A stretch of DNA of 64,000 nt from Bradyrhizobium sp. CCBAU 53338 (GTDB lineage: Bacteria > Pseudomonadota > Alphaproteobacteria > Rhizobiales > Xanthobacteraceae), in contig NZ_CP030048.1 in the NCBI RefSeq assembly GCF_015291665.1, positions 5,766,001 to 5,830,000 on the forward strand, given 5' to 3'. Positions 1 through 64,000 of the stretch are shown here, in pieces. The notes below the pieces were generated by a model. That model was not told the DNA's origin and ran no database searches. It worked only from the letters and a program-made list of their open reading frames with translations. Both the position numbers and the translations under genes were made by a program. Within the stretch, counting starts at the first letter, position 1. Every line of letters begins with the position of its first letter.

Positions 1-21
1 GTCGAGTGCGGTCTTGACCAT
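1..21 (-). CDS. Possible 5' end of a gene leaving the window
   Basis: On the minus strand a GGAGG sequence lies 5 bases before an ATG at 21, followed by open codons (MVKTALD) up to the window edge. Only seven codons are visible, so the product cannot be named. It would lie downstream of mutY in the same direction. The call rests on the ribosome binding site and gene order only. Confidence 0.25.
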
Positions 22-72
22 GGCAGCCTCCATATCGCGCGCTGATAGCGCAACGCTGCTGCCAGCATGCTG

Positions 73-1191
73 TCAGGAGGATCGGCCCGATGCTGGGGCC
101 AACGCGTGCGCAATCACCTTGCGCATGACATTGGGCAGCGCCTCGCCGGACAGCGTCGCGATCGGCACCCAGCGCATGCCTTCGGGCGCGCGCGTGCGGG
201 CCTCGGCCTTCGCCGTGTAGACCACGAGCTCCAGCGGAAAATGCGTGAAGACGTGGGTGACGACGCCGACCTTGCGTTGCCAGCGCGACAGCCCCTTCAT
301 GTCAGGCGCCTGCCCTTTCGCCGTCGCGTCCTCCTGGCCGGCGAGCCAGTCAGAACCCGGCACTTCGGTCATGCCGCCGAGCAGGCCCTTCTCGGGCCTC
401 GAGCGGACCAGCAACTCGCCGCCGCGGGTGACGACGAAGGCGGCGCCGCGCCGCAGCGTTCCGCTCTTCTTCGGTGCCTTGCGCGGAAACGTCTCCTGCG
501 TACCCAGTGCACGCGCCGTACAATCCGCAGAGAACGGGCATAGCGAGCAGGCCGGCTTCTTCGGCGTGCAGATCGAGGCGCCGAGATCCATCAGGGCCTG
601 CGCGCTATCGCCGGCGCGAGAATTCGCCAGCAGCGTCGCTGCCAGTTGCTGGATCAGGGACTTTGCCTGCGGCAGCTCTTCCTCGACCGCGAACAGGCGC
701 GACACCACGCGCTCGATATTGCCGTCGACAGGCATGGTGTGGCGATCGAAGGCGATCGCCGCAATCGCTGCCGCGGTGTATGGGCCGATTCCCGGCAGCG
801 CGCGCAGGCCCTCCTCGGTATCGGGGAAGGTGCCGCCATGCTCGCGCGTCACCGCGACGGCGCAGGCGTAGAGATTGCGCGCGCGCGAATAGTAGCCGAG
901 CCCGGCCCACATCCGCAGCACGTCATCAAGCGAAGCGCTCCCGAGCGCCGTAACGTCAGGCCAGCGCGCGACGAATTTTTCGAAGTAGGGCCCGACCGCC
1001 TTTACCGTGGTCTGCTGCAGCATGATCTCCGACAGCCAGACGCAATAGGGATCCGACGCCTCCCCTGGCGCGGCGCGCCAGGGCAGCCGGCGACGGTGGC
1101 GGTCGTACCATTGGAGGAGCGCAATCGGACGCGACGCGGTCTCGGGCTGACTGGGTTCCGATTTCGCCTTAGGGGCGGATTTGGGGCTCAT
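73..1191 (-). CDS. mutY: A/G-specific adenine glycosylase MutY
   Basis: This DNA repair enzyme removes adenine mispaired with 8-oxoguanine. The 372-residue product has the N-terminal glycosylase fold with the catalytic-Glu segment LSEIMLQQT, the helix-hairpin-helix LPGIGPYTAAAI, the catalytic-Asp segment MPVDGN and a 4Fe-4S cluster motif C-X6-C-X2-C-X5-C (CTPKKPACSLCPFSADC). A C-terminal Nudix-like recognition domain follows. The ATG at 1191 is preferred over a longer reading to 1329, because the extra N-terminal residues resemble nothing in the family and would overlap the divergent gene at 1314. Length is normal for alphaproteobacterial MutY. Confidence 0.95.
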   Translation of the reverse strand: MSPKSAPKAKSEPSQPETASRPIALLQWYDRHRRRLPWRAAPGEASDPYCVWLSEIMLQQTTVKAVGPYFEKFVARWPDVTALGSASLDDVLRMWAGLGYYSRARNLYACAVAVTREHGGTFPDTEEGLRALPGIGPYTAAAIAAIAFDRHTMPVDGNIERVVSRLFAVEEELPQAKSLIQQLAATLLANSRAGDSAQALMDLGASICTPKKPACSLCPFSADCTARALGTQETFPRKAPKKSGTLRRGAAFVVTRGGELLVRSRPEKGLLGGMTEVPGSDWLAGQEDATAKGQAPDMKGLSRWQRKVGVVTHVFTHFPLELVVYTAKAEARTRAPEGMRWVPIATLSGEALPNVMRKVIAHALAPASGRSS

Positions 1192-1313
1192 GCTCTGACT
1201 GTAGCGACAACCCACCGGCCTCTCCACGCCATGCCCGCGCTCGTCGTGGGCATCCACGTCTTTCTTCGCTGCAGGGAGTCTGCCGGCCGCACGTCGGGGT
1301 GCTATAAGGCCCC

Positions 1314-1805
1314 ATGGCCAAATTCCCACCCAAACCCGGCCCCATCAGCGCCAAGCCGCTCGGGATCCTGCTCGACGACGTCTTTGCCGAAGCCTATGCC
1401 AAGCAGGGATTTGCGGCCCGCGAGTTGGTGACGCGGTGGGCGGAGATCGCCGGGCCCGAGATCGCCGCCCATGCCGAGCCGCTGAAGATGCAATGGCCGC
1501 GCCCCGTGGAGGGCCAGCCGCAGGAGCCGGCGACGCTTGTGTTGCGGGTCGAAGGTCCGATGGCACTGGAGATCCAGCATTCCGCCGACGTCATCCTGGA
1601 ACGGGTCAACCGCTTCTTCGGCTGGAGCGCGGTCGGCAAGCTCGCCTTCCGCCAGGCTCCCCTGTCGCGCGCCCGGCGCCCGGTGCGTCCCGGCCCGCCT
1701 GACCCCAAGGTCGTCGCCAAGGTGGCGGAGGGCCTCGGCGACATCGCAGACGAAGAACTGAAGTCGGCGCTGGCGCGGCTTGGGGCCGCCATCAAGCGAA
1801 ATTGA
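1314..1805 (+). CDS. DUF721 (DciA-like) protein
   Basis: The 163-residue protein carries a DUF721 domain, the family that includes DciA, a loader or operator of the replicative helicase DnaB in many bacteria. Seen here: an N-terminal segment rich in Pro and Lys, a central region with LLDDVFAEAYAKQGF and LVTRWAEIAGPEIAAH, then a basic stretch and a short helical C-terminus. It is divergent from mutY with 122 bases between the two starts, so the two probably have back-to-back promoters. The helicase-loading role is inferred from the family only. Confidence 0.8.
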   Translation: MAKFPPKPGPISAKPLGILLDDVFAEAYAKQGFAARELVTRWAEIAGPEIAAHAEPLKMQWPRPVEGQPQEPATLVLRVEGPMALEIQHSADVILERVNRFFGWSAVGKLAFRQAPLSRARRPVRPGPPDPKVVAKVAEGLGDIADEELKSALARLGAAIKRN

Positions 1806-1947
1806 GCCTCATTCCGGAGCCAATCTGGACCCCTCCTTGCCGCTCACCATTGCCTCAAACCACGTTTCAAGCTAGCGACAGGCCGCCTGGGAACCTTTGA
1901 GCCTTGACGAGAATCCTGGCGAGACCACATCAATTCGGGAGCCGACC

Positions 1948-2604
1948 TTGATCATTACCCGCCGCGCCTTCACCACGATGCTCTCGCTGACCGGCCTTGC
2001 CGCGCTCGCCGTGCTGTCGCCGCTGCGGTTCATTTCCGAGGCCATGGCACAGTCCGCGGCCGACGTCGCCAAGCCGGTGTCGCTGCCCGACATGGCGCTG
2101 GGTCCAAAGGACGCTGCCGTCACCATCACCGAATACGCCTCGATGACCTGCCCGCACTGCGCGGCCTTCAACGAGCAGGTGTTTCCCAAGATCAAGTCGG
2201 AATACATCGACACCGGCAAGATCCGCTACATCTTCCGCGAGTTCCCGCTCGACATCAAAGCCGCCGCCGGCTCGATGCTGTCGCGCTGCATCGCCAATGG
2301 CGACGCGCCGAAATATTTCGCTGTCACCGACATGCTGTTCCGCCAGCAGAGCGATTGGGTGGTGAAGAACACCACGGAGACCCTGACGCGGATCGGCAAG
2401 CAGGCCGGCCTCACCCAGCAGCAGGTCGAAACCTGCCTGAAGGACCAGGCGCTGCTCGACAAGATCGCCGCCGACCAGAAATACGCCAGCGAGGTGCTGA
2501 AGGTGGATTCCACGCCGACCTTCTTCATCAACGGCGAGAAGATCAAGGGCGAGACTTCGTTCGAGGAGTTCGCCAAGAAGATCAATCCGCTGCTGAAGAG
2601 CTGA
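1948..2604 (+). CDS. DsbA-family thiol:disulfide oxidoreductase with Tat signal
   Basis: The mature part is a thioredoxin-fold protein with the active-site motif CPHC (in SMTCPHCAAF) and the cis-proline loop STPTFFING, as expected for a periplasmic disulfide oxidoreductase. The N-terminus has a twin-arginine signal (TRRAFTTML, a hydrophobic stretch, then EAMA as the likely cleavage site), so it is probably exported folded. The start is taken as TTG at 1948 because GGGAG lies 6 bases upstream and the signal then has a short n-region; an in-frame TTG at 1897 and the ATG at 1978 are alternatives, and the ATG would remove the twin arginines. It lies just upstream of smc in the same direction, an arrangement often seen in Rhizobiales. 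Confidence 0.88.
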   Translation: MIITRRAFTTMLSLTGLAALAVLSPLRFISEAMAQSAADVAKPVSLPDMALGPKDAAVTITEYASMTCPHCAAFNEQVFPKIKSEYIDTGKIRYIFREFPLDIKAAAGSMLSRCIANGDAPKYFAVTDMLFRQQSDWVVKNTTETLTRIGKQAGLTQQQVETCLKDQALLDKIAADQKYASEVLKVDSTPTFFINGEKIKGETSFEEFAKKINPLLKS

Positions 2605-2820
2605 TTCGCTCGTCAAGATCCTGATTCGCATCTCAAAAGCCGTATCTTTCCCGGCATAAATCCCTTGGGAAAAGCGGCTTTCGCAGGTTGCCCTCGCGGC
2701 GCACCGCGGCCATTGTCCGCCGCATGAGGCGCCCCGCGCGACTCGCCCAGACAGCGACATTGCCTTCCATGGTATTGTCCCGGCAGGGGGATTCGCGCCT
2801 GCCAACAGAGATGCGTGCTT

Positions 2821-5800
2821 ATGAAAATCACCCGCCTGCGCCTTCACGGCTTCAAGTCCTTCGTTGAGCCTACGGACTTCGTCATCGAGCCCGGCTTGAC
2901 CGGCGTGGTCGGACCCAACGGTTGCGGCAAGTCGAATCTCGTCGAGGCGCTGCGCTGGGCGATGGGCGAGACGTCCTACAAGAGCTTGCGCGCGGCCGAC
3001 ATGGACGCGGTGATCTTCGCCGGCTCCGGCAACCGTCCGGCGCGCAACCACGCCGAAGTGACGATGACGATCGACAATGCCGATCGCACTGCGCCTGCGG
3101 CGATGAACGACAGCCAGCTTCTGGAAATCTCCCGCCGCATCGAGCGTGAGGCAGGCTCCGTCTATCGCATCAACGGCCGCGACGTGCGCGCCCGCGACGT
3201 GCAGATCCTGTTCGCGGACGCCGCAACCGGCGCCCGTTCGCCCGCGCTCGTCCACCAGGGCAAGATCGGCGAAATCATCCAGGCCAAGCCCGAGCAGCGC
3301 CGCCGCGTGCTGGAAGATGCCGCCGGTGTCGCCGGTCTGCACGCCCGCCGCCACGAGGCCGAGCTGCGGCTGAAGGCGGCCGAAACCAACCTCACGCGCG
3401 TCGAGGACGTGATCGGCCAGCTCTCCGGCCAGATGGAAGGCCTGAAGAAGCAGGCCCGCCAGGCCGTGCGCTATCGCGAGGTCGCGGCCAAGGTCCGCAA
3501 GGCCGAGGCTACGCTGTTTCATCTGCGCTGGATCGGCGCCCATGCCGACGTCAATGAATCCGGCCAGACCCACGATCTCGCGGTGCGCGAGATGGCCGAG
3601 CGTACCCAGCACCAGGCCGAAGCCGCACGTATCCAGGCGATCCGCGCCGCCGAAATGCCGGCGCTGCGCGATGCCGAAGCGCGCGCCGCCGCCGGCCTCC
3701 AGCGCCTGACCAACGCCCGCGAGCTGCTCGACCGCGAGGAAGAGCGCGCCAAGGAGCGCGTCGCCGAGCTCGAGCGCCGTCTCGCCCAGTTCGAAGGCGA
3801 TATCTCGCGCGCCCAGCAGCAGACCATGGACGCCGACGTCGCGCTGCAGCGGCTCGACACCGAAGATTCCGAGCTGAAGGAAGAGATCAAGTCGCGCGTC
3901 GAGAAGCGCTCCGGCGTCGACGAGCGCGTCGGCGAGGCCGAGGCGGTGCTGACCGAAACCGAGCAGCAGTTCGCCGAGCTCACCACCGCGCTCGCCGACC
4001 TCACCGCCAAGCGCAACCAGCTCGAAGCCAACGTCCGCACTCACCGCGACAAGCTCGCCCGTCTCGACCAGGAGATCGCGAATGTCACGGCGGAAGAGCA
4101 GAAGCTGGCCGCCGACACCGGCGGCTTCGGCGATCTCGACGAGCTGACCGCCGCGGTCGAGACCGCCGAGCAAACGCTGGCGGCCTCCGAAGCCGCAGCC
4201 CAGGCGAGCGAAGCCGCGCATGTTGCCGCCCGTCAGACGCTGGAATCCTCGCGCTCGCCGCTGGTCGAAGCCGACAAGCGCGTGCAGCGGCTCGACACCG
4301 AGGCGCGCACGATCTCCAAGATCGTCAACGGCGAGACCAAGAATTTGTGGCCGCCGATCATCGACGGCATCACCGTCGACAAGGGCTTTGAAAAGGCCAT
4401 TGGCGCTGCGCTCGGCGACGATCTCGACGCGCCGATCGATCCTTCGGCACCGATGCGCTGGACCAATGTCGGACACACCGAAGGCGATCCGGAGCTCCCC
4501 GAAGGCGTCACCCCGCTCGCCAACCATGTTCAGGCGCCGGCCGAGCTGACGCGCCGCCTGGCGCAGATCGGCGTGGTGCCGCGCGAGCGCGGGGCCGAGC
4601 TGGTCTCGCAGCTCAAGACCGGCCAGCGGCTGGTCTCGCCCGAGGGCGACGTCTGGCGCTGGGACGGTTTCGTCGCCGCCGCGCACGCCCCGACCGGTGC
4701 CGCACGGCGTCTCGCCGAGCGCGCCCGTCTCGTCGACATCGAGAACGAGCTGGAGCAGGCCCGCATCGACGCGCAGATCAAGCGTCAGGCGCTTGAAAAT
4801 GCCGAGTCCGAATTGCAGATGGCGGCCAGCACCGAAGGCGCCAGCCGCGAAGCCATGCGTGCCGCGCAGCGCGAGCTGAACGTCGCGCGCGAGCGCCACG
4901 CCGCCGCCGAGCGCGAGATCAGCCGCCACGCCGCCCGCAAGGCGACGCTGTCGGAGGCGCACAGCCGCCTTGCCGCCGACCGCGCCGAGGCCGAGGCCGC
5001 CTACGAATATGCCGAGGCCGGCATCAGCGAGCTGCCCTCGAGCGAGGACACCGAGACGCGTCTTGCCGCCGTCCGCAGCGACATCGAAGGCCAGCGCCGC
5101 ATCGCCGCCCAGGTCCGCGCCGAGGCGCAGGCGCTGGCGCGCGAGGCTGAGTTGGCCGACCGCCGCGTCCAGGCGATCCTTGCCGAGCGCACCGAGTGGG
5201 CGAACCGCAAGGAGAGCGCGGCCTCCCATATCGACACCATCCAGGCCCGTATCGCCGAACTCACGATCGAGCGCAGCGAGCTCGAGAACGCGCCCGCCGT
5301 GTTCGCCGAGAAGCGCAGCGCGCTGATCACCGAGATCGAATACGCCGAGAACGACCGCCGCATGGCCGCCGATGCGCTCGCCACCGCGGAGACCGCGATG
5401 GCCGAGACCGACCGCGTCGCCAAGCTGACTCTCGAAGCGCTCTCCAGCGCGCGCGAGGCCACGGCGCGCGCGGAGGAGCGCATGGAAGGCTCCCGGCGCC
5501 GGCTCGAGGACATCGAGCGCGAGATCCGCGACATGCTCGAAGTCGAGCCGCAGGCCGTGGCCGGCCTTGCCGAGATCGAGCCCGGCGCAGAGCTGCCGCC
5601 GCTGCACGACATCGAGGAAGACCTCGAAAAGATGCGCCGCGACCGCGAGCGCCTCGGCGCCGTCAATTTGCGCGCCGAGGAAGAGCTGCGCGAGGTCGAG
5701 ACCCAGCACACCGGTCTCGTCACCGAACGCGACGACCTGGTCGAGGCCATCAAGCGGCTGCGCCAGGGCATCCAGAGCCTCAACAAGGAAGCGCGCGAGC

Positions 5801-6285
5801 GCCTGCTGACCTCGTTCGAGGTCGTCAACAACCACTTCAAGCGCCTGTTCGTCGAGCTGTTCGGCGGCGGCGAGGCGGCGCTGCACCTGATCGAGAGCGA
5901 TGATCCGCTGGAAGCCGGCCTCGAAATCATTGCCAAGCCGCCAGGCAAGAAGCCGCAGACGCTGTCGCTGCTCTCGGGCGGCGAGCAGGCGCTGACCGCG
6001 ATGGCGCTGATCTTCGCGGTGTTCCTGACCAACCCCTCGCCGATCTGCGTGCTGGACGAAGTCGACGCACCGCTCGACGACCACAACGTCGAACGGTACT
6101 GCAACCTCCTGCACGAGATGACCGGCTCGACCGACACGCGCTTCATCATCATCACGCACAATCCGATCACGATGGCGCGGATGAACCGGCTGTTCGGCGT
6201 CACCATGGCCGAGCGCGGCGTCTCCCAGCTCGTCTCGGTGAGCCTGGCCGAGGCCGTGGACATTCTCGACCAGAACGTGGCGTGA
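2821..6285 (+). CDS. smc: Chromosome segregation ATPase SMC
   Basis: The 1154-residue condensin subunit organises and segregates the chromosome, normally together with ScpA and ScpB. Visible parts: the Walker A motif GPNGCGKSN near residues 31-39, two long coiled-coil arms extremely rich in Glu, Arg and Ala, a globular hinge around residues 500-620, the ABC signature LSGGEQALTA near 1050 and the Walker B motif CVLDEVDAP near 1076. The ATG at 2821 gives the conserved start MKITRLRLHGFKSF; a GTG two codons upstream is less likely. The very high GC of the arms produces long open frames on the opposite strand that are not genes. Confidence 0.97.
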   Translation: MKITRLRLHGFKSFVEPTDFVIEPGLTGVVGPNGCGKSNLVEALRWAMGETSYKSLRAADMDAVIFAGSGNRPARNHAEVTMTIDNADRTAPAAMNDSQLLEISRRIEREAGSVYRINGRDVRARDVQILFADAATGARSPALVHQGKIGEIIQAKPEQRRRVLEDAAGVAGLHARRHEAELRLKAAETNLTRVEDVIGQLSGQMEGLKKQARQAVRYREVAAKVRKAEATLFHLRWIGAHADVNESGQTHDLAVREMAERTQHQAEAARIQAIRAAEMPALRDAEARAAAGLQRLTNARELLDREEERAKERVAELERRLAQFEGDISRAQQQTMDADVALQRLDTEDSELKEEIKSRVEKRSGVDERVGEAEAVLTETEQQFAELTTALADLTAKRNQLEANVRTHRDKLARLDQEIANVTAEEQKLAADTGGFGDLDELTAAVETAEQTLAASEAAAQASEAAHVAARQTLESSRSPLVEADKRVQRLDTEARTISKIVNGETKNLWPPIIDGITVDKGFEKAIGAALGDDLDAPIDPSAPMRWTNVGHTEGDPELPEGVTPLANHVQAPAELTRRLAQIGVVPRERGAELVSQLKTGQRLVSPEGDVWRWDGFVAAAHAPTGAARRLAERARLVDIENELEQARIDAQIKRQALENAESELQMAASTEGASREAMRAAQRELNVARERHAAAEREISRHAARKATLSEAHSRLAADRAEAEAAYEYAEAGISELPSSEDTETRLAAVRSDIEGQRRIAAQVRAEAQALAREAELADRRVQAILAERTEWANRKESAASHIDTIQARIAELTIERSELENAPAVFAEKRSALITEIEYAENDRRMAADALATAETAMAETDRVAKLTLEALSSAREATARAEERMEGSRRRLEDIEREIRDMLEVEPQAVAGLAEIEPGAELPPLHDIEEDLEKMRRDRERLGAVNLRAEEELREVETQHTGLVTERDDLVEAIKRLRQGIQSLNKEARERLLTSFEVVNNHFKRLFVELFGGGEAALHLIESDDPLEAGLEIIAKPPGKKPQTLSLLSGGEQALTAMALIFAVFLTNPSPICVLDEVDAPLDDHNVERYCNLLHEMTGSTDTRFIIITHNPITMARMNRLFGVTMAERGVSQLVSVSLAEAVDILDQNVA

Positions 6286-6317
6286 GGCCGCTGGCCCAGA
6301 AATGACGGTGGGCGAAC

Positions 6318-7307
6318 ATGATCTCGCCTACCCTCCCGCCTGAACTGAAAGCGGCCCTAGACGGCAAGCTGCAGGGCTTTTCGCGCACCGACGCCGCGCA
6401 ACGCTCACAGAAAATCTCGACCACCTATCGCGCAGGCGGCGGCTCCGGCACGATCAAGTCGGACGCCGACGCGCTCGCCTATGCGCTGGCGCGCATGCCC
6501 GCGACCTACGCGGCCGTCGCCGCCAGCCTGAATGCGCTAACCGAGATCGCGCCGGATCTCACCCCGGAAACACTGCTCGACGTCGGTGCCGGCCCCGGCA
6601 CCGCAAGCTGGGCCGCCGCCGAAGCATTTCCGTCACTGCAGGATTTCACGCTACTCGACGCCAATGCCACGCTGAGCCGGCTAGCGCTCGAGCTCACCCG
6701 TGACAGCACGCGGCTGTCGGAGTGCCGCTATCTGCCTGGCGACGCCGGCGGCAACCTCGCCGAGCTCTCGCAGGCCGACCTCGTCGTTGCCAGCTACATC
6801 ATCGGCGAGCTCGGCGAGGCTGATCAGCGCAAGCTCGCGGAAGCCATGTGGACGAAAGCGCGCCATGCACTGGTCGTGATCGAGCCCGGCACGCCCGCCG
6901 GCTATGCCCGCATCCTCGCGCTGCGTCACCAGCTCATTGAGCAAGGTGCCTACGTCGCCGCGCCCTGCCCACACGAGAAGCCCTGCCCGCTTGCCGCACC
7001 CGACTGGTGCCACTTCTCCCAGCGCTTGCCGCGCTCGCAGGCGCACCGCCAGATCAAGGGCGCCGAGGTGCCATTCGAGGACGAACGCTTCATCTACGTC
7101 GCCCTCACCCGCACGCCGCCGGCAACCCGCGCGCTGCGCGTTCTGGCACCGCCTGATGTCGGCAAGGCTGAGATCACGGCCAAGCTTTGCACGGAGGATG
7201 GCGTCGCCACCACCAAAATCCCGCGGCGCCACAAGGCTGCTTATGCAGACGCGCGGCGCTGGCGCTGGGGTGAAGCTGTCACAGGACGCGACCACTTCGA
7301 CGACTGA
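6318..7307 (+). CDS. Rsm22-like (mtS35-type) small ribosomal subunit methyltransferase
   Basis: The 329-residue protein has a SAM-binding glycine-rich motif (LLDVGAGPGTASWAA) near residue 90 and, in its second half, the cysteine cluster PCPHEKPCPL...WCHFSQRLPR typical of the Rsm22 family. Members act as, or are related to, rRNA methyltransferases or assembly factors of the small ribosomal subunit; the cysteines probably bind a metal or iron-sulfur cluster. It starts 32 bases after smc in the same direction, so co-transcription is plausible. The precise target in bacteria is not established. Confidence 0.82.
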   Translation: MISPTLPPELKAALDGKLQGFSRTDAAQRSQKISTTYRAGGGSGTIKSDADALAYALARMPATYAAVAASLNALTEIAPDLTPETLLDVGAGPGTASWAAAEAFPSLQDFTLLDANATLSRLALELTRDSTRLSECRYLPGDAGGNLAELSQADLVVASYIIGELGEADQRKLAEAMWTKARHALVVIEPGTPAGYARILALRHQLIEQGAYVAAPCPHEKPCPLAAPDWCHFSQRLPRSQAHRQIKGAEVPFEDERFIYVALTRTPPATRALRVLAPPDVGKAEITAKLCTEDGVATTKIPRRHKAAYADARRWRWGEAVTGRDHFDD

Positions 7308-7382
7308 GCTTATGCCTATGATACCTTGTTGGATCATGCTATTATAGGTTGCTACCGCGCATATGGTTTGACCATCGGCACG

Positions 7383-7745
7383 ATGAACACATCAGTCCCA
7401 CAGCACCCTCCTCCCAAACAAACACTGATATTCATTTCAGGATGGACCGTTGAGATCGACCTGGCGGCACGACGGCTGACGATACTGAGGAAGGTCTGGC
7501 GGAAAACGGTCGTGAACTACTGCACCTTCGACGAATGCAGTGCAGTGGGTACGGTCAAGTACGAGGACGAAGGGCCAAATCCGTTTGGCGTATATTTGGA
7601 CTTCAGAGGCGGAAGAGAGGTCATTCCGGCAGGCCCCAAGAGTGAGGCTTCAAGACTTGCTTCGGAATTGTCCGCAACGACGGGGATACCACGGCGCGAC
7701 GCAAAAAGCTGGCACCGCTCGCTGTGGGGCTCTGATGACGACTGA
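7383..7745 (+). CDS. Hypothetical protein, 120 aa
   Basis: I do not recognise a family. The ATG at 7383 gives a 120-residue soluble protein with no signal peptide or membrane span. It looks like a small beta-rich domain (IFISGWTVEIDLAARRLTIL, then VNYCTFDECSAVGTVKYE) followed by a charged helical tail. Base composition is lower in GC than the flanking genes, suggesting later acquisition. A GTG or TTG start upstream, as far as 7326, is possible but has no better ribosome binding site. Confidence 0.55.
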   Translation: MNTSVPQHPPPKQTLIFISGWTVEIDLAARRLTILRKVWRKTVVNYCTFDECSAVGTVKYEDEGPNPFGVYLDFRGGREVIPAGPKSEASRLASELSATTGIPRRDAKSWHRSLWGSDDD

Positions 7746-7942
7746 CGGCGGATGTGGACGGTATGATCGGGTAACGCCGACCACAAATATGGCCGAAAGT
7801 TAACCACCGTTCACCACTTTCGCCTTGAACTTGGATGGCGTCCCACTCGACCAAGTCTTACCTCCCTTCTGTGCCGGGGCTCTCGCCCTGCGCCAATTTG
7901 GTCTAGGCTACGGCCGCCTTCTTCCCCCTTCAGGAGTTCTCC

Positions 7943-8503
7943 ATGTCGACCGGCTGGATCGTTCTCGGCGTCATCGTCGTTCTCGTCTTCCTGGCCTTCA
8001 GTGCCTACAACCGGCTGGTGGCGCTGGGCCAGCGCGTCGGGCAGGCCTTTGCCGATGTCGACGTGCAGCTCAAGCAGCGTCACGATTTGATCCCGAACCT
8101 GGTCGAGACCGTGAAGGGCTATGCCTCGCACGAGCGCGGCACGCTCGACGACGTCATCAAGGCGCGGAATTCGGCGATGTCGGCGCAGGGGCCGGCCCAG
8201 GTGTCCGCCGCCGAGACCCAGCTCTCCGGCGCACTCGGACGGCTGATCGCGCTGTCGGAGGCCTATCCCGACCTCAAGGCCAACGCCAATTTCCAGCAGC
8301 TCGCATCCGAGCTGTCCGACCTCGAGAACAAGATCGCCGCGAGCCGCCGCTTCTTCAACAACGCGGTCCAGGAATACAACACCGGCATCCAGCAGATGCC
8401 TGCGGCGCTGTTCGCCGGCATGTTCGGCTTCACCAAGAAGGACTTCTTCGATCTCGGCGCCAGCCGCGCCGAGGTCGAGGCTGCGCCTCAGGTGAAATTC
8501 TGA
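7943..8503 (+). CDS. lemA: LemA family protein
   Basis: The 186-residue protein begins with one membrane anchor (WIVLGVIVVLVFLAFSAY), followed by the LemA signature VDVQLKQRHDLIPNLVETV and a long helical domain facing the periplasm. The cellular role of LemA proteins is poorly defined, but they are repeatedly found next to M48 metalloproteases, as here, where the protease starts 32 bases downstream. The pair is probably co-transcribed. AGGAG lies a few bases upstream of the ATG. Confidence 0.92.
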   Translation: MSTGWIVLGVIVVLVFLAFSAYNRLVALGQRVGQAFADVDVQLKQRHDLIPNLVETVKGYASHERGTLDDVIKARNSAMSAQGPAQVSAAETQLSGALGRLIALSEAYPDLKANANFQQLASELSDLENKIAASRRFFNNAVQEYNTGIQQMPAALFAGMFGFTKKDFFDLGASRAEVEAAPQVKF

Positions 8504-8535
8504 TCTGAGCCTATAGGCCGGCAGGGCAACGCGTC

Positions 8536-9783
8536 ATGGCCGCGTATGGTCTCTACACGCACATCGCCTCGAACAAGTTTCGTTCGATGCTGCTGCTCGC
8601 CGGCCTGTTCGCGCTGGTCTATGTGCTGGTCTATGCCGGCGCGCTGGTCGCCGAGGTCGTCCTCAACGGCAATCAGACCGTCGCCTATTATCTGAACCGC
8701 GCCCTCCACGACCTGATCGTCGCCTTTCCCTTTGCGACAGCCGGCGCGATCGCCTGGATCGTCATCGCCTATTTCTTCCACCAGTCGATGATCGACGCCG
8801 TGACCGGCGGCCACGGTGTTAGCAGGCAGGAGGAGCCGCGCCTCTACAATCTGCTCGAAAATCTCTGCATCTCGCGCGGCATCACCATGCCGAAGCTGAA
8901 GATCATGGAATCGCCAGCGCTGAACGCGTTCGCGACCGGCCTCAACCCGCGGCAATATGCCGTCACCGTCACCACGGGTCTGCTGCAGGCGCTGAACGAC
9001 CAGGAGATCGAGGCGGTGCTGGGCCACGAGCTCACTCACATCAAGAACGGCGACGTGCAGCTGATGGTGGTTGCCGTGATCATCGCCGGCGTGGTCGGAT
9101 TCTTCGGCGAATTGTTCTTCCGCCTGTTCACCAATTTGAGCTGGAGCTCCGGTGGCGGGTCGTGGTCATCGGGCTCCTCCTCGTCGTCGCGGTCGTCGTC
9201 GTCGAGCAACGACAACAAGAACTCCGGCGGCGGCGCGGTGATCGTGATCATCATCGCGGTCGTGCTGATCGTCGTGGCCTGGTTGGTGTCGCAGGTGGTG
9301 AAGCTCGCCCTGTCGCGCTCGCGCGAATATCTCGCCGATGCCGGCTCGGTCGAGCTGACCAAGAATCCCGACGCCATGATCTCGGCGCTGCGCAAGATCG
9401 AGGGCCGCGGCGAATTGCCCGGCGCAACCTCCGCGGTGATGGAGCTGTGCCTGGACAATCCGCGCGAAGGCTTTTCCGATCTGTTCGCCACCCACCCCTC
9501 GGTGCAGTCCCGCGTCGACGCGCTGGTCAAATTCGCTGGCGGCCACGATCCCGGTCCGCTGCCACCGCCATCCGATGAGGCGGAACAGCCTGCCACGGAC
9601 GTACCCGAAGCGCAGGCCGGTCAGCAGGACACCCCGCCGCCAGTACCGCAGGGGCCGTGGAACGATGCGGGCGGTCGGTCGACGCCACCGCCCGTCCCTA
9701 CCCCAGGCGCTTCCGGAACCGCAGCCGGCAATCCGTTACCCAATCCAATCGGCAATCCCATGGGTCCGTGGGGCCGCCACTGA
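8536..9783 (+). CDS. M48 family membrane metalloprotease (HtpX-like)
   Basis: This is a zinc protease of the inner membrane. The HELTH active-site motif is at residues 164-168 (GHELTHIKNGD), and the third zinc ligand is expected in SRSREYLADAGSVEL. Two hydrophobic segments precede the catalytic region and two follow it; between the latter lies an unusual low-complexity loop made almost only of Ser, Gly, Trp and Asn. The C-terminal tail of about 80 residues is rich in Pro and Gly and probably disordered. At 415 residues it is longer than HtpX of E. coli. It forms a unit with lemA. Confidence 0.92.
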   Translation: MAAYGLYTHIASNKFRSMLLLAGLFALVYVLVYAGALVAEVVLNGNQTVAYYLNRALHDLIVAFPFATAGAIAWIVIAYFFHQSMIDAVTGGHGVSRQEEPRLYNLLENLCISRGITMPKLKIMESPALNAFATGLNPRQYAVTVTTGLLQALNDQEIEAVLGHELTHIKNGDVQLMVVAVIIAGVVGFFGELFFRLFTNLSWSSGGGSWSSGSSSSSRSSSSSNDNKNSGGGAVIVIIIAVVLIVVAWLVSQVVKLALSRSREYLADAGSVELTKNPDAMISALRKIEGRGELPGATSAVMELCLDNPREGFSDLFATHPSVQSRVDALVKFAGGHDPGPLPPPSDEAEQPATDVPEAQAGQQDTPPPVPQGPWNDAGGRSTPPPVPTPGASGTAAGNPLPNPIGNPMGPWGRH

Positions 9784-9994
9784 GCTGCCGCGTCTTCTGT
9801 CGTTTCCTGGGCCGGTTTCACGACCTTTGGGAAAAACTCCGGGAATTGCTTCAACGGGATACCGGAGATTTGAATTCTCCCTTGTTTCTGCCATGTTCGC
9901 GCCCAACAGCAGACTCGGGACTATCCTTGGGACATCGATTTGGGGCCCGGCCGATTGCGACCTCGCGATCGGGGGCGCGCGTTAGGGGACAGCA

Positions 9995-10747
9995 ATGGCA
10001 AAGCCGGCAGTGGTTGTGGTGGGCGCGGACAAGGGCGGGGTCGGCAAGACCACGGTATCGCGCACCCTGCTCGATTATTTTTCCGCCAACAACGTGCCGA
10101 CGCGCGCGTTCGACACGGAGTCGCCGCGGGGAACCCTGAAGCGCTTCCACCCCGAGATCACCGAGATCGTCGACATGACGACGACGGCCGACCAGATGAA
10201 GATTTTCGACACGCTCAACGCAGTCAGCCCGTCGGTGACCGTCATCGACGTTCGCGCCGGCCTGCTCTCGCCCGCGTTGGCCTCGCTGCGCGACATCGGC
10301 TTCCTCGACGCCGCCAAGGCAGGCCAGATCACCTTCGCGGTATTCCACATCCTCGGACCCTCGATCGCCTCGCTGGAGGAGATCGCCGAGACCGCCGGCT
10401 TCATGACCGGCGCGAAATATTTCCTGGTGAAAAACTTCATCAACGACACCCAATTCTTCCAGTGGGACCAGGCGACCTACAATTCCTACTTCCACCGCAT
10501 CAAGGATGCGACCGAACTGACCATCCCGAAGCTCAACGAAATGGCCTATGAGCAGGTCGAGGTGTCGTCCGTCCCGTTCCTGAAATTCGTCGCCAACAAG
10601 GGCATCCACGACGAGGCCGCGAACTACTCCTTCGTGCTGCGCGGCTATGTCCGGCACTGGCTGGCCAACGTCTGGAGCGAATTCGACCGCATCCGCCTGA
10701 CCGACATCGTCGGTTCGAAACCCGTGACCCGCAACAGCGAAAAATAG
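9995..10747 (+). CDS. ParA/MinD-like P-loop ATPase
   Basis: The 250-residue protein opens with a deviant Walker A motif typical of ParA/MinD ATPases (GADKGGVGKTTVSR). Later there is VTVIDVRAG as a likely Walker B region, then a C-terminal half rich in aromatic residues. There is no HTH domain, so it is not a full plasmid-type ParA. The second P-loop gene starts 60 bases downstream, followed by a GIY-YIG gene, all in the same direction; their joint function is not known to me. The best guess is a cargo-positioning or nucleotide-switch ATPase. Confidence 0.7.
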   Translation: MAKPAVVVVGADKGGVGKTTVSRTLLDYFSANNVPTRAFDTESPRGTLKRFHPEITEIVDMTTTADQMKIFDTLNAVSPSVTVIDVRAGLLSPALASLRDIGFLDAAKAGQITFAVFHILGPSIASLEEIAETAGFMTGAKYFLVKNFINDTQFFQWDQATYNSYFHRIKDATELTIPKLNEMAYEQVEVSSVPFLKFVANKGIHDEAANYSFVLRGYVRHWLANVWSEFDRIRLTDIVGSKPVTRNSEK

Positions 10748-10807
10748 TTGCGAAGGCCGGGCTGATACGGCTGGATTGGGCGGTGAGTTGGCCTGATATA
10801 GCTGTCG

Positions 10808-11476
10808 ATGTCCGCGACGCCCCTCTACATCATCTGCTCGCCCCGCCCGCAGGTCGGCAAGACGCTGCTGGCGCGGCTATTGAGCGAATTCCTCCTGCTC
10901 AAGAACGGTAATGTCGCGGCTTTCGACGTCAATCTGAAGGAGCCGTCGCTGCTCGATTACCTGCCGAAGGTGACCGAGACGGCTGACGTCATCGACACCT
11001 ACGGCAAGATGCAGCTGATGGACCGCGTCATCGTCGATGACGGGCTCGCCAAGGTCATCGACCTCGGCTTCCACGCCTTCGACGAGTTCTTCAAGATGAC
11101 CGACGAGATCGGCCTGCTCAAGGAAGCGGCGCGCCGGCATGTCGCGCCAATGATTCTCTTTGTCGCCGACACCGACCGCGTCTCGGCCCGCGCCCACGAG
11201 ACGCTTCGCCAGCAGATCCCGCGGATGAACCTGATCACCGTCGACAACGAGTTCGTCGTCCGCGGCGAACTGCCGCCCGCGATGGCCGGCGGCCGGCTGT
11301 TCCGCCTGCCCGCGCTGCCCGGCTTCCTCAAGACCTATATCGACCGGCTGAACTTCTCCTTCACCGGCTATCTGCGCCATGAGAAGGATTCATCGACGGA
11401 GCTGCACCAGTGGGTCCGGCGCAATTACCTCGCCTTCCGCGAGCTCGAGCTCAGCCTGATCCTGCAACGGTCGTGA
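10808..11476 (+). CDS. P-loop NTPase related to the upstream ParA-like protein
   Basis: The 222-residue protein has an N-terminal nucleotide-binding loop (CSPRPQVGKTLLARLL) in which the first signature lysine of ParA proteins is absent, so it is a divergent member. The following AAFDVNLKEPSLLDYLP is where ParA proteins carry the switch I region. The C-terminus (ELHQWVRRNYLAFRELELSL) is helical and charged. It shares topology and gene order with the ATPase at 9995 and may be a partner or a duplicated paralogue. Function unknown. Confidence 0.6.
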   Translation: MSATPLYIICSPRPQVGKTLLARLLSEFLLLKNGNVAAFDVNLKEPSLLDYLPKVTETADVIDTYGKMQLMDRVIVDDGLAKVIDLGFHAFDEFFKMTDEIGLLKEAARRHVAPMILFVADTDRVSARAHETLRQQIPRMNLITVDNEFVVRGELPPAMAGGRLFRLPALPGFLKTYIDRLNFSFTGYLRHEKDSSTELHQWVRRNYLAFRELELSLILQRS

Positions 11477-11505
11477 GTATTTTATCCGGGTAGTATTTAC
11501 ACAAC

Positions 11506-11892
11506 GTGGCCCAACCGTTACTGAGGCTGCACAACAGCATTTCTCAGCGAGATCTTCCCGTGAGCATCGACCGGAAAGCAGCCATCGCCGCCTACAAGGA
11601 GCGGAAGACCATTGCGGGCATCTACGTGATCCGCTGCGGCGCCTCCAGCATGGTCTGGGTCGGCCAGGCCCCGAATCTCGAGACCATCCAGAACCGCATC
11701 TGGTTCACCCTGCGCCAGGGCGGCCACCCCTGCCGCAGCCTCCAGGCCGCTTGGAACGCACATGGCGAGGCTGGCCTGACGTTCGGCGAATGCGAGCGAC
11801 TGGAGGATGAGGAGAGTGCCTATGTCAGGAACGCGCTGCTGAAGGAGCGCGTGCTGCATTGGCGGGACGAGCTGAAGGCCGAGGTGATTTAA
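11506..11892 (+). CDS. GIY-YIG nuclease-like protein
   Basis: The protein has a GIY-YIG-type core: AGIYVIRCGASSMVWVGQAP matches the paired GIY and YIG strands, although the second motif reads WVG and not YIG, and a conserved Arg (NRIWFTLRQG) follows. Such domains cut DNA or, in small stand-alone versions, have unknown roles. The GTG at 11506 gives 128 residues; a second GTG at 11560 gives 110 residues starting SIDRKAAIAAY, and I cannot decide between them. It is the third gene of a run with two ParA-like ATPases. Confidence 0.7.
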   Translation: MAQPLLRLHNSISQRDLPVSIDRKAAIAAYKERKTIAGIYVIRCGASSMVWVGQAPNLETIQNRIWFTLRQGGHPCRSLQAAWNAHGEAGLTFGECERLEDEESAYVRNALLKERVLHWRDELKAEVI

Positions 11893-11908
11893 AGAAAGCC
11901 CCGGCGGC

Positions 11909-12448
11909 TCAATGCCCCTCGAACGTCATCAGCGTGCGCACCGGCACGTCCATGGCGCGCAGCTTGGCGGCACCGCCGAGCTCGGGCAGATCGATGATGA
12001 AACAGGCGGCGACGACATTGGCGCCGATCTGGCGCAGCAGCTTCCCCGCACCTTCCGCGGTGCCGCCGGTGGCGATGAGGTCGTCGACCAGGATGACGCG
12101 CTCGCCGGGCTGGATCGCGTCGACATGCATCTCCATCTCGTCGATGCCGTATTCGAGCGAATAAGCGATGCGCACGGTGGTATGCGGCAGCTTGCCCTTC
12201 TTGCGGATCGGCACGAATCCGGCCGAGAGCTGATGGGCGACCGCGCCGCCGATGATGAAACCGCGCGCTTCCATGCCGGCAACCTTGTCGATCTTGTTGC
12301 CGGCCCAGGGATTGACCAGCTCGTCGACCGCGCGGCGGAAGGCGCGCGCATCCGCGAGCAAGGTCGTGATGTCGCGAAACATGATCCCCGGCTTGGGATA
12401 GTCGGGGATGGTGCGGACGCTCGCCTTCAAATCGTGGTCAAAAGTCAT
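11909..12448 (-). CDS. apt: Adenine phosphoribosyltransferase
   Basis: This purine salvage enzyme makes AMP from adenine and PRPP in the cytoplasm. The 179-residue length is normal. Signatures: [21 protein letters not shown] near the N-terminus, [11 protein letters not shown], and the PRPP-binding loop [18 protein letters not shown]. It lies 9 bases downstream of trpE(G) on the same strand, so it may be read from the trp promoter and so be affected by trp attenuation. The convergent GIY-YIG gene ends 16 bases away. Confidence 0.96.
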
Positions 12449-12457
12449 TGGTGCCTC

Positions 12458-14623
12458 TCAATTGACCGGCGCATCCAGCCGGAACGCATTCTCGACAATC
12501 TTCAATCCGACCTCGTTGCCGAGCGACATCAGCGACTCCGGATGGAATTGCACGCCGGCGACCGGCAGGGTCTTGTGCTCGAGCGCCATGGCGACGCCGT
12601 CCTCGGTGCTGGCGGTGACATCGAGAACGTCCGGCATGCTGTCGCCCTCGACGAAGAGCGAATGATAGCGGCCGATGACGATCTCGTTCGGCAGATTGCG
12701 CATCAAGCGCCCGCCGCGCACCTGCACCCGCGAGGGCCGGCCGTGGGCGGGATGCGTGAGCTGGCCGAGCTCGCCGCCGAAATATTCGCCGATCGCCTGC
12801 ACGCCGAGACAGACGCCGAACACCGGCAGCTTGTTCGCCAGCGCCGCATCGATCGTCTTCTTGATCCCGAAGTCCTCCGGGCGGCCCGGGCCGGGCGACA
12901 GCACCAGCAAGTCCCACCTCTTCTGCTCGAGCATGTCGAGCGCATGCACATAGCGGACCACGGTGACGCTGGCGCCGACTTGCCGGAAATAGTCAGCCAG
13001 CATATGGACGAAGCTGTCATCGTGGTCGATCAGCAGCACGCGCTTGCCTGAACCTGTGGCGTCGGGGGCAAAGGCCGACAGCGGCTTGGGCGGATCGCCA
13101 CGCAGCGCCTGGAACAGCGCCGCGGCCTTGACCTGGCATTCGCGGTCTTCCGCGGCGGGATCGGAGTCAAACAGGCAGGTCGCGCCGACGCGGACCTCGG
13201 CGAGACCGTCCTTCATGCGGATGGTGCGGATGGTGAGGCCGGTATTGATGCTGCCGTCAAAGTTCACCGCGCCGATCGCGCCGGCATACCAGCGCCGCGG
13301 CGAACGCTCGTGATCCTCGACGAACTGCATCGCCCACAGCTTCGGCGCGCCTGTCACGGTGACGGCCCAGGCGTGGGTGAGGAAGGCGTCGAGCGCGTCG
13401 AAGCCGGGGCGCAGCATGCCCTCGACATGGTCTACCGTGTGGAACAGCTTCGAGTAGGTCTCGATTTGCCGGCGCGCGAGTACCTTGATCGTGCCGGGCA
13501 CGCAGACGCGCGCCTTGTCATTGCGATCGACGTCGGTGCACATGTTGAGCTCGAACTCGTCCTTCTCCGAGTTCAGGAGCTGGCGGATCTGCTCTGCATC
13601 GCCGATGGCATCGGTGCCGCGCGCGATCGTGCCAGAGATGGGACAGGTCTCGACGCGGCGTCCATCGGAGCGCACGAACATTTCCGGTGACGCCGAGACG
13701 AGGAATTCGCCCTCGCCGAGATTCATCAGGGCACCATAGGGCGACGGGTTGATGACGCAGAGACGCTGGAACACTTCGGCCGGCGAGCGCTCGCAGGGCT
13801 CGGCGAAAAGCTGCCCCGGCACCGCTTCGAACAGATCACCGCGGGCAAAGGCTGCGCGCGCGGTCTCGACGGTGGCCTGATATTCGCCGGGCGCGTGGTC
13901 GGCAAAACCCTGGCGCCCGGTTTTCACGTAGGGGCTCTCGACGGTCTCGCGCGGCAGGCCTTCGGTCGATTGGCCCTTCCAGGCGAAATCGTAGCTGAGC
14001 ACCACGCCGCGCCCGGTGGCGCGGTCGTAGGCGAGCAGGCGATCGGGGACGTAGAGCACGATGTCGCGCTGGTCATTTTCGCGCGTGCGCTTCTGCACGA
14101 GGTCCTCGATCTGGAAGACCAGGTCGTAGGCAAAAGCGCCGAACAGGCCGAGCAGCCCGTCGTCATTGGCGGAGAAGGCGGCGACGAGATCGCGCACCAG
14201 CGACATCACGCTGGCGCGACGCGTGCGCTGGTCTTCCTCGACGGGCGCTTCGCCGCGGATGATATGTCCGGCAAGACGCGTCGCGGTCTTCTCCGAGATC
14301 ACCACACAGGGCTCGTGGAGGACCTCGGCGAGGAAGGCGATCAGCACCTGACCGCGCTCGTTCAGCGCTTCGAGCTTGAAATTGACGCCAACGGTTTCGA
14401 GCTTGAGCGGCGGATCGGAGAAGCCGAGATCGAAGCTCTCGTAACGGCCCGGCACGGTCGTGCCCGAGGACAGTACCACGCCGCGGCGGCGGTCGAGCAG
14501 GCTGACGAGATCGTCGAGCCGGTTGGCGCCGCCGGTGAACTGTTCGGCTACGCGCGTGATCGCGAGACCGCCACGGGTGACGTAATCGCTTCTGGGTGGA
14601 AGAGCAAAGACTGTCCTGTTCAT
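12458..14623 (-). CDS. trpE(G): Fused anthranilate synthase TrpE(G)
   Basis: This enzyme makes anthranilate from chorismate and glutamine, the first committed step of tryptophan synthesis. One 721-residue chain carries both parts: the chorismate-binding TrpE domain (about residues 1-510, with CPISGTIARGTD and AVTVTGAPKLWAM) and a glutamine amidotransferase TrpG domain (about 525-721, with the nucleophile in GVCLGVQAIGEYF near 605 and the catalytic His in GVQFHPES). The fused form is known from rhizobia and Azospirillum. A trpL leader and attenuator lie directly upstream. Confidence 0.96.
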   Translation of the reverse strand: MNRTVFALPPRSDYVTRGGLAITRVAEQFTGGANRLDDLVSLLDRRRGVVLSSGTTVPGRYESFDLGFSDPPLKLETVGVNFKLEALNERGQVLIAFLAEVLHEPCVVISEKTATRLAGHIIRGEAPVEEDQRTRRASVMSLVRDLVAAFSANDDGLLGLFGAFAYDLVFQIEDLVQKRTRENDQRDIVLYVPDRLLAYDRATGRGVVLSYDFAWKGQSTEGLPRETVESPYVKTGRQGFADHAPGEYQATVETARAAFARGDLFEAVPGQLFAEPCERSPAEVFQRLCVINPSPYGALMNLGEGEFLVSASPEMFVRSDGRRVETCPISGTIARGTDAIGDAEQIRQLLNSEKDEFELNMCTDVDRNDKARVCVPGTIKVLARRQIETYSKLFHTVDHVEGMLRPGFDALDAFLTHAWAVTVTGAPKLWAMQFVEDHERSPRRWYAGAIGAVNFDGSINTGLTIRTIRMKDGLAEVRVGATCLFDSDPAAEDRECQVKAAALFQALRGDPPKPLSAFAPDATGSGKRVLLIDHDDSFVHMLADYFRQVGASVTVVRYVHALDMLEQKRWDLLVLSPGPGRPEDFGIKKTIDAALANKLPVFGVCLGVQAIGEYFGGELGQLTHPAHGRPSRVQVRGGRLMRNLPNEIVIGRYHSLFVEGDSMPDVLDVTASTEDGVAMALEHKTLPVAGVQFHPESLMSLGNEVGLKIVENAFRLDAPVN

Positions 14624-14665
14624 GGGGTCCTCTTACGAAACTTGCCGAGGGAACGCCACACAGGA

Positions 14666-14700
14666 CAAACGATCAGGCCGCCGCGCTGTGCTGGCGACCT
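14666..14700 (-). terminator. trp attenuator terminator hairpin
   Basis: Read on the minus strand, AGGTCGCC and GGCGGCCT form an 8-bp stem (one G-U pair) around the loop AGCACAGCGC and are followed by GATCGTTT, a short U-rich run. It lies between the trpL stop codon and the trpE(G) start, where the attenuation terminator is expected. An alternative pairing upstream (GCGATTT with AAATCGT) and a stem directly around the trpL stop (CACCTC with GAGGTG) could act as competing structures. Confidence 0.75.
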
Positions 14701-14738
14701 CACACGATTTTGGGAAAGCAAATCGCACCGGCCACCTC

Positions 14739-14786
14739 TTAGGAGGTGCGCCACCAACGACGGGATGGGCGGGCTGCTGTGCTCAT
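14739..14786 (-). CDS. trpL: trp leader peptide TrpL
   Basis: A 15-codon reading frame, MSTAARPSRRWWRTS, ends in TAA 115 bases upstream of trpE(G). The two adjacent Trp codons near its end are the sensor: with charged tRNA-Trp the ribosome passes and the downstream terminator forms; with starvation it stalls and the terminator is avoided. It is too short for ordinary gene finding. In rhizobia the released leader RNA is also reported to act in trans; whether it does so here cannot be seen. Confidence 0.9.
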   Translation of the reverse strand: MSTAARPSRRWWRTS

Positions 14787-14885
14787 GGGCGGGATAATCA
14801 CCATGACGCGGGGGCGGCGTCAAGGGCCGGAACCTACGCCAGTTCGGGCTGAAACGGCCGTCAGCCGGCGATTGCCTGCGCCTAA

Positions 14886-15503
14886 CTAAAGCTCGTCGCC
14901 CTGAGGTACCCAGTCGAACTGGCGTTTCTTCCGATCCCATTTCAGGACAGAGCCTTCGTCGCACTCCATGCATGCCGAGGTGACCAGCGCGCCATCCTTC
15001 CCCTTTTGAAGAGCACCGAATTGACGGTCCGTGCGCACGGCGCTGACAAACCGGATCTTGGGCTTTCCGCCAGCGGGTTGATCGATGATCAGGACGAACC
15101 TTCCCTTCGCGCCGGCGCACTCCTGAAAGACGCCGACCAGCGCCACCTGCTTCGTCGTCGTGCCATCGAAATGCCCCTCGATCGCGAAGGACATGTTGAC
15201 CGCGGCCATGGCATCGGTGTTGCCATCGAAGAGCAGTTCCCTTGGAATGAGATCCTTGCGGAATTCAGTCGCCTTGCACCAGCTCTTGCGGATCTGGTTC
15301 GCAGGTATGCCGCGAACCTCGGTCGTGAACGGATGGAATTCCGCGATGACCCACCAGGCCTCCTTCTTCGGATCGCCGTTCAGGGTCACAAATGCCTGCT
15401 GTGCCGCGGCCTGAGCCGTCGTCACCGCAACGAGGACGCCAATGCCGATGGTCGAACGGACGATCGCGCCAAGGACGCGGCGCATGAGAGACGTCGTCGA
15501 CAT
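14886..15503 (-). CDS. Secreted hypothetical protein, 205 aa
   Basis: The ATG at 15503 gives a signal peptide (RRVLGAIVRSTIGIGVLVAV, then TTAQAAAQQ with a likely cleavage site after AAA) and a mature domain of about 170 residues with a short CMEC motif near the C-terminus (TSACMECDEGSVLKW). I do not recognise the family. It probably sits in the periplasm. It is the distal gene after the dienelactone hydrolase-like gene on the same strand with a 31-base gap, so the two may share a transcript. Confidence 0.65.
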   Translation of the reverse strand: MSTTSLMRRVLGAIVRSTIGIGVLVAVTTAQAAAQQAFVTLNGDPKKEAWWVIAEFHPFTTEVRGIPANQIRKSWCKATEFRKDLIPRELLFDGNTDAMAAVNMSFAIEGHFDGTTTKQVALVGVFQECAGAKGRFVLIIDQPAGGKPKIRFVSAVRTDRQFGALQKGKDGALVTSACMECDEGSVLKWDRKKRQFDWVPQGDEL

Positions 15504-15534
15504 GCTCCGCTGCCCCCGCCCGATCGCCCCGGTA

Positions 15535-16209
15535 TCATCCGAGATGCTTTTTGAAGAACTCCGTCGCCCGGCCCCAGGCAAGCTCGGCGGCTTCGCGGTC
15601 GTGCACGGCCTGGCGCTGCTCGTTGACGAAGGCGTGCTCGGCGTCATAGCGGAACAGTTCGAGCGATTTACCGGCGGCCTTCATGGCCTTTTCGAAGCCA
15701 CCGACCAGCTCTGGCGTGCACCAATCGTCCTTGTTGGCGAAATGAGCCTGCAGCGGGATCTTTACGTCGGCGGGTTTGGCCGCCTGCTCCGGCGGGATGC
15801 CGTAGAACACCACACCGGCGGCGAGCTCCGGCACGTGCACCGCGCCGATGATGGTCACGGCGCCGCCGAGGCAGAAGCCCGTCAGCCCGACCTTGGCGCC
15901 GTTGCGCGACAGATATTGCGTGGCGCCACGCACGGTCTGTGTGGTGGCGTCCATGAAGTCGAGCGAGTTCATCTCTTTGCCGGCCGCGTCCGTATCGTGA
16001 TACGGCACCACCTTTCCCTTGTAGAGATCCGGCGCCAGCGCATCGAAGCCGGCGAGCGCGAAGCGGTCGCACAGGCCCTTGATCTGGTCCGACAGGCCCC
16101 ACCATTCCTGGATCACGACCACGCCCGGCGCGTTGCCGCGTGCGGCATTGGCCAGATAGCCCGAGGCGTCCTTGCCGTCCGGACGCTTGAAAGTGATGCT
16201 GGTTCCCAT
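15535..16209 (-). CDS. Dienelactone hydrolase family protein
   Basis: The 224-residue alpha/beta hydrolase has the nucleophile elbow GLTGFCLGG (Cys nucleophile), an early VVVIQEWWGLSDQI motif and a late AEHAF segment with the catalytic His; the Asp is expected in ANKDDWCTP. The family hydrolyses dienelactone and related lactones or esters in the cytoplasm. No aromatic-degradation gene lies nearby, so the real substrate is open. The start at 16209 is chosen because GGAGGACAC lies just before the ATG; a longer frame to 16293 runs into the palindromic repeat. Confidence 0.88.
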   Translation of the reverse strand: MGTSITFKRPDGKDASGYLANAARGNAPGVVVIQEWWGLSDQIKGLCDRFALAGFDALAPDLYKGKVVPYHDTDAAGKEMNSLDFMDATTQTVRGATQYLSRNGAKVGLTGFCLGGAVTIIGAVHVPELAAGVVFYGIPPEQAAKPADVKIPLQAHFANKDDWCTPELVGGFEKAMKAAGKSLELFRYDAEHAFVNEQRQAVHDREAAELAWGRATEFFKKHLG

Positions 16210-16287
16210 GGTGTCCTCCGATGGGTTCTGTTGGGGGCAATGAGCAACATTTTGGCGGGTGCGCCGACCCGGCGCAATCCAAACGTT

Positions 16288-16329
16288 CGTCATTCCGGGA
16301 TGGTCCGAAGGACCAGACCCGGAATGACG
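16288..16329. repeat. Palindromic intergenic repeat
   Basis: CGTCATTCCGGG and CCCGGAATGACG form a perfect 12-bp outer stem, and an inner GGTCC/GGACC stem lies inside it. Nested palindromes with this GTCATTCCGGG arm are a recurrent intergenic element in bradyrhizobia (from general knowledge). It sits between the hydrolase gene and the fbcH terminator. Confidence 0.7.
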
Positions 16330-16337
16330 ACACCGAC

Positions 16338-16366
16338 AAAAAAGCCCCCATGCGGGGGCTTCTTCG
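16338..16366 (-). terminator. Rho-independent terminator of fbcFH
   Basis: On the minus strand AGCCCCC-GCAT-GGGGGCT is followed by a run of T, 24 bases after the fbcH stop codon. The stem is perfect with a 4-base loop. Weak activity in the other direction is possible because the other side reads CTTCTT. Confidence 0.85.
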
Positions 16367-16389
16367 GTCTCGTTTCGCGTCAGGCCCGC

Positions 16390-18450
16390 TCAGTGCGAGT
16401 CGGCCCAGACCTTCTTCTTGGTGAAGTACATCAGGAACGCGAACAGGATCAGGAACACGAACACCTGGAGGCCGAGGCGCTTACGCGCTTCCATGTGCGG
16501 TTCGGCGGTCCACATCAAGAACGTGGTGACGTCGTGAGCGTACTGCGCGACGGTGGCCGGCGAGCCGTCGTCATAAGTCACCTGGCCATCGCTGAGCGGC
16601 TTCGGCATCTTGATGGCATGGCCCGGGAAGTACTTGTTGTAGTACGTCCCCTCCGGCACCGTGACTCCCTCTGGCGGCTTATCTTCAAAGCCCTGGAGGA
16701 TCGCGTCGACGTAGTTCGGGCCCTGCTCCTGGAACTGGGTGAAGAAGTCGAAGATGAACTGCGGAAACCCGCGCTCATAGGACCGCGCCTTGGTGATCAG
16801 CGAGAGGTCCGGTGGCGCTTTGCCACCGTTCGCCGCAGCCGCCGCCTGCTCGTTGGGGAACGGCGACGGGAAGTAATCCGCCGTGCGGCCCGGACGCTCG
16901 AACATGTCGCCCGCATCGTTCGGGCCGTCCTTGATCTTGTAGTCGGCCGCGAAGGCAGCCGCCTGTGCCACCGAATAGCCCGGCCCGCCGGGATCGGCGA
17001 GGTTGCGGAACGCGATGTAGTTCAGGCTGTGGCAGTTCGAGCAGACTTCCTTGTAAACCTTGAGGCCACGCTGGAGCGAGCCACGGTCAAACTTGCCGAA
17101 TGGGCCGGCGAACGACCACTTGTTCGACGGAGGCTGCTGGTCCCCTTCGGCGCGGGCATCCTGCAAGGTGCCGACGAGCAGCGCTCCGGCAGCGACAAGC
17201 GCGACCATGACCGAAGCCGCGGCCTTGCCGCTCTTGACGAGGATCGCCTCCGAGATCGAGTTCGGCACCGGCCGCGGCTTCTCGATGCGCGAGAGCAGCG
17301 GCAGCACGATCAGGAAGTAGGCGAAGTAGCAGACCGTCAGAACCCGGCCGGCGATCACGTAGATGCCTTCCGGCGGCTGCGCGCCGAGATAGCCGAGCAG
17401 GATGCAGACCGCGACGAAGATCCAGAAGAACTGCTTGGCCAGCGGGCGGTACTTCGACGATTTGGTCCGGGCGGCATCCAGCCAGGGCAGGAAGCACAGG
17501 ATGATGATCGCCGAGAACATGCCGATCACGCCCGCGAGCTTGTTCGGGATCGAGCGCAGGATCGCGTAGAACGGCAGGTAATACCATTCCGGCACGATGT
17601 GCGGCGGGGTCACGCCAGGGTTCGCCGGAATGTAGTTGTCGGCGTCGCCGAGATAGTTCGGCATGTAGAAGATGAACCAGGCGTAGAGCAGCAGGAAGCA
17701 GGCGACGCCGAAGCCGTCCTTGATGGTCGCATGCGGCGTGAACGGCACCGTGTCCTTTTCCGTCTTCGGCTCGACGCCGTCGGGATTGTTCTGGCCGGCG
17801 ACATGCAGCGCCCAGACGTGGAGCACGACGACGCCCGCGATCAGGAACGGCAGCAGGTAGTGCAGCGAGAAGAAGCGGTTCAGCGTCGGGTTGCCGACCG
17901 AATAGCCGCCCCACAGCAGCGTCACGATGCTCTCGCCGACGTACGGAATTGCCGAGAACAGGTTGGTGATGACGGTGGCGCCCCAGAAGCTCATCTGGCC
18001 CCACGGCAGCACGTAGCCCATGAAGCCCGTCGCCATCATCAAGAGGTAGATGATGACGCCGAGGATCCAGAGCACCTCGCGCGGCTCCTTGTAGGAACCG
18101 TAATAGAGGCCGCGCAGCATGTGGACGTAGACCGCAAAGAAGAACATCGACGCGCCGCAGGCGTGCATGTTGCGCAGCAGCCAGCCGTAGTTCACGTCAC
18201 GGACCAGCAGCTCGACCGACTTGAAGGCGAGATCGGCATGCGGCGTGTAGTGCATCGCCAGGATCACGCCGGTCAGAATCTGCATCCCCAGCATGAACGA
18301 CAGAATGGCGCCGAAGGTCCACCAGTAGTTCAGGTTGCGCGGGGTGGGATAGACGACGAAGGAAGAATGCACGAGGCCGAGGATCGGCAGGCGCCGCTCG
18401 ATCCATTGCAGGGCCGGATTGCTCGGCTGGTAGTCGGATGGTCCGCTCAT
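16390..18450 (-). CDS. fbcH: Cytochrome b/c1 fusion of the bc1 complex
   Basis: This 686-residue precursor contains cytochrome b (about residues 1-405; eight membrane helices, His ligands in the [13 protein letters not shown] and [16 protein letters not shown] helices, the PEWY motif at the Qo site) and, after an internal signal-like segment ([16 protein letters not shown], then ARAEG), cytochrome c1 with the haem motif CSNCH near residue 470 and a C-terminal anchor. The fused gene is characteristic of Bradyrhizobium, where the precursor is cut into the two cytochromes. It follows the Rieske gene fbcF by 62 bases; together they are complex III. Confidence 0.97.
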
Positions 18451-18512
18451 GATGCGATCCTGAGGAAATAAAACGACGAGACGGCGCGAAGCTTCGGACG
18501 CGGGTCCGAAGC

Positions 18513-19043
18513 TCAGCCGATCTGGATTTTGGTATCGGAAACGAAAGTGTACGGCGGCACGGCCAGGTTCGCGGGCGCGGGCCCCTGGCGGATGCGGCCG
18601 GACGAATCGTACTGCGAACCATGGCAGGGGCAGAAGAACCCGTCGTAATTGCCTTCATGGGCGATCGGGATGCAGCCGAGATGGGTGCAGATGCCGATCA
18701 CGACCAGCCACTGATCATGGCCGGCCTTGACCCGGGCCTCGTCGGACTGCGGATCGGGCAGGCTCGCCACGGGAACGGCGCGCGCCTCGTCGATCTGCTT
18801 CTTGGTGCGGTGGCTGATGTAGATCGGCTTGCCGCGCCAGAACACCTTGATGTCCTGCCCCTCGGCAACCGGGCTCAGATCGACCTCGATCGGCGCGCCG
18901 GCGGCGATGGTCGAGGCGTCCGGATTCATTTGGGAGATAAAGGGCCAGAGCGCGGCTGCGCCCCCTACTGCTGCAGCTGCCCCCGTTGCAACGAATAAGA
19001 AATCACGGCGTGTCGGATGGTCCGCCGAAGACGCTGTCGTCAC
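18513..19043 (-). CDS. fbcF: Rieske iron-sulfur protein of the bc1 complex
   Basis: The 176-residue subunit transfers electrons from ubiquinol to cytochrome c1. The twin-arginine stretch [20 protein letters not shown] is the uncleaved Tat anchor. The 2Fe-2S ligands are in CTHLGC and CPCHGSQYD, which also carry the structural disulfide. It is the first gene of the fbcFH operon, terminated by the hairpin at 16338. Confidence 0.97.
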
Positions 19044-19322
19044 GATTCCAACCCTTTCTTCTTATGCTGCCGGTGGAACCGCTCCAGGAGCCCCCAAGGT
19101 CCCCGGAACAGCGCTGCCGGCGCCCGCGGCCCCCCGCGGCGGCAGAACTTCACTTGTCGGCGCCAAAACAAGGCGAAAACAGCAGTCCAGAATCGTTCTA
19201 TTGGCACCCTTGCAGGGCGAGCGCAAGCCCGCTAACGGCGCGGGAGCGTGCAATGCACGAATTCCGCGGCCGGCGATGTTTTATTGAGACATTTCCGGCC
19301 CACAACCAGCCCTGTAACGCTC

Positions 19323-19781
19323 ATGCAGATCGCACTTTTCCAACCCGACATCCCCCAGAACACCGGCACGATTCTCCGCCTCTGCGCCTGCTTGGGGCTG
19401 GACGCCCACATCATCGAACCGGCCGGTTTCCCGGTCTCCGACCGGCATTTCCGCCGCGCGGGAATGGATTACCTCGACCACGTCAGCATCCTCAGGCACG
19501 ATTCCTGGTCGAAATTCGGAGAATGGCGGGCGGCACACGGCTACCGCCTGCTGCTGTTCACCACCAAAGGCGCTACCGACTACCGCGATTTCCGTTACCA
19601 GACGTCCGACATCCTGCTATTCGGGCGCGAGAGCGCCGGCGTCACCGACGCGGTGGTCGAGGCCGCGGATGCGCGGCTGGTGATCCCGATCACCGAGGGG
19701 CTGCGGTCGCTCAATGTCGCCATGACCGCGGCGATGGCCGCAGGCGAAGCGCTCCGGCAGGTCCGGAACCCGCACGACTGA
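19323..19781 (+). CDS. trmL: tRNA (cytidine/uridine-34-2'-O)-methyltransferase TrmL
   Basis: This 152-residue SPOUT-class methyltransferase modifies the wobble base of some leucine tRNAs. The signature sequences MQIALFQPDIPQNTGTILRL at the start, LFGRESAGV in the middle and LVIPITEGLRSLNVAMTAA near the end form the trefoil-knot SAM site. The ATG at 19323 matches family length; a longer frame from 19248 is unneeded. It is the first of five genes read in the same direction. Confidence 0.93.
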   Translation: MQIALFQPDIPQNTGTILRLCACLGLDAHIIEPAGFPVSDRHFRRAGMDYLDHVSILRHDSWSKFGEWRAAHGYRLLLFTTKGATDYRDFRYQTSDILLFGRESAGVTDAVVEAADARLVIPITEGLRSLNVAMTAAMAAGEALRQVRNPHD

Positions 19782-19799
19782 CATGACGAGGAGAGAGAA

Positions 19800-20432
19800 G
19801 TGAGTTACGCGGTCAAGGAAATCTTCCTGACCCTGCAAGGCGAAGGCGCCCATGCCGGGCGCGCGTCGGTGTTCTGCCGTTTTGCCGGCTGCAACCTCTG
19901 GAGCGGCCGCGAGGCCGATCGCGCCACTGCGACATGCCAGTTCTGCGACACCGATTTCGTCGGCACCGACGGCACGCTCGGCGGCCGCTACGCCACGGCC
20001 GTGGAACTCGCCGACACCATCGCCGGACAATGGACTGGAGCCACCGAGAACCGCTATGTGGTGCTGACCGGCGGCGAGCCGCTGCTCCAGGTCGATGACG
20101 CCCTGGTCGATGCGCTCCACGCACGCGGCTTCGAGATCGGCGTCGAGACCAACGGCACGGTTGCTCCACCAGATGGACTCGACTGGATCTGCGTCAGCCC
20201 CAAGGGCGGCAGCGAGTTGGTGCTGCGCGCCGGCCACGAACTGAAGCTGGTCTATCCGCAAGCCCTCGCCGCACCCGAAGCGTTCGAAGGCCTCGCCTTC
20301 GAGCGCTTCTCGCTGCAGCCGATGGACGGGCCCGAAGTGATCGAGAATACCGCGCGCGCGATCGACTATTGCCTGCGCCACCCGCAATGGCGGCTGAGCG
20401 TGCAGACGCATAAATCGCTCGGCATCAGATAG
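19800..20432 (+). CDS. queE: 7-carboxy-7-deazaguanine synthase QueE
   Basis: A radical-SAM enzyme that makes 7-carboxy-7-deazaguanine in queuosine synthesis. The cluster ligands are of the C-X14-C-X2-C kind (C in GCNLWSG, then CQFCDTDF), a known QueE variant and not the common CX3CX2C. The substrate-side motif VLTGGEPLLQ and the late YPQALAAPEAFEGL region fit the family. It starts with GTG preceded by GAGAGAG, 18 bases after trmL. queD follows after 14 bases. Confidence 0.93.
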   Translation: MSYAVKEIFLTLQGEGAHAGRASVFCRFAGCNLWSGREADRATATCQFCDTDFVGTDGTLGGRYATAVELADTIAGQWTGATENRYVVLTGGEPLLQVDDALVDALHARGFEIGVETNGTVAPPDGLDWICVSPKGGSELVLRAGHELKLVYPQALAAPEAFEGLAFERFSLQPMDGPEVIENTARAIDYCLRHPQWRLSVQTHKSLGIR

Positions 20433-20446
20433 GACTGAACGGACAG

Positions 20447-20812
20447 ATGTGGGAATTGACGAAACAGTTCCGCTTCGAGGCGGCGCATACGCTGAAGGGG
20501 ACGACCTTTGGTGCGGCGAGCGAAGAAATCCACGGCCACTCCTTCCGCGCCGAGGTGACGGTGCGCGGCACGCCGGACCCTGCGACCGGCATGGTGGTCG
20601 ATCTCGGCCTGCTCCAGCGCGCGATCGAGGATGTGCGCTTGATGCTCGACCACAAGTTCCTCAACAAGATCGAGGCGCTCGGCACACCGACGCTGGAGAA
20701 CCTGTCGCGCTTCGTCTGGGAGCGGCTCGCGCATATCGGCAAGCTGACCCGCGTCAGCATCCACCGCGACAGTTGCAACGAGAGCTGCACCTATTACGGT
20801 CCGCAAGGGTGA
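20447..20812 (+). CDS. queD: 6-carboxytetrahydropterin synthase-like protein QueD
   Basis: This 121-residue T-fold protein belongs to the PTPS/QueD family, which makes 6-carboxy-tetrahydropterin from dihydroneopterin triphosphate. Zinc ligands are visible in FEAAHTL and IHGHSF, and DHKFLN and MVVDLGLL are conserved. The cysteine that in E. coli QueD lies four residues before HGH is Ser here (ASEEIHGH); the only cysteines are in the C-terminal [11 protein letters not shown]. Context beside queE supports a role in queuosine synthesis. Confidence 0.88.
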
Positions 20813-20816
20813 CGAC

Positions 20817-21716
20817 ATGACATCCCCGTTGGACCCGACACTGATCGAAGACCGCAAGGCCCGCGCGCGCAGCTGGTTCGAGCGCTTGCGCGACGACATC
20901 TGCGCGAGCTTCGAGCGGCTGGAAGACGACGCGCCGCAAAGCCTCTATCCGGGCGAGGCGGGCCGCTTCGCGCGCACGCCGTGGCAGCGCACCGATCACG
21001 GCGGGGCCAAGGGTGGCGGCGGCGTGATGTCGATGATGTCGGGCCGGCTGTTCGAGAAGGTCGGCGTGCACTGCTCGACCGTGCATGGCGAATTCGCGCC
21101 GGAGTTTCGGGCGCAGATTCCGGGCGCGGCAGAAGATCCGCGCTTCTGGGCCTCCGGCATCTCGCTGATCGCGCACATGCGCAATCCGCACGTGCCGGCC
21201 GTGCACATGAACACGCGCTTCGTCGTCACCACCAAGGCCTGGTTCGGCGGCGGCGCGGACCTGACGCCGGTGCTCGACCGCCGGCGCACGCAGGAGGATG
21301 CCGACACCCTCGCCTTCCACGCCGCAATGAAGGAGGCCTGCGACCAGCCCAACGGCGTCGCCGACTACGACAAGTACAGGAAGTGGTGCGACGAGTATTT
21401 CTACCTGCCGCACCGGAAAGAGGCGCGCGGCATCGGCGGCATCTTCTACGACTGGCACGACAGCGGCGACTGGGACGCCGACCTCGCCTTCACCCAGGAC
21501 GTCGGCCGCGCCTTCCTCAAGATCTACCCCGACATTGTCAGGCGCAATTTTGCGAGCGCCTGGACCGCCAGGGATCGCGAGGAGCAGTTGATCCGCCGCG
21601 GCCGCTATGTCGAGTTCAACCTGCTCTACGACCGCGGCACCATCTTCGGGCTCAAGACCGGCGGCAATGTGGACTCGATCCTGTCGTCGCTGCCGCCGGA
21701 GGTGAAATGGCCATGA
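20817..21716 (+). CDS. hemF: Oxygen-dependent coproporphyrinogen III oxidase
   Basis: This 299-residue haem-synthesis enzyme converts coproporphyrinogen III to protoporphyrinogen IX using O2. Family signatures visible: [30 protein letters not shown], the [11 protein letters not shown] segment and [20 protein letters not shown]. It starts 5 bases after queD and overlaps the next gene by ATGA, so the whole run trmL-queE-queD-hemF-HAD is probably one transcript. Confidence 0.96.
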
Positions 21717-22447
21717 GCGTGATCAAGCCCCTTCCCCGCGCCATGCTGATCGACATGGACGACACCATCCTGTCGGCCTATGGCCGGCCGGAGATCGCCT
21801 GGAACACGATCGCGGAGGAATTCGCCGAGGAGCTCTCCCCGCTGCCGCCGGCACAGGTCGCAACGGCCGTGCTCGCCTATGCGCGAAACTTCTGGTCGAA
21901 TGCGGAAGCTGCGTGGCGGATGAAGCTCGGCGAAGCACGGCGGCTCACGGTGCGCGGCGGTTTTGCTGCGCTCGCGGCAGCCGGCCACCGCCCCCTCTCT
22001 GATGATCTCGCCGCGCGCCTCGCCGACCGCTTCACCACCTATCGCGAAGAAGCGATCTTCGTCTTTCCGGGAGCGCATGACGCGATCGACGCATTCAAGG
22101 CGCACGGCGTCAAGCTCGCGCTGGTCACCAACGGCGCCGCCGACATGCAGCGCGCCAAGGTCGAGCGCTTCGAGCTGACCCATCGCTTCGACCACATCCA
22201 GATCGAGGGCGAGCATGGTTTCGGCAAGCCGGAGGAGCGCGCCTACCTGCACGCGATGGAGGCGCTCGGCGTCACCGCGGAAGATACCTGGATGATCGGC
22301 GACAATCTGGAATGGGAAGTCGTGACGCCGCAGCGCCTTGGCATCTATGCGATCTGGCTCGACGCGCATGGCGAGGGCCTGCCCGAAGGCTCGACCGTCA
22401 AGCCGGACCGCATCATCCGCTCGCTGACCGAGCTCGTGCCGGGCTGA
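21713..22447 (+). CDS. HAD-superfamily hydrolase
   Basis: The 244-residue protein has the HAD motifs: DMDDTILSA (nucleophile Asp), LVTNGAA (motif II), K in GFGKPEE, and [10 protein letters not shown] (motif IV). A helical cap lies between motifs I and II. Such enzymes are phosphatases of small metabolites; the substrate is unknown. The ATG at 21713 overlaps the hemF stop as ATGA; another ATG two codons earlier (21707) is possible. Confidence 0.9.
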
Positions 22448-22520
22448 ATTCTCGAAAACAACCCCATGCACAGTAGGCGTCGCTGCAAAATCAAGGGTTT
22501 GCGGATTTTACGAAGAAGCG

Positions 22521-22540
22521 TTGACCCGTCGGGCAAAACA
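22521..22540. repeat. Fragment of a dispersed bradyrhizobial repeat
   Basis: The 272-base gap after the HAD gene contains TTGACCCGTCGGGCAAAACA, which I recall as the arm of a repeat dispersed in many Bradyrhizobium genomes. No complete inverted partner is seen here. The remainder of the gap should hold the promoter of the gene at 22721. Confidence 0.35.
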
Positions 22541-22720
22541 GGCGCATGATGCGATCGTCGGGATGCGTGCGATCCATCCTTCGAGACAACCGCTGGCCGG
22601 CCTCCTCGGCAATGAGGTCCGGGCTCCCCGGCGCGATGCAGTTCGCCTCCGCCCGTGTTCGGCGTGTCATGACAAATTGCTAGCCTCGCATTCGGGTCGA
22701 TCAACTCGAAAGGACAATCC

Positions 22721-22924
22721 ATGGAATTGAAAGCCGGCGATATCGTCATGCTGAAATCGGGCGGCCAGCCGCTGACCGTCGCGGAGGTCAAGGGCGAGGA
22801 CGTGCTCTGCGTCTGGATGGGCATGGAAGGCGATCTCTTCCGCGAGACGCTGCCGCTCGCCACCCTCATCCAGGTGGAAGAGGATGAGGACGACGAGGAA
22901 GAAGACGACGAGGACGACGAATAG
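22721..22924 (+). CDS. DUF2158 (YodC-like) small acidic protein
   Basis: This 67-residue protein has a small beta-barrel-like part (KAGDIVMLKSGGQPLTV, VLCVWMG) matching DUF2158, followed by an extreme acidic tail of Glu and Asp only (16 of the last 18 residues). AAAGGA lies 7 bases before the ATG. The family function is unknown; the acidic tail suggests binding to a basic partner or metal. Confidence 0.75.
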   Translation: MELKAGDIVMLKSGGQPLTVAEVKGEDVLCVWMGMEGDLFRETLPLATLIQVEEDEDDEEEDDEDDE

Positions 22925-23054
22925 TCTAAAGCCGTGTACTCATAAACCCAGCGACGTGATGCAACGAACGCATTGTCCGCCTCGCCCCTATAGCGGCTGG
23001 GTTCATGCGGCGGCGCAATATGTCGCGATGCGCCACAAGGCGACATACGCGCAC

Positions 23055-23519
23055 TCAGGTCGATCGTAGCTCCTTCACAAACTTTGGCAGCATCCTTCCT
23101 GGTATCGAGCCGGAGGGAGCGAGCCCACAGTCCTCAGCGCCCATTCGCCTGTAGAAGGGCGCGGCGTCCGGGTCGGCCTCAATCAATAGGCGTTCGGCAC
23201 CCTTGCTTCTTGCTTTGTTCATCGCCCAAAGAAAGAGGGCTCTTCCGACGCCGCTACGCAGCGCAGTCGGTTCGATAAAAAGCTTCAGCAAATCAGCTTC
23301 GCTTCCGACAATCTTGATCTGCGCAACGCCAACGATCTCGCCATTCCCTTCGGCCACCGCTATTGAGCTTGATCGCAACTCGCTTGGTTCAAACGTGAGC
23401 TCTCTGCGACAGGCCTCCATGAAGTCGTTGTCGTAGCCCCACACTGCTTTCGACCGGAAGCACAATGCCGAGAGCGCTGGCAGTTCTTCGACTGTTGGGG
23501 CTCTGACAATGCATCGCAA
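23055..23519 (-). CDS. GNAT-family N-acetyltransferase
   Basis: This 154-residue protein has the GNAT acetyl-CoA-binding region (LFIEPTALRSGVGRALFLWA, a variant of the Q/RxxGxG/A motif), a preceding beta-strand VGVAQIKIVG and a late PFYRRMGAED segment. The substrate is unknown. Base composition is lower in GC than in the core genes, consistent with the accessory region that begins here. Confidence 0.85.
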   Translation of the reverse strand: MRCIVRAPTVEELPALSALCFRSKAVWGYDNDFMEACRRELTFEPSELRSSSIAVAEGNGEIVGVAQIKIVGSEADLLKLFIEPTALRSGVGRALFLWAMNKARSKGAERLLIEADPDAAPFYRRMGAEDCGLAPSGSIPGRMLPKFVKELRST

Positions 23520-23704
23520 GCAGGTGCCTCCCTCGGGATTGGCTGATACATAACAGTTCGAGCAACCAACCTCTCCTACGGGTCAAAATGCGAAGACCTC
23601 AGATTGAGCAGAACCAGTCCGCTCCACCCACTAAGCGGACCTTAGTGGGGCCTTTGCCGCGACTTCGTTGATGGGCCAAGTGGCGACATATCTTCTTTGG
23701 TTTA

Positions 23705-24325
23705 TCAATCCAAGCCGGAAGGCGACATTCTTGGCTCAACCATGGTAGACCGTGCTCGACTTGCATTGCGCAAATCGACAATCGTGCGTCCGAAATCGTC
23801 AAAATTCTTAATTCCGAGAAAGCCAAACAGTTGAGGCTGACTCCTCGGCACCGCCAACCAAATAGAACCCGATGGTTTGCCTAGCTCTATCGATTTGCCC
23901 GCAACCATCTCCAGAGGATCACTGTATCGCTCAAGATAGACGCTTCCGTACTGGGTCCCATAGCTACGAACCTCCACGCTTTTGATTTCTTCGAGAGGCA
24001 CGCCGAGCCATTTGCGGCCTGCCCTGACACGTATATTTCTATTCGTGAGGACGAACGAGAGCCCACGCGCGAGAAGCGCGATAAGCAAAAGGAAGATCGA
24101 AAATACAATAAGGTCGAGTAGCGCCAGGACTTTTAAGAGGAATATCAAGTGGCCGCCTTTCGTGAGCATCAGCACAACTACTAGAAAAGCACTCAAACCA
24201 AGCATGGAAAGGATAGCGGCCCGCGACGCTTCCCAACTATACAGAAACGGATTCGGCTTGGCCTCGGACAGGACTACTTCGTCTTCCGATAGTCCGCCAA
24301 GCCGATCCAGCTTGAGCGCCCTCAT
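23705..24325 (-). CDS. Membrane protein with PH-like domain, unknown
   Basis: From the ATG at 24325 the product has 206 residues: a soluble N-terminus, two strongly hydrophobic spans (around AAILSMLGLSAFLVVVLML and LLDLIVFSIFLLLIALLA), then LTNRNIRVRAGRKWLGVPLE, which resembles the bacterial PH (YdbS/DUF304) fold. GC is about 50% by eye, far below the core genes, and codon use differs, suggesting horizontal acquisition. An upstream start at 24430 is possible. Function unknown. Confidence 0.6.
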   Translation of the reverse strand: MRALKLDRLGGLSEDEVVLSEAKPNPFLYSWEASRAAILSMLGLSAFLVVVLMLTKGGHLIFLLKVLALLDLIVFSIFLLLIALLARGLSFVLTNRNIRVRAGRKWLGVPLEEIKSVEVRSYGTQYGSVYLERYSDPLEMVAGKSIELGKPSGSIWLAVPRSQPQLFGFLGIKNFDDFGRTIVDLRNASRARSTMVEPRMSPSGLD

Positions 24326-24430
24326 GATGCCGTTGAGCCTCCCGCTTGCGTCGCCGCCGCAAGAAATGACGCCCACAGTGGCTCCAGCATCGCCTTCGTT
24401 GCAGGTGGCAACATCAGCATAAGAGGGCAT

Positions 24431-24881
24431 GTAGCGACCAGCGCCGTACAGTCCAACCGCTCCTTCATCGTGGGCGCGTGCCGTCGTTCCCTGCGAACGC
24501 CGTGAGCTTTCACTTCAATGGTCTGCACGGTGATAGCCCCGCTTCGAAATGTTCAGCGCACGGGGAAGGACACGAACATACGACGCGCTGTGGCAGCGCC
24601 CTAAACAGTGCGAATTCTAGTAAGCCGAGGGGAACCTAGCCATCAGAAAGTTGAACATCTGCCTGGCTGCAACCGATTTCGCGCGGCCTGTGGCCGCTCC
24701 GCAACATACAGACAGCCAGAGAGCTAATGACGCTGATGGGTCATTTTCGACGGTTTCAACAGGGATTGTCGGCCGGCTGATGTACGCTTCTGCCCGTAAG
24801 CGTCCAAGTTGCGCCTGCCTCCAAGCGTTGGCGGCGGACCAGATCGCTGTGATTCAAGCTTCCAAACTGGGGGCTCGAATC
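24431..24881. other. Non-coding stretch upstream of the IS remnant
   Basis: No convincing gene is seen. The segment 24730-24850 (GATGGGTCATTTTCGACG and what follows) looks like a degraded dispersed repeat of the kind common between rhizobial genes. The IS5 left terminal repeat should lie near 24840-24870 but I could not define it. Confidence 0.4.
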
Positions 24882-25510
24882 ATGCGCTACAAACTCACTG
24901 ATCATGAATGGATTGCCATCAAGCCAATGCTGCCGAACAAGCCGCGTGGAGTTCCTCGGGTGAACGCCCGTCATGTCCTCAATGGCATCTTCTGGGTCTT
25001 GCGCTCTGGAGCACCTTGGCGTGATCTGCCCGACATGTTTGGTCCATACACCACCTGCTACAATGGTTTCGTTCGTTGGCGGCGGGCTGGCGTTTGGGGC
25101 CGCATTGTCGACGCGCTTGCCGCTGCCCATGACGCCGCTGTTCAGATGATAGACACCTCCATTGTCCGCGTGCATCAGCACGGGGCCTGCATCACAAGGA
25201 ACCTGCGCCAATCGATGGGACGGTCACGCGTGGCTTAACGAGCAAAATTCATGCGGTAGTCGATGGCAATGGTCTGCCCGTGCGGCTGGCGCTGAGCCCC
25301 GGTGAAGCCCACGACGTCCGACTTGCCGGAAAACTGCTGTCTCGTCTGAAATCCGGGTCAATGCTGCTTGCCGACCGTGGCTCTGACACCGACTGGATCA
25401 GAGAGCTTGGCATGAAAAAGGGCGCATGGGCCAACATCCCGCCGAAAAGCAATCGCAGCGATCCGATCTGCTTCAGCCCCTATCTTTACTACGCTCGCAA
25501 CCGATCTGGT
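24882..25510 (+). pseudogene. IS5-family transposase remnant
   Basis: The first frame (24882-25238) encodes the N-terminal part (MRYKLTDHEWIAIKPMLPNK, WVLRSGAPWRDLP, first catalytic Asp in MIDTSIVRVHQH). Around 25225 the reading continues in another frame (TRGLTSKIHAVVDGNGLPV, then LADRGSDTDWIRELG with the second Asp, then PPKSNRSDPICFSPYLY) and stops resembling a transposase just after YYARN near 25508. The part that should carry the catalytic Glu is missing. Some IS5 elements use a programmed frameshift at this place, but with the 3' end gone the element cannot move by itself. Confidence 0.88.
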
Positions 25511-25734
25511 GCGTCAGGCTCCGACGCGAGAGATGTCCGCTTCTTGGCCGACAGCGGCGCACTGGCGGACATCGCGCGAGGTCGCCAGCAGGATTTGCAA
25601 ATGGCACGACTGCTCGCCCCGTGCAGCCCGGCGATGCCGAGGATGTGACCGGCCGTGAAGCCGGTATCCGTTGGGGCCTTACGGTCGAGCGCCAATTAAA
25701 GGAGGCTACAGCATCTGCATCCGGAGAAAAAGCG

Positions 25735-26007
25735 ATGCGCTCCATTTTGGCTTTGAGCCTTTTGATCGCGCTGTCAGGCGTCGCGAACGCGGCGTCTGCG
25801 CATCACCCCCACCGCCACGCCGTTATCCCCTCCCGGCAGGGCACGCCAGGTACCGCTTCGAGCTTTGCCTACGCACCGGCTCAGCCGCCGGGTCAATTCC
25901 GGTCCGGCCGCTCCTCGTGCGACGCGCCTGAACCGTACTTCGGCGCTTGCCAGGGTTATGCGCCCGGCGAGAAGGAGCGATTTCTCCACAGCCTGTACAG
26001 CCCATGA
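25735..26007 (+). CDS. Small secreted protein, 90 aa
   Basis: The ATG at 25735, with CCGGAG upstream, opens a signal peptide (MRSILALSLLIALSGVANAA) followed by a His- and Pro-rich mature chain of about 70 residues with two cysteines (SSCDAPEPYFGACQGY) that may form a disulfide. Similar short exported proteins of unknown function are common in bradyrhizobia. It starts about 225 bases after the transposase remnant. Confidence 0.6.
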   Translation: MRSILALSLLIALSGVANAASAHHPHRHAVIPSRQGTPGTASSFAYAPAQPPGQFRSGRSSCDAPEPYFGACQGYAPGEKERFLHSLYSP

Positions 26008-26117
26008 GGCTTCGCCAGTGCACGCGATGATGCGCGCCACTGCAGCGCGCGCGGGAGGCTCGTGCGGTGAAGGATCATAAGTTGGCGTCAGCCACGGGCC
26101 AGTCAGCGGAACAGGGG

Positions 26118-26411
26118 CTAATCGAGACCACCGCGATCCTTCTTGATGATCGCTCGCAGATCGTCGGCGTACTCTTCGACGATGGCCAACCGATCCCGCT
26201 CCGGCTCGCCGATCGGCGCTTCCTCTATGAGGCCGTCCCATTCGCGCCAATGCGTCGGAAACACATATACGCGCGAACCGGTCTGTGAATTGACCCAGCC
26301 CCGAAGCACGCGGCGACACGGGAAGACCAGTGCGTGTACCTGTCCGGCGGTGTCGATGACCGCCAGTTGCAAATTGCGATCAAACGGTGCCGTTGCCGTG
26401 GAATTCCACAT
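26118..26411 (-). CDS. Hypothetical protein, 97 aa, behind hairpin element copy 1
   Basis: The ATG at 26411 starts a soluble 97-residue protein with no signal peptide (core: LQLAVIDTAGQVHALVFPCR, then RVYVFPTHWREWDGLIEEA). I do not recognise a domain. Its GGGAG ribosome binding site lies inside the 3' arm of hairpin 26415-26441. A GTG at 26459 is in frame, but the 16 codons it would add are element sequence. It follows the 124-residue gene at 26483 on the same strand by 71 bases. Confidence 0.6.
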   Translation of the reverse strand: MWNSTATAPFDRNLQLAVIDTAGQVHALVFPCRRVLRGWVNSQTGSRVYVFPTHWREWDGLIEEAPIGEPERDRLAIVEEYADDLRAIIKKDRGGLD

Positions 26412-26414
26412 GGC

Positions 26415-26480
26415 GCGCTCCCTCTTTGCAGGCGGGAGCGCGATCGGTCTCTCAGCCACCGACGCCTACGGGCAGAGCCA
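26415..26480 (-). promoter_or_regulatory. Repeated 5' hairpin element, copy 1
   Basis: Read on the minus strand: a conserved block CTGCCCGTAGGCGTCGGTGG, then CTGAGAGA, then an 8-bp perfect hairpin GCGCTCCC / GGGAGCGC (26415-26441). The 3' arm contains GGGAG, 6 bases before the ATG at 26411, so the ribosome binding site is base-paired. Three more copies occur at 29137, 29477 and 30290. Confidence 0.75.
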
Positions 26481-26482
26481 AA

Positions 26483-26857
26483 TCAGTCTATCAGATTTCG
26501 TCGGGGACCTGTGGAAATTGTTACGCTCGACGAGTTGATCTTCGCGCGCAGGCGGCGACAAGAATCTTCAAGCACCGTCTGCAGGTTTTCGCAGCCTATG
26601 AGCAGCCGCTCCGCATGTTCGCGCTCGGTTGTGCCGAAGGGATGACCGTTGCGAGCATTCCTGACAAGGTTCACCCTGTCACGGCCCTCCGTTGCTTTTC
26701 TCTCGACAAATTCGAGATTTTCCAGCTCATGCGCGAGCTTGTCCAACTCGGCGATCAGCAGCCCGGTCACGCCCGTTCGCTTGTCAGTCGTCAGATCGTT
26801 GCCGTTCAGAAGGCCGATGAAGTGATCCACATTGGCTCTTGCGATGAAACGGTGCAT
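26483..26857 (-). CDS. Hypothetical protein, 124 aa
   Basis: This soluble, helical, charged protein starts MHRFIARANVDHFIGLLNGN and continues with ELDKLAHELENLEFVERKA and a late LLIGCENLQTVLEDSCRRLR. I recall this as a recurrent bradyrhizobial family of unknown function often found among stress-related small genes. GGGGG precedes the ATG. It ends just before hairpin element copy 1 and the 97-residue gene, so the element would be intercistronic. Confidence 0.65.
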   Translation of the reverse strand: MHRFIARANVDHFIGLLNGNDLTTDKRTGVTGLLIAELDKLAHELENLEFVERKATEGRDRVNLVRNARNGHPFGTTEREHAERLLIGCENLQTVLEDSCRRLRAKINSSSVTISTGPRRNLID

Positions 26858-26887
26858 TGGACCCCCTGATCCATGCGTCTCGATGAT

Positions 26888-27049
26888 TCATTTTGCCGGT
26901 ACTTCAATCGCGTCCGTTCGGTCCGGTCGAAGTGACGTCCGCTCGACTCCGCAGGGCCGACAGAAGGGGCCGGAGCGAATTGGACGCACCTGGACCGTCA
27001 GCAGATTGAAATCATGATCAATATTGGCATGAGCGACGTAGCCGTCCAT
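26888..27049 (-). pseudogene. Probable truncated paralogue of the 124-aa gene
   Basis: An ATG at 27049 with a good ribosome binding site (GAGGGGAG, 4 bases before) opens 53 codons. The start MDGYVAHANIDHDFNLL closely resembles MHRFIARANVDHFIGLL of the next gene downstream, but after about 17 residues the similarity ends. I take it as a tandem copy whose 3' part was replaced. It could still make a short peptide. Confidence 0.45.
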
Positions 27050-27125
27050 CTGGCTCCCCTCTCTTGGACCGGGCTAGGTTAAGTCATCGATGCTCATTGC
27101 GGCCATAGCCGGGGTGCGCCGAAAT

Positions 27126-27139
27126 TTGATCGTGATCAA
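27126..27139 (+). promoter_or_regulatory. FixK/FNR-type operator
   Basis: TTGATCGTGATCAA is a perfect TTGAT-N4-ATCAA palindrome. A TATGAG hexamer at 27161 lies 31 bases from its centre, the geometry of a class II FNR/FixK promoter with the box near -41. It is 56 bases upstream of the Crp/Fnr-type gene at 27196, so that gene is probably controlled by oxygen level through FixK2 or by itself. Confidence 0.82.
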
Positions 27140-27195
27140 GTTCCGGTTCGACCATGACGCTATGAGAGATCAAAGCACCACGCGGACGCCGCAAG

Positions 27196-27912
27196 ATGAA
27201 GCATGCAACAGGGCCAGCAATTCACGCGGTCCATCCGTGGGACCCGGGCAATCCTGAGAAAGGTGAGCGCCATCAGCTGCTGAGCGACGATGAGCGCGCC
27301 AGGCTCGCAAAAATAGCGCAGATCGTACGCTTCGCCAAAGGCCAGGAAATTTACGGAGAAGGCGCGGTAGCAGATGCCGCATTCAACATCATCGACGGGG
27401 TGGTCGTGGCCTACCGCGCAGAGCACGTCATCTCGTTTCTTTACCCCGGCGACCTGTTCGGCCTGTCAGAGGAAGGGCAGTATGCCAACGCAACCAGAGC
27501 TGCGACACCGGTGACGGCTTACAAGATGCCGCTGGCCGCAATACGCCGCATCCTGGCCAATAACGCTGATCTCGACGTCAATCTCATCATAAAGCTTTGC
27601 GAAGAACTCCGAGAAGCCCAGCGCCATGCCGTTCTTCTCGCGCAGAGAAGAGCGGCAACGAGGCTTGCGATGTTCCTGGGGCTACAGGAACACCTGCAAG
27701 CGGCGCGAGGCGAGTCGATCTCCGAGATCCATCTCCAAATGGATCGCTCGAGCATTGCTGCCTATCTGGGACTGACCACCGCGGCACTGAGCCGAGCGTT
27801 TCGAGCGCTCATCTCACGGAAAATCATCACCTCGCGGAATCTCCACTTCGTGAAGGTCGTCGACCGGGACTCCTTCGTCAGGCTCGCCGATGCGCGCCCG
27901 GATGGGAATTGA
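27196..27912 (+). CDS. Crp/Fnr family transcriptional regulator
   Basis: The 238-residue protein has an N-terminal cyclic-nucleotide-binding-type sensor domain (VRFAKGQEIYGEGAVADAAF, ISFLYPGDLFGL) and a C-terminal winged helix (MDRSSIAAYLGLTTAALSRA). There is no cysteine at the N-terminus, so it is FixK-like and not a direct oxygen sensor. In the recognition helix the FNR/FixK motif E-x-x-S-R reads A-x-x-S-R: the Glu that contacts DNA in FNR is replaced by Ala. The gene carries a perfect FixK box in front. Confidence 0.92.
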   Translation: MKHATGPAIHAVHPWDPGNPEKGERHQLLSDDERARLAKIAQIVRFAKGQEIYGEGAVADAAFNIIDGVVVAYRAEHVISFLYPGDLFGLSEEGQYANATRAATPVTAYKMPLAAIRRILANNADLDVNLIIKLCEELREAQRHAVLLAQRRAATRLAMFLGLQEHLQAARGESISEIHLQMDRSSIAAYLGLTTAALSRAFRALISRKIITSRNLHFVKVVDRDSFVRLADARPDGN

Positions 27913-28000
27913 TTGCGATCAGGACGATGGGCTCAGGAGCCCTCCTGTTCGTGGCCTGGCAACCGAGTGAAACCCAAGCCTCGGGACGTGGAACTGAATT

Positions 28001-28228
28001 TCAGACAGCTTCTTTCGTCGTTTCATCTGCCGGCGCTCCAACCACGATCCTGCTGCAACCCTTGTCGAAATCGTGTTCGAGCAAAGTTCGTATAGCGGAC
28101 TGATAATCAGAAAGACGAGCCTGAATATATTGGCGTTCGAAATCCGTTAGATGCGTCTGAAGAAGACGATGGTAGCGGCGGATGTTGTTACGGTAAGCCT
28201 CGACAAGAGCGGTCCCCAGCTCGGTCAT
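28001..28228 (-). CDS. Small helical protein, 75 aa
   Basis: The ATG at 28228 with GGGAGGATGTC directly before it opens a 75-residue chain (MTELGTALVEAYRNNIRRYH, LLQTHLTDFERQYIQARL). It is helical and charged, with one Cys near the C-terminus. I recall similar short proteins of unknown function in Bradyrhizobium. A FixK-like box lies about 110 bases upstream, so microoxic control is possible. A longer frame to 28489 is open but runs into the dioxygenase fragment. Confidence 0.65.
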   Translation of the reverse strand: MTELGTALVEAYRNNIRRYHRLLQTHLTDFERQYIQARLSDYQSAIRTLLEHDFDKGCSRIVVGAPADETTKEAV

Positions 28229-28331
28229 GACATCCTCCCATGTTTTCTCGCAGGAGGTGTCACCGTGCAGTCGAGCCCGAACGGCGTTTTTGATCGAACT
28301 CAAATGGCTGGCGCCCGGATTCGGCTCATAG

Positions 28332-28345
28332 TTGACTATGATCAA
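28332..28345 (-). promoter_or_regulatory. FixK-like box
   Basis: TTGACTATGATCAA fits the FixK2 consensus TTGA-N6-TCAA with one mismatch to the symmetric TTGAT-N4-ATCAA. On the minus strand it reads TTGATCATAGTCAA. The nearest gene in a suitable direction is the 75-residue gene at 28228. I see no clear -10 hexamer, so this is less sure than the box at 27126. Confidence 0.45.
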
Positions 28346-28391
28346 GATTCCATCGACTGGTGGGCTGCCAAGCGATGTTGCGTTGAACCGT

Positions 28392-28783
28392 TCGGCCATC
28401 AATCCAGCGGAACGTTCAGACTGGTCCCCTTGACGATGATGCCGCCCCGGTTGCCGATCTCGATCGAACCGTAGCGCTGCCTGAAGCAATCGCGCAGCGG
28501 CCGGTCACCCTCCATGCTGAGCCAGAGGCGCAGCAGATGCCGCTTCTGGTTGGCATCGGGCCAGTCGCGAAATCCGGTTCGATCGTGCAGCAGAGCATGA
28601 TTGGCGACGAACTGCATGTCGCCGGGCTGAAGCCGCATGCCGAAGTGCAGCGCAGGATCATTTGCGAGCGCGTCGAAGAGATCGAGCGCCTCGACGTGCT
28701 CCGGCGTCAGTCTGAGTGCACCGGGAAAGCGCTGCGCGCTGTCCGATATACTGGCGTTGATAGAAGCCGGTCAGGACCCCGCA
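28392..28783 (-). pseudogene. Duplicated 3' fragment of the TauD/TfdA-like dioxygenase gene
   Basis: These about 392 bases repeat 31033-31425 almost base for base (about five substitutions and two single-base indels near the left fragment's 5' end). They encode the last ~125 residues of the dioxygenase (MRLQPGDMQFVANHALLHDR, KRHLLRLWLSMEGDRP, ending SLNVPLD). The rest of the gene is absent and the indels shift the frame, so it cannot make an enzyme. Confidence 0.88.
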
Positions 28784-28890
28784 GTTGCCGGCACCCGGTC
28801 CGGAAGTCGCCGGATGATTGTAGTCGTCATTGGCCCACGCGACGCCACCCCCTCGCCAGCACAGAACGCGTCCCACTTGTTGAGGTCGCC

Positions 28891-29133
28891 CTACTGCCAC
28901 CGAGTGACCTCGAAATTGAACCGAACCTGCATGACTGGACCCGCTGCATCCCTCACCTCTATCGCCATGCATCGCGTCGAAAAATGGTGGGCGCCGTGCA
29001 CGGCATCGCGGGCCATGTCGGCCAAGGACTTGGCTGCTTCTTCCTGCACATCCCTTAGATTCGAGAATTCCAGGCCTTCTTCGTCTAGAAGAAGAGCGTC
29101 TTCGTCGCGGAGGTCAAAAAAATACACGGTCAT
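28891..29133 (-). CDS. DUF6894 family protein (copy A)
   Basis: The ATG at 29133 opens an 80-residue protein with the DUF6894 pattern: aromatic start MTVYFFDLRDEDALLLDEEG, then a helix EEAAKSLADMARDAV, and a C-terminal strand AIEVRDAAGPVMQVRF. The family is abundant in Rhizobiales and has no known function. A hairpin (29137-29161) covers its GGGAG ribosome binding site. A GTG at 29178 is in frame but lies in element sequence. Confidence 0.75.
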   Translation of the reverse strand: MTVYFFDLRDEDALLLDEEGLEFSNLRDVQEEAAKSLADMARDAVHGAHHFSTRCMAIEVRDAAGPVMQVRFNFEVTRWQ

Positions 29134-29136
29134 GTT

Positions 29137-29220
29137 GCGCTCCCAATGCAGGCGGGAGCGCACGCCTCTCTCAGCCACCGACGCCTACTGGCAGGGCCTA
29201 GGTCGATGATGCGGGAACAA
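29137..29220 (-). promoter_or_regulatory. Repeated 5' hairpin element, copy 2
   Basis: On the minus strand: TTGTTCCCGCATCATCGACC, CTAGGCCCTGCCAGTAGGCG, TCGGTGGCTGAGAGAG, then the perfect 8-bp hairpin GCGCTCCC / GGGAGCGC (29137-29161). GGGAG ends 6 bases before the ATG of the DUF6894 gene. Compared with copy 1 the stretch between CTGAGAGA and the stem is one base shorter, which changes the reading frame but not the structure. Confidence 0.75.
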
Positions 29221-29308
29221 TACGCTTTGGCAGCACTCGTTGCTACGGAATTGGGTCACTGCCCAGCCAGCTGATGGTCGATGCAGCGAGGTTCAACTTA
29301 AGGCGGCC

Positions 29309-29518
29309 TTACTCCTCCCAGATCAGATTATGGCACTCCTTGCAGCGATAGACATTTACCACGGTACCTTTAGCCGTGTCCGGAACCGTTAGATAAAGTC
29401 GAGGGATTCCATCGCAAAGCGCGCAATGGGTTGGCGGTTCTTGCGATGAGGGCGGCTTTTGTTGCGTACTCAGAGCACACTCCCTCCAAAGGCGGGAGCG
29501 CGCGTCTCTCTCAGCCAC
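29309..29518 (-). CDS. Small zinc-ribbon-like protein
   Basis: The chain has two CxxC pairs (HCALCDGIPRL and YRCKECHNLIWEE) separated by VPDTAKGTVVNV, a compact zinc-ribbon layout seen in a bradyrhizobial family of unknown function. The only ordinary in-frame start is the GTG at 29518, which lies inside hairpin element copy 3; the first ~15 residues would then be translated element. A non-canonical or lost start closer to the CxxC domain is an alternative. 69 residues from the GTG. Confidence 0.6.
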   Translation of the reverse strand: MAERDARSRLWRECALSTQQKPPSSQEPPTHCALCDGIPRLYLTVPDTAKGTVVNVYRCKECHNLIWEE

Positions 29519-29560
29519 CGACGCCTACGGGCGGACCTAGGTCGGTGATGCGAGAACAAT
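29477..29560 (-). promoter_or_regulatory. Repeated 5' hairpin element, copy 3
   Basis: On the minus strand: TTGTTCTCGCATCACCGACC, CTAGGTCCGCCCGTAGGCG, TCGGTGGCTGAGAGAG, then GCGCTCCC paired with GGGAGTGT through two G-U pairs (29477-29501). The stem is kept although two bases of the 3' arm differ from copies 1 and 2. Unlike the other copies no ATG follows within 10 bases. Confidence 0.7.
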
Positions 29561-30048
29561 GTTCCTATTTTCGTTCGGTTGCTAGCGGATTAACTAGGAA
29601 CTGCCGGATTTAACTTAGGACACCTGACAAGTCGAATTGAGACACTGGGAAATTTGCAGGTGGCGGAGCAAGAGCGCCGCCCGCTTAAAACCAGCGCGAG
29701 CGGCGGCTTACCAGCCCCGGGAGGGAGATTGTAAAATCCCGATACCATAATGTCTGCACGCGCCGTGCAAAGGTTCAAGAAGCCCCGCGAGGAAGTGCAA
29801 GACAATGGAGGCAGTGAGGGAAATAGCCTCTATTTGACCTGATCATCGCTGGGCTCTTAGCGCGGCTGCTGAAATCGGGCGATGTATGGCCCGAGCTGTA
29901 GCGTAACCTTTGGCTCCAGCTATTAGACTGGAGGGGCGGCTTCAGGCTAATCCGCAAAGACGCCGGGACGGAGCGGACTCCGTCTCTGCCGAAATCACCA
30001 ATGCCGGGCGTTACGCACCAATAAAAGAGGCCGTCAACTGAGGCGGCC
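29561..30048. other. Non-coding stretch
   Basis: I see no gene. Short open frames here have neither a ribosome binding site nor recognisable content. The segment CGAATTGAGACACTGGGAA at 29633 may be a scrap of an insertion-sequence end, but no partner was found. Confidence 0.4.
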
Positions 30049-30285
30049 TTAGTGCCTGGTGCTCGCGTTCCGATAGATTATGGAAACGCAGAACAAGCGT
30101 GCAGCCGTCGAGCGCACTTCCACGGCCAAATCGGGCCGCTCGCCTTTGAAGACCGATTCCCTTGCAATACCGGTCAGTGTTTGCATCGCTTCGACTTCGG
30201 CGGCTTTGAGATTGGGCAGGCGCAGGCCCTCCTCATCCGCAAAGAACTCGCGGCCACTTTGGATGTCAAAGAAATAGCGTTCCAT
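30049..30285 (-). CDS. DUF6894 family protein (copy B)
   Basis: The ATG at 30285 opens 78 residues: MERYFFDIQSGREFFADEEG, the helix EVEAMQTLTGIARESV and DLAVEVRSTAARLFCVSI. It matches copy A at 28891 in layout but not closely in sequence, so the two are old paralogues. Its GGAG ribosome binding site lies in the 3' arm of hairpin 30290-30318. Function unknown. Confidence 0.75.
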   Translation of the reverse strand: MERYFFDIQSGREFFADEEGLRLPNLKAAEVEAMQTLTGIARESVFKGERPDLAVEVRSTAARLFCVSIIYRNASTRH

Positions 30286-30289
30286 CACG

Positions 30290-30379
30290 ACGCTCCATCT
30301 CCATGTAGGCGGGAGCGCGATCAGTCTCTCTGCCACCGATGCCTACGGGCGGAGCCTCGACCGGTGATAGGACAACAAT
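30290..30379 (-). promoter_or_regulatory. Repeated 5' hairpin element, copy 4
   Basis: On the minus strand: TTGTTGTCCTATCACCGG, GGCTCCGCCCGTAGGCATCG, GTGGCAGAGAGA, then GCGCTCC paired with GGAGCGT (one G-U) across a 15-base loop, 30290-30318. GGAG ends 7 bases before the ATG at 30285. It is the most diverged copy, yet the stem and the ribosome-site overlap are kept. Confidence 0.7.
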
Positions 30380-30406
30380 AAGCCGGCTGTCAGATAGTTG
30401 CTAGAA

Positions 30407-30607
30407 CTACTCTGGTGGCTGCAAGCCGGGTGATCTTAGCCACTCGCTCATGCGAGCGCCGGTTTCGGCCTGTCTGGCTTTGCGGATGGCGTCCTCACGC
30501 CGAGGACCTGGGGGAAGGGACTTAGCTTTTTCTCGGAGGCGTTCGGCTTCTTGGGAAAGGCGCGCTTCGAGGGAAACGGTTTGCTTGAATCGGCGGCGTC
30601 GCTGCAT
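30407..30607 (-). CDS. Small basic hypothetical protein, 66 aa
   Basis: The chain starts MQRRRRFKQTVSLEARLSQE and continues as a charged helix (EAERLREKAKSLPPG, AIRKARQAE) ending SEWLRSPGLQPPE. I recall this as a widespread bradyrhizobial family of unknown function, often in accessory regions. The Arg-rich start suggests nucleic-acid binding, but nothing proves it. Confidence 0.65.
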   Translation of the reverse strand: MQRRRRFKQTVSLEARLSQEAERLREKAKSLPPGPRREDAIRKARQAETGARMSEWLRSPGLQPPE

Positions 30608-31032
30608 GACACAACCTCGTCGTTACGGGTCCTAACCGCAGGGTTTGGGTTCTCGCAAATCTTAATATGCAGGCGGGGCGACTTCAGTTCCGAAGTGAAC
30701 ATTACGAATTAGGAAACCACCGGATTCAACCTAGGGCACTTGGGGTCAAACACGGGCAGTACCCACGGGCGGGTACTGTCCGTAATAGGCCGTTCGCAGA
30801 TGCGAAATGGGCCAGTGGGATGGCACTGCGAGCGTTGACCTGGCAATGGGAGCAATTTTTCAGTTCCCGTGGCGGAAAACCATCATCATCAGCAACCGAG
30901 GAAGTCGGGGCCACGTCCGCCTTATTTTTGATAAGCGCAGACCGCCCGGCGAAACTTTGACGGCGAGAGGGAATTCGTCCAGTCCATCTCGTCGGCAGTT
31001 AAGGCGAACGTGTTACGCGACGCGGCCTGAAG
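30608..31032. other. Non-coding stretch upstream of the 66-aa gene
   Basis: No convincing gene is seen. An open frame from about 30843 on the plus strand (MGAIFQFPWRKT...) runs into the antisense of the dioxygenase and is probably fortuitous. AT-rich bases near 30650-30720 could hold the promoter of the 66-residue gene. Confidence 0.35.
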
Positions 31033-31039
31033 TCGGCCA

Positions 31040-32111
31040 TCAATCCAGCGGAACGTTCAGACTGGTCCCCTTGACGATGATGCCGCCCCGGTTGCCGATC
31101 TCGATCGAACCGTAGCGCTGCCTGAAGCAATCGGGCAGCGGCCGGTCACCCTCCATGCTGAGCCAGAGGCGCAGCAGATGCCGCTTCTGGTTGGCATCGG
31201 GCCAGTCGCGAAATCCGGTCCGATCGTGCAGCAGAGCATGATTGTAGACGAACTGCATGTCGCCGGGCTGAAGCCGCATGCCGAAGTGCAGCGCAGGATC
31301 ATTTGCGAGCGCGTCGAAGAGATTGAGCGCCTCGACGTGCTCCGGCGTCAGTCTGAGTGCACCGGGAAAGCGCTGCGCGCTGTCGATATACTGGCGTTGA
31401 TAGAAGCCGGTCAGGAACCCCGCATGCCAGTTCAGCACCGGGATTTCGAGATATGGCTTCTCGTTCTCCGGCACCTCGCCGCGGCGATCCGTCGCGATGG
31501 GATCGAACAAGAGAGCGGCAAGGTCGGGACGCCTGTCGAACATCTCGTTGTAGATGGTCGACGTGCTGACAAGAAGGGAATCCCCTCCCTCCATGGCCTC
31601 GCGAATGCACAACAATCCGACCACGTCGGACGAGTCCGTGTGGAATGTCTGCCGTTCCGAGGTCTGATAAATCCTGACGTTCGGATCCCTCGCGTCGGCG
31701 CCGACGTCGCGGACGTGACCGAGAATGTGGCCCGCTGCATTTTGCGACCGTGCCGATCCGAGATGCGCGCCCACGCCGCAAAATATCGTCGCGGCGAATT
31801 CCTGGCTGTAGTTCGCCACCGGGAGCCCGCGGATGACTTCGAAGCCAAGACCACAGCAGTCGTTTCTTGAGGCCTTCCAGGTGCGCACCGAATTGGGGAA
31901 GCGGAAACCTTTCCTTGGTGATCTCGGCGATGTTCTTGCTCCGGCCAAGGTAGGCCTCAGCCGCGCTCTCGAGTTCCGCTATCTCGCTTGTCCCGAGTGT
32001 CACCAGCCATCGATCAGGCTTGGCTTTCATCTCGGCGCCGAGCCAGGCCGACGGGATGTCGATCTTCCCTGAAGGGCGATTGATCGCGCGGGGCGCGGAG
32101 ACATCGTTCAT
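31040..32111 (-). pseudogene. TauD/TfdA-family dioxygenase, frameshifted
   Basis: Alpha-ketoglutarate- and Fe(II)-dependent dioxygenases of this family hydroxylate varied substrates. The N-terminal part (32111 to about 31865; AELESAAEAYLGRSKNIAEI, FPLPQFGAHLEGLKK) and the rest (GLGFEVIRGLPV onward, iron ligands in RQTFHTDSSDVVG and KRHLLRLWL, IYQTSERQTFHTD) are in different frames. The shift is near 31862, within CTGCTGTGGTCTTGG: one extra base or two missing. Otherwise the ~355-codon sequence is intact, so the loss is recent or a sequencing error. Its last 0.4 kb is duplicated at 28392. Confidence 0.85.
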
Positions 32112-32231
32112 ATGATTGGTTCCCGGGAAGTGTGGTCGCCAGACAGGGCGTCGAACAATCGACGGTATTGTGCCGACCGCTTGTTTGCAACTTGGCCAGG
32201 CGCATGTGCCAAGGGCTGAAGCTGGCCGTAG

Positions 32232-32702
32232 CTAACGATCGCCGGTTTCAACAAACTCAGCGAGATTCTCGAGAGTGGAGGCTATCCCGATTTCATGATC
32301 GGCTTTGCTTATGCCTTGCGGAACATTGTGTGCGACGATGCTGACAAGCGTCTTGTCGCCCGAGGGATGAAAGACCCAGCTCATTGTCATCGTGCCGGCG
32401 AATTCAGGTCGGTCGGATACGAAATCGATGGCCTGAACGATCCTCTGGTCCGGCACGAGCGTCAGGAATCGCCCGAGCACGACATCGGTCCGGGCTGACG
32501 ACTTTCCAATATCGCTCCTGAACGACAAGATGATCTTGAAGTGGCCTCCCTGCCTGGGTTCGAATCTTTCGATCTCGGCTTCGGCGCCTTCGGGCGCAAT
32601 CCAGCGCACGAGTTGCTCCGGTCGGATGAAGGCGCTGTAAATGCGAGCCGAACCGGCAGAGATCAGGCGAGACGATGCGTGGGTCCGGTCCAACTCGTTC
32701 AT
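32232..32702 (-). CDS. SRPBCC (AHSA1-type) domain protein
   Basis: The ATG at 32702 gives 156 residues with the START-like AHSA1 pattern: IYSAFIRPEQLVRWIAPEGA at the start, FEPRQGGHFKIIL, then MTMSWVFHPSGDKTLVSIVA and the closing helix TLENLAEFV. The family binds small hydrophobic ligands in a cavity; the substrate is unknown. It lies 120 bases upstream of the dioxygenase on the same strand and could share its transcript. A longer start at 32771 is unneeded. Confidence 0.85.
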   Translation of the reverse strand: MNELDRTHASSRLISAGSARIYSAFIRPEQLVRWIAPEGAEAEIERFEPRQGGHFKIILSFRSDIGKSSARTDVVLGRFLTLVPDQRIVQAIDFVSDRPEFAGTMTMSWVFHPSGDKTLVSIVAHNVPQGISKADHEIGIASTLENLAEFVETGDR

Positions 32703-33012
32703 ATTTGTTTCCTGCTTTTTGCCGACATCAACACGCCCCATGTCGTTGCAAGACGTCTGCAGTGGTCGCATTCCGACAAGTCAGTCTTCTGCTATTTCGA
32801 GAGCGGCCGGTGCGGCAGCAAGCGGGCCCGCGGTCTGGCACTTCCTGCTCCGCGCCGTCGTCAGGTGGTTACGGCCGGCCTTGTGTTGATCATGCTATCG
32901 ATGACAAATCGTCAGATGGCTTTGCGCTCCGCGAATTGCTGGTATCGGGTTATTATGATACAACCTTTGGCTGTCGGGACGGCTGTTCCGGTCCCGCTTT
33001 GGGAGGCACCTC

Positions 33013-33555
33013 ATGAGATTCTCGTTAGGCTTCGCCGTGCCGTCAGTCGTCGCGACCTTGTCAACTGTCTTGCTGTGCAGCAGCGCGGCAATGTCGCAAC
33101 CCACACCGAACTCCTCGCTTCCCGCCATCTCGGTCGAAGCACCGAAGGCAAGACAAAACGTTGTGCCGAGGCCGGGGCCAACGACCGCGACATCCCATCA
33201 CCGGACATCTGGCTCATCGACGGCTCAGAATCCGGCGTTCGCGCCGGGCACGCCATTGGCCCGGCTTGCCAAGCTGGAGCGATCCGCCAGCAGCTGCAAC
33301 GGTGGTTGCGAAACCAGCTATCGAGTCGGCAACGCCCCGTGGGTCGGATGCAGCTTCGCCAGCGGCTCTGAGCCCTTTACCTCTCATTTCTCGCCGACGT
33401 GCCGAGACACGCTGACCTACAATACCTACGCGCAGTGCGTCGAGACCAAGTCCTTCCTCGGCGCATCACCCAGGGAGACCAGGTGGCTTTGCACCAGCCT
33501 GCTGGTCGGGGGCAAGCTGGCCGGCGAAAAGCAAGTCGCCGAAAGCCGCCGCTAG
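33013..33555 (+). CDS. Secreted cysteine-rich hypothetical protein
   Basis: The 180-residue product has a signal peptide (FAVPSVVATLSTVLLCSSAA, MSQP), a Pro/Ser/Thr linker with the bradyrhizobial ISVEAPKA phrase, and a C-terminal part with six cysteines (SCNGGCE, GCSF, TCRD, QCVE, LCTS) that probably forms disulfides outside the cytoplasm. No known domain is recognised. GGGAGGCACC precedes the ATG. Confidence 0.65.
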   Translation: MRFSLGFAVPSVVATLSTVLLCSSAAMSQPTPNSSLPAISVEAPKARQNVVPRPGPTTATSHHRTSGSSTAQNPAFAPGTPLARLAKLERSASSCNGGCETSYRVGNAPWVGCSFASGSEPFTSHFSPTCRDTLTYNTYAQCVETKSFLGASPRETRWLCTSLLVGGKLAGEKQVAESRR

Positions 33556-33732
33556 TCCACGCCCGCAATCGGGACCGCCGCCCGGAGTGCCGGGCGGCCG
33601 CTTCTGGTCCACCCCGCCGCGATCCCGTCAGCTGATATTGGCCGAAGCCCTTGGCGGCGTCACGGACGACGCCCAGCCGAGCTGGACGTCGATGCTGACA
33701 AGATCTGGCAGTAGGGCGTGATATCAGCGGGC

Positions 33733-34428
33733 ATGTCGCGCGCTCAACGCCTTCTTGATGTGATCCAGCTCCTGCGCAGGCATCGTCGGCCCGTCGCGGC
33801 ATGTCGGCTGGCAGAGGAGCTGGGTGTCTCGCTCCGGACGATCTATCGGGACATCGAGACGCTGAAGGGCCAGGGCGCCCACATCGATGGCGAGGCCGGC
33901 ATCGGCTATGTGCTGCGGCCGGGGTTCATGTTGCCGCCGCTGATGTTCTCGGAAGAGGAGATCGAGGCGCTGGTGCTGGGCGGCCGGTGGGTTGCCGCAC
34001 AGCCGGATGAGCCGCTCGGAAAGGCGGCCAGGAACGCGCTTGCGAAGATCGCCGCCGTGCTGCCGGACGATCTGCAGCGGAGCCTGGAAACGTCGGGCCT
34101 GATGGTCGCTCGACGCGATCCGGCGGCTGGTGACGCCGAATTGCCGATCATTCGGGCTGCCATCCGCGGCGAGCGCAAATTGCGCATCATCTACAGCGAC
34201 GAACGGGACAACCGCACCCATCGCACGATCTGGCCGATCGCGCTCGGGTTCTTCGATCGGGTACGCATGGTGGCGGCCTGGTGCGAGAGCCGCGGCGACT
34301 ACCGCCATTTCCGCACCGACCGGATCGTGTCGATCACGCTCACGGAGCGCCGCTACCCGCGACGCCGCACCGATCTGCTGCGGGAATGGCGGCAGCGGGA
34401 AAGCATTGGCGAGCACCCACCATGCTGA
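33733..34428 (+). CDS. YafY-type HTH/WYL transcriptional regulator
   Basis: The 231-residue protein has an N-terminal DeoR-like helix-turn-helix (RRPVAACRLAEELGVSLRTI, YRDIETLKGQGAHI) and a C-terminal WYL-type ligand domain (RKLRIIYSDERDNRTHRTIW, FRTDRIVSITLTER). WYL domains bind nucleic acid or small ligands. The start at 33733 is the first Met before the conserved SRAQRLLDVIQLLR. The VOC gene follows after 60 bases, a common pairing, and may be its target. Confidence 0.88.
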   Translation: MSRAQRLLDVIQLLRRHRRPVAACRLAEELGVSLRTIYRDIETLKGQGAHIDGEAGIGYVLRPGFMLPPLMFSEEEIEALVLGGRWVAAQPDEPLGKAARNALAKIAAVLPDDLQRSLETSGLMVARRDPAAGDAELPIIRAAIRGERKLRIIYSDERDNRTHRTIWPIALGFFDRVRMVAAWCESRGDYRHFRTDRIVSITLTERRYPRRRTDLLREWRQRESIGEHPPC

Positions 34429-34488
34429 CAGAAACTGGCAGCACCTTCCTGTAAGCGTCGGCCATCGCCAGCTGAACAGGAGATGCAA

Positions 34489-34857
34489 ATGGCCGACTTC
34501 AACCTTGTGGTGCTCTACGTCAACGATGCGCAAGCGAGTTCCACGTTCTATCAGACCCTGCTGGGGTGCCCCGTCGCGCAATCATCCCCCAAGTTCGTTG
34601 TTCTTCCACTCGGGAACGGCGCCATGCTGGGCTTGTGGCAGCGGGATGCCGTCGAGCCGCCTTCTGCTTCGCCAGCCGGCAGCAGCGAGATCTCATGGGC
34701 GGTCGCAAACGCGGAGGCGGTGCGCACGACCTACGACACCTGGCTGACCCGGGGCGCCCGGATTGCGCAGCCACCAACAGCCATGCCGTTCGGGCACACC
34801 TTTGTTGCGCTCGATCCCGACGGTCATCGCCTGCGCGTGCTGGCGACCGCCGCTTAA
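34489..34857 (+). CDS. VOC (glyoxalase/bleomycin-resistance-like) protein
   Basis: The 122-residue single-domain protein shows the betaalphabetabetabeta layout of the vicinal oxygen chelate fold: FNLVVLYVNDAQASSTFYQT, then FVVLPLGNGAMLGLW and TFVALDPDGHRLRVLA at the end. Substrate unknown. AGGAG at 34478 is 6 bases from the ATG at 34489; the ATG at 34483 is too close to it. It follows the WYL regulator in the same direction. Confidence 0.82.
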   Translation: MADFNLVVLYVNDAQASSTFYQTLLGCPVAQSSPKFVVLPLGNGAMLGLWQRDAVEPPSASPAGSSEISWAVANAEAVRTTYDTWLTRGARIAQPPTAMPFGHTFVALDPDGHRLRVLATAA

Positions 34858-35063
34858 GGGGTGCCCGGTCTCCGCCAGCGACACGTTTCAGGTCGCCGAA
34901 TTCGCGCGGCCGAAGCGCCAACGCTGGACTGCTTCGCGCGAGAGGCTGAGCAGTTGGCTCTGCCACGACCAGCCTCTCTGTCGCCGCGCCTCGGGGCGAT
35001 CTGTGTATGCCGATCGACGAAGCACCAATTGCGTTGAGCGAAAAGGCTGACTAGGAAATTCGG

Positions 35064-35636
35064 ATGAATTCCGAATCGTCCCCAGGCTGGCCAGTCGTGG
35101 AGCCTCAACCTCTCCTTCCCGCGCCGCGTCGGCGATGGCCGCTCGCGCTCTTCCTGGCCATCGTCTTGGCACTCATAGGCGCGGGCACCTCCTATGTCTG
35201 GCTGAACCCTGGATTGTTCATGCAATCGGCGGGGCGCGAGGCAGGGGACGCGAATGCCAACGCCAATGACAGCGCGGTCATGACTGATCTGCTCGCCGCG
35301 CAGCAAAAAACAACCGACGACCTCGCCGCGATCGAAAGGGCCATCGCCGACCAGCAAGAGCAGCTAAAGGCGATCGTGAGCGAGCTTGCCGACCTCAGCT
35401 CGAAAATCGACGCTCTGAAGAGCCCGGCCCCGCAGGCACAGGTCGCACCATCGCCGTCGCCTGGGCCAACCGCGCCGATGCCATCGGCCTCCGTCCCTCC
35501 TGCTGCGCCAGTTCCGGCAGCGCGCGTCGTCCCAAGGCAAAAGAAGCCGCCGCGCGTCGCGACCCCGACCCCGACGGGTCCGATCTCGGTCGGAGGAGCG
35601 CCGCTGAACGTCGCGCCCAACGCGACGGTGCGCTGA
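35064..35636 (+). CDS. Inner-membrane protein with coiled-coil and Pro-rich tail
   Basis: The 190-residue product has a short cytoplasmic N-terminus, one membrane span (WPLALFLAIVLALIGAGTSY), a periplasmic helix likely to be a coiled coil (DLAAIERAIADQQEQLKAIV, ELADLSSKIDALK), and a Pro/Ala-rich tail to the C-terminus. No known family is recognised. This build resembles a cell-envelope scaffold. It is convergent with the permease gene, whose stop is 8 bases away. Confidence 0.6.
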   Translation: MNSESSPGWPVVEPQPLLPAPRRRWPLALFLAIVLALIGAGTSYVWLNPGLFMQSAGREAGDANANANDSAVMTDLLAAQQKTTDDLAAIERAIADQQEQLKAIVSELADLSSKIDALKSPAPQAQVAPSPSPGPTAPMPSASVPPAAPVPAARVVPRQKKPPRVATPTPTGPISVGGAPLNVAPNATVR

Positions 35637-35643
35637 GCATGCC

Positions 35644-36414
35644 CTAAGCGATCATCTGCTTCGCTGCCGCCGAGATCATCGCCAGCCCGCCGGCAATCAC
35701 GGCAACGTCGAGGATCGCGGCGTGAATGTGCACCGGCATCCGCTCGACGAAGGCCTTTGCCAGGAATGCGCCGGGGATGGCGATGCCGCCGATCAGCAGC
35801 GCGAAGGCGAGCACCTGCGCGGTGACGGCGCCGGAGAGGCCGAACACCGAGATCTTGATGAGGCCGGTGCCGAGCGAGATCATCGCGTCGGTCGCGATCA
35901 CCGCGGCGCCTTCGAGACCCGCGGCCATCAGCAGCGAGAGCAGGATCACGCCCGACCCCGACGTGCCGCCGACCAGGACGCCGTAGCCGACCGATCCCGC
36001 CGCCAGCCCCGTGTCGCCGATCCTGACCTGGCGACGACGCAGCACGCGGCGCAGCGGCACGCTCAGGATCAGCATGGTGCCGATCACGAGCGCCGCGCCG
36101 GCATTGGTGAGGCGCGTATAGCCGTAGGCGCCGAGCGCGGTCGTCACCGCCGCGCAGGCGAGCACGATCAGTGCGCGGCGACGGTCGACGTAGCGGAGAT
36201 AGGCAACGGCGCGGCTGGAATTGGTGAAGAGCGCGGAGATGGCGATGATCGGCACCACCGGCTCGGCGCCGACGAGGGGCACCAGCACCAGCGGCATCAG
36301 GGCGCCGGTGCCGTAGCCGGCGAGACCACCGAGGATCGAAGCAAACAACGCCATCATCGCAACCAGCAGCAGCTGGAAAATCGAGATGTCGGCGAAGCCC
36401 GAGACGATGGTCAA
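35644..36414 (-). CDS. TauE/SafE family permease
   Basis: The 256-residue protein has about eight hydrophobic spans and the family signatures LGGLAGYGTGALMPLVL and GGTSGSGVILLSLLMAAGLE. Members export sulfite or organosulfur anions. The start is TTG at 36414, overlapping the stop of the cca gene as TTGA, with no Met available near the conserved beginning. It is the last gene of the operon that starts with DUF1285 at 39226. Confidence 0.85.
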   Translation of the reverse strand: MTIVSGFADISIFQLLLVAMMALFASILGGLAGYGTGALMPLVLVPLVGAEPVVPIIAISALFTNSSRAVAYLRYVDRRRALIVLACAAVTTALGAYGYTRLTNAGAALVIGTMLILSVPLRRVLRRRQVRIGDTGLAAGSVGYGVLVGGTSGSGVILLSLLMAAGLEGAAVIATDAMISLGTGLIKISVFGLSGAVTAQVLAFALLIGGIAIPGAFLAKAFVERMPVHIHAAILDVAVIAGGLAMISAAAKQMIA

Positions 36415-37676
36415 TTTTTCTCGCGAGTGGCGCGTGCTGTGGCTTGATCGGCGATAGCAGCGAGTGCGGCTTGCTCTAGTGGAAAATCCGCCGCAAGCCA
36501 AGCATCCTCGGCAAGCGTCAACACATGTCCGAGCACAGGCCCTTCCGCGAGGCCCCGTGCGATGAAGTCGGCGGCCTTCAGCGGGAATTTCGGCGCGGTC
36601 CAGCGCTGCGGCAATTCGGCAAGCTCGCGCCAGCGCGACGAGGTCGCGTCGCCGCCGCTGCGCGCCCAGGCCAGCAACACGCGATCGTGATAGGGCTCGG
36701 GCCCCAGCCGGTAGACCAGCCGCCGCGCATTGGCCTCGTCCCTGGTGGGGAAGCGCCACCAGCGATGGCCCATCGAATCCAGCGCCTTGGCTTCCGCATT
36801 GGACAGCCGCAAGCGGGTCGCGACACGCTTGGCGTCTTCGGTGACGGCCACCGTCAGCGCGGCAAGACGGCGCGTGCTGCTCGCGGGCAGGCCAAGCGCG
36901 CGCTCGATCGCGATCATCGCCGTCAGCGGCCCTGCATAGGCAACGCCGCCGATCATCGCCTGCAGCAGGCCGGCATCGACCATCGCAAGCACGGCGGCGG
37001 ATGCACCCGATGCCACCAGCAATTTCAGCATCTCCATGCGCACCCGCTCGGCCGAGAGCGTGGCAAGGCCCGCACGGCCGCGGATGCAGGCGAGGGTGCC
37101 GTCGCGGTCGGGCTCGCCGGCGCCGAAGGCGGCATGGATGCGGAAGAAGCGCAGGATGCGCAAGTAGTCCTCGGCGATGCGCTGGTCGGGCTCGCCGATG
37201 AAGCGCACGCGCCGTGCCCTGGCATCGGCGATGCCGCCGACATAGTCGTAGACGACGCCATTCGCGTCGACCGACAGGCCGTTCATCGTGAAATCGCGCC
37301 GCTCGGCGTCCTTGACCCAGTCGCGTCCGAACACGACCTTGGCCTTGCGGCCGAAGGTTTCGGTGTCCTCGCGCAGCGTCGTGACCTCGTAAGGCACGCC
37401 GTCGATGACCAGCGTGACGGTGCCGTGCTCGATGCCGGTCGGCACGCTCTTGATGCCCGCAACCCTGGCACGCCGCACCACCTCCTCCGGCAGTGCCGTG
37501 GTCGCGATGTCGGTGTCGCCGGGCGGCAGGCCGAGCAGCGCGTTGCGGACGGTGCCGCCGACCACGCGCGCCTCCTCGCCGTCGGCGTTGAGCAGTTGCA
37601 GAACGCGCGCCGTCCCGCCTGCGGTCAGCCAGGGCGCACCGGCAAGAAACGGCTCGAGGATGGGCTCCGCGCTCAT
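36411..37676 (-). CDS. cca: CCA tRNA nucleotidyltransferase
   Basis: This enzyme adds or repairs the CCA end of tRNAs. The 421-residue product has the head-domain motif EARVVGGTVRNALLGL (family GGxVRD, here ending in Asn), the catalytic DTDIAT pair, RRDFTMNGL and the neck segment EDYLRILRFFRIHA. The ATG at 37676 is preferred to one at 37727, because the latter overlaps DUF6111. It overlaps the permease gene by a few bases and follows DUF6111 by 10. Confidence 0.94.
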   Translation of the reverse strand: MSAEPILEPFLAGAPWLTAGGTARVLQLLNADGEEARVVGGTVRNALLGLPPGDTDIATTALPEEVVRRARVAGIKSVPTGIEHGTVTLVIDGVPYEVTTLREDTETFGRKAKVVFGRDWVKDAERRDFTMNGLSVDANGVVYDYVGGIADARARRVRFIGEPDQRIAEDYLRILRFFRIHAAFGAGEPDRDGTLACIRGRAGLATLSAERVRMEMLKLLVASGASAAVLAMVDAGLLQAMIGGVAYAGPLTAMIAIERALGLPASSTRRLAALTVAVTEDAKRVATRLRLSNAEAKALDSMGHRWWRFPTRDEANARRLVYRLGPEPYHDRVLLAWARSGGDATSSRWRELAELPQRWTAPKFPLKAADFIARGLAEGPVLGHVLTLAEDAWLAADFPLEQAALAAIADQATARATREKN

Positions 37677-37686
37677 CGTCCGGCTC

Positions 37687-37950
37687 TTATCTTTCTCTTC
37701 CCGGCACGAGCTTGCCGTTCTCGACATGGGCGGGAATGTAGGTGGAGTTCGGCGCGGCGCCGGAGAAATGCGCGAGCCCGATCAGCCCGGCGATGACGAG
37801 CAGCAGCGCCACCAGGATCAGGCGCGCGACGATGGTGATCGGCCAGGACGATTGCACGAACAGGCCGGACCGCGTTGCGGCCAGGAACAGCGCATAGACG
37901 GCAAAGGGGATGAGGAAGATTCCGATCTCGGTCAGAACCGGCCGGATCAT
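37687..37950 (-). CDS. DUF6111 family membrane protein
   Basis: The 87-residue protein has two membrane spans (IGIFLIPFAVYALFLA, VARLILVALLLVIAGLIGLA) and a soluble tail with STYIPAHVENGKLVPG, the hallmark of DUF6111. The family is confined to alphaproteobacteria and sits between Nudix and cca genes, as here. Its start overlaps the Nudix stop as ATGA. Function unknown. Confidence 0.88.
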   Translation of the reverse strand: MIRPVLTEIGIFLIPFAVYALFLAATRSGLFVQSSWPITIVARLILVALLLVIAGLIGLAHFSGAAPNSTYIPAHVENGKLVPGRER

Positions 37951-38618
37951 GACGAATAGATCCGCTCATAGAGCACGCGCAGCATTCCGGCCGTCGCGCC
38001 CCAGATGTAGCGCTCCGCAAACGGCATCGCATAGTAAAACCGCTCCATGCCGCGGAATTCCTTGCTGTGCACCTGGTGGTTCGCCGGATCCATCAGGAAG
38101 GATAGCGGCACCTCGAATGCGTCATCAACCTCGGAATGGTTGATGTCGAGTTGAAAACCCGGCCGGACCCTCGCGACCGTCGGCAGGATGCGGAAGCCGA
38201 ACGCGGTGCCGTAGAGGTCGAGATAGCCGATCGGCTCGACGAAATCCCGGGACAGCCCGACCTCTTCCTCGGCCTCGCGCAATGCGGCATCGAGCGGCGA
38301 GGAATCGGTCGCGTCGATCTTGCCGCCGGGAAAGGCGATCTGGCCGGCATGGTCGTTGAGATGGGCCGAGCGCTGCGTCAAGAGGATGGTGGGCTCGGGA
38401 TGGTCGACCACCGCGATCAGCACCGCCGCAGGGCGCACCGGCTGCTCGCGCGCGACGATCTCCAGCATCTTGTCGGTGCCGGGATCGCCCGACGCGGGGA
38501 CGATGTTCGGATCGAACAGGCCCGGCGGAACGTCGAAGCCGAGCCTCGCCCTGGAGCGGGCGAAGAAATCCGCCGCGCGGAACGCGACTTGCTCGTTCTT
38601 CGCAATAGGCTTGTTCAA
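37947..38618 (-). CDS. CoA pyrophosphatase (Nudix)
   Basis: The 223-residue protein has the CoA-type motif LLTQRSAHLNDHAGQIAFPG followed by the Nudix box GGKIDATDSSPLDAAL-REAEEEVG. In the box the first Glu of G-X5-E is Asp, a mild change; the three metal-binding Glu of REAEEEVG are present. Such enzymes hydrolyse CoA and acyl-CoAs. It overlaps both neighbours by ATGA, so translation is probably coupled. Confidence 0.9.
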   Translation of the reverse strand: MNKPIAKNEQVAFRAADFFARSRARLGFDVPPGLFDPNIVPASGDPGTDKMLEIVAREQPVRPAAVLIAVVDHPEPTILLTQRSAHLNDHAGQIAFPGGKIDATDSSPLDAALREAEEEVGLSRDFVEPIGYLDLYGTAFGFRILPTVARVRPGFQLDINHSEVDDAFEVPLSFLMDPANHQVHSKEFRGMERFYYAMPFAERYIWGATAGMLRVLYERIYSS

Positions 38619-39226
38619 AGCGCGGCCCTCACCTGCTCCGCGTCCGCCATGGCGAAGAACTCGCCGGCCGACTCGACGCCAAACATCGGCTGGCCATCGA
38701 CCATCCGCTCCTCGCCCATGTCAACCAGATCGTAATAGAGCGCGCGCGTGACCTTGGCCCAGAGATCGGCGCGGACATGCAAGTAAGGCGTCAACCCTCC
38801 GTCCGCCGCCTGCTCGAAACGCAGCCGGTGCGCGGCGTCGCAGGTGACCCAGTCGTCGACATTGGTGCGGAAGCTCAGCACGCGATGGTTGTCCTCGCCG
38901 GCCTCGAGCATCTCGACCGCCATGAACGGCGCGTCGTCGACGCGGATGCCGACCTTCTCGACGGGCGTGACGAGGAAATGCTTGTCGCCCTCGCGCTTGA
39001 GGATGGTCGAGAACAGGCGGACCAGCGCGTGACGGCCGATTGGCGTGCCCATGTAGAACCAAGTACCATCGGAGGCGATTCGGATGTCGAGATCGCCGCA
39101 AAACGGCGGATTCCACAGATGCACAGGAGGCAGGCCCTTCTTGGCGCCTTCGGCATTGGCAGCACTTTTGGCGGCGGCAGTCAGCCCCTCAAGACCGCGA
39201 TCGGCGCTCTGCCCTTGGTTCGCCAT
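38615..39226 (-). CDS. DUF1285 protein
   Basis: The 203-residue soluble protein carries the DUF1285 pattern: PPFCGDLDIRIASDGTWFYM, TPIGRHALVRLFSTILKRE and YLHVRADLWAKVTRALYYDL. The structure of a family member shows two small beta-rich halves of unknown role. It is the first gene of the five-gene minus-strand run DUF1285-Nudix-DUF6111-cca-permease and is divergent from the moxR operon. Confidence 0.88.
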   Translation of the reverse strand: MANQGQSADRGLEGLTAAAKSAANAEGAKKGLPPVHLWNPPFCGDLDIRIASDGTWFYMGTPIGRHALVRLFSTILKREGDKHFLVTPVEKVGIRVDDAPFMAVEMLEAGEDNHRVLSFRTNVDDWVTCDAAHRLRFEQAADGGLTPYLHVRADLWAKVTRALYYDLVDMGEERMVDGQPMFGVESAGEFFAMADAEQVRAAL

Positions 39227-39487
39227 GGTTTGCCCTGACTTTGTCCGTTGGCACGATTGGTGCAGGTCTACGTTGTACGTAAGTTCACGGTTCCACTCCG
39301 GGTTAGTCCGGTGTGGAGGTCTCCACTTCGTGATGCCCCACATAACCCGAAGCCGATAAGGTGGGGATAGGTTAATTCAACGAATACATGGCGTTCCTGC
39401 AAGTCTAGCATAGCGCCCATGACGCAGATTGATGCGATAAATTCGACGACGCAAGAAAGCCGCGTGGCGGACTTAAGGAGCGAACGT

Positions 39488-40485
<998 letters not shown>

Positions 40486-40486
<1 letters not shown>

Positions 40487-41430
40487 TGGCAGCAGAGAAC
40501 AGGCACACAGCGAAGGAGATCATCGCGATCCGACGTGCCGATGGCGAAAGCCGTACGCTCGCCGCTTCCTTGCCGCGCCTGGTGCTCGAAGCCCGCCGCA
40601 TCGCCGCCAACGTCATCCACGGTCTGCACGGTCGGCGCCGCGCCGGCTCCGGCGAGAATTTCTGGCAGTACCGCCGCTTCGTGTCGGGCGAGCCGTCGCA
40701 GAACGTCGACTGGCGGAGGTCGGCGCGCGACGACCATCTCTATGTCCGCGAGCTCGAATGGGAAGCCTCGCACACGGTCTGGATCTGGCCCGACCGTTCG
40801 CCGTCGATGGCGTTCGCCTCGAAGACCGCGCGCGAGTCCAAGCTGGAGCGCACCCTGATCGTCGCCTTCGCGCTGGCCGAGCTGCTGGTCGCGGGCGGCG
40901 AACGCGTCGGCATTCCCGGATTGATGGCACCGACCGCGAGCCGCAGCGTCATCGACAAGATGGCGCAGGCGATGCTGCATGACGATGCCGACCGACTGAG
41001 CCTGCCGCCCTCCTTCGTGCCCGCGGCGCTGGCCGAGACCATCGTGCTGTCGGATTTCTGGTCGCCGCTACAGGAGATCAGGGCCACGCTCGCAGGCCTG
41101 TCCGGCTCCGGCGCGCATGGCACGCTGGTGCAGGTCGTCGATCCCGCCGAAGAGAGCTTCCCCTATTCGGGCCGCGTCGAGTTCGTCGAGCCCGAGGGCT
41201 TTGGCATGATCACCGCCGGCCGCGCCGAGAGCTGGGCGCAGGATTACACCATGCGGCTCGCGCTGCACCGCGACCAGATCCGCGCCGAGACCAGCAAGCT
41301 CGACTGGCTGTTCACGACGCATGCGACCGACCGCTCGGCCGCCGAGCTCCTGCTGTTCCTCCATGCCGGCATGCAGGTGAGCAAGTCGGGCGCGCGCATC
41401 ACCTCGATCAAGGCGGGGCCGGCCGCATGA
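40486..41430 (+). CDS. DUF58 domain protein
   Basis: The 314-residue protein has the DUF58 signature FWQYRRFVSGEPSQNVDWRR, SARDDHLYVRELEWE, and a following vWA-like half (VWIWPDRSPSMAF, with DRSPS where a MIDAS motif would be). DUF58 proteins are standard partners of MoxR ATPases. Its ATG overlaps the moxR stop by one base. Confidence 0.9.
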
Positions 41431-44240
41431 TGGGATTGCCGCTCGCCTTCACCGAACCTCTGCTGCTGATCGGCCTGATCAGCCTGCCGGTGCTGTGGTG
41501 GCTGCTCCGCGTCATGCCGCCGCGGCCGCGCCGCATCGAGTTTCCGCCGACGCGGCTGCTGTTCGAGATCGCGCCAAAGGAAGAGACGCCCGCACGGACA
41601 CCGTGGTGGCTGACCGCGTTGCGGCTGCTCGCCGCAGCGCTGGTGATCTTCGCCGCCGCCGGCCCGATCTGGAATCCGCAAGTTGGCCTCGCCGCCAGCA
41701 AGGCACCGCTGATGATCATGCTCGACGACGGCTGGAGCGCCGCGTCGAACTGGGACACCAGGATCCGGGCCGCCGACGAGCTGATCGCCAATGCCGACAA
41801 CGACCGCCGCGCGATTGCGCTGGTGCCGCTGTCCGAGCCGAACCGCGACATCACCCTGATGCCGGCGGGCGCGGCGCGGGTTGCGCTGCGGCAGATCGTG
41901 CCAAAACCCTATTCGATCGACCGCGTTGAAACCCTTGCCGCCATCGATCGTTTCCTGAAGGCGACCGGCGACTGCGAGATCGCCTGGCTGTCCGACGGCG
42001 TCGACACCGGCCGCGGCGACGAGTTCGTAACCGGGCTCGGCAAGACCATCGGAGACCGCAGCTTGACGCTGTTCGAAGGCGGCACCTCCTCTCCGCTGGC
42101 GCTGGTCGCGGCGGAAAACGCGGCGGCGAAGATGACGGTGAAGGTGCTGCGCACCGACAGCGGCATTCTCGCCGGCACCGTGCGGGCGCTCGACCAGAAG
42201 GCCTCGCCGATCGGCGAGGCGCGCTTCACCTTCGGACCGCAGGACAAGGAGACCGAGGCGGCATTCGACCTGCCGGTCGAACTGCGCAACGACATCTCGC
42301 GGCTCGAAATCTCCGGCGAGCGTTCGGCCGGCGCGGTGCAGCTGCTCGACAAGCGCTGGCGCCGCCGCGCCATCGGCATCGTCTCCGGTTCGACCAGCGA
42401 AACGTCGCAGCCTCTGCTGGCGCCGACCTTCTATCTGACGCGCGCACTGGCGCCGTTCGCCGACGTGCGGCTCGCCGACAAGGGCTCGCCGCAGCAGGGC
42501 ATCACGCAGTTTCTGGACCAGAAGCTGCCGATGATCATACTCGCCGATGTCGGCACGGTCGCGCCGGAACTGCGCGAGCGTCTCAACGCCTGGATCGAGC
42601 AGGGCGGCGTGCTGGTGCGGTTCGCCGGGCCCCGGCTGGCGCAGGCCGAGGACGATCTCGTGCCGGTCAAGCTGCGCAAGGGCGGCCGCACGCTCGGCGG
42701 CAGCCTAACCTGGGAGAAGCCGCAGCATCTGGCCGCCTTCACCTCCGACGGCCCGTTTGCCGGCGTCGCCGTTCCCAAGGACGTCACCGTGAGCCGGCAG
42801 GTGCTGGCCGAGCCCGACGCGGTGCTCGCCACCAAGAGCTGGGCCTCGCTCGAAGACGGCACGCCGCTCGTCACCGGCGAGCATCGCGGCAAGGGCATCG
42901 TCAGCCTGTTCCATGTCAGCGCGGACATGCGCTGGTCGGATCTGCCGATGTCCGGCACCTTCGTCGAGATGCTGAGGCGGATCGTCGACATGTCCGGCTA
43001 CACCGCCAAGCCCGGCGCCGGCGTTGCCGGCGAAGCCGGCGCCGAAACGCTGGCACCGCTGCATCTGCTCGACGGCTTCGGCGCTTTCGGCCCGCCGCCC
43101 GCCACCGCCAAGCCGCTGACGGCCGATTATCGCGACCGCGCCACGCCGGACCATCCGCCCGGCTTCTACGGTCCGGCAGAAGGACCGCTCGCCGTGAACA
43201 CGCTCGCCAGCGCCGACCGCATCGCAGCCCTCGACACCGCGTCCCTGCACGCCCGGCGCGCCACCTACACCAATGCCGAGCCGCGGGACCTGCGCGGCTG
43301 GCTGCTGTCGACATCGCTCGCGCTGTTTCTGGTGGACGCCATCATCGTCGCGCTGCTCGGCGGCGGCATCGCCGCACTGCTGCGCCGTCGCGCCGCGCCC
43401 GCGATGATCCTGCTCGGCGTCTTGCTCGCAGGCATCGCGGTGCTCTCGCCGACGCCGTCGCGCGCCGACAGCGCGTCGGACGATTTCGCGATGAAAGCGA
43501 CGTCGCAGACCCGCCTCGCCTATGTCGTGACCGGCAATGCCGACGTCGATTCCATCGTCAAGGCCGGCATGTCCGGCCTGACGCTGTTCCTGGCGCAGCG
43601 CACTGCGCTCGAGGCCGGCGATCCCGTCGGCGTCGATCCCGCACGTGACGAGCTCGCCTTCTTCCCGCTGATCTACTGGCCGATCGTGCCGGGCACGCCG
43701 AAGCCGCCGCAGGACGCCATCAACAAGATCGACGCCTATATGAAGCAGGGCGGCACCGTGATCTTCGACACCCGCGACGCCATCGAAGCCCCGCCCGGCG
43801 AGAACGGCGCCTCGCAAACGCCGGGCATGCAGGCACTGCGCGAGATCCTGTCCTCGCTCGACGTGCCCGAACTCGAGCCGGTGCCGCGCGAGCACGTGCT
43901 GACCAAGACGTTCTACCTGCTGCGCGACTTCCCCGGCCGCTTCAACTCGGGCCAGACCTGGGTCGAGGCGCTGCCGCGCGAGGACGACGAAGAGAACGCC
44001 CAGCGGCCCGCGCGCGGCGGCGACGGTGTCTCGCCGATCATCATCACCTCCAACGACCTCGCCGGCGCCTGGGCGCTCCGTCCCGACGGCCAGCCGATGC
44101 TGCCGCTGACCCCGGGCGAGCCGCGCCAGCGCGAATTCGCCTACCGCGCCGGCGTCAACATCGTGATGTACACCCTGACCGGCAATTACAAGGCCGACCA
44201 GGTGCACGCACCGGCCCTGATCGAACGTCTCGGCCAATAG
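41427..44240 (+). CDS. BatA-N/DUF4159 membrane protein
   Basis: This 937-residue protein starts with the BatA-type two-span anchor (AFTEPLLLIGLISLPVLWWL, then RRIEFPPTRLLFEI), continues with a long periplasmic part containing a vWA-like region, has another span pair near residues 635-670 and ends in the DUF4159 domain (RLAYVVTGNADVDSIVKAGM, ELAFFPLIYWPIV, GGTVIFDTRD). The domain probably adopts a glutamine-amidotransferase-like fold. It overlaps DUF58 by ATGA. Confidence 0.88.
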   Translation: MMGLPLAFTEPLLLIGLISLPVLWWLLRVMPPRPRRIEFPPTRLLFEIAPKEETPARTPWWLTALRLLAAALVIFAAAGPIWNPQVGLAASKAPLMIMLDDGWSAASNWDTRIRAADELIANADNDRRAIALVPLSEPNRDITLMPAGAARVALRQIVPKPYSIDRVETLAAIDRFLKATGDCEIAWLSDGVDTGRGDEFVTGLGKTIGDRSLTLFEGGTSSPLALVAAENAAAKMTVKVLRTDSGILAGTVRALDQKASPIGEARFTFGPQDKETEAAFDLPVELRNDISRLEISGERSAGAVQLLDKRWRRRAIGIVSGSTSETSQPLLAPTFYLTRALAPFADVRLADKGSPQQGITQFLDQKLPMIILADVGTVAPELRERLNAWIEQGGVLVRFAGPRLAQAEDDLVPVKLRKGGRTLGGSLTWEKPQHLAAFTSDGPFAGVAVPKDVTVSRQVLAEPDAVLATKSWASLEDGTPLVTGEHRGKGIVSLFHVSADMRWSDLPMSGTFVEMLRRIVDMSGYTAKPGAGVAGEAGAETLAPLHLLDGFGAFGPPPATAKPLTADYRDRATPDHPPGFYGPAEGPLAVNTLASADRIAALDTASLHARRATYTNAEPRDLRGWLLSTSLALFLVDAIIVALLGGGIAALLRRRAAPAMILLGVLLAGIAVLSPTPSRADSASDDFAMKATSQTRLAYVVTGNADVDSIVKAGMSGLTLFLAQRTALEAGDPVGVDPARDELAFFPLIYWPIVPGTPKPPQDAINKIDAYMKQGGTVIFDTRDAIEAPPGENGASQTPGMQALREILSSLDVPELEPVPREHVLTKTFYLLRDFPGRFNSGQTWVEALPREDDEENAQRPARGGDGVSPIIITSNDLAGAWALRPDGQPMLPLTPGEPRQREFAYRAGVNIVMYTLTGNYKADQVHAPALIERLGQ

Positions 44241-44247
44241 GATCAAG

Positions 44248-46311
44248 ATGAACTACGGCATCGCCTTCACGCCGCTCGTCCCCGCGATCGTCCTGTGGAT
44301 CGCGCTCGCTGCGATCGTCCTCATCGCGATCGTGCTGCTGCTCGCACGGGCGCGCGGTACGGCGGTGCGCGTCGCTGCGCTGGCGCTGTTCCTGCTGGCG
44401 CTCGCCAATCCCTCCTTCACGCGCGAGGACCGCGATCCCCTCACCTCGGTCGCCGCTGTCGTCGTCGACAAGAGCCCGAGCCAGAATTTCGGCAAGCGCA
44501 ACCAGGAGGCCGCGAAGGCGCAGGAGGCGCTGGTCGACAGCCTGAAGAAGATCAAGGGACTTGAGGTGCGCGTCGTCGATGCCGGACAGGCCGACGGCGA
44601 GACCGACGGCACCAAGCTGTTCGGCGCGCTGGCCTCCGCATTGTCGGACGTGCCGGTCGACCGCGTCGCCGGCGCCTTCCTGATCACCGACGGCCGCGTC
44701 CACGACATCCCGGCCAACGCCGCCGCGCTCGGCTTCCAGGCGCCGGTGCAGGCGCTGATCACCGGACAGAAGGACGAGCGCGACCGTCGCATCGCGATCA
44801 CGGCGGCGCCGCGCTTCGGCATCGTCGGCCAGAACCAGACCATCACCTACAAGCTCGACGACCAGGGCGTCAGCGGCGAGCGCGCCAAGGTCACGGTCCG
44901 CCGCGACGGCGAGGTCATCAACGAGCGCACGCTCTCGAGCGGCCAGAGTGCAAGCGTCGACGTCGAGATCAAGCATGCCGGTCCCAACATCGTCGAGATC
45001 GAGGCCTCGCCGCTCGAAAGAGAATTGACCCCGGTGAACAATCGCGCCGTCGTCGCCATCGACGGCGTGCGCGACAAGCTGCGCGTGCTGCTGGTGTCGG
45101 GCGAGCCGCATTCAGGCGAGCGCACCTGGCGCAATCTCCTGAAGTCCGACGCCAGCGTCGATCTCGTGCATTTCACCATCCTGCGTCCGCCGGAGAAGCA
45201 GGACGGCACGCCGATCAACGAATTGTCGCTTATCGCATTTCCGACGCGCGAGCTGTTCCAGCAGCACATCAACGAATTCCAGCTGATCATCTTCGATCGC
45301 TACGCCCGCCAGGGCGTGCTGCCGATCGCCTATTTCGACAACATCGCGCGCTACGTGCGCGGCGGCGGCGCGGTGCTGGTCTCGGCGGGTCCCGACTACG
45401 CCTCCAACACCAGCATCTGGCGCACGCCGCTCGACACGGTGCTGCCGGCCGAGCCGGTCGGCGTCACCGAGAAGCCGTTCTATGCGCATCTTTCCGACAC
45501 CGGCAAACGCCATCCCGTGACGCGCGGGCTCGAGGGCTCGGCGTTCGAGCCGCCGCACTGGAGCCGCTTCTTCCGCACCGTCGAAACCCGCAATTCGGTC
45601 AACCCGCCTGTCATGACGGGCGCGGACGGCAAGCCGCTGCTGTTCCTGTCGCGCTTCGGCGAGGGCCGCGTCGCGCTGCTGCTGTCCGACCACATCTGGC
45701 TGTGGGCGCGCGGCTATGAGGGCGGCGGTCCGCATCTGGATCTGCTCAGGCGCATGTCGCACTGGCTGATGAAGCAGCCGGACCTCGATGAAGAGGCGCT
45801 GCGCATGCAGGTGCAGGGCAAGGATCTCGTGGTCGTGCGCCAGACCATGGCTGACAGCGTGCAGCCCGTGAGCGTGACCTCGCCCTCCGGCGTGTCGCAT
45901 GATGTGACGCTAAGCCCCGGCGACCCCGGCGAGTGGCGTGCCAGCCTGCCGGCCAACGAGCTCGGCCTGTGGCAGGCGACCGACGGCACGTTGAAGGCGC
46001 TGATCAATGTCGGCCCGACCAATCCGAAGGAATTTTCGGAAGTCACCTCCACCGCCGACACGTTGAAGCCTCTGACGCAGGCGACGGGCGGCAATTCAGT
46101 GCGGATCGCGGACGGCGGCAGCGTCGAGCTGCCACGCATCGTCCCGGTGCGCTCGACCAGCGTGTTTTCAGGTGACGGCTGGATGGGCGTTCGCATGCGC
46201 GACGCCAGCGTCGTGAAGGGCGTCGGCGTGCTGCCGATCTTCGCCGGCCTGATCGGCCTCCTGCTGCTGCTCGGCGCGTTTGCCGCGACGTGGGTTCGCG
46301 AGGGGCGGTAA
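44248..46311 (+). CDS. vWA/amidotransferase-like membrane protein
   Basis: The 687-residue protein has two N-terminal spans (IVLWIALAAIVLIAIVLLLA and the next), a DKSPS motif in the MIDAS position (AAVVVDKSPSQNFGKRNQE), a long periplasmic region including YFDNIARYVRGGGAVLVSAG that looks like an amidotransferase-like domain, and a C-terminal anchor. Together with MoxR, DUF58 and DUF4159 it forms a set common in alphaproteobacteria whose role (envelope quality control or stress tolerance) is inferred from related Bat systems. Confidence 0.82.
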   Translation: MNYGIAFTPLVPAIVLWIALAAIVLIAIVLLLARARGTAVRVAALALFLLALANPSFTREDRDPLTSVAAVVVDKSPSQNFGKRNQEAAKAQEALVDSLKKIKGLEVRVVDAGQADGETDGTKLFGALASALSDVPVDRVAGAFLITDGRVHDIPANAAALGFQAPVQALITGQKDERDRRIAITAAPRFGIVGQNQTITYKLDDQGVSGERAKVTVRRDGEVINERTLSSGQSASVDVEIKHAGPNIVEIEASPLERELTPVNNRAVVAIDGVRDKLRVLLVSGEPHSGERTWRNLLKSDASVDLVHFTILRPPEKQDGTPINELSLIAFPTRELFQQHINEFQLIIFDRYARQGVLPIAYFDNIARYVRGGGAVLVSAGPDYASNTSIWRTPLDTVLPAEPVGVTEKPFYAHLSDTGKRHPVTRGLEGSAFEPPHWSRFFRTVETRNSVNPPVMTGADGKPLLFLSRFGEGRVALLLSDHIWLWARGYEGGGPHLDLLRRMSHWLMKQPDLDEEALRMQVQGKDLVVVRQTMADSVQPVSVTSPSGVSHDVTLSPGDPGEWRASLPANELGLWQATDGTLKALINVGPTNPKEFSEVTSTADTLKPLTQATGGNSVRIADGGSVELPRIVPVRSTSVFSGDGWMGVRMRDASVVKGVGVLPIFAGLIGLLLLLGAFAATWVREGR

Positions 46312-46463
46312 TCTTCGAGGGGCTCACCTAGCGCTCGGACGACGGTGCGTTCCCTCCTCCCTTGTGGGGGGAACGGAGAGTGTTCTCGTTGCCCGAACAC
46401 CACATCGGCCAGCTCGCCTATGCGCGTCGATCCTCTCGTGGTTGACATCCGCCAGCCGATCGG

Positions 46464-46486
46464 GCGATGTTACATTATAACATCGC
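46464..46486 (+). promoter_or_regulatory. Zur-like operator
   Basis: GCGATGTTA and TAACATCGC form a perfect 9-bp inverted repeat around CATTA. The core ATGTTA-N5-TAACAT matches the Zur consensus (ATGTTATANTATAACAT) with one mismatch in the spacer. A TTGACA at 46442 lies upstream, so the site overlaps the likely -10 region, as expected of a repressor. The unit downstream is DUF2946 plus a TonB-dependent receptor. Confidence 0.7.
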
Positions 46487-46525
46487 GACATCAGGTCGGC
46501 GGCTCGCGATGTAGGGTGCCTTTGG

Positions 46526-46924
46526 ATGAAGTGGTTCCGGTCGAATATCAGGCACGGCGCCCGGCTCGCGATGTTCGCGATGCTGGTGCAGTTCGCGCTG
46601 ACCTTCGGCCATAGCCACTGGTTCGCGCAGGCTGCTCCTCTCGCCCAGGCCCAACTGGCCGACGGCGCCAAGAGCATCGCATCGCCCGACAGCGCGGCAG
46701 TCCAGAAGCGGTCACCGACCAATCACGATCGCGAAAAGCCGGGCGACGACAATTGCGCGATCTGCGCACTGGTCGCGATGGCGGGAACGGTCGTGTTCGC
46801 GACGCCGCCCCTGCTGCATTTGCCGCAGGCGGTCGAACTGCTCTACCGCACCACCGATGCCGAATTCGTCCATCTGGAATCGGCAAGCCACGCGTTCCAG
46901 CCGCGCGCTCCTCCCGCCTCCTGA
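46526..46924 (+). CDS. DUF2946 family exported protein
   Basis: The 132-residue protein has a signal or N-terminal anchor (LAMFAMLVQFALTFGHSHWF), a charged linker with His and Asp, and the NCAIC motif typical of DUF2946 followed by a second hydrophobic stretch (ALVAMAGTVVFATPPLL). DUF2946 genes often sit beside TonB-dependent receptors for metals; the Cys pair could bind a metal. The start MKWFRSNIRHG fits the family. It precedes the receptor at 47073 in the same direction. Confidence 0.75.
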   Translation: MKWFRSNIRHGARLAMFAMLVQFALTFGHSHWFAQAAPLAQAQLADGAKSIASPDSAAVQKRSPTNHDREKPGDDNCAICALVAMAGTVVFATPPLLHLPQAVELLYRTTDAEFVHLESASHAFQPRAPPAS

Positions 46925-47072
46925 TGTCGATCGATTGAGCTGCCTTCGGCGTCGGCCGCGCTTTGCGCCGATTCCGCGAGGCTATCGAACACGATCCGTC
47001 GCGTGTCGACGGCGCGTGCTGCCTGCAGGTGCTCCGGACGAGCGCGGCGGTACGCGATCGGAAATCAGGACA

Positions 47073-49340
47073 ATGGTGTCTTCAAAAGCAATCCTGGCGG
47101 GCTCGAGCCTCGCCGCACTCACCCTATTTCATCCCGGCAGTAACGCCACGGCGCAGACAACGGCCCCCATGACGACGCTCCCCAGCGTCGAGGTCGATGC
47201 GCCAAAGCGAACGCAGGCGCCGCACCGCCCGAAAGTTCGCGTCGCCGTCGACAGGCGACGTTCAGCCTCGCAGGCACGGCCGCAGGCCGAGGCGCCCGCC
47301 GCCGTCGAGGGCCAGAGCAACCGGTTGGATGCCGCGCGCCAAAGCGTGCTTCCGCCCGGCGGGGCGACGGCTCACACGCTCACGCGCCAGGCCATCGAGG
47401 CGTTGCCGCAGGGCAGTAACGCCTCGCTCGACAAGGTGCTGCTGCAATTCCCCGGCGTCACCCAGGATTCGGCGGCGAGCGGCGACCTGCACATCCGCAA
47501 CGAGCACGCCAATCTGCAATACCGCATCAACGGCGTGATGCTTCCCGACGGCGTCGGCGCGTTCGGGCAGATTCTCGACACCGGCATCGTCGGCAGCATG
47601 AGCCTGCTCACCGGCGCGCTGCCGGCGCAGTATGGCCAGCGCACCGCCGGCGTGCTCGACATCCAGACCAAGGCCGATGCTTTCAACAATTCCGGCGTGG
47701 TCGGCGTTTATGGCGGCAGCAACGGCACCATCTCGACCAACGTGGAATACGGCGGGACGGCGGGGCAGACGCAGTATTTCCTGTCGGGACGTTTTCTCCA
47801 GAACAATCTCGGCATCGAGAACCCGACGCCGTCGGTCAATGCGATCCACGACCGCACCAACCAGGAGAAGGGATTTCTCTATCTCTCCACGATGATCGAT
47901 CCGACCAGCCGCCTCACCTTCATGAGCGGCGTGTCGAATGCGACGTTCCAGATTCCGAACAATCCCGGCCAGACGCCTGCGAATACGGCGTTCGGCGTCT
48001 CGAGTTTCGACTCGTCGCGGCTCAACGAGCACCAGAACGAGTTCAACCAGTTCAACGTCGTCTCCTACCAGACCTCGAACGGCGAGTTCGACACGCAGAC
48101 CTCGTATTTCAATCGCACCAGCCTGCTGCACTTCTACCCCGATCCGATCGGCGATCTCGTCTTCAACGGCGCGTCCTCGGACGTCTACCGCCAGAGCGTG
48201 GTCAACGGCCTTCAGCAGGACACCGCCTGGCGCATTGGCTATGCACACACGCTGCGCTTCGGCCTGTCGGTGAGCGCGGAGCGAACGCTGGTCAACAGCG
48301 GGACCACGGTGTTGCCGCTGGTCGATCCCGCCGATCCGGGCGCAGGCACGATCGACGCGCCGTTCTCGGTGTTCGATTCCAGCGCCAAGACCGGCTGGCT
48401 GATCGGGACCTACGTGCAGGACGAATGGAAGATCACCAACAATCTTACCCTGAATGCCGGCCTGCGCTTCGACCAGATGTACCAATATGTCGATGCGAAC
48501 CAGCTCAGCCCGCGCGTCAGCCTGACCTGGAAACCGTTCGAGGGCACCACGTTCCACGCCGGCTATGCACGCAACTTCACGCCGCCCTCGCAGGTGATCG
48601 CCGCGCCCGTCAATCTAGCGCTGGTCACTCCGCCCGGCGCGCCCGCGAACACGCAGACGCCGGAGGTCGGGCAGAACAGCCCGGTGCTGCCGGAGCGGTC
48701 GCACGTGTTCGACGTCGGTGTGACGCAGAAGGTCTATGCGATCCCCGGCCTCGAGGTCGGCGCCGACGCCTACTACAAGAAGGCGCGCGACCTGCTCGAC
48801 GACGGCCAGTTCGGCGCGGCCTATGTGTTGAGCGGCTTCAACTACGATCGCGGCGAGAATGTCGGCGTCGAGCTGAAATCGACCTACAAGAACGGCAATT
48901 TCAGCGCCTACGCCAACCTCGCCTGGGCCAAGCAGATCGCGACCAACGTGGTCTCGAACCAGTATCTGTTCGGCGCGGACGAGCTCTCCTATATCGACGG
49001 CCACTACATCTACACCGACCACGCGCAGATGCTGTCGGCGTCGGCCGGCGCCTCCTATCTCTGGGAGGGCACGCGTTATAGCGTGTCGATGGTCTATGGC
49101 AGTGGCCTTCGCTCGGGCTTTGCCAACACCGATCATTTGCCCGGATACACGCAGGTCAATTTCGGCCTCTCGCACGACTTCAACATCGTCGCGCCGAACA
49201 AGCCGACGACGGTGCGATTCGACGTGGTCAATGCGTTCGACACGATCTACCAGATCCGCGACGGCTCCGGCATCGGCGTATTCGCCCCGCAATACGGACC
49301 CCGCCGCGGATTCTATTTCGGCGTCTCGCAGCGGTTCTAG
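47073..49340 (+). CDS. TonB-dependent outer membrane receptor
   Basis: The ATG at 47073 gives 755 residues: signal peptide (SSKAILAGSSLAALTLFHPG to ATAQ), a linker with LPSVEVDAPK, a plug domain (ALPQGSNASLDKVLLQFPGV, GDLHIRNEHANLQYRINGVM) and a 22-strand-type barrel ending in Phe (YFGVSQRF). No large His-rich loop of the ZnuD type is evident. With the Zur-like box and DUF2946 gene upstream, zinc or another metal chelate is the likely cargo; this is inference. Confidence 0.9.
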   Translation: MVSSKAILAGSSLAALTLFHPGSNATAQTTAPMTTLPSVEVDAPKRTQAPHRPKVRVAVDRRRSASQARPQAEAPAAVEGQSNRLDAARQSVLPPGGATAHTLTRQAIEALPQGSNASLDKVLLQFPGVTQDSAASGDLHIRNEHANLQYRINGVMLPDGVGAFGQILDTGIVGSMSLLTGALPAQYGQRTAGVLDIQTKADAFNNSGVVGVYGGSNGTISTNVEYGGTAGQTQYFLSGRFLQNNLGIENPTPSVNAIHDRTNQEKGFLYLSTMIDPTSRLTFMSGVSNATFQIPNNPGQTPANTAFGVSSFDSSRLNEHQNEFNQFNVVSYQTSNGEFDTQTSYFNRTSLLHFYPDPIGDLVFNGASSDVYRQSVVNGLQQDTAWRIGYAHTLRFGLSVSAERTLVNSGTTVLPLVDPADPGAGTIDAPFSVFDSSAKTGWLIGTYVQDEWKITNNLTLNAGLRFDQMYQYVDANQLSPRVSLTWKPFEGTTFHAGYARNFTPPSQVIAAPVNLALVTPPGAPANTQTPEVGQNSPVLPERSHVFDVGVTQKVYAIPGLEVGADAYYKKARDLLDDGQFGAAYVLSGFNYDRGENVGVELKSTYKNGNFSAYANLAWAKQIATNVVSNQYLFGADELSYIDGHYIYTDHAQMLSASAGASYLWEGTRYSVSMVYGSGLRSGFANTDHLPGYTQVNFGLSHDFNIVAPNKPTTVRFDVVNAFDTIYQIRDGSGIGVFAPQYGPRRGFYFGVSQRF

Positions 49341-49345
49341 AGCGG

Positions 49346-49404
49346 GATCGAGTCAGGCTCGATCGGCGTCCGGGAACACCTCTCCCCGACGGGGAGAGGT
49401 GTTC
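49346..49404. repeat. Two hairpins after the receptor gene
   Basis: GATCGAG-TCAGG-CTCGATC (49346-49364) is followed by a perfect 14-bp stem GAACACCTCTCCCC/GGGGAGAGGTGTTC with a 3-base loop (49374-49404). The second, without a U-run, resembles the ACCTCTCCCC arm of a repeat dispersed in Bradyrhizobium. Either could stop or stabilise the receptor transcript. Confidence 0.6.
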
Positions 49405-49505
49405 GGAGTTCGCGGACTATACTGATTCAACCAAAACGCATTCCACTTTAGCTAAACAGAGCATTTGCGCCTGGGCCTGCGGGCTCCGGCGCAACAGGTG
49501 GCGCT

Positions 49506-49889
49506 TCACTTGCGATAGGCGACGCAGTCGATTTCCACCTTGCAGTCCACCACCATGCTCGACACCACGCAGGCCCGCGCCGGCGGATTGGCGCCGAAAT
49601 ATTCGGCGAAGACCTTGTTGAAGCTCTGGAAGTCGCGGGGGTCGTCGAGCCAGACGCCGCAACGCACGACATCCTTCGGCTCGTAACCGGCCTCCGTCAG
49701 GATCGCGAGCATGTTGCGGATCGCCTTGTGCGATTGCGGGATGATGCCGCCCTCGATCACTTCGCCGTTCTCCATCGGCGTCTGGCCGGAGACATAGAGC
49801 CAGCCGTCGGCCTGCACCGCGCGAGCAAAGGGAAGGTGCTGGCCGCCGGTACCGGTGCCGCCGGCCGCGCCATATCGTTTCAGCGTCAT
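49506..49889 (-). CDS. RidA family protein
   Basis: RidA proteins hydrolyse reactive enamine/imine intermediates of amino-acid metabolism. The 127-residue product has the family pattern ADGWLYVSGQTPMENGEVIE, SHKAIRNMLAILTEAGYEP and the substrate-site Arg in NPPARACVVSSMVV. It is the last gene of the IclR-MFS-amidohydrolase run, fitting with imine release when D-amino acids are oxidised. Confidence 0.92.
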   Translation of the reverse strand: MTLKRYGAAGGTGTGGQHLPFARAVQADGWLYVSGQTPMENGEVIEGGIIPQSHKAIRNMLAILTEAGYEPKDVVRCGVWLDDPRDFQSFNKVFAEYFGANPPARACVVSSMVVDCKVEIDCVAYRK

Positions 49890-49930
49890 TGCGAATCGTC
49901 CTGTGTGTGATGGCTGAGATTGCGGGGCCG

Positions 49931-51547
49931 TCATCCCGTGATCAAGGCCCGGCCGGGCCGCGCGAAGGTGCTGCGACCGCCTGCGACCACAGCCTCGCCG
50001 GCGACGAAAACCGAACGGATGCCCGCGGGCATTTCCGTCGGCGTCTCGAACGTCGCCTTGTCCATGATGGTCTCGTCGAACAGCGTGAGATCCGCGATCA
50101 TGCCCGGCCGAAGAATGCCGCGGTCGGAGAGGCCGAAGCGTTGCGCCGGCATCGCGGTCATCCGCCGCACGGCATCTTCGAGCGTCAGCCAGCCTTGCTC
50201 GCGCGTCAGCCGGCCGGCGACACGCGGGAAACTGCCATAGGCGCGCGGATGCGGCTTGGTGCCCGGGCGGGGAATGCCGTCGGAGCCGACCATGTGCAGG
50301 CGATGAGTGAAGGCCGCACGCAGATCGGCCTCATCGAGCTGGAACATGATGATGCCGGTCTGGCCCTGGTCCTCCTCGATGCACCGAACCATCAGATCGA
50401 ACGGGGAGATGCCGAGCTCGCGCGCGGCATCGACCATCGACTTGCCCTCGAGCGGCTTCAGCGCGGGATTGGCGGTGGCGGAGATGCGCACATTGTGCCA
50501 GCCGATCAGCACGATCTTGGACTGCGCGGCATGCGGATCGGGATCGCCCTCCTCCACCAGCACGCGCAGCGCCTCGCGCCTGGCCGGATCGCGCAGCCGC
50601 GCGCGCAGGGCATCGATACCGCCTTCGAGCGCCGCCGGCGGCAGCAATTGCAGCATGTAGGAGCTGCCGGCGGGGTACGGATACATGTCGAAGGAGATGT
50701 CGATCCCCTCCGCGCGCGCGGCCTCCAGCCGGTCGAGCGCCTTGGGGATCGCGCCCCAGTTCGGCTTTCCCGCCGATTGCAGATGCGACAGCAGTCCCGC
50801 TGCGCCCGAGGCGCGCAGGATCGCGATGAACTCGTCGATGGATGGCAAGAGGCCCGCTTCATAGCTGCGGACATGCGCGGTGAGCAGCTTGCCGTGCGCT
50901 CGCACGGTCTCCGCCAGCGCGTTCAGTTCGTTGGTGTCGGCATAAGCACTCGGCGGATAGACGAGGCCGAGCGACAGGCCGGCCGCGCCTTGCGAGAGCT
51001 GCTGCGCCAGCAGCGCCTGCATCGCCGCGATCTCCTCGCCGCTCGCCGCGCGGCGCTCGTAACCGAGCACGGCGAGCCTGATCGCGGCGTGTCCGACCAG
51101 CGAAACGAGGTTGAGCGCCACGCCTGGCCCTTCCAGGGCCTGCCGATAGCCGTCGAAACTGTCGAACACTTCGTCCGCCTGAGTCTCGCCGGCGAGTCCC
51201 GAGAAATGCAGCCGCAGCATCTCGGCGGAGCCCGCGGTCGCCGGATAGAGCGAGAAGCAGCAATTGCCGACCACGAGCGTGGTCACGCCCTGCAACACCT
51301 TCTCGGGCCTGTCAGGCTCGCGCAGGCAGATCAGATCGTCGTGGCAATGGGCGTCGATGAAGCCGGGCGCCAGATAACACCCGCGCGCGTCGACGATGTC
51401 GGCGTCCTCCGCCGGCAAGGCGGCGCCGATCGCCGCGATGCGGTTGCCGCTGATGCGCAGGTCGGCCTCGAACCACGGCGCGCCGGTGCCGTCGATCAGC
51501 CTGGCGTTGCGGATCAGCGTGTCCTTGCTGCTGGAACTCCGGGGCAT
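49931..51547 (-). CDS. N-acyl-D-amino-acid deacylase-like amidohydrolase
   Basis: This 538-residue protein of the amidohydrolase superfamily shows GCYLAPGFIDAHCHDDL (metal HxH), GVTTLVVGNCCFSLYPA, LVGHAAIRLAVLG, TAHVRSYEAGLLPSIDEF and the late VGSDGIPRPGTKPHPRAYG signature of D-aminoacylases. It removes acyl groups from N-acyl-D-amino acids; the exact substrate is not seen. The ATG at 51547 follows the MFS stop by 10 bases. A longer frame to 51637 is unneeded. Confidence 0.9.
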   Translation of the reverse strand: MPRSSSSKDTLIRNARLIDGTGAPWFEADLRISGNRIAAIGAALPAEDADIVDARGCYLAPGFIDAHCHDDLICLREPDRPEKVLQGVTTLVVGNCCFSLYPATAGSAEMLRLHFSGLAGETQADEVFDSFDGYRQALEGPGVALNLVSLVGHAAIRLAVLGYERRAASGEEIAAMQALLAQQLSQGAAGLSLGLVYPPSAYADTNELNALAETVRAHGKLLTAHVRSYEAGLLPSIDEFIAILRASGAAGLLSHLQSAGKPNWGAIPKALDRLEAARAEGIDISFDMYPYPAGSSYMLQLLPPAALEGGIDALRARLRDPARREALRVLVEEGDPDPHAAQSKIVLIGWHNVRISATANPALKPLEGKSMVDAARELGISPFDLMVRCIEEDQGQTGIIMFQLDEADLRAAFTHRLHMVGSDGIPRPGTKPHPRAYGSFPRVAGRLTREQGWLTLEDAVRRMTAMPAQRFGLSDRGILRPGMIADLTLFDETIMDKATFETPTEMPAGIRSVFVAGEAVVAGGRSTFARPGRALITG

Positions 51548-51557
51548 GCCCCTCTCC

Positions 51558-52877
51558 TCAGTGAACAGGCACCGCGCCGGCCGGCGGTACCTCCTCGAAA
51601 TCGGGAATCGGCTCGATGCGGCCGAGCACCACGACATAGAAGAAGATGCCGATCAGCAGCACGACGCCCGCGATCATGAAGGCACCGGCGAAGGATTGAG
51701 TCCAGTCGACCACCACGCCGGTCACGATCGGCGCGAGCACACCCATCATGTTGTTGGTGAAATTCAGAATGCCGCCGACGGTTCCCGCCCCGCCCTTGGG
51801 CGCGATCAGCGACACGATCGAGGAGCCGACGGGAGCTGCGGCTGACAGCCCCGAGATCGCGATCGACAGCCACAACAGCGCCCAGCCCGGCTTCACCGTG
51901 AAGGCGGCGCCGATCACGGCGAGCCCCATCAGCATGCCGACGATGATCACCGACTGACGCACCCGCGTCGAGTCGTAGCCACGCGCGATCAGATGATCCA
52001 CCAGGAAGCCGCCGATCAGGAGGTCCGCCAAGGTCGCGAAGATCCACGGAATGGTCGAATAGCCCGCGGCCGACATCAGGTTCATGTGCATGGTCTGGGC
52101 GAGATAGCCCGGCAGCCAGGTCAGGAAGAGGTAGAAGGTGTAGCCATAGGCCGAAAAGCCGATGGTCAGGCCCCAGACCTTGCGGTTGCGCAGGAGGTAG
52201 CCGAGCATGCGGCTCTGTCCCACTGCAGCGGGACCTTCGGGCGTGCCGCCGCCGGCGATGATGTAATCATGCTCCGCCTTCGAGAGCTTCGGATCTTCGC
52301 TCGGGTTGCGATAGATGACGTAGTAGGCGACGAAATAGAGGAAGCTCAGCACGGCGGTGACGCCAAAGCCCCAGCGCCAGCCATAGAGAAAGATCACATA
52401 GGCGACCAGCGGCACGCCAATCACGTTGGAGAACTTGGCGGCGGAATCGAAGATCGCGGTCGAGCGCGCGCGTTCGTCGAGGGGAAACCAGTGGCCGGTC
52501 GCCTTCTGGCTTGCCGGAAACGCCGGCGCTTCAGCAACACCGAGCAGCAGGCGCGCTGCGGCAATGCCCCACAATCCGCTGGCGAGCGCGGTGATGGTGG
52601 CGGCGACAGCCCAGAGGAAGCTCGAGGCTCGGCCGACCATGGTGACGCCGAAGCGGTCGAGCACCATGCCGCCGGGGACCTGCAGCAGCGAATAGGTCCA
52701 GAAGAACGCGCTGCCGAGCAGGCCGATGTCGGTCGCGGTGAGGCCGAGTTCCTTCGTCAGCTCGGGCGTCGCGGCGGAGAGCCCGACCCGATCGATGTAG
52801 TTGATGAGAATTCCGACGCCGAGCAGACAACCGATCAGCCAGCGTCGTCCGGGTACCTGTTGTCCTGCATTCGCCAT
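51558..52877 (-). CDS. MFS transporter
   Basis: The 439-residue protein has 12 predicted spans and the family signatures of the anion:cation symporter branch (LIGCLLGVGILINYIDRVGL at the start, GVAEAPAFPASQKATGHWFP in the loop after span 4). It probably imports the N-acyl-D-amino acid or related compound used by the downstream amidohydrolase. It is the first gene after the likely operator at 52966. Confidence 0.92.
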   Translation of the reverse strand: MANAGQQVPGRRWLIGCLLGVGILINYIDRVGLSAATPELTKELGLTATDIGLLGSAFFWTYSLLQVPGGMVLDRFGVTMVGRASSFLWAVAATITALASGLWGIAAARLLLGVAEAPAFPASQKATGHWFPLDERARSTAIFDSAAKFSNVIGVPLVAYVIFLYGWRWGFGVTAVLSFLYFVAYYVIYRNPSEDPKLSKAEHDYIIAGGGTPEGPAAVGQSRMLGYLLRNRKVWGLTIGFSAYGYTFYLFLTWLPGYLAQTMHMNLMSAAGYSTIPWIFATLADLLIGGFLVDHLIARGYDSTRVRQSVIIVGMLMGLAVIGAAFTVKPGWALLWLSIAISGLSAAAPVGSSIVSLIAPKGGAGTVGGILNFTNNMMGVLAPIVTGVVVDWTQSFAGAFMIAGVVLLIGIFFYVVVLGRIEPIPDFEEVPPAGAVPVH

Positions 52878-52965
52878 TTTCGAATCCTCGCTTGAACACG
52901 CAGGAACGCGTCTCCCGCCCCGACATCGGGACGAGAGAATCTCATCGCGCCTGCAGCTACGTTGT

Positions 52966-52999
52966 CTCTTATAGTGGACAATATTATCTTATAGCGACA
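52966..52999 (-). promoter_or_regulatory. Putative IclR-type operator, two direct repeats
   Basis: TCTTATAG occurs twice, starting at 52967 and 52987, 20 bases apart. The first lies in a palindrome GTC-N3-TATA-N3-GAC (52963-52978). The sites are about 90-120 bases before the MFS start, in an AT-rich patch (52960-53010) that also holds promoter-like TATAAG and TTGTCC on the minus strand. The IclR gene lies immediately upstream. Confidence 0.45.
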
Positions 53000-53168
53000 C
53001 GTTAGTTATTGCGGCGGCGTGATGTCAAGCCCGGACATTCTAGTCCCTCCCGCCGCGAGGCGCATTTGCCGAACGTTGTGCGCTGCGTGCGCGAACATCG
53101 GGACGCGCAACGACGACGCGTGACACGATGCGGGAACATCGGTCACAGCGCCGCCGAAAGGACTCAGC

Positions 53169-53939
53169 TCAGGTGCGATCGGAGAGTTCGGTTGCGGTGG
53201 CGACCAGATCGTCGAGCAGCGCGGTCCTGCGCTCCTTCACCGAATCTGCGGGAACCACGAAGCACAGCGTCGCAACCGCGACACCCTTCTTGTCACGGAT
53301 GGGCGCCGCAAGACACGAGGTGAACCGATCGGACAGCGCCGTTGTCACGCATTTGCCGTCACGCCTCGCGCGTGCGACGTCCTTGATGAAATCATCGACA
53401 TCGAGCACGCGGCCGTCAGGAAGACGAAAATCCTCTTTCGGAACGAACGCACGAATCTCCGCCGGGCTCATGTGATCGAGCAGCAGCCGGCCCGATGCCG
53501 TCCACGGCAGCGGCACCTCGATGCCGACATCCGTGGTGATCCGAAACAGGCCCGACCCGTCCCTGGTATCGACCACCACATATTTGCGGCCACGCAGCGC
53601 GCAGAGCTGCGCCGTGGCGCTGTGCTGGGTCGCGAGCCGGTCGAGCGCTTCGCGGCATCGGCGATGCAGCGGATTGGCCTCCGCATAGGCCCGCCCGTAG
53701 AGATGCACCGCCTTGCCGAAATAGACCTGGCCGCCGTCGCCGACGTTCTCGAGCAGGTCAGCTTCGATCAGGCGGTTGGCGATGGCATAGACGGTCGAGC
53801 GCGGCGCGCCCATCTGCTTGGCGAGATCGCTGAGTTTGGACGGCGCGCGCAAATGCAGCAGTGCTTCCAGGAGATCGATGGTCCGATCGATCCCGTTCTG
53901 GCGTTCCGCGGGCGAGGCGCCCTTCTTCGATGCAGCCAA
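53169..53939 (-). CDS. IclR family transcriptional regulator
   Basis: The 256-residue protein has the N-terminal winged helix (LSDLAKQMGAPRSTVYAIAN, RLIEADLLE) and the C-terminal ligand domain (VPLPWTASGRLLLDHMSP, VTTALSDRFTSCLAAPIRDK, GVAVATLCFVV). It lies upstream of the MFS-amidohydrolase-RidA genes on the same strand and probably controls them in response to their substrate. Confidence 0.93.
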   Translation of the reverse strand: MAASKKGASPAERQNGIDRTIDLLEALLHLRAPSKLSDLAKQMGAPRSTVYAIANRLIEADLLENVGDGGQVYFGKAVHLYGRAYAEANPLHRRCREALDRLATQHSATAQLCALRGRKYVVVDTRDGSGLFRITTDVGIEVPLPWTASGRLLLDHMSPAEIRAFVPKEDFRLPDGRVLDVDDFIKDVARARRDGKCVTTALSDRFTSCLAAPIRDKKGVAVATLCFVVPADSVKERRTALLDDLVATATELSDRT

Positions 53940-54385
53940 ACTTCACATGTCCTTCGTCAGCTTCGCCTGCCGCTTTTGGCATAAACAGCGCGAGCGGTAT
54001 AGCGTGTCCGCCTTTGCGCATTCAGAATTCAGCTTGGATGTTATCCAGTTCACAAAGCTGCAGCCACTCAGCGACGGATTTGCCGCAAGCGTGATCAACC
54101 CCTCCTTCAAACCTGTGGTAGCATCTCCTCTTGAAGCTCTATTAGCGTGCAATTGTATTGAGCACCATGGCAGGTTGTGATTTCAACACTGCCCGTGCCG
54201 AATTCGGCCTGCAACGATCGCATTGCTTGCGTTCAACCTGCCGGACAACTAGCCAGATTTAATTGCGCGCAGGCGAGGCCAAGCGTCTGCAAGCCATAGC
54301 ACCTTGAACTGCGGAATTTTCTCGAAGCCGCGCCTGCGCAAACCAGAAGCGATCGCGAGACATTTCAGTTTCAAGGAGTAGCAAT
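53940..54385. other. Intergenic region between divergent genes
   Basis: About 445 bases separate the IclR gene from the 1059-residue gene. No gene is supported. GC is lower than in the flanks near 54000-54180. The promoter of the large gene must be here; AAGGAG at 54373 is its ribosome binding site. Confidence 0.5.
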
Positions 54386-57300
54386 ATGGCTCTCAGCAGC
54401 ACCAGCTTGACCGATATTGGACAAGGCGCCGGCAAGACCACCAATTTCTGGATACGATACGAGAATTCGCTCGCCGACCAGACCAACGTCATCAACAACG
54501 CCAATTCCCTGCTCAGCAACATCAGTCCCTCGCTGAGCGTCATCGAGAACGAGTTCAACGTCACCACCGGCTGGTTCGGCACACCCTCCAGCCAGTTCGG
54601 CACCGGCGCGCGGCAAGAGGTTCGCCTCGATCAGGCCGACTCTGCCCTTTCGGGCGGAGGCTTCTCCTTTCCCGGCGCCAGCAACAACGGCGTCGGCAAT
54701 CCGATCAGCCTCGACTCGCAAAACCTGATGAGCGACGCGCCGCTGCCGGCGCAGCGCGTCGGCATGGTGTTCATTGCCGAGTGGGTCGAGGTGCTGATGG
54801 GCATTCGCGGCAATTGGAACGCCGGTGACAGCAGCGGCGAAGGCTTGTCGCATTGGTCGGCCATCACCCGCTTCCAGCAGGGCCATGACAATTATTACAG
54901 CTCGTTCGTCGCGAACTGGCTGAACGGAGACGGCAACCCCAATCAGGGAACGATCCTGCCGAACCCGGCGCGCGGCGACTGGGTCAACACGACCTATACC
55001 GGCTCGACCGTGAGCGACGGCACGTTCGTGCACGGCGACGGCGATCCCGTCAGCTACGGCTGCGCGCTCGGCTTCATCTACTACCTCAACGTCCAGCTCG
55101 GCTTCAGCATCAACCAGATCATTGCGAACTACAATTCCAACCTGGCTAGCGTCTATCACGCCGTGACCAGCGACAATTCCAACCCGTTCCCGATCTTCCT
55201 CGGTCTCGTCGAGAGTGTCTATCCGCCCGGTACGACCGCGTCGATTTCCGGCCCCAATAGAAACAATCCCTTCCCGATCGCGCGCGTCTCCTTCGGTGCC
55301 GGCAAGAACACGTTCGGCAAGGACGAGACGCAGGACATCATCAACACGCAAGGAGGCTACGTTCCCAACGCCTTCACGATCTTCATCGAGGGATTCAGCA
55401 AGAGCTCGTTCCTGTCGCTCGGCATCACGGTCGGAAGTTTCGGCGGCTCGTTCTCGAGCCTTGCCGGCGTGGCGATCACGCCCAGTCCCACCGGCGTGCA
55501 GTTCGAGAGCGGCGTCAACGACTTCACGCCGCAGCGTATCGAAATTCCCTACGACCTGCATATCGACACGCCGTTGCTGGCACAGTTCCCCCCAACAGGC
55601 GGCGAGACCGAATTCGACCTCACGGTCTCGCTGAATACCTCCGCGACCGGACAGGTCAGCGGCTCGCAGGCCTCGATGCAGTTCGAGCTGATCGCCGGCG
55701 CCGATCCTTACTTCACGAATTTGAACGCGGACCACAGCAACCTGCCCTATCTCAGCCAGGACCTGCGCGTCTTCACGATCACCCCGGCGCTGAATGCGGC
55801 GCCGATCCCCGGCGTGCCCGCACTCGCCGACAACGTCTCCGGCGCCTACACCTATATCCAGGACCTGCTGTCGCGCTGGAATTCCGCGGCCAACGGCTTC
55901 ACCAATCCGAACGGCCCCGATCCGTTCACGACGATCCTGCCCGACCAGGGCGACGCCAACCAGGGCGACTCGTCCGTGAACCCATTCACCGTGCAGATCA
56001 GCGGCACGTTCCCGCCCAATATCAGCATCGAAAACAATTACAGCTTCGCCGTCGCGCGCGTGCGCCTGCGTGGCTCCGCGGGATCGATGGCCAACAATGT
56101 CCGCGTTTTCTTCAGGCTGTTCACCACCCAGACCAACGACACCGACTATGACATCAACGGCGCCTATCTCTCCAACAACGATGCCGCCGGCAAGCCGGGG
56201 TCGCCGAGGCTGGGTGCTGGCAACACCTCGATTCCGTTCTTCGCCACCAACAATTTTTCGAGCCAGACCGACTATGCCGGCGGCCCCAACATCCAGACGC
56301 TGGCGATCCCCGACCATCAGGATCAGCTCTGGGGATATTACGGCTGTTTCCTCAATCTCTACGACAGCGGCAACGTCATCAACGGCGCGCAGGTGCAGAC
56401 CTATCTGAACGGCACGCACCATTGCATTGTCGCGCAGATCGCCTTCGACGATGCGCCGATTCCGCAGGGCGTCTCGCCGCTGTCCTGGGACCAGCTCGCA
56501 CAGCGCAACCTCCAGGTGACGCGCTCCGACAATCCGGGCCCCGCAGCCACACATCGCATTCCACAGACTTTCGACACGAAGCCAGGCCGCGCCGTCCGTG
56601 CGCCGCTAGGGCCGAACACGATCTACCCGGACGAATTGATGATCGAATGGGGCAGCGTGCCGACAGGCTCAGTCGCCTCGCTGTACTGGCCGCAGGTGCA
56701 TGCCAGCGACGTGCTGGCGCTCGCCAAGGCCTTCTACGGCGTCTCGCCGCTCGGCATGAGCGATGCCAATACGATCCGGATCCCGATCACGCGCGGCGTC
56801 AGCTACGTGCCGATTCCGCCGGGCGCCGGCGACAATTTCGCCGGCCTCATCACCATCGACCTTCCCCAAGGCGTTCGCAGCGGACAGGTGTTCGACGTGA
56901 CGGTCAAACGGCTCGGCACGCGCATCGGCAAGCCATTGCCGCCTCCACCTCCGCCGCCCGGCCCCAAGCTGCAGACCGCGCCGGCATTGGTGCATGCCGA
57001 CGGCAAGACGGCGCAGGTGGGAACCGCCAAGGGCAGCTCCAAACCCCATCGCACCAAGCCGACGGAGGTGGAGCGGCTGACTCAATGGCGCTACGTCGTC
57101 GGCACGTTCCAGATCCGCATTCCCGTGACCACGGGCGACAAGATCCTCCCTGCCGAAGAGACGACGCTCGCAATCATGAAATGGCGGCTGGAGCAGATGT
57201 CACCGTCCAATCGCTGGCACCCGGTGCTGGTCCGCTACATCAAGTACATCTCCGACCGCGTCGACGGCCTCGGCGGCAATGCGAGTGCCGTGCCGCCTTC

Positions 57301-57565
57301 GCTGACCTTTGTGCCACCCTTGCCGAAGCGGCCGCATGAACCCGAGCGAGAGCGTTGCGGCAAGGTCTGCGAGGTTCTGTACGACTGCCACGGCGAGTTC
57401 ACCGGCTTCATTCTCGAAGATTGCAGCGAGACGCATGTGTTCCACAGCCGGGCCAGAAACATCGGCAATCTTGCCGTGGAAGCCTGTCGCTACGGATTGA
57501 CGCTATGTGTCTGGGTCGACGGCAAGGATCGCGAGAAGATCCGCAAGCTTGCGATCAAGGCTTAG
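54386..57565 (+). CDS. Large protein of unknown function, 1059 aa
   Basis: I do not recognise the whole protein. There is no signal peptide and no membrane span. Seen: an Asn/Ser/Gly-rich N-terminal 300 residues with LSHWSAITRFQQGHDNYYSS (about 153-172) and YGCALGFIYYLNVQLGFSIN (about 227), the latter resembling a domain of uncharacterised bacterial proteins that follows a peptidase-like fold; a long beta-rich middle (about 300-845); a poly-Pro linker near 849-857; a basic spacer; and a C-terminal 70-residue domain with four Cys (RCGKVCEVLYDCHGEFTGF, LEDCSETHVFHSRARNIG). AAGGAG precedes the ATG. It stands alone. Confidence 0.85.
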   Translation: MALSSTSLTDIGQGAGKTTNFWIRYENSLADQTNVINNANSLLSNISPSLSVIENEFNVTTGWFGTPSSQFGTGARQEVRLDQADSALSGGGFSFPGASNNGVGNPISLDSQNLMSDAPLPAQRVGMVFIAEWVEVLMGIRGNWNAGDSSGEGLSHWSAITRFQQGHDNYYSSFVANWLNGDGNPNQGTILPNPARGDWVNTTYTGSTVSDGTFVHGDGDPVSYGCALGFIYYLNVQLGFSINQIIANYNSNLASVYHAVTSDNSNPFPIFLGLVESVYPPGTTASISGPNRNNPFPIARVSFGAGKNTFGKDETQDIINTQGGYVPNAFTIFIEGFSKSSFLSLGITVGSFGGSFSSLAGVAITPSPTGVQFESGVNDFTPQRIEIPYDLHIDTPLLAQFPPTGGETEFDLTVSLNTSATGQVSGSQASMQFELIAGADPYFTNLNADHSNLPYLSQDLRVFTITPALNAAPIPGVPALADNVSGAYTYIQDLLSRWNSAANGFTNPNGPDPFTTILPDQGDANQGDSSVNPFTVQISGTFPPNISIENNYSFAVARVRLRGSAGSMANNVRVFFRLFTTQTNDTDYDINGAYLSNNDAAGKPGSPRLGAGNTSIPFFATNNFSSQTDYAGGPNIQTLAIPDHQDQLWGYYGCFLNLYDSGNVINGAQVQTYLNGTHHCIVAQIAFDDAPIPQGVSPLSWDQLAQRNLQVTRSDNPGPAATHRIPQTFDTKPGRAVRAPLGPNTIYPDELMIEWGSVPTGSVASLYWPQVHASDVLALAKAFYGVSPLGMSDANTIRIPITRGVSYVPIPPGAGDNFAGLITIDLPQGVRSGQVFDVTVKRLGTRIGKPLPPPPPPPGPKLQTAPALVHADGKTAQVGTAKGSSKPHRTKPTEVERLTQWRYVVGTFQIRIPVTTGDKILPAEETTLAIMKWRLEQMSPSNRWHPVLVRYIKYISDRVDGLGGNASAVPPSLTFVPPLPKRPHEPERERCGKVCEVLYDCHGEFTGFILEDCSETHVFHSRARNIGNLAVEACRYGLTLCVWVDGKDREKIRKLAIKA

Positions 57566-57682
57566 GGAGCCGGCGCGGAGAGACGATCCCGTCGATATGA
57601 TGGCACAGCCGTGCGTAAGCGCGCTTGGCTCGAGAGAAGGCGCCGCGCACAGGGGCTTACACCTTGGTGCGGCGCCGGCGGA

Positions 57683-58150
57683 TCAGGAGCCCTGCATATA
57701 GCGAACGGGATTTTCGGGATCCGCTTCGAAAATGCCGGCAACCTCTGCGAACAGCGTCGATACGGTATCCTGCTTGAGATCGTCGAACCGCTCGAAACTG
57801 AAATTGTTGCCGCCCATGCGCAGTTCGCCCAGCTTGCCGGCATAGCGGGACACGAGCGGCGCGCCTTGCCTGGTTACCGTCACGTACGCGCTGATGTAGT
57901 TCTTCTGGAGCGCAACGCCGATCACCGGCCAGTCCGTGCTTCTTCCCGACTTGATGGCGTAGCGAAACTTGCCATAGCCGATCATCTTCATGCGCATGCC
58001 CGCCTCTCCCGCCGGCGTTCCCTGATGGAAATGGCGCTTGAGGGCCGGCGCGGCGGCGACAATCAGCTCGTGCAACTCGGTCAGATCGCGCTTTCGCTCG
58101 GGATCGAAATCGAGATAGGCCTGCAATGAATCGGCTGTGACGCGGAACAT
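57683..58150 (-). CDS. DUF1801 domain protein
   Basis: The 155-residue protein has the DUF1801 (YdhG-like) fold: LTELHELIVAAAPALKRHFH near the start, then MIGYGKFRYAIKSGRSTDWP and ALQKNYISAYV. Some relatives are called iron chaperones by homology to frataxin-like folds, but the function here is not established. It lies 26 bases downstream of a GNAT gene on the same strand. Confidence 0.85.
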   Translation of the reverse strand: MFRVTADSLQAYLDFDPERKRDLTELHELIVAAAPALKRHFHQGTPAGEAGMRMKMIGYGKFRYAIKSGRSTDWPVIGVALQKNYISAYVTVTRQGAPLVSRYAGKLGELRMGGNNFSFERFDDLKQDTVSTLFAEVAGIFEADPENPVRYMQGS

Positions 58151-58176
58151 GTGAGCCTCGACTTGTGGCTGGTCCG

Positions 58177-58692
58177 TTACCCCCGCGCCTTGCTCCAGTC
58201 CGGAGCAACCGCGCCCGAGACGCCCTCGAACGCGCCGTCAGCGAGCTCGAACACCAGGACGCGCGCGGCATCGACCGGGCCCGGCATGGTGACGCGGCCC
58301 TTGGGGACTAGCTTGAATCCAATGCGGCTGTAATAGGGCTCGTCGCCGACCAGCAGCACGATGCGATGTCCCTTGTCCTTGGCGTCCTTCAAGGCCCGCT
58401 CCATCAGCATGCGGCCGATGCCGCGGCTGCGGAACGGCGGCTCGACCGTGAGCGGCCCGAGCAGCAGCGCCGGCGTCTCGCCGATCATGATCGGCAATTG
58501 CCTGACGGAGCCGACCAGCAGCGTTCCGATGCGGGCCGTGAAGGAGACGTCGAGCAGATGGTCGACGTGCTCGCGGATGCGGTAGGCGCTCAGCACGAAA
58601 CGGCCGGGGCCGAACGTGCGCTCGTGCAGCCGCTCGATCGCCTGGGCGTCGCCTGGGGCTTCGGGACGGATGGTGATGGAGAGATCGTTCAT
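58177..58692 (-). CDS. GNAT-family N-acetyltransferase
   Basis: The 171-residue protein shows the acetyl-CoA pyrophosphate loop LTVEPPFRSRGIGRMLMERA (R-x-x-G-I-G), the preceding PALLLGP strand and a late LVGDEPYYSRIGFKLVP segment found in the YhbS-type subgroup. The substrate is unknown. It starts from an ATG at 58692 upstream of the DUF1801 gene. Confidence 0.9.
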   Translation of the reverse strand: MNDLSITIRPEAPGDAQAIERLHERTFGPGRFVLSAYRIREHVDHLLDVSFTARIGTLLVGSVRQLPIMIGETPALLLGPLTVEPPFRSRGIGRMLMERALKDAKDKGHRIVLLVGDEPYYSRIGFKLVPKGRVTMPGPVDAARVLVFELADGAFEGVSGAVAPDWSKARG

Positions 58693-58806
58693 GTTGCCAA
58701 AGCGTTTTCGAGCGAAGTGAATCCCGGTTCGCGTTGAGAAAACGCGTCAATAGAGGAATCGGAGTAGCATCTGGACGTCCTGCCGTCCATGGGAGCGCGC
58801 TCGTCG

Positions 58807-59742
58807 TCAGCTCGTTTTCGGCGCCGGCTGGGACAGATAGGCCAGCATCTTCATCTCCCGCCGCCCCCGCGTCACGGTGTCGAGCACGAGGCCCGAGGAG
58901 ACCGACAGCATCGCCATGATCATCAGGCCCATCGACAGCACGGCGGTCGGCAGCCGCGGCACCAGCCCGGTCTCGATGAAGGTGATCACGATGGGGATCG
59001 AGAGCAGGACCGACACCACCGCCAGCAGGATGCCGATGGCGCCGAAGAAGCGCAGCGGCTTTTCCGCGCGGTAGAGTTTCAGCATGGTGCCGAGAATGCG
59101 AAAGCCGTCGCGCCAGGTGTTGAGCTTCGAGAACGATCCCTCGGGTCGCGCGTAATAGGGCGTCTCGAGTTCGGCGACCGGCAACGACAATTCCAGCGCA
59201 TAGACCGCAAGCTCGGTTTCGATCTCGAAACCATCCGACAGCACCGGGAACGATTTGACGAAGCGGCGCGAGAACACGCGGTAGCCGGACAGGATGTCCT
59301 GGAAATCGCGGCCGAAAGTCCAGGCCAGAAACCCGGTCAGCATGCGGTTGCCGGTGCGATGGCCGAGACGGTAGGCCGCCTGCGACTGGTCGATACGGAG
59401 CCCGACCACCATGTCGAGATGCTCGTCGAGCAGCTTGTCGATCATGCGTGGAGCGCTCGGCGCGTCGTAGGTGGCGTCGCCATCGACCAGCACGTAGATG
59501 TCGGCCTCGACGTCGGCGAACATGCGCCGTACGACATGGCCTTTGCCCTGCCGCCGCTCGCTGCGCACGATCGCGCCGGCCTCGCGCGCAACAGCCGCAG
59601 TGCGGTCGCGCGAATTGTTGTCGTAGACGTAGATCTCCGCCGCGGGCAGCGCGCTGCGAAAATTTTCGACGACGGTCGCGACCGCGGCCTCCTCGTTGTA
59701 GCAGGGCACCAGCACGGCGATGCGGGGTTGCGCCGATGTCAT
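58807..59742 (-). CDS. Family 2 glycosyltransferase (polyprenol-phosphate type)
   Basis: The 311-residue enzyme has the GT-A nucleotide site IAVLVPCYNEEAAVATVVEN, the metal motif in YVLVDGDATYDAPSAPRM, the loop SGYRVFSRRF, and two C-terminal spans (FFGAIGILLAVVSVLLSIPI and the following VLSMGLMIMAMLSV). Relatives transfer a sugar to undecaprenyl or dolichyl phosphate. Its ATG overlaps the stop of the membrane protein at 59739. Confidence 0.92.
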   Translation of the reverse strand: MTSAQPRIAVLVPCYNEEAAVATVVENFRSALPAAEIYVYDNNSRDRTAAVAREAGAIVRSERRQGKGHVVRRMFADVEADIYVLVDGDATYDAPSAPRMIDKLLDEHLDMVVGLRIDQSQAAYRLGHRTGNRMLTGFLAWTFGRDFQDILSGYRVFSRRFVKSFPVLSDGFEIETELAVYALELSLPVAELETPYYARPEGSFSKLNTWRDGFRILGTMLKLYRAEKPLRFFGAIGILLAVVSVLLSIPIVITFIETGLVPRLPTAVLSMGLMIMAMLSVSSGLVLDTVTRGRREMKMLAYLSQPAPKTS

Positions 59743-60890
59743 CGCGGCTGCGCTCCGAGGCCGGCCGCGTCGGTCCGGACCGGTGCCGCCTCACGCGCCT
59801 CGGCCGGCTGCAGCAGCCGGGCGAACGACAACGTCCACAGCGACAGCATCGCGATCGGCACGACATAGTACGGCGTGAAGATCGGATGGCTCATGAAGAA
59901 GCCGAGATTGACGACGAGGTTGCCGACAACCACGAAGGCTGCCTGACGCACATGGCCCTCGCCGGCCCGCAACAGCCAGGCCGTCGCGCCGATCGCAAGC
60001 ACGATCAGCACGAACTGCATGTCGCGCAGATACTGGCCGAACACCGCAAGATCGAGGGCCGGCGCGACCACGTCGGCACTGCCATAGGTCGTGGCCAGCG
60101 CACTGCCGGCATTGATGGCCTGGGCGGCCAGCGTCGGCGCCATGCCGACAAGCACGCCGGCACCGAAGGCGAGTCCCTGCACGAAGGTCGCGAGCGAGCG
60201 CGTCCACAGGAAGGGAATACCGAGGAACAGGAAATAGCCCGCCGCGAGCAGCGCGTTCGGCAGCCTGAAATTGACGGACGCGCCGAGCAGAAGGCCGGTG
60301 AGCGCGATCAGCAAGATGCTGCGCTTGTCCCTGGCCAGCCACAGCGCCGTCAGGAAGCCGGCGACGGCGCACAGCGCCATGGTCGGCGCGACCGAATAGC
60401 TCGCCTTGGCCGGATTGATCATGAGGTACACGGCAAGCGCGCCGAACAGGCCTGCACGAACGAGCGACGGCAGCGTCCGCGCCAGGAAAATGCCTGATAG
60501 CGCGAGGCCGCAGACGATCAGGCTCGCGGCAATGTAGAGCGGCACCACCTGATGTCCCTCGGGAAACAGCGCCAGCAGAAAGCCGGTGCCGGGCGGATAT
60601 TGCAACACGACCTTGCCGCTTGGCATCGGGTTGTGGCAGGGCCAGCGGATCGGATCCTTCCACTCGGCGAAACCGATCTCCTTCATCTTGCCTTCGAAAT
60701 AGCGATCGTCATCCCTGATAGCGTTGGTATCGAGCCCGCCGGCGCCGAAGCGCTGGAACAGATGCGCCTGACGGAGATAGCAGATGTCGTCATAGACCCC
60801 GCGCGCCTCGCTCCAGCGCGACATTGTCCAAATGTTGCTGGCGAGGATTGCAAGGCAGATCAGGCCTAAGGCAAGTTTTGCAGCTTTCAT
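59739..60890 (-). CDS. Multispan membrane protein, glycosyltransferase-like
   Basis: From the ATG at 60890 the product has 383 residues and about ten hydrophobic spans. The first large periplasmic loop contains DDICYLRQAHLF and PSGKVVLQYPPGTGFLLALF, a layout similar to GT-C/PMT-type sugar transferases that use polyprenol-linked sugars. The overlapping GT2 gene would supply that donor. The exact activity is inferred. Confidence 0.75.
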   Translation of the reverse strand: MKAAKLALGLICLAILASNIWTMSRWSEARGVYDDICYLRQAHLFQRFGAGGLDTNAIRDDDRYFEGKMKEIGFAEWKDPIRWPCHNPMPSGKVVLQYPPGTGFLLALFPEGHQVVPLYIAASLIVCGLALSGIFLARTLPSLVRAGLFGALAVYLMINPAKASYSVAPTMALCAVAGFLTALWLARDKRSILLIALTGLLLGASVNFRLPNALLAAGYFLFLGIPFLWTRSLATFVQGLAFGAGVLVGMAPTLAAQAINAGSALATTYGSADVVAPALDLAVFGQYLRDMQFVLIVLAIGATAWLLRAGEGHVRQAAFVVVGNLVVNLGFFMSHPIFTPYYVVPIAMLSLWTLSFARLLQPAEAREAAPVRTDAAGLGAQPR

Positions 60891-60938
60891 CAGGTTTCCG
60901 TGGCGCCCGTTCGGACGGGTTACTAGCATAGCCGGCCC

Positions 60939-61430
60939 TCAGCGCCACGTCGTCATCAGCGGCTTGCCATCCAGCACCTCAGCGAGCCGCAGCCGTGTAC
61001 CGTTCGTGGTCCCCTCGGGCAAGCAAGCGGCGTCGAAGAAGCCGCATTCGATGATCTCGCGATTGGGCTCCGGCAGGCGGTCCTGGCGGAAATGCCTGAC
61101 GACGTAGACCGCGACATGGTCGCGGCGGGAGACGTGGCTGTTGAGGAAGATGCCGTGCAGCATGGCCTCCCCGGTCAGGTCGATATCGCCCTCCTCCTTG
61201 AGCTCGCGGCGCATCGCCTGTTCCATGGTCTCGCCAAAGTCGACGCCGCCGCCCGGCAGATACCAGCCCGAGACGTAGCTGTGCTTGACCAGGAACACCC
61301 TGCCGTCGGCATCGAGCACCACGGCCCGGACGCCGAGCGTCATGCCTCGGACCACCAGGAAATAGGCGTGGAAGAATCGCCGCAGCAGCGGCTCGAATCT
61401 CCGTCGGATCTGGTCCAGGCGCTTCGCCAT
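60939..61430 (-). CDS. Nudix hydrolase
   Basis: The 163-residue protein has the Nudix box GGGVDFGETMEQAM-RRELKEEGDI after SYVSGWYLPG. It hydrolyses a nucleoside-diphosphate-linked compound of unknown identity. The ATG at 61430 follows the basic start MAKRLDQIRRRFEPLLRRF; a longer frame to 61541 overlaps the divergent metallophosphoesterase. The gene precedes the membrane protein/GT2 pair on the same strand by 48 bases. Confidence 0.88.
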   Translation of the reverse strand: MAKRLDQIRRRFEPLLRRFFHAYFLVVRGMTLGVRAVVLDADGRVFLVKHSYVSGWYLPGGGVDFGETMEQAMRRELKEEGDIDLTGEAMLHGIFLNSHVSRRDHVAVYVVRHFRQDRLPEPNREIIECGFFDAACLPEGTTNGTRLRLAEVLDGKPLMTTWR

Positions 61431-61522
61431 TAGCCTCTCGTGATGCGCCTTCTCAGGCTTCGCTTGCGCGTTGCCGGCGACCTTGCCATTACAGCAGGGG
61501 AATAGCGAGGCAATCGCGCGCG

Positions 61523-62416
61523 ATGACATCTTTCTTGGCACCCTTCACGCTCGCCCATCTGTCCGACCCGCACCTGCCGCCGTTGCCGAAGCCGCGGCTG
61601 ATCGAGCTCGCAGGCAAGCGCGCGCTCGGCTACGTCAACTGGACGCGCAACCGCCACAAATACCAGCGCCGCGAGGTGCTCGACGCGCTGGTCGCCGATT
61701 TGCAGGCGCAGGCGCCGGACCACATCGCCGTGACAGGCGATCTCGTCAATCTGGCGATGGAGGCGGAGTTCGCGCCGGCGCGCGCCTGGCTCGACGAGGT
61801 CGGCCCGCCCGATCGCGTCACCACGATCCCCGGCAATCACGACGCCTATGTCCGCGCTACCTTTCATCGCTTCGGCGAGACCTTTGCGCCCTATCTTGCC
61901 GGCGACGACGGCCGCATCGGCTTTCCCGGCGTGCGCCGGCGCGGCCCAGCCGCGCTGATCAGCCTCTCCAGTGCCGTGCCGACGCCGCCCTTGATGGCGA
62001 CGGGCACGCTCGGTCGCGATCAGCTCAAAGATCTTGAAAACGTTCTCGACCGGCTTGCTGCCGAGGAAGTCTTCCGCGTGCTGCTGGTGCATCATCCCCT
62101 CAAGTCCGTCGCGCGCCAGAAGCGGCTGACGGATTCCGCAGGCCTGCTGGCGCTGCTCAAGCGCCATGGCGTCGAGCTGATCCTGCACGGACACGACCAC
62201 ATTCATTCGACGATGTGGTTCGAAGGCCCCAACGGCAACATTCCCGCGATCGGCGTGCCGTCGGCCTCGGCGCTCGCGCACGGGCGTTATCCGGCGGCCG
62301 CCTACAATCTGTTTGAGATCGAGAAGGACAATACCGGCTGGCGCTGCGAGCAGATCGTGCGGAGCATCGATCATGGCTTGCAGATCCGGGAGATCAAGCG
62401 CGCGCGGCTGCTCTGA
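61523..62416 (+). CDS. Calcineurin-like metallophosphoesterase
   Basis: The 297-residue protein has the metal-binding motifs in order: LAHLSDPHLPP, AVTGDLVNL, IPGNHDAYV, VHHPLKS and HGHDHIHSTM. The family hydrolyses phosphomonoesters or diesters such as cyclic nucleotides; no specificity can be read. It is divergent from the Nudix gene with a 92-base gap. Confidence 0.93.
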   Translation: MTSFLAPFTLAHLSDPHLPPLPKPRLIELAGKRALGYVNWTRNRHKYQRREVLDALVADLQAQAPDHIAVTGDLVNLAMEAEFAPARAWLDEVGPPDRVTTIPGNHDAYVRATFHRFGETFAPYLAGDDGRIGFPGVRRRGPAALISLSSAVPTPPLMATGTLGRDQLKDLENVLDRLAAEEVFRVLLVHHPLKSVARQKRLTDSAGLLALLKRHGVELILHGHDHIHSTMWFEGPNGNIPAIGVPSASALAHGRYPAAAYNLFEIEKDNTGWRCEQIVRSIDHGLQIREIKRARLL

Positions 62417-62454
62417 ATCGCGCGTGTCGGCGCGAGCACGGACTGCGCAAGCAA

Positions 62455-63009
62455 TCACCAGCTCCGCAACGCCGCGAGCACGGCGACACCGAACAGTGCG
62501 GCGGCACCGAGGATGAAGCCGAACAGGAACGGCCAGACGCGCGAGCGGCGCGGCTGCTCCGCGATCTCCTCCTTCGGCTCTGACGGCACCACCATCGCAC
62601 GCTCGCGCTCGATCATGCGGCGGGCGACGTAGTCGGTCACGGCGTCGACGATCACCGCCGTGTCGTGCGATTCGGCGAGCACGATGCGGCCGAAGCGGGT
62701 GTCCTGGACGAAGCGGTACTGCCGCTTGTCGCGCCCCATCATGATGTGGGCGACGACGTCGATCCAGAGCCTGGGCGTATCGCCCTGGCTGATGCCGCGG
62801 TCGAACAGATCGATCTGGTCGGGCACCTGGGCGAACAGCGGATCGAGCGCGTCGTTGAGGATCTCGAGCCGCGCTACCTCGGCGTCCCTGAGATCGACGA
62901 CCACCCCGGTCCGGTCGGCGGCTTCGATCCGCGCGCGCAGCAGCGCATCGCGCAACCGCATCGGGCGCGGCTGGCTGGGATGGGTACCGCTGGTTTCGGG
63001 CTCTGACAT
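62455..63009 (-). CDS. Tail-anchored hypothetical protein, 184 aa
   Basis: The soluble part has DRTGVVVDLRDAEVARLEIL and LWIDVVAHIMMGRDKRQYRF, features I cannot assign, and the C-terminus is a single membrane span (VWPFLFGFILGAAALFGVAV) close to the end, so it faces the cytoplasm. The start is taken as the ATG at 63009. It is convergent with the metallophosphoesterase gene. Confidence 0.75.
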   Translation of the reverse strand: MSEPETSGTHPSQPRPMRLRDALLRARIEAADRTGVVVDLRDAEVARLEILNDALDPLFAQVPDQIDLFDRGISQGDTPRLWIDVVAHIMMGRDKRQYRFVQDTRFGRIVLAESHDTAVIVDAVTDYVARRMIERERAMVVPSEPKEEIAEQPRRSRVWPFLFGFILGAAALFGVAVLAALRSW

Positions 63010-63117
63010 TGCCGGCCTCGTCCTCAACTCTCCCCATTAACCTATCAGCAACCATAAGGTCCGCAAAGGGCTCGTTATTCCAGACACTTACCGTGCCCAC
63101 AGGCCGTTGATGTGTGC

Positions 63118-63156
63118 CAAAAACAGACGATCCCACCCGGCTTGCGCCGGATGGGA
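63118..63156 (-). terminator. Terminator of the aceA-DUF4170 unit
   Basis: On the minus strand TCCCATCCGGC and GCCGGGTGGGA pair over 10 of 11 positions around GCAA, followed by TCGTCTGTTTTT. It lies 44 bases after the DUF4170 stop codon, ending transcription from aceA. Confidence 0.75.
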
Positions 63157-63199
63157 CCCTCCGTCCTTGGACGTCTTCTTAGAGTTTGTCAGCCAGCCG

Positions 63200-63409
63200 T
63201 CAGGCCGAGACCCGCGACGGCTCTTCCACGATCGAGAAGCGGACGCCGGCCTTGTGGCGGTTCTCTTCCGAAACCGAGCGCCAGGCGTCCTCGGCTTCCT
63301 TGCGGGTCTTGAACGGACCCTGCACCTGCGCCGAGCCCTCGACCAGCTTGTGGAAGTTCATCGAGCCGAACTCGCCGCCGATCACCCAGAAATTGCTGCC
63401 TTTGGTCAT
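63200..63409 (-). CDS. DUF4170 family small protein
   Basis: The 69-residue protein fits DUF4170: FWVIGGEFGSMNFHKLVEGS, then QGPFKTRKEAEDAWRSVSEE. The family is alphaproteobacterial, and I recall it next to isocitrate lyase, as here, with 23 bases between. Its role is unknown; the context suggests a link to the glyoxylate shunt. Confidence 0.85.
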   Translation of the reverse strand: MTKGSNFWVIGGEFGSMNFHKLVEGSAQVQGPFKTRKEAEDAWRSVSEENRHKAGVRFSIVEEPSRVSA

Positions 63410-63432
63410 TGTCAGTCTCCTCTTGGATGGCG

Positions 63433-64000
63433 TTAGCCGAACTGGTTCATCGTGTTGTGAGCGCCGCCCGCCTTCAGGGCAGCCTCACCTGCGAAGTACT
63501 CCTTGTGATCGTCGCCGATGTCGGAGCCGGCCATGTTCTGGTGCTTGGCGCAGGCGATGCCCTGACGGATCTCCTGGCGCTGCACGTTCTTGACGTAACC
63601 GAGCATGCCCTGCTCGCCGAAATACTCCTTGGCGAGGTTGTCGGTGGACAGTGCCGCGGTGTGGTAGGTCGGCAGCGTGATCAGGTGATGGAAGATGCCG
63701 GCGCGCTTGGCCGAATCCGCCTGGAAGGTCCGGATGCGCTCGTCGGCTTCGATCGCCAGCGGCGTATCGTCGTATTCCGGCTTCATCAGCTCGGCGCGGT
63801 TGTACTTGCTGACATCCTTGCCGGCTTCCTTCATCGCGTCGTAGACCTGCTGACGGAAGTTGATGGTCCAGTTGAACGACGGCGAGTTGTTGTAGGCCAG
63901 CTTGGCGTTCGGGATGACCTCACGGATGCGGTCGACCATCTTGGCGATCTGCTCGATATGCGGCTTCTCGGTCTCGATCCACAGCAGGTCTGCACCGTTC
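63433..64000 (-). CDS. aceA: Isocitrate lyase, C-terminal part
   Basis: The gene runs off the right edge; 189 C-terminal codons are visible. They contain DLLWIETEKPHIEQIAKMVD, the conserved AYNNSPSFNWTINFRQQVYD and LPTYHTAALSTDNLAKEYFG, ending in QFG. Isocitrate lyase splits isocitrate to glyoxylate and succinate in the glyoxylate shunt. The catalytic Cys segment (KKCGH) lies outside the window. Confidence 0.95.
   Translation of the reverse strand, partial: NGADLLWIETEKPHIEQIAKMVDRIREVIPNAKLAYNNSPSFNWTINFRQQVYDAMKEAGKDVSKYNRAELMKPEYDDTPLAIEADERIRTFQADSAKRAGIFHHLITLPTYHTAALSTDNLAKEYFGEQGMLGYVKNVQRQEIRQGIACAKHQNMAGSDIGDDHKEYFAGEAALKAGGAHNTMNQFG

Follow-up and report, generated by a model that had tools for sequence, protein, structure and literature searches.

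A candidate family of two-hairpin 5' leader RNAs predicted to bury the Shine-Dalgarno sequence of small genes in Bradyrhizobium and other alphaproteobacteria

SAM-II-type riboswitches combine conserved unpaired bases and tertiary loop contacts with an occluded Shine-Dalgarno (SD) sequence, and the targets of riboswitches usually lie in one pathway. The sequence CUGAGA is part of the thiamine-binding core of the TPP riboswitch. Here, an element with partial likeness to several such systems was analyzed in Bradyrhizobium sp. CCBAU 53338. As with ROSE elements (RF00435), it is a 5' leader in the same genome with a paired SD sequence and a model of about equal length (94 positions); unlike them, it has a GC-rich SD stem, a near-invariant unpaired box, a loop-loop helix implied by covariation, and no predicted melting. 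Like a riboswitch, it is a conserved structured RNA that adjoins a gene as its 5' leader. The SAM-II (metA) element is likewise a small cis-acting leader before a gene (Corbino et al. 2005, PMC1273637); the targets of the present element, however, are diverse (228 proteins in 17 clusters plus 48 singletons) and it has no Rfam match. With the TPP riboswitch (RF00059) it shares the CUGAGA box only, a six-base resemblance that may be due to chance, and no TPP match was found at E up to 10. Candidate structured RNAs from the same bacterial groups, namely, Rhizobiales-1, Rhizobiales-2, and Methylobacterium-1, appear in Weinberg et al. 2010 (PMC2864571). The latter two are in Rfam and neither matches the element; Rhizobiales-1 has no Rfam number and is marked "?, n, N" there, which probably means that it is not cis-regulatory.

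In the window, i.e., the whole 64-kb stretch of DNA analyzed, Rfam 15 gave 0 matches at the gathering score. At E up to 10, the only matches over the copies lay on the opposite strand and far below the cut-off (9.0 and 5.8 bits over copy 1 and 15.7 bits overlapping copy 4). In 16 further loci, the element had no match when the limit was E up to 1. Among papers available without subscription, literature searches with the core strings returned only off-topic ones, as judged from titles and the starts of abstracts, and a search for DUF6894 found none; an earlier description may exist.

The element opens with promoter-like sequence, followed by the 5' stem P1 (UCACCGG/CCGGUGR), the near-invariant unpaired box CUGAGAGA, and a second stem, P2, formed by GCGCUCC and the SD arm GGAGCGC, with the start codon mostly 6 to 7 nt further on. 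Four minus-strand copies had been proposed in the window, and the covariance model R1 recovered exactly these four at E up to 0.1 (six in the genome); copy 4 is one of the 32 sequences used to build R1, whereas copies 1 to 3 are not. The copies and their genes are as follows.

26413..26493, minus strand: copy 1, leader of the 97-aa gene, most of the P1 5' arm lost (R1, 59.6 bits)
26448..26455, minus strand: copy 1 box CTGAGAGA
26434..26442, minus strand: copy 1 P2 5' arm CGCGCTCCC, anti-SD
26414..26422, minus strand: copy 1 P2 3' arm GGGAGCGCG, contains the SD sequence
26118..26411, minus strand: 97-aa protein after copy 1, no family match above the cut-off
29135..29212, minus strand: copy 2, leader (R1, 75.7 bits)
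29202-29208 / 29176-29182, minus strand: copy 2 P1, CATCGAC / GTCGGTG
29167-29174, minus strand: copy 2 box CTGAGAGA
29154-29162 / 29136-29144, minus strand: copy 2 P2 arms
28891..29133, minus strand: 80-aa DUF6894 protein after copy 2 (PF21834, E 3.9e-17)
29475..29551, minus strand: copy 3, leader (R1, 66.4 bits)
29541-29547 / 29516-29522, minus strand: copy 3 P1, CACCGAC / GTCGGTG
29507-29514, minus strand: copy 3 box CTGAGAGA
29494-29503 / 29475-29484, minus strand: copy 3 P2 arms, G-U pairs included
29309..29473, minus strand: 54-aa CxxC protein (zinc-ribbon-like) after copy 3, from translation, CTG start probable; nothing above the cut-off in a Pfam search
30288..30370, minus strand: copy 4, leader (R1, 84.4 bits)
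30360-30366 / 30334-30340, minus strand: copy 4 P1, CACCGGT / ATCGGTG
30325-30332, minus strand: copy 4 box CAGAGAGA
30312-30317 / 30291-30296, minus strand: copy 4 P2, CGCTCC / GGAGCG
30049..30285, minus strand: 78-aa DUF6894 protein after copy 4 (PF21834, E 6.6e-16)

The original prediction correctly placed P2 as GCGCTCCC/GGGAGCGC with the SD sequence as its 3' arm, and ATG follows 6, 6, and 7 nt downstream in copies 1, 2, and 4. The CYGCC/GGTGG pairing that it suggested upstream was out of register; the actual arms are TCACCGGC/GTCGGTGG, which form P1. In copy 1, the P1 5' arm is mostly missing (ACTGAT/GTCGGT at best), and relatives L017, L024, and L160 retain it. Judging from the sequence, copy 3 probably also opens a gene, at a CTG 6 nt past GGAG; the codon at this position is TTG in relative L100 and ATG in relative L143. 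The short core GGTGGCTGAGAGA (up to 2 mismatches) occurred 4 times in the window compared with 1.9 expected, and at least 4 occurrences were reached in 14 of 100 shuffles; by itself, the short core tells less, and the excess over chance is that of the whole element.

Comparison of the copies shows both stems, a pairing of their loops, a linkage to gene starts, and the distribution described below. Covariation had been proposed as a test of the structure, and it is present, strongly so in P1. In the A6 alignment (110 sequences, drawn from 100 source loci of a larger set), 96.8% of P1 cells were paired, both sides had changed at 7 of 8 pairs, and 89 double-change cells were counted compared with 24.8 ± 4.0 in shuffles and 4 to 18 in slid registers; A6 was aligned to the structure of the model, so its counts lean that way, and the permutation controls ignore relatedness. 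When no alignment was fitted, the region upstream paired better with the 3' arm of the same copy than with the arms of other copies in 213 of 236 cases. Conservation of the CUGAGAGA box was C 109, U 91, G 109, A 106, G 110, A 107, G 110, and A 92 (n = 110).

For P2, the inner arm showed almost no variation. Covariation of the outer pairs was modest (22 double-change cells compared with 11.6 ± 2.8 in shuffles and at most 13 in slid registers), and outer pairs with changes on both sides were no more numerous than in shuffles. When the start codon, rather than the pairing, fixed the position of the SD sequence, the second outer pair showed compensation (Fisher p 5.0e-4), and the pairing so anchored at d1 to d5 was, per position, scarcely above independence. 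Bases after GGAG that extend the pairing were found in 56% of 163 element genes compared with 10% of 467 others, the latter taken from element loci and not from whole genomes. Because the MAFFT alignments A1 (117 of 132 listed copies), A3 (58 of 75), and A4 left the P2 3' arm unaligned, R1 was built from A5, in which 32 copies carry GGAG at a single fixed offset; by design, the inner P2 pairs of R1 do not vary. Alignment A2 took 115 of 135 proteins. Identical stretches were collapsed for the anchored-P2, extension, gene-start, and loop-loop counts.

The P1 and P2 loops also covary, implying a loop-loop helix UAGGC:GCCUG that looks compatible with P2. Over 296 copies, some from viral collections and a small number from loose matches of doubtful standing (e.g., L082 and L358), 1312 of 1480 cells were paired compared with 1269.0 ± 5.7 for permuted partners, and the observed value was reached in 0 of 2000 permutations; after thinning to 80, 70, and 60% identity, it was reached in 0, 0, and 8 of 2000. 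No excess was found in slid registers. The changed pairs include A-U to G-C in 17 copies, GAGCG:CGCUC in L196 and L210, and AAGCG:CGCUU in L328. In the raw sequences, the GGC of the AGGCG:CGCCU pairing lies a few nucleotides farther from P1 in L288, L290, L293, L294, and L295, and the loop GGCG is absent in rows including L267, L297, and L298.

By prediction and by comparison, the SD sequence is base-paired in the leader. Its predicted unpaired probability had a median of 0.0030 in the elements, recounted without doubles, compared with 0.34 in 237 other genes, which came from element loci rather than whole genomes. The run that gave the value for the other genes, and the P2 energy below, took its element copies from a search in which 9 of 237 rows were double-counted (spacer reading CCGAGAG). 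Predicted opening reached at least 0.2 in 49 of 236 anchored copies.

Taken together, the element is probably a conserved RNA, about 80 nt long and outside Rfam 15, that serves as a 5' leader and controls translation initiation; it would be closed by default and opened by a factor. The transcript would begin at the A of AUCACC and fold into the covarying P1, the unpaired CUGAGAGA, and P2, which would sequester the SD sequence ahead of the start codon. Pairing between the loops would tie one hairpin to the other, and CUGAGAGA would lie in the strand that links them. Since the ribosome site stays shut in the predicted folds, we infer weak translation as the default. A factor reading CUGAGAGA would then loosen the fold and set the translation of dispersed small-protein and regulator genes; this could be a small molecule, a protein that binds RNA, or another RNA acting in trans.

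A static leader, in which P1 protects the 5' end from decay while P2 fixes a low, constant translation without any switch, is an unlikely account. P1 does start within a few nucleotides of the inferred transcription start, and low output may suffice for many small targets (median 72 aa, from the search with 9 of 237 rows double-counted). However, such a damper needs neither a near-invariant CUGAGAGA across orders nor a loop-loop helix.

Less likely still is an RNA thermometer of the ROSE or FourU kind; a thermometer was an option raised by the original prediction, in which warming would melt P2 and free the SD sequence as in ROSE elements. A hairpin does hold the SD sequence, a single leader is common to many genes, and ROSE thermometers exist in this genome (3 matches above the cut-off). 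However, those three matches lie elsewhere and the Rfam ROSE model has no match at the element; P2 is GC-rich with a median of -13 kcal/mol, and melting needs neither the near-invariant unpaired CUGAGAGA nor the loop-loop helix. For each of the four window copies, the SD opening predicted between 20 and 60°C stayed below 0.03, but this calculation is a poor thermometer test because the three ROSE controls hardly moved either (from 0.20-0.33 to only 0.28-0.46). A simple thermometer is unlikely.

The position of the copies at gene starts, also proposed as a test, makes a dispersed or mobile REP-like repeat near genes by chance highly improbable. An SD sequence and start codon were found at 236 of 294 elements (80%, recounted without doubles) compared with 10 of 276 CTCCCGC sites without the box (4%), and 93 of 110 model matches (85%) adjoined a start codon compared with 62 of 2200 random places (2.8%). 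Orientation and spacing are fixed, the stems covary, and the 97-aa gene keeps its leader across genomes (L004, which is window copy 1, L017, L024, L117, and L160). These observations stand against the repeat-like features, i.e., multiple copies in a genome (as many as 12 in one by blastn), 93 and 97% identity of copies 2 and 3 to a composite query, and occurrence in contigs classed as viral. The strict SD-plus-start rule was unmet in 58 of 294 elements, and four Reyranella-type elements (L048, L054, L069, and L097) are without the SD arm. Of 7 plasmid records examined, 5 have an annotated gene that begins no more than about 25 nt from the match. An upstream peptide or N-terminal extension from the GTG of GGTGGCTGAGAGA (MAER...) was rejected and is equally improbable: all four window GTG frames continue into the gene, but this is chance, since over 188 copies GTG/ATG is in frame in only 59, about one-third (p 0.59), with a stop in 10 of the 59, and the triplet is not a start codon in many copies (GCG in 26 and CCG in 5 of 236). 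P1 covariation and the random frame support the original proposal that selection acts on the RNA fold rather than on an encoded peptide.

The element genes encode small proteins, DUF6894 proteins, and Crp/Fnr regulators, in line with the earlier view of one leader common to many unrelated, mostly small genes; the clustering of their products came from the search with 9 of 237 rows double-counted. More tentatively, the sensed-leader reading may extend to a class-wide alphaproteobacterial riboregulon, with an orphan sensor RNA of two loop-joined hairpins and CUGAGAGA as the reading head for one intracellular signal. Copied in front of many unrelated genes, this RNA would couple the translation of small stress-type proteins to that of Crp/Fnr regulators, single-domain response regulators, a PhyK-like kinase, and an ECF sigma factor. 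If the leader reading is right, a sizeable regulatory-RNA family with several copies per genome is absent from Rfam 15, its hosts are nitrogen-fixing and plant-associated alphaproteobacteria, and small proteins of unknown function (DUF6894 and the PDTFLGRK cluster) would be tied by one signal to stress and redox regulators of familiar types. The compact motif lends itself to reporter-fusion assays, so the signal could be searched for directly.

Conservation of the -35/-10 kind places the probable transcription start at the A of AUCACC; 141 copies with a recognizable ATCACC-type start were surveyed. The EcfG promoter (GGAAC-N15..19-CGTT) was present in just 3 of 141 upstream regions. A search for a trans RNA complementary to GCUCCCGCCU gave no candidate; AGGCGGGAGC occurred 28 times in the genome compared with 44 for the reversed control, and 5 of the 28 were antisense to elements. 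A conserved alternative "open" fold was looked for and none was found.

In its own family, the covariance model matched 61 of 149 genomes and 27 of 47 genera. Beyond the family, the element was undetected in most sampled genomes; under strict filters and with the own genome included, it was found in 12 of 289 genomes of the class and 25 of 297 of the order. Three non-alphaproteobacterial matches (G860, G942, and G973; E 2.4e-4 to 0.007) were taken as false, having no two-box core within 2 substitutions. A pattern scan added Microvirga, Methylobacterium, Sphingomonas, Reyranella, and others, and the CUGAGAGA box was kept across orders.

The original prediction had claimed four repeated blocks, and these proved to be real. 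R1, a covariance model of the element built from 32 sequences, mainly from other genomes (one was window copy 4), recovered the same four. Within the 64-kb window, R1 gave exactly four matches at E up to 0.1, and each lies on the minus strand:

26413-26493, minus strand, element copy 1 (R1 match), before a 97-aa gene
29135-29212, minus strand, element copy 2 (R1 match), before a DUF6894 gene
29475-29551, minus strand, element copy 3 (R1 match), before a CxxC protein gene
30288-30370, minus strand, element copy 4 (R1 match), before a DUF6894 gene

When the whole genome was searched, six matches were better than E 1e-6, every one on the minus strand, and five further matches at E 6 to 9 look like chance. 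Outside the window, the box of the element at contig position C1:2367825 has decayed, and the element at C1:3731596 stands before a gene that encodes a 56-aa CxxC protein and overlaps a DUF6894 gene. Among the 12 DUF6894 genes of this genome, two lie directly behind an element and one lies second behind an element.

From 5' to 3', the element comprises a promoter-like region, the stem P1 (UCACCGGC/GUCGGUGG, with a loop that varies freely in length), the unpaired CUGAGAGA box, a spacer, and hairpin P2, in which GCGCUCCCGCCU and the 3' arm GGAGCGC flank a loop; the GGAG of this 3' arm is the Shine-Dalgarno sequence. The distance from GAGAG to CTCC was 9 to 11 nt in 210 of 236 copies. The box and GCUCCCGCC were near-invariant in 110 model-selected copies, a set in which the model favors such copies. 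Numbered from the A of ATCACC, the 141 upstream stretches showed T-35 (57%), G-33 (52%), and A-30 (51%) on the -35 side and A-11 (52%), T-9 (50%), and T-7 (53%) on the -10 side. Because this promoter-like conservation lies upstream of ATCACC, the leader RNA probably starts at P1.

P1 was examined in A6, an alignment of 110 distinct copies from members of the family, order, and class, fitted to the R1 structure. Of its cells, 96.8% were paired and 89 carried double changes, compared with 24.8 ± 4.0 in shuffles, which ignore relatedness, and 4 to 18 in slid registers, which keep it. Variant stems from different lineages were, for example, CATCGC/GCGATG (L048), CGTCGAG/CTCGACG (L105), and GGCGTT/AACGCC (L159). 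Without a fitted alignment, a copy's own P1 arms paired better than swapped arms in 213/236 cases. P2 has little room to covary, because the 5' arm is fixed and the Shine-Dalgarno sequence makes up the 3' arm; the outer pairs gave a modest signal (second outer pair, Fisher P = 5.0e-4, relatedness ignored). Pairing between the P2 arm and the bases 3' of GGAG was possible for 56% of 163 genes behind an element, versus 10% of 467 other genes.

A third helix is suggested by the loops, as the P2 loop carries GCCU(G), the complement of (U)AGGC at the 3' side of the P1 loop. With five pairs scored in each of 296 copies, 1,312 of 1,480 cells were formed, compared with 1,269.0 ± 5.7 with permuted partners (0/2,000 permutations reached the observed value). 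The excess persisted in thinned sets of 205, 157, and 93 copies (0, 0, and 8 of 2,000), and registers slid by 1 or 2 gave no excess. Of six possible pairs, all formed in 189 of the 296 copies and at least five in 243. Compensated changes included A-U to G-C in 17 copies, GAGCG:CGCUC in L196 and L210, and AAGCG:CGCUU in L328; 11 of the 34 double changes were not Watson-Crick. The P1 and P2 hairpins therefore probably form a kissing interaction, and CUGAGAGA would lie in the strand joining them.

The element sits at gene starts. In 236 of 294 distinct copies, GGAG lay 4 to 9 nt before the start of an open reading frame of at least 30 codons (6 or 7 nt in 187 of these 236), compared with only 10/276 control CTCCCGC sites that lack the box. 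Among model-selected matches, 93/110 ended at a start that had a purine-rich site, versus 62/2,200 random places. Eight plasmid records were found and seven examined; in five, an annotated gene started no more than about 25 nt from the match, one was unannotated there, and in one the next annotated gene lay about 500 nt further along. The four Reyranella-type elements were exceptions to this arrangement. At 37°C, the predicted probability that GGAG is unpaired had a median of 0.0030 in the 236 elements (<0.2 in 187), compared with 0.34 in 237 other GGAG genes (26% <0.2), so the Shine-Dalgarno sequence is predicted to be buried.

The best-supported reading is a leader that controls translation and would be closed by default. 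The near-invariant unpaired box between loop-paired hairpins suggests recognition by a factor, which would open the leader. An RNA thermometer, opened by heat instead, is disfavored, chiefly because P2 is strong and the unpaired box is conserved. Predicted GGAG opening in the window copies stayed below 0.03 throughout 20 to 60°C; this calculation tests thermometers poorly, because the three ROSE thermometers that this genome carries themselves rose only from 0.20-0.33 to 0.28-0.46. The translation-controlling leader would work like known Shine-Dalgarno-sequestering leaders; prediction and comparison support this general class rather than riboswitch or thermometer in particular. Comparison among copies shows its three helices, box, gene-start position, and distribution. 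No Rfam 15 family matched it. It was absent from the searched passages and outline of literature on alphaproteobacterial or genome-wide RNA motifs, and papers printing an element core string were, by title, on other topics.

The unusual feature is a single leader in front of so many unrelated genes. Single-linkage clustering of the 228 distinct downstream proteins (median, 72 aa) gave 65 clusters, including 48 singletons. The largest contained PDTFLGRK small proteins (71), Crp/Fnr-like regulators (23), DUF6894 proteins (21), CxxC proteins (13), and QAERH proteins (9), and further clusters were smaller. Pfam results for 115 of 135 proteins included DUF6894 (16), HTH_Crp_2 (11), and cNMP_binding (10), with single cases of a response regulator, a HisKA_2 kinase resembling PhyK (NCBIfam), and an ECF sigma factor matching PhyR_sigma2 (L101, Microvirga lupini). 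Two further response-regulator-like proteins, read by eye, are encoded behind elements at L387 and L391. Head-to-head elements occurred at L105, L129, L237, and L242, with boxes 151 to 195 nt apart, and at L380, where, read by eye, Crp/Fnr-like and DUF6894-like genes diverge, each behind one element.

Counting this genome at each level, the element was found in 35/60 genomes of the genus (blastn), 61/149 of the family (27/47 genera), 25/297 of the order, 12/289 of the class, and 33/398 of the phylum (three outside the class, weak and without the core); these tallies are lower bounds because few candidates were scored per genome. The pattern GGCTGAGAGA-N2..9-CGCTCCCGCCT matched at least 120 stretches. 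Names among the 80 matches listed were of what we take to be alphaproteobacteria, plain "Proteobacteria," or, once, "Frankia sp. RB7," a label we suspect to be wrong. Of 39 viral-collection contigs that carry a looser pattern (L333-L371), 28 also matched R1 (31 matches); these contigs are possibly prophages or host DNA.

Several further features were also observed. ROSE thermometers above the Rfam cutoff lie at C1:2102882, 2148528, and 2151725, and DUF6894 genes at C1:2098697 and 2105566 are a few kilobases from ROSE thermometers. A weak CRISPR-DR33 match (window 29985-30018, plus strand; 20.7 bits, cutoff 39; E 0.18) is probably chance. The 3' part of one gene occurs twice on the minus strand (28399-28972 and 31040-31948), sharing the C terminus MRLQPGDMQFV...; one copy is a 302-aa open reading frame, and the shortened one, adjoining element copy 2, is broken across several frames. 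Between element copies 1 and 2, a 238-aa Crp/Fnr-type regulator is encoded on the plus strand (27196-27912; PF00027 and PF13545, with a FixK-like match below the NCBIfam cutoff), and the leader on either side of it frequently has Crp/Fnr genes as its targets elsewhere.
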